A stretch of 20,250 nt of DNA. Source: a virus. Where the stretch lies: positions 1 to 20,250 of the IMG/VR virus record IMGVR_UViG_3300021197_000325; one strand, given 5' to 3'. The translations under genes were made by a program, and so were the position numbers. Each line of letters starts with the position of its first letter. The first letter of the stretch is position 1. The notes beneath the pieces were generated by a model. That model was not told where the DNA came from. It saw only the letters and a program-made list of their open reading frames with translations, and made no database searches. Below, piece by piece: positions 1 through 20,250 of this stretch.

Positions 1-165
1 GGGCTACTTGATAATGATGCACAAAAAGATATACTAGAGATGCGTAACTTAATAGAAGCGTGGCGTGATACACGCAGATCAATATGGTCTACATTAGTAA
101 AAGTATCTACCGTTGGAGTCCTGACATTTATTGCAGGTGCGGTATGGATGACAATGGGTAAATAA
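1..165 (+). CDS. C-terminal end of a small single-TM protein (partial)
   Basis: The frame is open from the first base to a TAA at 163..165, giving 54 residues; the start lies outside the window. The first half is charged and predicted helical (acidic and Arg residues around EMRNLIEAWRDTRR). The second half is one hydrophobic segment (about residues 33-52), ending MTMGK. A charged helix followed by one C-terminal membrane helix is the layout of XhlA-like and other small phage membrane proteins, so a holin-like or envelope-associated role is possible but not shown. It is followed after 10 bases by the large structural gene, so it belongs to the late plus-strand operon. Confidence 0.6.
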   Translation, partial: GLLDNDAQKDILEMRNLIEAWRDTRRSIWSTLVKVSTVGVLTFIAGAVWMTMGK

Positions 166-175
166 GGAATAGAGT

Positions 176-3100
176 ATGGCAGAAGAGAATAATAAACCTA
201 CAGCGACTATCATCCAAACATCTGATGGTATGAATCTTGTTAAGTATTCTGATGGATCTATTCAAACAGGTACTGTGGAGCAGTTAACAGAATCACTATC
301 ATCTAGCTACAATGTGGTTACTACAGAATCAGACTACATTGGTATGGATATTATAGGTGAGCATCAATTAGAATACGCTGATCAAATAGCACAAATGAAT
401 GAATCAGGACAGCAAAGTTTTGGTGCACAGCAGCAAGCAACTTATGCTGATAGTATTGAAACTGGCTTTACACCAGATCGCCCTGATGAACTTACATTTG
501 ATCCAGACTCTGCTGTAGGGCAGGGTAGGAGTGGCTTCTTAGGTTTAAAAGGAGATAAGGCTAGTTATGTTATACTATCTGATGGAACTAGAATACAATC
601 AACACAAGGAAATACAGCTAGTGAAATAGCAGATGCAAACAGAATAGCTCAAATATATGTTGATAGACGTAATGCTGCTATATCAGCTTGGGATAAACTG
701 TACGGTAATATAGGGTCAGTCGTTGATGATAATACTGAGACACAGATAGCCGCACTTATACAGTCTTACAACCATTACGTACAAACAGGTCAAGACGATG
801 GCGGTGGCTTTATAAACGCAGAGACAGGGCTACCTACAGGTGCTGCAAACGAAGCTGAAGCATTCTTAATGCGTACAGGCAATTATGTAATGTCTAGAGA
901 CACTATGCTTGGTATCTTAGACAATAGTAGCCAAGCATTAAAAGACTCCTTTGCAGCCCAATATGGGGTAGAGTCTTGGGATCTTGCTCGTGAGGGTACT
1001 GCTAATAACTTACTAGGTGCAATTGGTAGTATACAAGACAATAGAAACTTTGGTATGTTGCTTGCTGTATCTGCATATAGTTCAGATGCTTTTGTAAATG
1101 CTGTTGGCGTTGCTAACATACAAAGCTATCAAGTAGGACAGCCTAACTTTAATGAGGAAACAGGAGAGTTTTTAGGGTACAACAGAGGTAACGTAAACTT
1201 TAGTATGGTTAATGGGCAACCCATAATGACAGGTGTTGCAGGTAATACTAGTAGTTTAACTGGACAAACCCTTTCTTCGTTGTTTGTAGACCCTAATCAA
1301 ATACAAGGTATTGTACAAGGAGATGTATTTTCTAACTATCAGAAATACTATAATGACTACCGTAAAGGATTTGAATTTTTAAACAACTATGACTTCTTAA
1401 ATTTAAAAGCTTTAGATAATAAGATAATTCCAAATACATCAGGGCTAGATGTTGCACCTGGAATGGGTGCACAAGACTTTACAGGCCTTAATCAATCAGT
1501 TGATTACTCAGGTATAAACAGTGGCATAGGAACCGCACAAACATTTAACACAGCAGGATCTGCTCCAGTAACATATGATACACAGCAAGTACAACAAACA
1601 TTTGATACTTCTCAACCTGCTCTAGGATCTGCAGCCACAGGAACATCCCCTCAAGCTCCTGTATCTGGAACCTTTAACTTACCATCACAGACTGCAAATC
1701 TTTCTGCTGTACCACAGACAATTACAACACAGACAGATTACACTGGTACAAACATGGCTAACCTTACTAGCCCTTCTCAAGGCGTAGGTGGGGTACAACA
1801 AGTTGTATATCAGAATCCTGCAACAGATCAACAGATTGTTACTACAGAAATAAACGGTAGTCCTATTGGTGTTATTCCTCCAGGCTTTCAAAAAGTTACA
1901 TCTGCTGCACAGGGTGCATACATCCAAGGATATGAGTCAGGTGGCTTAGTAGAAGCTGAGAAGACTATGGCATCTAAGTTTCTTGGATTTAATGGTACTG
2001 ATTTAGAGAAATTCTTAGAGGCTAATCCTGCTGCTGCAGCTAAAATGGGTAAGTACCGTACAGCATTGCGTAACAAGATGACACAGAAAGGTACAGTGTT
2101 CGCTCAGTCAGGTACGTTTGTAGATGCTGCAAATCAGCTATCAGGGGTCTCTGGACTAAGTGCGCCTGGTGATCCGTATCAACAAAAGTTAGCTGCAATG
2201 CAGCGTGGTGCTATACAACAAACTATGCAACCATTACAGTCTAACGTTAGAATGATAGTGCCACAGGCTGCTGACTTTACACCTACTGGTGCAGGGCAAG
2301 CATATCCTATAGCACCTTTTGCACAATCTGCTACAGTACCTTCTACTGCACAGGCAGGTATGCCTATGACTCAACCTGCTACTTTTATGGTTGCAGGAGG
2401 TACATCCCCACAGGTGCAAGCTCAAACTGGTGCATTACAAGCTGTAGAAGGTGAGGTATCTGAACAGGCTCAGATAGATGCAGCACAACAATTACAAACA
2501 TCTGTGTCAGGCATAGAAGCTGCTCAAGGTACAGCTACCATGATGAACAATCCTGTACAAAGGCAGATACAGGATGGTGAGATAGTATCAGGTGCAGCTA
2601 ATGCAGAAACTGCTTCTAAGTTTGCAGAACAGATAGATGCTGCTACAGCTACACCAACTAAGAAAGCTACAGTTGCAGGTCAGCTAGAAGATTTAATGGC
2701 TGACTTTGAGGGTGGTGAGACACCTGCTTGGGCTGCAGGATCTATGCGTACCGCAATGGCTACACTCTCTGCTCGTGGTCTTGGTGCGTCTAGTCTTGCA
2801 GGTCAAGCTGTGGTTCAAGCTGCAATGGAAGCTGCACTACCTATAGCTCAAATGGATGCTCAGGTACAGGCGCAGTTTGAAGGGCAGAACTTGTCTAACA
2901 GACAGCAACGTGCTATGCTTGCTGCACAACAACGTGCATCATTTATAGGGCAAGAGTTTGATCAATCATTCCAAGCTCGTGTAGCTAACGCTTCACGCAT
3001 TGGTGATATAGCAAACATGAACTTCAATGCTGATCAACAGATAGCCTTAGAGAATGCTCGTGCATCTAACACAATGTCACTGTCTAACTTGACTAACTCT

Positions 3101-3814
3101 CAAGCTATGGTAATGGCTGAGGCTGCTGCATTGTCACAACTTGATATGGCTAACCTCAACAATAGACAACAAGCTGCTGTACAGAATGCACAAAACTTCT
3201 TGCAAATGGACATGACTAATTTATCCAATGAGCAACAGACTGCAATGTTTAAGACACAGCAAAACGTTAACGCTATACTTACTGATACTGCTGCAGGTAA
3301 TGCGGCTGCACAGTTTAACGCTACAAGTGATAATCAAACTAAGCAATTCTTTGCGTCACTTACTTCACAGGTATCTCAGTTTAATTCTACTCAACAAAAT
3401 GCTATGGATCAGTTTAACGTTAATAGTGTTAATGCATTGCGTGAGTTTAATTCGGAGTTACAACAACAGCGTGACTTATTCAATGCACAAAACGGTCTTG
3501 TTGTTTCTCAGTCTAACGCACAGTGGAGACAAAACATTGCTACGATGAACACTGCAGCATTGAATGAAAGTAATGCAACATATGCTCGTACTATCAACGG
3601 ACTTACAGAAACAAACATGGGTCAGATATGGCAACGTGAGCGTGACATTATGAGCTTTGCATTTCAAACAGCTAACAATAACGCTGATCGTGCCACTAGC
3701 ATAGCAGTACAAAACTTGCAGAATGAAGCAACTAAAGATCAAGCCGCTGCTGCAAAGAGTGCATCTTTTGCTAAAGCAGCAGGTACAATTATTGGCGCAA
3801 TAGTAGGAAGTTAA
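176..3814 (+). CDS. Large N/Q-rich virion structural protein with 11-residue repeat rod
   Basis: 1212 residues. The ATG at 176 has AAGGA (164..168) seven bases upstream. Seen in order: a mixed N-terminal domain (about 1-440); a Thr/Ser/Gln/Pro-rich low-complexity linker (about 440-560); a Gly/Ala segment around residue 585 (GYESGG) leading into a helical stretch; a block near 850-890 with PAWAAGSMRTA and ARGLGASSLAGQA; an uninterrupted 11-residue periodicity from 905 to 1190; and a hydrophobic, Gly-spaced C-terminus (AAGTIIGAIVGS). I recall the middle blocks and the NLSNRQQ-type repeats from structural proteins of marine phages, but cannot name a Pfam family. Its place beside a lysozyme and other giant proteins suggests an internal (ejected) or tail-associated virion protein. 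The hydrophobic tail would suit membrane insertion, as in small ejection proteins of other podoviruses; this role is inferred. There are no transmembrane segments elsewhere. Confidence 0.7.
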   Translation: MAEENNKPTATIIQTSDGMNLVKYSDGSIQTGTVEQLTESLSSSYNVVTTESDYIGMDIIGEHQLEYADQIAQMNESGQQSFGAQQQATYADSIETGFTPDRPDELTFDPDSAVGQGRSGFLGLKGDKASYVILSDGTRIQSTQGNTASEIADANRIAQIYVDRRNAAISAWDKLYGNIGSVVDDNTETQIAALIQSYNHYVQTGQDDGGGFINAETGLPTGAANEAEAFLMRTGNYVMSRDTMLGILDNSSQALKDSFAAQYGVESWDLAREGTANNLLGAIGSIQDNRNFGMLLAVSAYSSDAFVNAVGVANIQSYQVGQPNFNEETGEFLGYNRGNVNFSMVNGQPIMTGVAGNTSSLTGQTLSSLFVDPNQIQGIVQGDVFSNYQKYYNDYRKGFEFLNNYDFLNLKALDNKIIPNTSGLDVAPGMGAQDFTGLNQSVDYSGINSGIGTAQTFNTAGSAPVTYDTQQVQQTFDTSQPALGSAATGTSPQAPVSGTFNLPSQTANLSAVPQTITTQTDYTGTNMANLTSPSQGVGGVQQVVYQNPATDQQIVTTEINGSPIGVIPPGFQKVTSAAQGAYIQGYESGGLVEAEKTMASKFLGFNGTDLEKFLEANPAAAAKMGKYRTALRNKMTQKGTVFAQSGTFVDAANQLSGVSGLSAPGDPYQQKLAAMQRGAIQQTMQPLQSNVRMIVPQAADFTPTGAGQAYPIAPFAQSATVPSTAQAGMPMTQPATFMVAGGTSPQVQAQTGALQAVEGEVSEQAQIDAAQQLQTSVSGIEAAQGTATMMNNPVQRQIQDGEIVSGAANAETASKFAEQIDAATATPTKKATVAGQLEDLMADFEGGETPAWAAGSMRTAMATLSARGLGASSLAGQAVVQAAMEAALPIAQMDAQVQAQFEGQNLSNRQQRAMLAAQQRASFIGQEFDQSFQARVANASRIGDIANMNFNADQQIALENARASNTMSLSNLTNSQAMVMAEAAALSQLDMANLNNRQQAAVQNAQNFLQMDMTNLSNEQQTAMFKTQQNVNAILTDTAAGNAAAQFNATSDNQTKQFFASLTSQVSQFNSTQQNAMDQFNVNSVNALREFNSELQQQRDLFNAQNGLVVSQSNAQWRQNIATMNTAALNESNATYARTINGLTETNMGQIWQRERDIMSFAFQTANNNADRATSIAVQNLQNEATKDQAAAAKSASFAKAAGTIIGAIVGS
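2888..3745 (+). repeat. Coding region of 26 tandem 11-residue (hendecad) repeats
   Basis: Residues 905-1190 of the 1212-aa protein divide without any gap into 26 units of 11 residues. Asn is at position 1 in 18 of the 26 units. Phe is at position 11 in seven units, including six in a row (units 13-18; for example NSTQQNAMDQF then NVNSVNALREF then NSELQQQRDLF). The remaining 22 residues to the stop are also exactly two units long. The DNA is not an exact repeat, so the 33-base period is kept at protein level only. Eleven-residue periodicity (three helical turns) is the hallmark of hendecad coiled coils. Confidence 0.75.
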
Positions 3815-3815
3815 T

Positions 3816-4886
3816 ATGGTAGACATAAAGTATAAAATGAACTGGGTTCCTCAAGCAAAGGAACTACGTGATCGTCTAACAGCAAAAGAGAATGTAGGTA
3901 TTGCTTCTAAGATAGACGAAGATACAGACGATGATTTCTACCAAAATATGTATGAGGCTCTGTCTAAGTATTTCTCTAGTGATGAGGATGCTGATAAAGT
4001 TCTTATACCTGAAGAGACAGATAGGGATGCAATATCTACCGAAGTAATCAAATCTTATGATGATATTATGAGATACTATGGTAAGACAGGTATGTTAAGT
4101 CGGGAGGGTGTTGATGTAGAGGTAGATAAAGTACTAGGTGATCCTAGAATGCTAGAAATACCAACTAAGACATTTGATGATACAGAGGAGGTGCTTTCAG
4201 TTGAAGAAGTTTCTGATATTGCTAGTGATGCTATTGATTCTACCCCAAATGCTGATGAGGTGCAGCCTACAGATGGGAAAGAAATAGACTTTTATTTAGA
4301 TATAGGTAAAAAGGCTGAAGGTGATCATGGAGATATACCTAAACCAACTAATGATAGCAGAGAAGCAGACAAACCTATTGAAGATCGTTCTAAAGATTTG
4401 GGATATGGACACAAGGTAAAAGATTTTGAAGAGGATTCTGGTTTAATACATGGTATAAAGTTTAAAAGGGAAGACGGTTCATATATACCATTAACTGAAA
4501 AACAAAAAATAAAAATATTAAATGCTGATATGGCAAGAGAATTAAAACTAGCTCGTCAAAAAGGTTGGGATGCAAAACTTAAAGCTATAGGAACTACATG
4601 GGAAGATCTAGATTCTAAATATCAAAACGCATTAAATTCGTTGGCTTACAATGTAGGTGGACCTAAAGCAGCAAAACAATGGACCGCTGTGTTATTTGCA
4701 GCCAAAGATAAAAATGTAGTAGATTTTGCTGCAGAAATGCGTAGAAAAGATAATAAAAAATATACAAAAGGAATGGATAATAGAGTAGTTAAAGAGTTAT
4801 ATTATGCAGGTATAATAAACAACTTTAGTGAAATATCCTCTGTATTACCTTTAGCTACTGCTGACGGTGCAGGAGTACCTGAATAA
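3816..4886 (+). CDS. Lysozyme-like (GH24-type) peptidoglycan hydrolase with acidic N-terminal region
   Basis: 356 residues; the ATG follows the previous stop by one base, with AGGAAG at 3805..3810. Residues 1-165 are rich in Asp and Glu and resemble nothing I know. Residues 165-345 look like a phage lysozyme: an AEG with candidate catalytic Glu168, a GYGH at 196-199, LTEKQ at 226, a helix ending NALNSLAYNVGG (271-282), and a basic C-terminal stretch with MRRKDNKKYTKG. In T4 lysozyme the residue five before the GxGH His is Thr26; here it is Asp194, and the Glu-to-GYGH spacing is wider than in T4 lysozyme, so the assignment is by pattern only. It could open the cell wall during entry as a virion component (it sits among structural genes) or act as endolysin with the holin-like gene directly downstream. 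The lysozyme part is clearly more A+T-rich than its surroundings. Confidence 0.6.
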   Translation: MVDIKYKMNWVPQAKELRDRLTAKENVGIASKIDEDTDDDFYQNMYEALSKYFSSDEDADKVLIPEETDRDAISTEVIKSYDDIMRYYGKTGMLSREGVDVEVDKVLGDPRMLEIPTKTFDDTEEVLSVEEVSDIASDAIDSTPNADEVQPTDGKEIDFYLDIGKKAEGDHGDIPKPTNDSREADKPIEDRSKDLGYGHKVKDFEEDSGLIHGIKFKREDGSYIPLTEKQKIKILNADMARELKLARQKGWDAKLKAIGTTWEDLDSKYQNALNSLAYNVGGPKAAKQWTAVLFAAKDKNVVDFAAEMRRKDNKKYTKGMDNRVVKELYYAGIINNFSEISSVLPLATADGAGVPE

Positions 4887-5329
4887 TGTTTGGATTACCA
4901 CTAGAACTAATCACCATGCTTTTCTCTACCATACTTGGTGGAGTAATGTCTATATGGGGTCAGTCAATAAAGTCTAAGCAAGCACAGAATGATATGCTCA
5001 TGGAACGTGCTAACTTCAGGAGGTCTGCAGTTAAGGATGCTCGTGACGCAGGTAAGAATGACTCACACTTTGCATGGACACGTAGGCTGATAGCTTTGTC
5101 TGCTGTGTTCTCTATAATTGTATTGCCAAAGCTAGTCGCTGTATGGTATCCTGAAGTAAGCGTATATGTAGGATACACTGAAGCAACTGGTGGTTTTATG
5201 AACTGGTTGTTTGGACCAGATGAAGCTATACAGTGGAAGATGGCACAAGGTTTTGTAATCACACCACTAGACACACACATTGTATCAGCCATAGTAGGAC
5301 TATACTTTGGCGCAGGATTTACTAAATAG
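4886..5329 (+). CDS. Holin-like three-TM membrane protein
   Basis: 147 residues. The start overlaps the lysozyme stop by one base (TAATG), which suggests coupled translation. Three hydrophobic segments are visible: about residues 5-25, 67-88 and 129-145. Between the first two is a charged cytoplasmic-type helix (28-66) rich in Gln, Arg and Lys that ends HFAWTRR. This helix/WTRR/TM arrangement resembles the three-TM holins of gene-transfer-agent type and similar proteins in marine phages. Placed directly after a lysozyme, it fits a holin that permeabilises the inner membrane so that the muralytic enzyme can reach the wall. It might instead be a virion-associated membrane protein. Family membership is recalled, not searched. 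Confidence 0.55.
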   Translation: MFGLPLELITMLFSTILGGVMSIWGQSIKSKQAQNDMLMERANFRRSAVKDARDAGKNDSHFAWTRRLIALSAVFSIIVLPKLVAVWYPEVSVYVGYTEATGGFMNWLFGPDEAIQWKMAQGFVITPLDTHIVSAIVGLYFGAGFTK

Positions 5330-5340
5330 GATAATATAAT

Positions 5341-5895
5341 ATGGCATCATTTCTTGAAGCACCAATACCAGGTCAGTCATTAACTGATCAACCTAAGAAC
5401 TGGCCTTGGGAGAATCCTCCTGAGATGTCAGGTACTGAGGATGCTACACGTTTTTACATAAACAAATTAGCTGACGATGATGTTATGGATGATCTATCCG
5501 TACTATTTGGTGGCGGTATGCCTGTAGCACCTTTCGTAAAAACACTACTTACTACAGGTGTTATGAACGGTAGGCACTCTATTGATGTAAGTATTATTGT
5601 TGCGCCAGTAGTTCACGCATTTATAAAAGCTGCAATGACAAGCTACGGCATTAAGGTTCGTGATGATATTGTTAGCCCAGAAGAAGAGATAAAAGAAAAA
5701 GAGAAGCAGAGGCTACAGACTGCAATAGAGTTAGCAATGGCTGACACAGATAAAGAAGCTGATGATCCTGGTGTAGCGTTGCTACAAGAGATTCAAACAA
5801 CTCTAAATGATGAGAGTGTAGAAGCAGTTGCAGACGAAGGTATGGAAGTAAGCGAACCTGCTGAACCCAAAGGTTTAATGGCGAAGGAGCTTTAA
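5341..5895 (+). CDS. Conserved marine-phage virion-type protein, function unknown
   Basis: 184 residues; ATG at 5341 with an AGGA at 5328..5331 overlapping the previous stop. It starts MASFLEAPIPGQSLT, followed by a Trp/Pro-rich stretch, then a compact domain up to about residue 118 with GRHSIDVSIIVAPVVHAFI. A Glu/Lys-rich predicted coiled coil follows (about 119-135), then an acidic tail ending EPKGLMAKEL. I recall proteins with this opening and HSIDVS block from marine phage structural modules, where they lack a defined function. No membrane segment or signal peptide is convincing. The tail shares a short GLM(A/S)K motif behind an acidic linker with the next gene product. Confidence 0.6.
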   Translation: MASFLEAPIPGQSLTDQPKNWPWENPPEMSGTEDATRFYINKLADDDVMDDLSVLFGGGMPVAPFVKTLLTTGVMNGRHSIDVSIIVAPVVHAFIKAAMTSYGIKVRDDIVSPEEEIKEKEKQRLQTAIELAMADTDKEADDPGVALLQEIQTTLNDESVEAVADEGMEVSEPAEPKGLMAKEL

Positions 5896-5896
5896 G

Positions 5897-7795
5897 ATGG
5901 GATTCGATTGGATGGCTTTCGCTGAAGGCTTTATGGAAGAGACTGCATCAAACATAAAAGAAAAGAAAGCAGAGGCTCGTGCCTACGGTTTAGAACAAGA
6001 TGACCTAGCCAAGCGTAATCTTCTAAAAATATCTGAGCGTAATGCTACAGTAAATAAAGTTATGGGTTTGACTCAGATGCTTAGTGATAACGGTGTATCA
6101 AATGACCAGATACAGGCTGCTATTGCCTCTGGTCCTAACGCTATATCTGAACTAGCTGTAAAAGTAAAAGAAGCTGTAGACGCACAGGACGGTAAACCTC
6201 TAACAAGCACAGATGTAGAGAGCATTATACGTATGCCTGAAAACTTCTCTCCTGTAAACATGGAGTTGGATGAGTATGTACGTAGATCCTATGGTTTATA
6301 CTCACCAAACAAAGGTGTATCTGAAACACCTGAGATAGGATTCTGGGATCGCCTAACTGGTGATGCAGCAATGATTAGAACCAAGGGTAAGCTAGATAGT
6401 AGTGCTATATACGAAGGATACACTGCTGCTGACATAAATGAATTGGCTGCATTAACTGACTACAAAGCTGTAATACCTTCTACCTTTGCTACATTTGCAG
6501 ACTTTAAACGCTTTGATAATGATGCACGTATGAGTGTTGAAAAAGACATTCTTACAAAGATTAAAGTATTAGAAGAAAGTGACCCTACTTACCTTGCAGC
6601 ACGTACAACGTTAACAGATATTTCGCCTACTACACAAATTGAAGAAGAGATAGCTGCTCGTAATGCTGCTCTAAAAATAGTTAAAGACACACACGCACAG
6701 AACTTTGGGTCTATCTTTGATCAAGCTATTACTACATATGGCACTAAAGCTATCGTAGGATTAGAAGACTTAATGAGAACACATATGGGAGATGACTACT
6801 ACAATAGTTTATCAAGTGATGTATCTACTGCAATCGTTGAAGAAACAAGTGCTTCATTAGATGATACTGAAGTTGAGATGAAAGGTAGTAAAGTAGTTAA
6901 GAGTGGTAATACGGTTACTGTATCTAACGAGGCAGTATTTTCTGATGATGATGGTGCTCTAGAAGTTACATTTGAATTATCAGAAAATGGCACAGTAATT
7001 TCTGCAGAATCAGGTGGTGCAACGTTTGAACAGGAGGATGCACAGTCTATCTACAATGACTTTGTTTCTTATGTGCCTGAAGTAATTAAAGAAGAGGTAG
7101 AAGGTACTGAAAAAACTTACTACGTAGTAGACGGTAAAACAACTTATGGTGTACCTCCAAGGCCAAACGCTTTTAGAAGCAGGTTGCAAGGTTTCTCACT
7201 AGACGCTGAGACAAGAGAGAAGATAAAGAATGGTGAGATGGCTATACCTACAGGTAGAAACCCATTGAGGGTTGATGAGTGGGATGAACTATTTGGTGCT
7301 ACCCATGATCCTGAAACAGGTAAGAGGCTTGAAGAAGTTAAACCAGTAGAAAAAGGACAAGATCAAGAGCCTAACTTTGAAGGGCCAATAGACAGCGCAT
7401 TACCACCGTCAGGTATTAGTAGTGCAGCAATAGGTTCAGCACAGGAAGAAGAGAGTGAAGATGAAAGTGAAGAACCTTCAGGATTAATGAGTAAGCGTCC
7501 TAAGCCACGCCCTAAGTTAAGCTTACGACAAAAAACAATGGAACGCTTTGGTGTAACCCAAGAAGATATAGAAGAGGGTATGGACACAGGAAGCATAACA
7601 GAATTAGACTTACAGCTTCTAAACGATAGTGGTGATGACATCTTTGAATACATCGTAGAGAATGCAGGTAGTGAACCTCTTGATGATATGCAGTTGTATT
7701 ATCAGCTTTCTAGATGGGCAGATGAAAACAATAAGGTGCTACCATTTAATATGAACTTCTTGATCTTTATGATGAAAAAGGGATTAGCAGAATGA
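5897..7795 (+). CDS. Structural protein of the late module, possibly internal virion (632 aa)
   Basis: 632 residues; ATG one base after the previous TAA, with AAGGAG at 5884..5889. The N-terminal third is helical and charged, with a block (residues 55-120) that reads VNKVMGLTQML, then SNGVSNDQI-like turns and PENFSPVNMELDEYV. A middle part (about 330-400) is rich in Thr, Val, Gly and Asp and probably beta-structured. An acidic linker (about 510-527) precedes GLMSKRPKPRPK (529 on), and a conserved-looking helical C-terminal domain follows. I recall this N-terminal block from marine phage structural modules but know no assigned function. It ends in an ATGA overlap with the 1180-aa gene, so the two are probably made in a fixed ratio and may act together in the virion core. 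No enzyme motif was found. Confidence 0.55.
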   Translation: MGFDWMAFAEGFMEETASNIKEKKAEARAYGLEQDDLAKRNLLKISERNATVNKVMGLTQMLSDNGVSNDQIQAAIASGPNAISELAVKVKEAVDAQDGKPLTSTDVESIIRMPENFSPVNMELDEYVRRSYGLYSPNKGVSETPEIGFWDRLTGDAAMIRTKGKLDSSAIYEGYTAADINELAALTDYKAVIPSTFATFADFKRFDNDARMSVEKDILTKIKVLEESDPTYLAARTTLTDISPTTQIEEEIAARNAALKIVKDTHAQNFGSIFDQAITTYGTKAIVGLEDLMRTHMGDDYYNSLSSDVSTAIVEETSASLDDTEVEMKGSKVVKSGNTVTVSNEAVFSDDDGALEVTFELSENGTVISAESGGATFEQEDAQSIYNDFVSYVPEVIKEEVEGTEKTYYVVDGKTTYGVPPRPNAFRSRLQGFSLDAETREKIKNGEMAIPTGRNPLRVDEWDELFGATHDPETGKRLEEVKPVEKGQDQEPNFEGPIDSALPPSGISSAAIGSAQEEESEDESEEPSGLMSKRPKPRPKLSLRQKTMERFGVTQEDIEEGMDTGSITELDLQLLNDSGDDIFEYIVENAGSEPLDDMQLYYQLSRWADENNKVLPFNMNFLIFMMKKGLAE

Positions 7796-10700
7796 GTGAA
7801 GCACTACAAAGCTTTTACGATAAATATAAAGTAATAGACTCAACAGTTAATCAGCAGACTGATGATATGCTAAGTAGTAAACCTAGTGTATCAGATGTTA
7901 ATGCGTTTAGAAATAAATACTCTGTAAATAAGCGTAAGGAAGAACTAGAGGAAGACACCGTAGTAGATATGGGTGGTACTCTCAAAAAGAAAGACTTCTA
8001 TAAACCACAGAATTTGTCAAAGCTTCGCAACTACATGATCTCTCGCAAAGGTGTAGACTACAAAACCGCATCAGATAAAGATGTAGTAGAAGACTTTGTA
8101 GATCATATGCGTAGATTCAATACTAATATTATTAGTACTAGTGGTGAAGTTAGACATATTACAAATGCATCAGAGGATGATAAGCGTATAGCAGGTGATG
8201 CCTATAAGTTGTATGATCAGCTAGGTAATGTGTTTGTTAATGATGGTTTGCTTGGTGCAGTTGATGGTGTATTTGATTACATAGGTGCTGCAGTTACAGA
8301 TCCTACTAACTATCTTGGTTTACTTACAGGTGGTATTGGGAAAGCATCTGCTCTTGGTTTAAACGAAGGAGCAAAACAATTAGTTAAACGTGCTGCAATA
8401 GAGGCAGGACAGAAAGCTATAAAGTCAGGAGCTACCAGAGAAGCAGCACAAAAGGCATCTCAAGAAGCTGCAGAACGTATGGCTCAACGCCTTGTAGAAA
8501 AAGGTGTGAAGGGTAGTGCAGCTAAGAAGCTGAAAGAGCGTGTAGCTTTACGTGAAAAAGAAAACTACTTGTATAACGCTAAGAAGCAAGCACAGAAAAA
8601 GTTTATAACAGATCGTGGTAAAGAAGGGATACGTAAATCTTTATATGCTACCACAGCACTAGACGCATCCTTTGCTGTACTTAATGATTACCAAATACAA
8701 AATGTAATGTTAGATGTAGGTGCACAGGAAGAGTACAGCTTACTACAAACTGGGTTTAGTTCTTTACTTGGTGCAGTAGGCGGTGGTGCACAGCTTGTTG
8801 GTGGTAAGTTTAAAGGAGCTAGTGGTTTATCAGACGTAGACCTACAGCTACGTAAAGCAAAAAGAAATGCTGAGTTAGATGCTGACATTGAGGCAGCTAC
8901 ACTTGTTGCTCTACCTAAAGGTGAAGTAAAGCGTGTAAGTAATCACATCAATAAAACATTAGATAGTTGGGAGAGTAAGTGGAAGCGTGGAGATAACCTG
9001 TTCCAAACACAAATGATGCCATCTGAACTACTGCACGACATTATGTTAGGACCAGACGGTAAGGGTGGACTAGCTAAAGTGTTTGCTGACAATGGCATGA
9101 AGCTAAACAAGAAGCTACGTGTCACAGATGTTATGACTAATGTGTTAAAGCAGATGCCCCAAGCTGAGTTACAATCTATATCTAAACGTATGCAACCTTT
9201 AGTAGGTTATACATTAGGTGATACAACAACCATAGCACAGGAGCTAGGTGACTTGATCGCATCTAAGGTGCGTAATGGTATGCAGCTTGGTAACGTAATG
9301 TCACAGACTCGCAAGACTATTGACGCAGGTGTTGTGCATGGTCAAAACGCTATGGCTAATCTAGTCCGTAACCCACAAGCTAAAGATGCTATAGAGGAAG
9401 AGATAGCAAAAGCTACAGGTAAATCAAAACCTGCTAGACCATTCAGCTATACTCAATCAGTGTGGCGTAGGTTGCTTGTATCCTCACCTGCAACAACTGC
9501 ACTCAACATAGCAGGTTTCTCTCAGTTTTATCTTGGTCAAACTATGGCTGATGTATTCACTGGCTCACTTAACTTATCTTATGGATTAGCGTTGGGCGGT
9601 AATTTTACTAAGCGTGGACGAGAGGCATTACGTGTTGCTAACGTGTATAAAGATATACAAGCACAGAAGATGCGTAACTTGATGGACCCATACACTACGC
9701 ATGATGCATACGTTGATTTCTTGTCGCAGAACAAAGAAGTAGAAAAGACTTTGTTTGAAACAATTACTGGTGGTATAGAAAGATCTGGTAAAAGGTTTAA
9801 TCTAGATCCTAACAATGCTTGGTTTAAAAACACAGAAGCTGTTACTAATGCAGCTAATCGTTTGACAGGTGTTCGTATACAAGACACGTTTACTAAGTCT
9901 CAGATGTTTATGACTGAGCTAGATAAATTTCTAAGGGTGAAAAAGCAGAAGAGCTTACAAGAAGTTCTTAATGATGGTAGTATAGATTTAATAGATGACA
10001 GTGTTGTAGGAAGTGCATTAGATACAACTTTAAAGTCTGTATTCTCAAAGAACTACACCACTGATGATCAACATTTAAAACTAGCTGCTAAGTTTACTGA
10101 GAGTATTTCAAACATGCCTCTCCTTGGTACAATTCTACCATTTGGTAGATTCTTCAATAACGTTGTAGCCACATCTTATCAATGGAGTGTAGGCGGTGGT
10201 GTTCAACTAGCATCTGCAATAGCTAAAAAAGAAAAGAGAAACATAGAAACTGTTGAAGCTTTTTCACGAAGTCTTGTTGGTGTTACTGCTTTAGGTGCAG
10301 CTATGAGGTATGATGAGGAGCGAAGACAAAAACAATTAGGTACATTTGAAATAGACACAGGTGGCGGCACAATAGTTGATGCACGTAACACGTATCCATT
10401 CTCACTTTGGTTAGCAGCAGGACGTGCTCTTAATTTGAGAAGGCAGGGAGAGCAAGTACCAAAAGAAGTTCTAGTACAATTTGGAGAACAGATTGCGGTA
10501 GGTCAATTAGCTAGTGATGTTCAGTTTGGTAATGATATTACTGCTATATTTGATACTGTATTTAATCAAGACATAGAAACAAGCAAGAAAAGTATTGATG
10601 CTATAGCTAAATTTGGTGGTAATTATGTAGCAGGTTTTACAAGACCTTTAGATGCCGTAAATAAACTAACAGGTTTTATTACAGACACTGATGCAGCTAA

Positions 10701-11334
10701 GGATAAACGTAGAACAGGTAGTGGTGTAGAATTGTTTAGTCAAAATGCTACTAAGTACTTTGATAATGTAATAGAAGCATTCACAGATAAAGCCGAAACT
10801 ATTACAGGTGAAGAGCTACGTGTAGCTAGTCGTGAAGGTAAGATACAAGATGCTAATCCTATGGCAAAGTTATTTGGTATAACTATAAAGCCTGGACGTA
10901 CAGCTACAGAGAAAGTGTATTCTATGGCTCAGATGCAACCTTGGAAAGCCAGTGAGAGATCTCAGATAGCTGCATACGATACAGTGTTTAACGAGACACT
11001 AGCTCCTGTGTTGGAAACTGCAACAGATAAGCTATTACGTGATCCTGATTTTATAAATGCTGATCTAATTGGTAAACGTTCTATGTTAAAGAGTACCCTG
11101 ACAGATGTTAAGGGTAAGGTTAGAAACTCTTTAAAGAAGTATAGCCCTCCAGAGAAACGAATACTTGCCATAAAACGTAAGGCTAGTTCGCATGGTAACA
11201 AAGAGCTACGAACTAAAGCATTGAAAGTCATGCGTGAAAGATTTAATTTTACTGGAAGTGTAGATGACATGGGGTATTCGGAGCTTCAATACTTCATGGA
11301 CTACATTGATTATCTAAAAGATATATACAAATAA
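7792..11334 (+). CDS. Giant putative internal virion / DNA ejection protein (1180 aa)
   Basis: 1180 residues; the ATG overlaps the previous stop (ATGA). Features: a charged N-terminus (1-145); an amphipathic Gly-rich segment (151-190, with DPTNYLGLLTGGIGKAS); a Lys/Ala/Glu-rich helical stretch (192-285); a second Gly-rich hydrophobic segment (317-340, with GFSSLLGAVGGGAQL); hydrophobic stretches about residues 565-600; and PLLGTILPFGRFFNN (from 776) followed by another Gly-rich patch. The C-terminus is basic and helical. Large size, alternating amphipathic or hydrophobic and charged helices, and position at the end of the late operon match ejection proteins of podoviruses (T7 gp16, P22 gp16 and N4-type large internal proteins in general character), which enter the cell with the DNA. 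No lytic transglycosylase or RNA polymerase motif is visible in it. It is the last late gene, 4 bases before a terminator hairpin. Confidence 0.6.
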   Translation: MSEALQSFYDKYKVIDSTVNQQTDDMLSSKPSVSDVNAFRNKYSVNKRKEELEEDTVVDMGGTLKKKDFYKPQNLSKLRNYMISRKGVDYKTASDKDVVEDFVDHMRRFNTNIISTSGEVRHITNASEDDKRIAGDAYKLYDQLGNVFVNDGLLGAVDGVFDYIGAAVTDPTNYLGLLTGGIGKASALGLNEGAKQLVKRAAIEAGQKAIKSGATREAAQKASQEAAERMAQRLVEKGVKGSAAKKLKERVALREKENYLYNAKKQAQKKFITDRGKEGIRKSLYATTALDASFAVLNDYQIQNVMLDVGAQEEYSLLQTGFSSLLGAVGGGAQLVGGKFKGASGLSDVDLQLRKAKRNAELDADIEAATLVALPKGEVKRVSNHINKTLDSWESKWKRGDNLFQTQMMPSELLHDIMLGPDGKGGLAKVFADNGMKLNKKLRVTDVMTNVLKQMPQAELQSISKRMQPLVGYTLGDTTTIAQELGDLIASKVRNGMQLGNVMSQTRKTIDAGVVHGQNAMANLVRNPQAKDAIEEEIAKATGKSKPARPFSYTQSVWRRLLVSSPATTALNIAGFSQFYLGQTMADVFTGSLNLSYGLALGGNFTKRGREALRVANVYKDIQAQKMRNLMDPYTTHDAYVDFLSQNKEVEKTLFETITGGIERSGKRFNLDPNNAWFKNTEAVTNAANRLTGVRIQDTFTKSQMFMTELDKFLRVKKQKSLQEVLNDGSIDLIDDSVVGSALDTTLKSVFSKNYTTDDQHLKLAAKFTESISNMPLLGTILPFGRFFNNVVATSYQWSVGGGVQLASAIAKKEKRNIETVEAFSRSLVGVTALGAAMRYDEERRQKQLGTFEIDTGGGTIVDARNTYPFSLWLAAGRALNLRRQGEQVPKEVLVQFGEQIAVGQLASDVQFGNDITAIFDTVFNQDIETSKKSIDAIAKFGGNYVAGFTRPLDAVNKLTGFITDTDAAKDKRRTGSGVELFSQNATKYFDNVIEAFTDKAETITGEELRVASREGKIQDANPMAKLFGITIKPGRTATEKVYSMAQMQPWKASERSQIAAYDTVFNETLAPVLETATDKLLRDPDFINADLIGKRSMLKSTLTDVKGKVRNSLKKYSPPEKRILAIKRKASSHGNKELRTKALKVMRERFNFTGSVDDMGYSELQYFMDYIDYLKDIYK

Positions 11335-11338
11335 ATAG

Positions 11339-11365
11339 GGGCGCATTTAGCGCCCTTACTTTTTT
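11339..11365. terminator. Bidirectional terminator between convergent operons
   Basis: A perfect 6-bp stem GGGCGC (11339..11344) and GCGCCC (11350..11355) with an ATTTA loop is followed on the plus strand by TTAC and a run of six T (11360..11365). Read on the minus strand, the same hairpin lies just after the TAA of the 68-aa gene (11356..11358) and is followed by a T-rich stretch (TATTTATTTG). It sits between the last genes of both transcription units, four bases from one stop and adjacent to the other, so it probably stops both. Confidence 0.85.
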
Positions 11366-11562
11366 ATACCATACATTTTTGATGCACGTTCTGCCCACAT
11401 CTGTACTGCAATTAAATTCTTTAATGCTTCATGCGTTTCCGTACTGTGGTACAAGTTATCTGAAATAAACTTTTCTAATGCTTCACTACGTTTTTTCACA
11501 CCCTCTCTGAAATGATCCTGTCTCCTAGATACAAAGTCATGCGCTTCTTTTTCTAGGCTCAT
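11356..11562 (-). CDS. Small helical protein, candidate Acb2/Tad1-like cyclic-nucleotide sponge
   Basis: 68 residues, all predicted helix, no membrane segment. The ATG at 11562 has AAAGGAAC just upstream and starts within the end of the GIY-YIG gene (26-base overlap). Two helices appear to be joined by a short turn (NLYHSTETHE); the second carries EALKNLIAVQMWAERAS. The pattern R-x(6)-I-x(n)-S-E-x(3)-A-L-x(2)-L-x(4)-M-W-A resembles the helical hairpin of phage Acb2/Tad1-type proteins, which bind cyclic oligonucleotide or gcADPR signals and blunt CBASS or Thoeris. The typical N-terminal EEIxLIN-type segment of that family is not evident, so this is a suggestion. Its place as the last gene of the early-type operon, after other small accessory genes, suits an anti-defence gene. 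It could equally be an unrelated small helical protein. Confidence 0.5.
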   Translation of the reverse strand: MSLEKEAHDFVSRRQDHFREGVKKRSEALEKFISDNLYHSTETHEALKNLIAVQMWAERASKMYGIKK

Positions 11563-12094
11563 CTTGTTCCTTTAAGTTATTAAGTATTTCTATTGCTGTT
11601 TTAACATCAAGCTTAAACCATTCACCTTTAGTCTTACCTGCTACCTTCATAGCTTCTTTGTGTGCAGCTTGCTCTAGTGTCCTTCTATTATCTGTCTCAA
11701 CAGTATGCTCTAACACAAAGTCACGATGTGGGCTACTAGTTTGATAGCTATTACATCTATCATCAGCATCAATAGCCATGCCTATCTTTACCCACCCAAT
11801 CCATGCAGGGTTAGTTATAACATAGACATAACCTTCTTTGATATTATCTAACTTATACGTGCCATCAAAAGCTGCGTCATTAAAAGTTTTATAATTTCCT
11901 GGTTTATGTAAAGGGTGTTTCTTTGCAATGTATTTACCATTTACAAACATTCTATCAGGATTACTTTTTTTACAGGATTTAATAGCTCGTGACCTGTTGC
12001 AAAACTTACAAAGAAAAACACCTCGCTGCCGCACACCCTCAGTCCAGTTAGTCTCATTTAGTTCTATGCTGCAACCACAACAATGGCGTATCAA
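11537..12094 (-). CDS. Zinc-ribbon plus GIY-YIG (T5orf172-type) putative nuclease
   Basis: 185 residues. The start codon is TTG (12092..12094), chosen because a strong GGAGG lies 8 bases upstream and the protein then begins directly at the first zinc-ribbon Cys. N-terminal Cys pairs C5/C8 and C29/C32 form a CxxC...CxxC zinc ribbon, followed by a basic linker. The C-terminal domain has the GIY-YIG-like order: GYVYVITNP (88-96), WVKIGMA (101-107), Arg113, LEQAAHKEA with candidate catalytic Glu141, and GEWF (157-160). This is the T5orf172 branch of the GIY-YIG superfamily, common in phages and often fused to DNA-binding modules. It may be a homing-type or host-DNA-directed endonuclease; the target is unknown. 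It lies among small accessory genes at the distal end of the operon. Confidence 0.75.
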   Translation of the reverse strand: MIRHCCGCSIELNETNWTEGVRQRGVFLCKFCNRSRAIKSCKKSNPDRMFVNGKYIAKKHPLHKPGNYKTFNDAAFDGTYKLDNIKEGYVYVITNPAWIGWVKIGMAIDADDRCNSYQTSSPHRDFVLEHTVETDNRRTLEQAAHKEAMKVAGKTKGEWFKLDVKTAIEILNNLKEQDEPRKRSA

Positions 12095-12097
12095 ATT

Positions 12098-12289
12098 TTA
12101 AACCTCCACTGGTATTTCTGTGCAGTATGCTTGTACTGTAGATTTATCTGAAGGTCTACTTAGCATAAGGTTTTCTCTAATAGTAACTGCATTATCTTTA
12201 CACTCCTTCATTGTAGGGTAAACATAATTCATAGCTTGCACCTGAACATATCCATTACCTAAAGAAAGTATAAATACTAATACAAACAT
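12098..12289 (-). CDS. Small exported protein with two cysteines
   Basis: 63 residues. It opens with a hydrophobic stretch (about residues 1-12) ending in a plausible signal-peptidase region (VQVQA, residues 15-19), followed by about 44 polar residues. Two Cys (30 and 56) could form a disulfide if the protein is exported. There is no lipobox, so it is not an Rz1-type lipoprotein. Its ATG shares one base with the stop of the preceding 56-aa gene (TAATG). It ends just before the TTG start of the GIY-YIG gene. Related small proteins with an N-terminal hydrophobic segment and paired Cys are common in marine phages; none has a function I can name. Periplasmic or inner-membrane action is inferred. 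Confidence 0.6.
   Translation of the reverse strand: MFVLVFILSLGNGYVQVQAMNYVYPTMKECKDNAVTIRENLMLSRPSDKSTVQAYCTEIPVEV
12103..12107 (-). promoter_or_regulatory. RBS that decides a TTG start
   Basis: Minus-strand GGAGG, eight bases before TTG at 12094..12092 and embedded in the last codons of the upstream small gene (…GTG GAG GTT TAA). No ATG in frame fits this site, so the GIY-YIG gene most likely uses TTG and is coupled to the gene before it. Confidence 0.7.
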
Positions 12290-12459
12290 TATTCAACAGG
12301 ATCGTCAGTGGTTACATCTTTGATAATGTCTACACTCTTTTCATATACTACAACTCCTGTATCCCACGATGCCTTAGCTGCAGGTTTAACTACATCATTG
12401 TAAGAACCATAGGCTGTTAAAAGAAAAACGATAGGGACTAAGATATTAAATAACAACAT
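12289..12459 (-). CDS. 56-aa small membrane or exported protein
   Basis: The ORF runs from ATG (12459..12457) to TAA (12291..12289), 56 codons. AAGGAGT lies six bases upstream, the best ribosome-binding site in this part of the operon. Residues 1-16 are strongly hydrophobic (MLLFNILVPIVFLLTA), a signal peptide or single membrane anchor, followed by an amphipathic region with VVKPAAKASWD and an acidic end (TTDDPVE). It is a likely partner of the next small exported protein, because their reading frames overlap by one base. Function unknown. That it is a true gene is supported by the RBS, the overlap and the sensible protein, not by homology. Confidence 0.7.
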   Translation of the reverse strand: MLLFNILVPIVFLLTAYGSYNDVVKPAAKASWDTGVVVYEKSVDIIKDVTTDDPVE

Positions 12460-12464
12460 GATTA

Positions 12465-12471
12465 ACTCCTT
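12465..12471 (-). promoter_or_regulatory. Strong RBS of the 56-aa gene
   Basis: Minus-strand AAGGAGT, six bases before the ATG at 12459. It supports the short gene and follows the only gap of about 40 bases in this operon (12460..12500), in which I see no convincing promoter. Confidence 0.65.
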
Positions 12472-12500
12472 TTATTGTTGTTGTAATAGTAACACAGTAT

Positions 12501-12974
12501 TTAAACTATGTCTAGTAATTCTGCTTCTTTATATGGTATGTGAAAGAAGTATTCATAACGTCTAGCGTTAGCTAACCATATTTCTTTTGCACATTCTTTG
12601 GTAAGTTGCAAATCTTTTATTCTCCAGGCTTTCTCGCAATCATTACGTATAATATAAAAGTTGCAAAAAGTCTTAACATCCTGCAATTGTTTATACTTAT
12701 TAATAAGTTTATACTTACGGTATGGTATACGTATTTCTGTCCAACTAGGGTTCCAATCACCTGTCCACTGGTTCTTCATTTCTACTTCACTATAATATCT
12801 ATCACCATTCTTATCACTCTTTATATCGAAAGAGTAGTCTTCCTGTGTATCAAGGATGGTGTGTCCATTACTTTCTAGGTATTTTGTTATAACTGTCTTA
12901 GCCTTATTATCATTTTCTTTATAAGACTGAGGTTGAAACTTTCTATAGTATGATCCTTTAATTTGTTCTAACAT
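12501..12974 (-). CDS. PD-(D/E)XK-like putative nuclease
   Basis: 157 residues; ATG with a strong AAAGGAG that overlaps the stop of the RNR gene. A core typical of PD-(D/E)XK nucleases can be read: a helix with KTVITKYLESNGH, a strand with Asp50 (SFDI), then EVEMK with Glu65 and Lys67 as the E-x-K pair. After it come a Trp-rich loop and RIPYRKYKL (82-90), then a final strand region (FYIIRND). I recall phage proteins with the same EVE(M/V)K, W and IPxRK order, without known function. Possible roles are host DNA degradation or processing of phage DNA. The N-terminal acidic residue of the motif is less certain than the E-x-K pair, and activity is not shown. Confidence 0.55.
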   Translation of the reverse strand: MLEQIKGSYYRKFQPQSYKENDNKAKTVITKYLESNGHTILDTQEDYSFDIKSDKNGDRYYSEVEMKNQWTGDWNPSWTEIRIPYRKYKLINKYKQLQDVKTFCNFYIIRNDCEKAWRIKDLQLTKECAKEIWLANARRYEYFFHIPYKEAELLDIV

Positions 12975-12986
12975 TATGTTTCTCCT

Positions 12987-14885
12987 TTATGCTCCTATAT
13001 CTACCATTTCACAGACATCACCAGTGCAAGCCATAGTTTGCATAGCAACTGTATTGTCTTCTTGTTCATACTCACTAAGCTTAGACCAGTCAATACTCTT
13101 TGGCATTATAGCTGATAGTTTTTTGTAGTCATCCTTAGTGCAATCCTGATAGGGTGCTTGCTGATAAGTATGATCAGAGTGTGGCAGAAAAGACACACCA
13201 CTCATTTCATCAAAGTGTTTATAAACAAATGCACCTACTTCCATCCATTCATCAGAACGAACTGTCACTGTTACAGAGGGTTTATGCTCACACCAGTGTC
13301 TTTGGTAAGTTAGCCACATCTCCAATTGTTCAATGGCTGACATGTCGTTACGAGTTACAGCTTTATTGGGTGACTTCTGTGGGAAGCTAAACACTGTAGT
13401 AGTATCAGGCTTCATCACACAAGGTGCATTAGGTATGCGCTGATCCTTCATCATCTGTGTTAGTGGGTCTTTGTTGTCACCACGAACAGTCCTGATATAA
13501 TGCAGTGCATGTCTAGCGTGTATACCTGATGCGGAGTCAACTAATTGTGATACTGTACCGCTAGGTTTTACACAGGTAATTGCTGCTGATTGTGGAATGC
13601 CAAGGCGGTCAGCCCAATCAGCATTAGTATGAACAGCAGTTTCTCGTAAATGTTCAAGGGTCTTCTCCAATCCTTTGTTTGCTGATGTCATAAGAGGGTT
13701 ATCCATTATACCTGTTAGACTTACACCTAAGAGTCTTTCTTCTTCTGTGTTTGTTGTCCAGACTTTTCTGAGGTAGGGGAACTTTGTGTACGTGCTTTGG
13801 ATTGTCCCAAGTATTGTGGCGAGTCTGACTTTTCTATCCAAGTCATCCACCGTGTCCGTGGCTCGTACCACAACTTCTGTAAGATTGCAGAACTGGTATG
13901 GGCGTAAGATAATCTCACTACAAGGATTAGTTCCGAACTCAAAATTAGGATCACGTCTGCCAAACTTTGCAGCTTGTTTCTTAGATGCTTCACGGTTGAA
14001 TACTCCTCTTTCACCTGATTTGCTTTCTACTAAAGATAGCCATTCACGCATGAATGTTTCTGAGTCAGGCTTCTCTGTATAAGATACACTGTTGTTAGAT
14101 AAGGCACGATGCCCTGCACTATCGTACCACTGACCTGACTTAGCGTATCGCATACGATCATCACTAAGGTTAGATAAGCTAATCATAGCACTACGTCTAA
14201 CGCCACCGACAACAACTATCTGACCAATAAAACACATTAGGTCATGGCACTCTAAGCTAGATAGCCTACGTCCTTGTGCATCCTTGAATGTCTTAACTGC
14301 AAAGTTGAATAGGTCAATCAAAGGAGCAGGGCCAGAGGCTCTACCACCGAATGTTTTAAGTCTTGCACCTGCAGGGCGTACTCTGCTAACATCCCACTTA
14401 GGAATCTCACCTGCCCATAAGAGAGCCAATACTTGTCTAAACGCCTTAGCCCACCCCTCCTTGCTGTCCTTTACCACAACGGTAGTATCACTCTCGAACA
14501 ATTCAGGTACTTCGGGAAGCTTGCTAATGAACTGTCTCTCGACACTGAAGCCAACACCAGTACCACAGAGGAGGATGTACATAGCCTCATCGAAGGACTT
14601 AGGATCGTCTACGGGTAGATAGCTACAGTTATAACCTGCAGTATTATCTCTCTCAAGTGCTGCACCTGCAGTCATCATAGCTCTCATGCTAGGCATGATC
14701 TCTAAGTTAAGTATAGCAAACATTATTTCATCTTTAGTATCTGCATCTACTTTATTGTCTACAACATTTTCGATGTAACGATCAACTGTCTCAGACCAAG
14801 ACTCTCTGCCTTTGCCATCAATGTATTTAGCGTAGCGTGACTTATGTATAAAACTTTGGTAGTCTGTTGGTAAATAGTTATTCAT
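12987..14885 (-). CDS. Adenosylcobalamin-dependent (class II) ribonucleoside-triphosphate reductase
   Basis: 632 residues. Reduces ribonucleotides to deoxyribonucleotides using adenosylcobalamin to start the thiyl radical, supplying dNTPs for replication. Visible: NCSYLPVD with Cys87, GTGVGFSVER (108-117), the active-site loop NPCSEI with Asn320, Cys322 (thiyl radical) and Glu324, the partner Cys333, KPSGTVSQL, and the C-terminal redox pair C620-x4-C625. The matching features in Lactobacillus leichmannii reductase (Cys119, Cys408, Cys419, Cys731/736) make this the monomeric, triphosphate-using type; it is about 100 residues shorter than that enzyme. Its start lies inside the end of the 54-aa gene. 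It depends on cobalamin from the host or its surroundings. Common in marine phages. The MazG-like and nuclease genes nearby fit one nucleotide-supply programme. Confidence 0.95.
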   Translation of the reverse strand: MNNYLPTDYQSFIHKSRYAKYIDGKGRESWSETVDRYIENVVDNKVDADTKDEIMFAILNLEIMPSMRAMMTAGAALERDNTAGYNCSYLPVDDPKSFDEAMYILLCGTGVGFSVERQFISKLPEVPELFESDTTVVVKDSKEGWAKAFRQVLALLWAGEIPKWDVSRVRPAGARLKTFGGRASGPAPLIDLFNFAVKTFKDAQGRRLSSLECHDLMCFIGQIVVVGGVRRSAMISLSNLSDDRMRYAKSGQWYDSAGHRALSNNSVSYTEKPDSETFMREWLSLVESKSGERGVFNREASKKQAAKFGRRDPNFEFGTNPCSEIILRPYQFCNLTEVVVRATDTVDDLDRKVRLATILGTIQSTYTKFPYLRKVWTTNTEEERLLGVSLTGIMDNPLMTSANKGLEKTLEHLRETAVHTNADWADRLGIPQSAAITCVKPSGTVSQLVDSASGIHARHALHYIRTVRGDNKDPLTQMMKDQRIPNAPCVMKPDTTTVFSFPQKSPNKAVTRNDMSAIEQLEMWLTYQRHWCEHKPSVTVTVRSDEWMEVGAFVYKHFDEMSGVSFLPHSDHTYQQAPYQDCTKDDYKKLSAIMPKSIDWSKLSEYEQEDNTVAMQTMACTGDVCEMVDIGA

Positions 14886-15042
14886 ATTTTTTAACCTCTA
14901 TATTTCTAATTACTGCACCATCAATATCATAAATAATATCTTGGAATAACTCAGTAACTGCCTCCTCGTGCATGTCTGCTACTATAGGTAGTATGTGTTC
15001 TTCCTCGTCTATCTCTATTGTTAGTTTAATGTTGAACTTCAT
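14878..15042 (-). CDS. 54-aa acidic protein overlapping the RNR start
   Basis: The ORF runs from ATG (15042..15040) to TAA (14880..14878). The start overlaps the MazG-like stop (ATGA) and the end overlaps the RNR start by 8 bases, so it fills the gap between the two genes exactly. The protein is acidic with a short beta/helix/beta pattern: KFNIKLTIEID, then an acidic helix with ADMHEEAVTELFQDII, then GAVIRNIEVKKYE. Small proteins of this style are frequent in phage replication operons but I cannot assign a family. Translational coupling to RNR is the main thing the context shows. Confidence 0.65.
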   Translation of the reverse strand: MKFNIKLTIEIDEEEHILPIVADMHEEAVTELFQDIIYDIDGAVIRNIEVKKYE

Positions 15043-15395
15043 CTCTTATCGCCACTGCCTTTAATGGTTCCTCTTTCCATACGACTGTGAAGTTTATCTA
15101 AGTTACACCTGGCTATATATCCCATGTCAAAGTTTAGGTCACGACACAAAGCTGATATGTACCATAGGCAGTCACCTACCTCAGCAGCTACATCTTCTCT
15201 GTCAAACTTCCCATCCCTTAACATCTTCTTTACTTTGTTAGCTACTTCACCTGCTTCACCTGCGAGTCCTAACGCAGGGTAAACTATCTTGTGTTCTTCA
15301 GGATAGATAGCAGTCTTTCTTGCTTCTATCTGATAGTCACCAAATGTCATTTCATACATGTCTTTCCATGCATTTATATCTTCTGCTGTTATCAT
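15039..15395 (-). CDS. MazG-like nucleoside triphosphate pyrophosphohydrolase
   Basis: 118 residues, an all-helical single MazG-type domain. The metal-binding ExxE...ExxD motif is present: GEAGE (Glu47, Glu50) and EVGD (Glu72?/Asp75 region, reading AEVGDCLWYI from 71). Such enzymes split (d)NTPs to NMP and pyrophosphate; phage versions are thought to adjust nucleotide pools or alarmone levels in the infected cell. It starts inside the stop of the DUF3310 gene (ATGA) and ends in an ATGA overlap with the 54-aa gene. It lies upstream of RNR, which suits a nucleotide-metabolism set. Substrate preference cannot be read from the sequence. The basic tail (GTIKGSGDKR) is typical of phage copies. Confidence 0.85.
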   Translation of the reverse strand: MITAEDINAWKDMYEMTFGDYQIEARKTAIYPEEHKIVYPALGLAGEAGEVANKVKKMLRDGKFDREDVAAEVGDCLWYISALCRDLNFDMGYIARCNLDKLHSRMERGTIKGSGDKR

Positions 15396-15658
15396 TTATG
15401 TATATCCTTGTAACGATCCTTTAACCTATTTAGATACCAGATAGCTTTATTAATATCTTCTAAGCCATTCTTGTACTCGTGTCTCCACAAATACTTAAGT
15501 ACGTTAGCAGCGTGTGGTGCTGTAGATCCTGACATGTTTTCTGTCATTGCTTCTATAGCTTCGATACATTCTATACCACTATGATTGTAGTGTACTGGAT
15601 TGTTTACTTGATCGTGATTAAAAGTTGTATCTCCAGTTAATGTTATTGTAGGTTCCAT
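15392..15658 (-). CDS. DUF3310 family protein
   Basis: 88 residues. It carries the DUF3310 signature: NNPVHY (19-24), IECIEAIEA (29-37) and NVLKYLWRHEYKNGLED (52-68). The family is widespread in phages, often near nucleotide-metabolism genes, and is sometimes annotated as nucleotide kinase-like; no reaction is established that I know of. The helical C-terminus continues to the stop, which overlaps the MazG-like start by ATGA. AAGGAAG lies inside the end of the preceding gene, seven bases before the ATG, so translation is probably coupled. Its adjacency to the MazG-like gene suggests related work on nucleotides. Confidence 0.8.
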   Translation of the reverse strand: MEPTITLTGDTTFNHDQVNNPVHYNHSGIECIEAIEAMTENMSGSTAPHAANVLKYLWRHEYKNGLEDINKAIWYLNRLKDRYKDIHK

Positions 15659-16000
15659 TCATGCACTTCCTTTTGTCTTTGACCATTTGTTAAGTGTATA
15701 CACATTACCTTCTTTAATTACAACAGAATTTTCTTCTTCATCTTCTTCCTCCAATGTCATTAAATAATTTCTGTGATCCCTTACTAATTCGTATATGTCA
15801 GGATGTTCATTTGCTATATCTAAGAATGCTGACATCATAGTTGCTACATCTACTATTCCATTAATAATAGGTTCAGGTAAGTTGTGTTCAGGTGATATTG
15901 CTATTGACACATTTGTATCACCATCCCAATTACCATCGTCTGTGTAGTCTACTGGACTTATAACTATTGCTATCTCATCATTATCTAAGCTATGACCCAT
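15659..16000 (-). CDS. Acidic conserved hypothetical protein (113 aa)
   Basis: 113 residues, strongly acidic. A beta-type N-terminal part (EIAIVISPVDY and VSIAISPEHN around a GNWDGDTN turn) is followed by a helix (residues 44-64, with ATMMSAFLDIANEHP), an acidic stretch (84-90), and a short basic end. I recall short phage proteins with the ISP...WDGD layout near replication genes, without function. The ATG shares one base with the stop of endonuclease I (TGATG), with AAGGAAA upstream; the gene ends directly before DUF3310. No catalytic motif, membrane helix or zinc site is visible. Confidence 0.6.
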   Translation of the reverse strand: MGHSLDNDEIAIVISPVDYTDDGNWDGDTNVSIAISPEHNLPEPIINGIVDVATMMSAFLDIANEHPDIYELVRDHRNYLMTLEEEDEEENSVVIKEGNVYTLNKWSKTKGSA

Positions 16001-16431
16001 CAGTCTTTCCTTTTTGTTTTTAACTCTATCTTCTTAGCTGTAATCTCTTTACCCTTTTCCTTTAACCACTCTTCAGGTATAATACGATTAGCCCACTGAA
16101 ACTCATGTTGATCACACCAATTAAAATACCTAGACTTAGAACCCTTATATAACTTAGCTTTTGCATTACTGAATACAAACCGTATGTCTAACTCAGGATG
16201 CTGTCTCTGTATCTCACGATGCTTACGTCTATCGTCACTATCAAAGATACCCTTTGTCTCAATGATAATACCGTTGTCTAACACGAAGTCTGGTGTGTAG
16301 GTGCGGTATCTTAAATCCTCCCACTCTACTTTCAGTACTTCGTATCTGACTTTCTTCTGTGCTTTACGTAAGTACGCAGCAACCTCTTTCTCTAGGCCAC
16401 TGCGATACCTACCTTTAATGTGTTTCCGCAT
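16000..16431 (-). CDS. T7-type endonuclease I (Holliday junction resolvase)
   Basis: 143 residues, near the 149 of T7 gp3. It cuts branched DNA, resolving replication and recombination intermediates and helping to break down host DNA. Conserved blocks match T7 endonuclease I closely: SGLEKEV with Glu14 (T7 Glu20), TYTPDF with Asp48 (T7 Asp55), IIETKG with Glu58 and Lys60 (T7 Glu65/Lys67), SDDRRKH, QHPELDIRFVFS and AKLYKGS, and a C-terminal IPEEW(L)K. All four catalytic residues are present. The start lies 17 bases inside the end of the Fe-S exonuclease gene with only a weak Shine-Dalgarno, so translation is probably coupled. Confidence 0.95.
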   Translation of the reverse strand: MRKHIKGRYRSGLEKEVAAYLRKAQKKVRYEVLKVEWEDLRYRTYTPDFVLDNGIIIETKGIFDSDDRRKHREIQRQHPELDIRFVFSNAKAKLYKGSKSRYFNWCDQHEFQWANRIIPEEWLKEKGKEITAKKIELKTKRKD

Positions 16432-17287
16432 ACTCAGGACTCAACAGTACGTAGTCTACCATTGGAGGATTCTGTGCCTTAGACATAACAGCAGTACGAG
16501 TTTGTAGATTAGGCCAACACTTATGTTTGAATGAACAGAAGCCACAGGTGTTAGGGTCTAACTTTAGATTACCAGTCTGCTTCCGAAAGTGTGTCTCAGG
16601 TATAGCCTCAAAGCAACGCTTGAAAGGTTTATCCTCATTGATGTAACCTACTGTATCTTCGATGTTTTCTATCACTGCATCCTTTTCAACAGAGCTTGCA
16701 TCAACATATTTAAACTCACCGTTTGCTTTGTTGACTACCCACCAACCGCCAACATCTAAACCTGCAGCTTCGGCATACCCTACTAGTTGTGACACATAAC
16801 CAAAGCTATCACTCTTAGCTAGTGTTTCAAAAGTATTGAACTTGTTCTTGTATGACCAAGGCGATGCTGACTTAACGTCATCTACCTTACCATCAAGTAC
16901 CATGTCGTACTCACCCTTTATTTCTGTGCCATCCTTTAGCTTAAGGGTGACACTATCATTGTCTTTGAAGTCTACCTCAGCAGCACGAAGAAGCCCTTTG
17001 AACACTGCTTCCACAATATCCCCTATGATCATGTTGATCAAGAAGTGTGGAGGCAGTGGTGTCTTATCTTCAGGGTCATTCTTATCAAACCATAGCTGAC
17101 AAGTAGGACGCCCAATGTTGGACATCCTTAATCTAAACTTGTCACGAGGCCCACCACTGAACTGCTTCTCTAGTGCAGCCTCAACATCAGAAGCAACTTG
17201 CTTACGTATGTCTTCAGCCATATCTGTCTCACCCTTGACAGCTTTGCCAAGGTATTGAAAGACAGCTAGTTCAGCAGGGTGATTCAT
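16415..17287 (-). CDS. Cas4/RecB-like PD-(D/E)XK exonuclease with Fe-S cysteines
   Basis: 290 residues. Nuclease motifs: GEYDMVL with Asp128, VDDVKSA with Asp137 and Lys139 (D-x-K), and QLVGY (Gln167, Tyr171), the QxxxY of RecB-family nucleases. Four cysteines frame the domain: Cys63 (GRPTC), then Cys248, Cys251 and Cys257 (C-x2-C-x5-C followed by WP). This matches the 4Fe-4S arrangement of Cas4/AddB-type enzymes. The likely role is a 5'-3' DNA exonuclease in recombination and in recycling host DNA, doing the job that gp6 does in T7. It is not linked to any CRISPR array. The ATG overlaps the previous stop (TAATG), with GAGG upstream. Polarity and Fe-S content are inferred from the family. Confidence 0.85.
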   Translation of the reverse strand: MNHPAELAVFQYLGKAVKGETDMAEDIRKQVASDVEAALEKQFSGGPRDKFRLRMSNIGRPTCQLWFDKNDPEDKTPLPPHFLINMIIGDIVEAVFKGLLRAAEVDFKDNDSVTLKLKDGTEIKGEYDMVLDGKVDDVKSASPWSYKNKFNTFETLAKSDSFGYVSQLVGYAEAAGLDVGGWWVVNKANGEFKYVDASSVEKDAVIENIEDTVGYINEDKPFKRCFEAIPETHFRKQTGNLKLDPNTCGFCSFKHKCWPNLQTRTAVMSKAQNPPMVDYVLLSPEYAETH

Positions 17288-18156
17288 TAGTCTGCCTCTT
17301 CTACATTAACAAACTCTGCTACGATTGCAGCATCATCATCAGAGATAGTGTCCTTGTTCTTCTCAGCCCACTCATTTAAGATGTATTCGTTTTGAGTAGT
17401 GATGTACGCTAAGAAGTTATGTAGAGTTTCCTGATCCTCTGGTTTTAATTCTACCTTATCGCCTGTATCTAAAGTTATGACAGCAAAGTTATTACCTGTT
17501 TTAGAATCAACTATATTAGCACCTAGCTTAAGTGTACACTGTATAGGTAGTATGTTCTTACGCCCTAATGCATTTACTGCAAAGTCCAATGACTTAATGC
17601 TTGAAGGTGGTACTTCAAAAGAGAAAGGCATATTAGTTATATCATCTACTGGGTCACCTGCTTCATCAGTGACACCTGTTGCGGATAACTCACCAAAGAG
17701 AATCTTCTTACGCTTGATACTACGAATAAGATCCTTTGTCTTCTCAGGTACGCTATCCCAATCTTCAATGTAACCTGATGGTCTGCCAAGATTAAATGTA
17801 CCAACGTTATCTTTAAGGTCACCCTTGAGATCGGTAGCCATGACTGTCTTCATCATCATCTCTTCTTTTGCATCCCACTTAGACCACTGCTGTCTGATTG
17901 CGAAGATACGTACAGTAGGACTAGTTGCGTAGACAACATCATCCTCACCTCTTGTAATCTTGTATGATCCTGACGGTATAACCTCAGTCTTAATAGACTT
18001 TCCGTTAACATCAATCTCACCCATGATACCAGTGTGCATCAGGTTTACTCTAGGTAAAGCAGCAGTCTTTCTTTCGCCACCGCTTTGAGGAGTTACACCT
18101 ACTGCCTCTGCAAGAGACATACCTAAATCGTTTTGTATTGCTAGTTCTGTATTCAT
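17287..18156 (-). CDS. Putative ssDNA-binding or replication accessory protein with acidic tail
   Basis: 289 residues; ATG with AAAGGAAG upstream. It is mostly beta-rich, with blocks NLMHTGIMGEIDVNGK, SGSYKITRGEDD, IRQQWSKWD and a segment (170-185) in the middle, and it ends in an acidic tail (SDDDAAIVAEFVNVEEAD). A beta-rich core plus acidic C-terminus, and placement between DNA polymerase and the nuclease pair, fit a functional analogue of T7 gp2.5, whose acidic tail binds polymerase and helicase. I do not recognise a family motif, and it is longer than gp2.5 (232 aa), so the name is contextual. Alternatives are a recombination mediator or another replisome protein. It has no membrane segment or catalytic motif. 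Confidence 0.5.
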   Translation of the reverse strand: MNTELAIQNDLGMSLAEAVGVTPQSGGERKTAALPRVNLMHTGIMGEIDVNGKSIKTEVIPSGSYKITRGEDDVVYATSPTVRIFAIRQQWSKWDAKEEMMMKTVMATDLKGDLKDNVGTFNLGRPSGYIEDWDSVPEKTKDLIRSIKRKKILFGELSATGVTDEAGDPVDDITNMPFSFEVPPSSIKSLDFAVNALGRKNILPIQCTLKLGANIVDSKTGNNFAVITLDTGDKVELKPEDQETLHNFLAYITTQNEYILNEWAEKNKDTISDDDAAIVAEFVNVEEAD

Positions 18157-18200
18157 GTTTTACTTACTTCCTTTTAAAGTTAAAGATGGTTAGTTATACC

Positions 18201-20249
18201 TTAAACGTCCACTGTGTCAAGCCAATTCTTTCCTATCTTAGCTTCTAATAATAGTGGCACATTCATTTCTACATCGTATGCGTCTTTTATGACACAGTTT
18301 AGATTAGTGTTGATAGTCTCTACTATATCCAAAACTTTTGTTACTTCGTCAGGGTGTACATCTATCACCATAGAGTCGTGAACTGTGTTGACTAAGCATG
18401 ACTGTAGAGGCTTAAGCAATTGTTCAAACTCTAGTAGTACTACAGGAACGATGTCACCTGTAGCAAATCCTTGAACAGGGTAGTTCTTTATCATAGTAAA
18501 GTGTGATACGTTACCATTACTTCTACGAGTCACATCAGGAAACGCATACTGTCTACCACTTACGTTAGTTATCTTGAGAAACCTCATGGCTTCATCACCT
18601 AACTTCTTATGCCACTTAGCTACACCTGTGTACTTCTCATTAAAGTGTTTGTAGTAGGCGGCTACAGCCTTTGATCTACCATACCCTGTAGCCCCGAAGA
18701 GTGGGGCGAATGTATGTTCCTTTGCTGCTTGCCTGGCTGTAGGCTGCCCTGCATCACTGATAACCTTAGCCGTGTAGGAGTGTACATCAAACCCTGTATC
18801 TATCTCCTGCATGGCTGTGCTGTCCTGTGAGAGGAATGCAGCAACTCTGAACTCCAATTGAGCAAAGTCACATTCCATTATCTGTCCACCCTCCCATCGT
18901 GATATGAACACACGCTTCACTGGGAATGTTCCTCCTCTTGGCATGTTTTGCATGTTGGGATTGCGTCCAGAAAATCTACCTGTACTGGTAATACTTTGGG
19001 TAAGGTTAACGTGTAGGAATCCGTCTGGTTTGGTATATATGTCGATACCATCCACGAAGCTGCTAAGGTAACTGCTAATAGCAGACAGACGCTTAAGGTC
19101 AGTAAGGAAATCAAGAGCAGACTCCATGCCGTTGCTTGTAGCGGTAGCCATAAGACTTTCAAGGTTGCCCTTACTAGTACTGAAACCATTTGCACTTATC
19201 CATTTCTTACTTGGTGCAGAGAAACATAAACCTGCCACATCTTTAGTTTTAGTTAGTAGATAACCCCTACCGTCACATGGCTTACATTTAGTTGGTAGCT
19301 TGTAAAGCGTACCATCTTTACGCAACCTGTGTACTAAGCCACGCCCATTACATTTAGTGCAAGTACTAGCTTTAGTCTTTCTGATGATAGAACTGTTTGC
19401 TTCTATTGCTTCTTTAAATTCTTGTTGTGTCTCAGTGTAGTCAAACAAATCAGCCCATTCTTTTTTGTTGTGCACACGTCTACTAAAGATAACTTGAGAT
19501 GCTTGTTCAGGACTGTTAAGATTAATAGGTGTATCACCCATAAGATTACGAGTCTTACGTTGTAACCTATCTTCTATTTCAGTTTTCTCTTTCTCAAACT
19601 CTAGTCGGACTTCTTGAAGGGCACTTCTGTCCACACGGATTCCTGACATATACATTCGGGTGAGGGCTTTGCAGGTACGGAAGGTAATGTCTCTAACTTT
19701 ATGTAAGGACTCTGCCTCTGGTTGGGAGTAGTCTTGTTCCAAGGCAAGGAACAACTCACGAGTAATGTCGAGGTCACTCCTAAGATAAAAAAGAAGCTCT
19801 TGTAAAGGTATCTCATTGGTGTTGTATCCTTTCTTGTAATACTCCTTGAGAGTGTCTTGCTTCTGATAGTTTAACTGCCTACGTTCAGCGCAAGCTTCAA
19901 GGCTTATAGGTTCTTTCTGCCCACGTTGTAGCAGGTACTCAGCTAACATCGTGTCATAGATGTCACCATCATACTTGAAGCCTGACTCCCACAGCCACAT
20001 CAAGTCATGCTGTGCATTGTGCATGATCAAGAGCGTTGTGTTATCTAGTACAGTCTGAATGTTCTTAGCTTTTGTACCACCTACGTCTTGTGCTTCCTTA
20101 TGGTTAAGCGTAAACAAATGTGTCTCATCAATGTTGTCTACGTTCTGCACACCTACTTGCACAAGCTCAAGTCCAGGCTCAAACGGATCAAGGATGTTCT
20201 TCTTCTCTCTTTTGGTTATCGTATTCTCTACGTCAAGTATAAGTCTCAT
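18201..20249 (-). CDS. Family A DNA polymerase with 3'-5' exonuclease and DnaJ-type zinc insertion
   Basis: 682 residues; ATG at the window edge (20247..20249), a natural start because Exo I follows at once. Exonuclease: Asp6/Glu8 (DVEN), NAQHD with Asp82, and Tyr155/Asp159 (YLRSD). A zinc-type insertion lies at 297-329. Polymerase: STGRFSGRNPNMQNMPR (422-438), motif A DFAQLEFR with Asp461, O-helix from Arg506 with Lys510 and Phe514, and motif C VHDS (His624, Asp625). All catalytic residues are present, so it should be an active, proofreading replicase. Phe514 aligns with E. coli Pol I Phe762. No N-terminal 5' nuclease domain and no obvious T7-like thioredoxin-binding loop are seen. It heads the visible minus-strand operon; the genes before it (helicase/primase would be expected) are outside. 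The insertion matches the DnaJ central domain reported in phage HMO-2011. Confidence 0.95.
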   Translation of the reverse strand: MRLILDVENTITKREKKNILDPFEPGLELVQVGVQNVDNIDETHLFTLNHKEAQDVGGTKAKNIQTVLDNTTLLIMHNAQHDLMWLWESGFKYDGDIYDTMLAEYLLQRGQKEPISLEACAERRQLNYQKQDTLKEYYKKGYNTNEIPLQELLFYLRSDLDITRELFLALEQDYSQPEAESLHKVRDITFRTCKALTRMYMSGIRVDRSALQEVRLEFEKEKTEIEDRLQRKTRNLMGDTPINLNSPEQASQVIFSRRVHNKKEWADLFDYTETQQEFKEAIEANSSIIRKTKASTCTKCNGRGLVHRLRKDGTLYKLPTKCKPCDGRGYLLTKTKDVAGLCFSAPSKKWISANGFSTSKGNLESLMATATSNGMESALDFLTDLKRLSAISSYLSSFVDGIDIYTKPDGFLHVNLTQSITSTGRFSGRNPNMQNMPRGGTFPVKRVFISRWEGGQIMECDFAQLEFRVAAFLSQDSTAMQEIDTGFDVHSYTAKVISDAGQPTARQAAKEHTFAPLFGATGYGRSKAVAAYYKHFNEKYTGVAKWHKKLGDEAMRFLKITNVSGRQYAFPDVTRRSNGNVSHFTMIKNYPVQGFATGDIVPVVLLEFEQLLKPLQSCLVNTVHDSMVIDVHPDEVTKVLDIVETINTNLNCVIKDAYDVEMNVPLLLEAKIGKNWLDTVDV
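19263..19361 (-). other. DnaJ-type zinc motif inside DNA polymerase (two CxxCxGxG)
   Basis: Residues 297-329 contain CTKCNGRG and CKPCDGRG, each a full CxxCxGxG repeat, 25 residues apart. Together they give four Cys for one zinc. The element is inserted between exonuclease and polymerase palm, in the thumb region where T7 polymerase holds its thioredoxin-binding loop. No J domain is present. Confidence 0.85.
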
Positions 20250-20250
20250 G

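Follow-up and report, generated by a model that had tools for sequence, protein, structure and literature searches.

Near the start of a 20.25-kb window (the whole stretch of 20,250 nucleotides analysed here), a virion-type protein of 1212 aa carries a long array of 11-residue units in its C-terminal third. What does such an array build, and does it help to bring phage DNA across the cell envelope? The sequence-only reading had proposed a long helical rod that could be ejected as a trans-envelope conduit. We found that the 11-residue period, a modulo-11 law governing the length of the array, and a surface pattern with two hydrophobic seams are shown by computation. A conduit is plausible from the gene order, the Gln-rich helix face and the Cys-free neighbouring proteins.

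Genomic context of the array gene

The window comes from an IMG/VR record of an HMO-2011-type podovirus, a type of phage that is abundant in marine waters (PMC9038755). Its nearest annotated relatives by tblastn are Roseobacter phages CRP-2 and CRP-9 and Puniceispirillum phage HMO-2011. The minus strand carries a DNA polymerase A gene with a DnaJ-type zinc motif, a B12-dependent ribonucleotide reductase gene and MazG-type genes, and the plus strand carries virion genes, including the following.

176..3814, plus strand: array protein, 1212 aa, virion-type (ORF and translation; tblastn relatives; 80 IMG/VR loci)
3816..4886, plus strand: lysozyme-like protein, 356 aa, next gene after the array gene (Phage_lysozyme, E=0.02, under the curated cut-off)
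4886..5329, plus strand: 147-aa protein with hydrophobic membrane-like segments (phrog_38283, function not assigned; hydropathy)
5341..5895, plus strand: 184-aa protein, conserved group-wide beside the array gene and of the size of podoviral gp14/gp7 (23 phage records; synteny)
5897..7795, plus strand: 632-aa protein, fast-evolving, in the slot of gp15/gp20 (matches in CRP-603 and CRP-207 only; synteny)
7792..11334, plus strand: 1180-aa protein, fast-evolving, in the slot of gp16/IVP-D (synteny)

The array protein matched 25 phage records by tblastn, and profile and single-sequence scans of IMG/VR and GTDB genomes yielded ~280 loci. HMO-2011 gp25, CRP-2 gp49 and CHOED_013 are among its homologues. 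A suspected likeness to structural proteins of T4-like cyanophages was not borne out: tblastn returned only HMO-2011-like, CHOED/MQM1-like and rhizobial podoviruses.

Every annotated relative inspected had the same gene order: a ~180-aa gene comes after the array gene, either directly or with lysozyme and small genes in between, and genes for proteins of 500-900 aa and 800-1500 aa follow. In CRP-603, the gene in the slot homologous to the 356-aa lysozyme-like gene is annotated as a cell wall hydrolase. The same kind of arrangement has been described for podoviral ejection proteins (PMC8954989). Podoviral internal virion proteins are recognised by a cluster of ~200-aa, mid-size and >1000-aa virion genes, and the array gene lies in such a cluster, making it a putative member of the internal-virion (ejection) group. 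The downstream trio (~184, 632 and 1180 aa), with a lysozyme nearby, resembles T7 gp14-gp15-gp16 and P22 gp7-gp20-gp16 in order and sizes, but there is no sequence match to these internal virion proteins, and the array protein comes in addition to the trio, encoded upstream of it. PHROG and Pfam profiles gave no match for the array, 184-, 632- and 1180-aa proteins of the window, and none to gp14, gp15 or gp16. As a separate observation, phrog_4287 gave partial matches in whole genomes (draft assembly).

Furthermore, the six window proteins from the array protein through the 1180-aa protein contain no cysteine in 3,711 aa. Cysteine is also absent from the corresponding clusters of CHOED and Slicky01, and the HMO-2011 cluster has a single one, in the array protein, within a C-terminal extension. 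Because other virion proteins are Cys-poor too, this absence is a weak hint.

The 11-residue array and its length law

The array protein can be divided as follows.

176..2665, plus strand: residues 1-830, the N-terminal part, whose length and sequence differ between relatives (homologue lengths)
2666..2854, plus strand: residues 831-893 (PAWAAG...RGLGASS...ALPIAQ), a conserved helical segment ahead of the array that includes anchor P889 (invariant or near-invariant columns in A1/A2)
2855..3745, plus strand: residues 894-1190, the array of ~27 11-residue units; a unit with the motif NxxWRQ holds anchor W1117 (nt 3524-3526)
3284..3481, plus strand: units 13-18, in which position 11 is Phe and the seams are rich in Asn/Gln (unit reading and homologues)
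3746..3811, plus strand: residues 1191-1212, the C-terminal Gly/hydrophobic tail, whose sequence varies but whose kind stays similar (relatives' tails)

Reading the sequence unit by unit bore out the division of residues 905-1190 (nt 2888-3745) into 26 units of 11 that had been noticed by eye, with Asn at position 1 in 18 of the 26 and Phe at position 11 across units 13-18. Eighteen Asn in one register occurred in none of 20,000 shuffles. Identity matches at lags 11, 22, 33 and 44 numbered 51, 48, 38 and 46, respectively, and the 51 at lag 11 exceeded every shuffle (mean 25.7, sd 4.7, maximum 48 in 20,000). The preceding unit, DAQVQAQFEGQ (residues 894-904), fits the register, so the array comprises ~27 units (894-1190) and the best register begins one unit earlier than had been proposed. 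The array is free of Pro, and position 11 of units 13-18 is hydrophobic in 0.99 of cases among 56 ungapped homologues. The 11-residue period was common to every homologue tested. Conversely, the idea that the last 22 residues (1191-1212) keep the period did not hold, as the post-array tails of relatives vary in length by single residues.

The window array has no tandem repeat at the DNA level and is therefore an old, protein-level repeat. In contrast, a 33-bp tandem repeat is still present in the DNA of one relative, L273, which indicates that arrays grow by unit duplication.

Homologues range from 459 to 1656 aa, and the difference is almost wholly N-terminal: conservation lies in the C-terminal third, and the N-terminus varies from <150 to >1,000 residues. 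To follow the array length itself, we used two anchors that bracket most of it: P889, which is the Pro in (A/S)LPIA, and W1117, which is the Trp in NxxWR(R/Q). The distance between them requires no alignment and is thus unbiased by the repeat. It took the values 118, 140, 151, 162, 173, 184, 217, 228, 239, 250, 283, 316, 338, 426 and 536, that is, 10, 12, 13, 14, 15, 16, 19, 20, 21, 22, 25, 28, 30, 38 and 48 units plus 8. All 237 distinct segments, which a script sorted into 14 length classes, are 8 modulo 11 with none off register; the fifteenth class (L089, Trp replaced) was assigned by hand. Taken modulo 7, 8, 10 or 13, the same distances spread across all residues, and the lengths of the tails from W1117 to the stop take every value modulo 11. 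Fifteen free lengths would agree modulo 11 with p ~11^-14, a figure that shared ancestry raises. A set of 16 GTDB loci fetched later gave no exception wherever both anchors were present.

Since unit differences are both odd and even, the quantum is 11 and not 22. An intramolecular hairpin is disfavored, given that single-unit steps and odd as well as even unit numbers occur. The law, which holds across 10-48 units, amounts to a strong natural experiment, implying that one end of the rod must stay at a set rotation relative to the other. Length change by whole units hints at a tube or needle that is put together with precision and may aid DNA delivery.

Helical prediction and the two-seam surface

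The proposed rod of ~43 nm was supported insofar as predictions were all-helical, giving ~43-45 nm if straight, and the globular fold that would have argued against it for residues 905-1190 was not predicted. For the full-length 459-aa pelagiphage-type relative L183, an AlphaFold2 monomer model from 40 rows gave one unbroken helix at residues 203-411 (209 residues); block-mean pLDDT was 90-94 across residues 271-380, and the N-terminus was disordered. For the window core, a 398-aa segment with 73 rows, the model was all helix with short breaks and no strand; its mean pLDDT of 65 and pTM of 0.25 mean that the arrangement of its helices is not trustworthy. Foldseek searches with these low-confidence or single-helix models returned no usable match. 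A beta-solenoid, which Asn ladders and a 2.75-residue peak had brought to mind, was rejected, as neither model contains a strand and the array has no Pro.

The hendecad coiled coil of the sequence-only reading stood in part: the 11-residue period is there, but the single hydrophobic face is missing, since power at 11/3 is near zero. This rules out an ordinary amphipathic coiled coil. Heptad repeats were not detected either, with power at 7/2 of 0.2 in the window and at most 1.6 in homologues. Instead, the hydrophobic signal lies at 11/5, corresponding to two seams, and at 11/4. For hydrophobic residues plus Ala, two-fold power was 6-41 in every length class vs 0.1-2.4 for one-fold power. The low one-fold and high two-fold moments leave a single core face, as in dimers to tetramers, unsupported for a straight hendecad helix.

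When the array is plotted on a helical wheel with three turns to 11 residues, hydrophobic residues cluster at positions 8/11 and 2/10, and the seam centers lie near 107 and 297 degrees, ~190 apart. Asn or Gln occupies positions 4 and 6 in mid-seam, charges lie at 5 and 9, Asn lies at 1, and position 7 (and 3) is Gln or Ser and almost never hydrophobic. Gln is clustered on a single face of the helix, which lies between the seams, and the helix also has a charged face. Helices with two distinct seams build large barrels (PMC6175849), and two opposite seams with a Gln face and a charged face are, as far as residue patterns can tell, the signature of large helical barrels. Seams ~180-190 degrees apart would also fit a flat sheet or a multi-layer bundle and imply no particular oligomer number.

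A proposed DNA-ejection tube and its alternatives

We tentatively favor, with confidence just short of even, a parallel multi-helix rod or tube, similar to the phiX174 pilot tube, that would serve in DNA ejection. In this proposal, the C-terminal third would be a single continuous alpha-helical rod of ~27 hendecads, ~45 nm long if straight, and neighboring copies would run parallel to one another in exact register, with the two opposite hydrophobic seams holding them together. The resulting multi-helix tube or bundle would be rich in Gln on one side and charged on the other, and would most likely help to build the DNA path across the cell envelope, in the manner of the phiX174 H tube. We propose that length changes only by whole 11-residue units because other indels would rotate the helix ends and break lateral registry.

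The phiX174 H tube is a decamer 17 nm long, built of hendecads and heptads around a Gln-rich lumen lined with amide and guanidinium groups (PMC7354561). H (PDB 4JPP) and the predicted window rod have in common a helical nature, hendecads, uncharged amide residues on one face, a cell-wall-spanning length and a suggested part in DNA delivery. However, H has only 3 hendecads and comes from a ssDNA phage, whereas the window family has 16-54, and there is no sequence homology between them; a PDB sequence search for such homology was empty. The long alpha-helix with hendecads that characterizes H is predicted both in the relative (209 aa) and in the window model. The rotational match to the H hendecads was best at the expected register and was not significant (p=0.12). 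If the array protein does form an ejected tube, it would join H as a second, unrelated case of a helical DNA pilot tube with an amide face, and would offer natural variants in length.

Rod length bears on this reading in both directions. The commonest classes have 14 and 20 anchor units, equal to 20 and 26 array units, and correspond to 33 and 43 nm, which is similar in order to the periplasm of ~30 nm (PMC9022992). The longest arrays, of ~54 units and ~89 nm if straight, depart from that rule and are too long for the envelope and for a 70-nm capsid alike, which we count against the tube. Also counted against it are the weak model of the window core, the non-significant rotational match to the H hendecads, seams that suit a flat sheet no less than a barrel, and the lack of homology to any solved or named ejection protein in PHROG, Pfam, PDB sequence and fold searches. 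As no solved or named family was matched, we describe the product as a phage helical rod or tube protein and claim it for no named family. The parts of the searched literature available to us held no description of the rod or of its length law. The N-terminal part had no Pfam or PHROG match, except for a LysM domain in the CRP-235 homologue, which we count for the ejection tube.

The main rival reading, an external trimeric tail needle resembling P22 gp26, which would plug the tail tip and make the first host contact with hendecads in place of heptads and with exchangeable tips, appears unlikely. The P22 needle gene, like the array gene, lies just upstream of the ejection genes. P22-like needles are trimers with a helical shaft of 11-16 whole heptads, 22-32 nm long, and swapped C-terminal tips (PMC3741392). 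The needles of P22, Sf6 and HS1 (gp26/gp9) thus parallel the unit-quantised array rod with its variable C-termini, since lengths differ by whole repeat units and ends are exchangeable. However, these needles are heptad coiled coils with one core, and such a trimer should show one hydrophobic stripe, whereas the array has 11-residue units, no heptad signal and two opposite seams, a residue pattern that speaks against a simple trimer. Furthermore, the conserved end of the array protein is the array side and its N-terminus is hypervariable, the reverse of P22 needles.

Virion dimensions also bear on the needle. MQM1 has a tail of 9.2 nm and a capsid of 70.6 nm (PMC10410586), compared with a predicted rod of ~36 nm, and the portion of that description available to us mentions no long needle. 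Such a short tail beside such a rod favors internal storage, or else an external rod that this portion of PMC10410586 leaves unmentioned. A rod that stays inside without being ejected, serving the capsid or portal as an inner core or tape-like scaffold, is very improbable. A capsid of ~70 nm has room for a 36-nm rod, the gene belongs to the structural module, and T7-like core stacks are helical (PMC8954989), but the longest arrays, if straight, are too long for such a capsid, and the Cys-free window protein and neighbors, with LysM in one homologue, hint at exposure to the envelope. Considered with the MQM1 dimensions and the rod lengths, a sequence pattern resembling the phiX174 H tube and a whole-unit length variation resembling the P22 needle place the tube ahead of the needle, the fibre discussed below and the internal core.

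The ends of the protein add further detail. Gly occurs within the last 18 residues in 95% of 204 post-array tails. A more specific form of the tube reading is doubtful when taken as a whole: hendecad helices with two seams and a Gln face would form a parallel ring 27-90 nm long, its length set in steps of 11 residues, and this conduit would be kept in the virion until it is deployed across the envelope, with its hydrophobic C-terminal end entering a membrane. Three relatives, CRP-3, CRP-235 and CRP-738, carry a Peptidase_S74 domain (endosialidase intramolecular chaperone) after the array tail, unlike the window protein, in which Pfam detected none, and most relatives. This domain trimerises and cleaves itself off (PMC8326128). 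As a trimerising chaperone of fibres and tailspikes, it is counted against the tube, and the presence of such a trimeric domain in three relatives would suit a needle.

A further reading, a side tail fibre or spacer in the form of a long helical stalk bearing a variable N- or C-terminal binding domain, we regard as distinctly improbable. The S74 domain is typical of fibres and tailspikes, the array gene directly follows tail-fibre genes in several phages, and a length range of more than three-fold is possible for fibre stalks; against this, the lysozyme and large IVP-like genes follow the array gene without a break, the conserved part is the rod, profile searches found no receptor-binding domain, and the pattern of a single-core trimer is absent. 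PHROG matches of the S74-bearing relatives to 'DNA ejection protein' and 'virion structural protein' were gone once the S74 part was removed and are therefore no evidence for the array; the S74 part itself had no match among PDB sequences. S74 points to trimers and the seams point to larger rings, and a copy number that is a multiple of three might reconcile the two. The remnant left in CRP-235 after S74 cleavage, AIGSIGAALITS, is similar to the natural C-terminus of other members, AIGSIVGAIITG.

Length and growth of the array

The longest arrays were observed in two homologues of the array protein, L284 (whole ORF from 460) and L298 (ORF from 671), each with 48 units between the anchors corresponding to P889 and W1117 and approximately 54 units in total. 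If straight, the predicted helix would be approximately 89 nm long in both, thereby exceeding the length of a typical podovirus capsid. In another homologue, a 33-bp tandem repeat lies within the array at the DNA level (L273:4035-4131); this repeat is a vestige of recent array growth via unit duplication.

C-terminal variants and relatives in MAGs

Homologues in phages CRP-3, CRP-235 and CRP-738 (L088, L092 and L095) carry a C-terminal Peptidase_S74 domain, a self-cleaving trimerisation domain, after the array. The sequence ahead of the point at which cleavage presumably occurs is similar to that in which other members naturally end.

Two phage contigs encoding relatives (L287-L290) were each binned in both a Flavobacteriales MAG and a Neomarinimicrobiota MAG, and a further relative (L292) in a Euryarchaeota MAG; therefore, these occurrences likely reflect binning contamination rather than prophages.

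Minus-strand genes and cysteine content

Features on the minus strand of the window include:

18201-20249, minus: DNA polymerase A bearing a CXXCXGXG zinc motif of the DnaJ type
11537-12094, minus: 185-aa ORF with a TTG start

Such a polymerase is the hallmark of HMO-2011-type phages. The 185-aa ORF product has two CxxC-like pairs at its N-terminus and a candidate GIY-YIG-like segment, YVYVITNPAWIGWVKIGMA, spotted by eye. The minus-strand replication genes mostly encode 1-4% cysteine, whereas the six successive proteins encoded by 176-11334 (3,711 aa) contain none.
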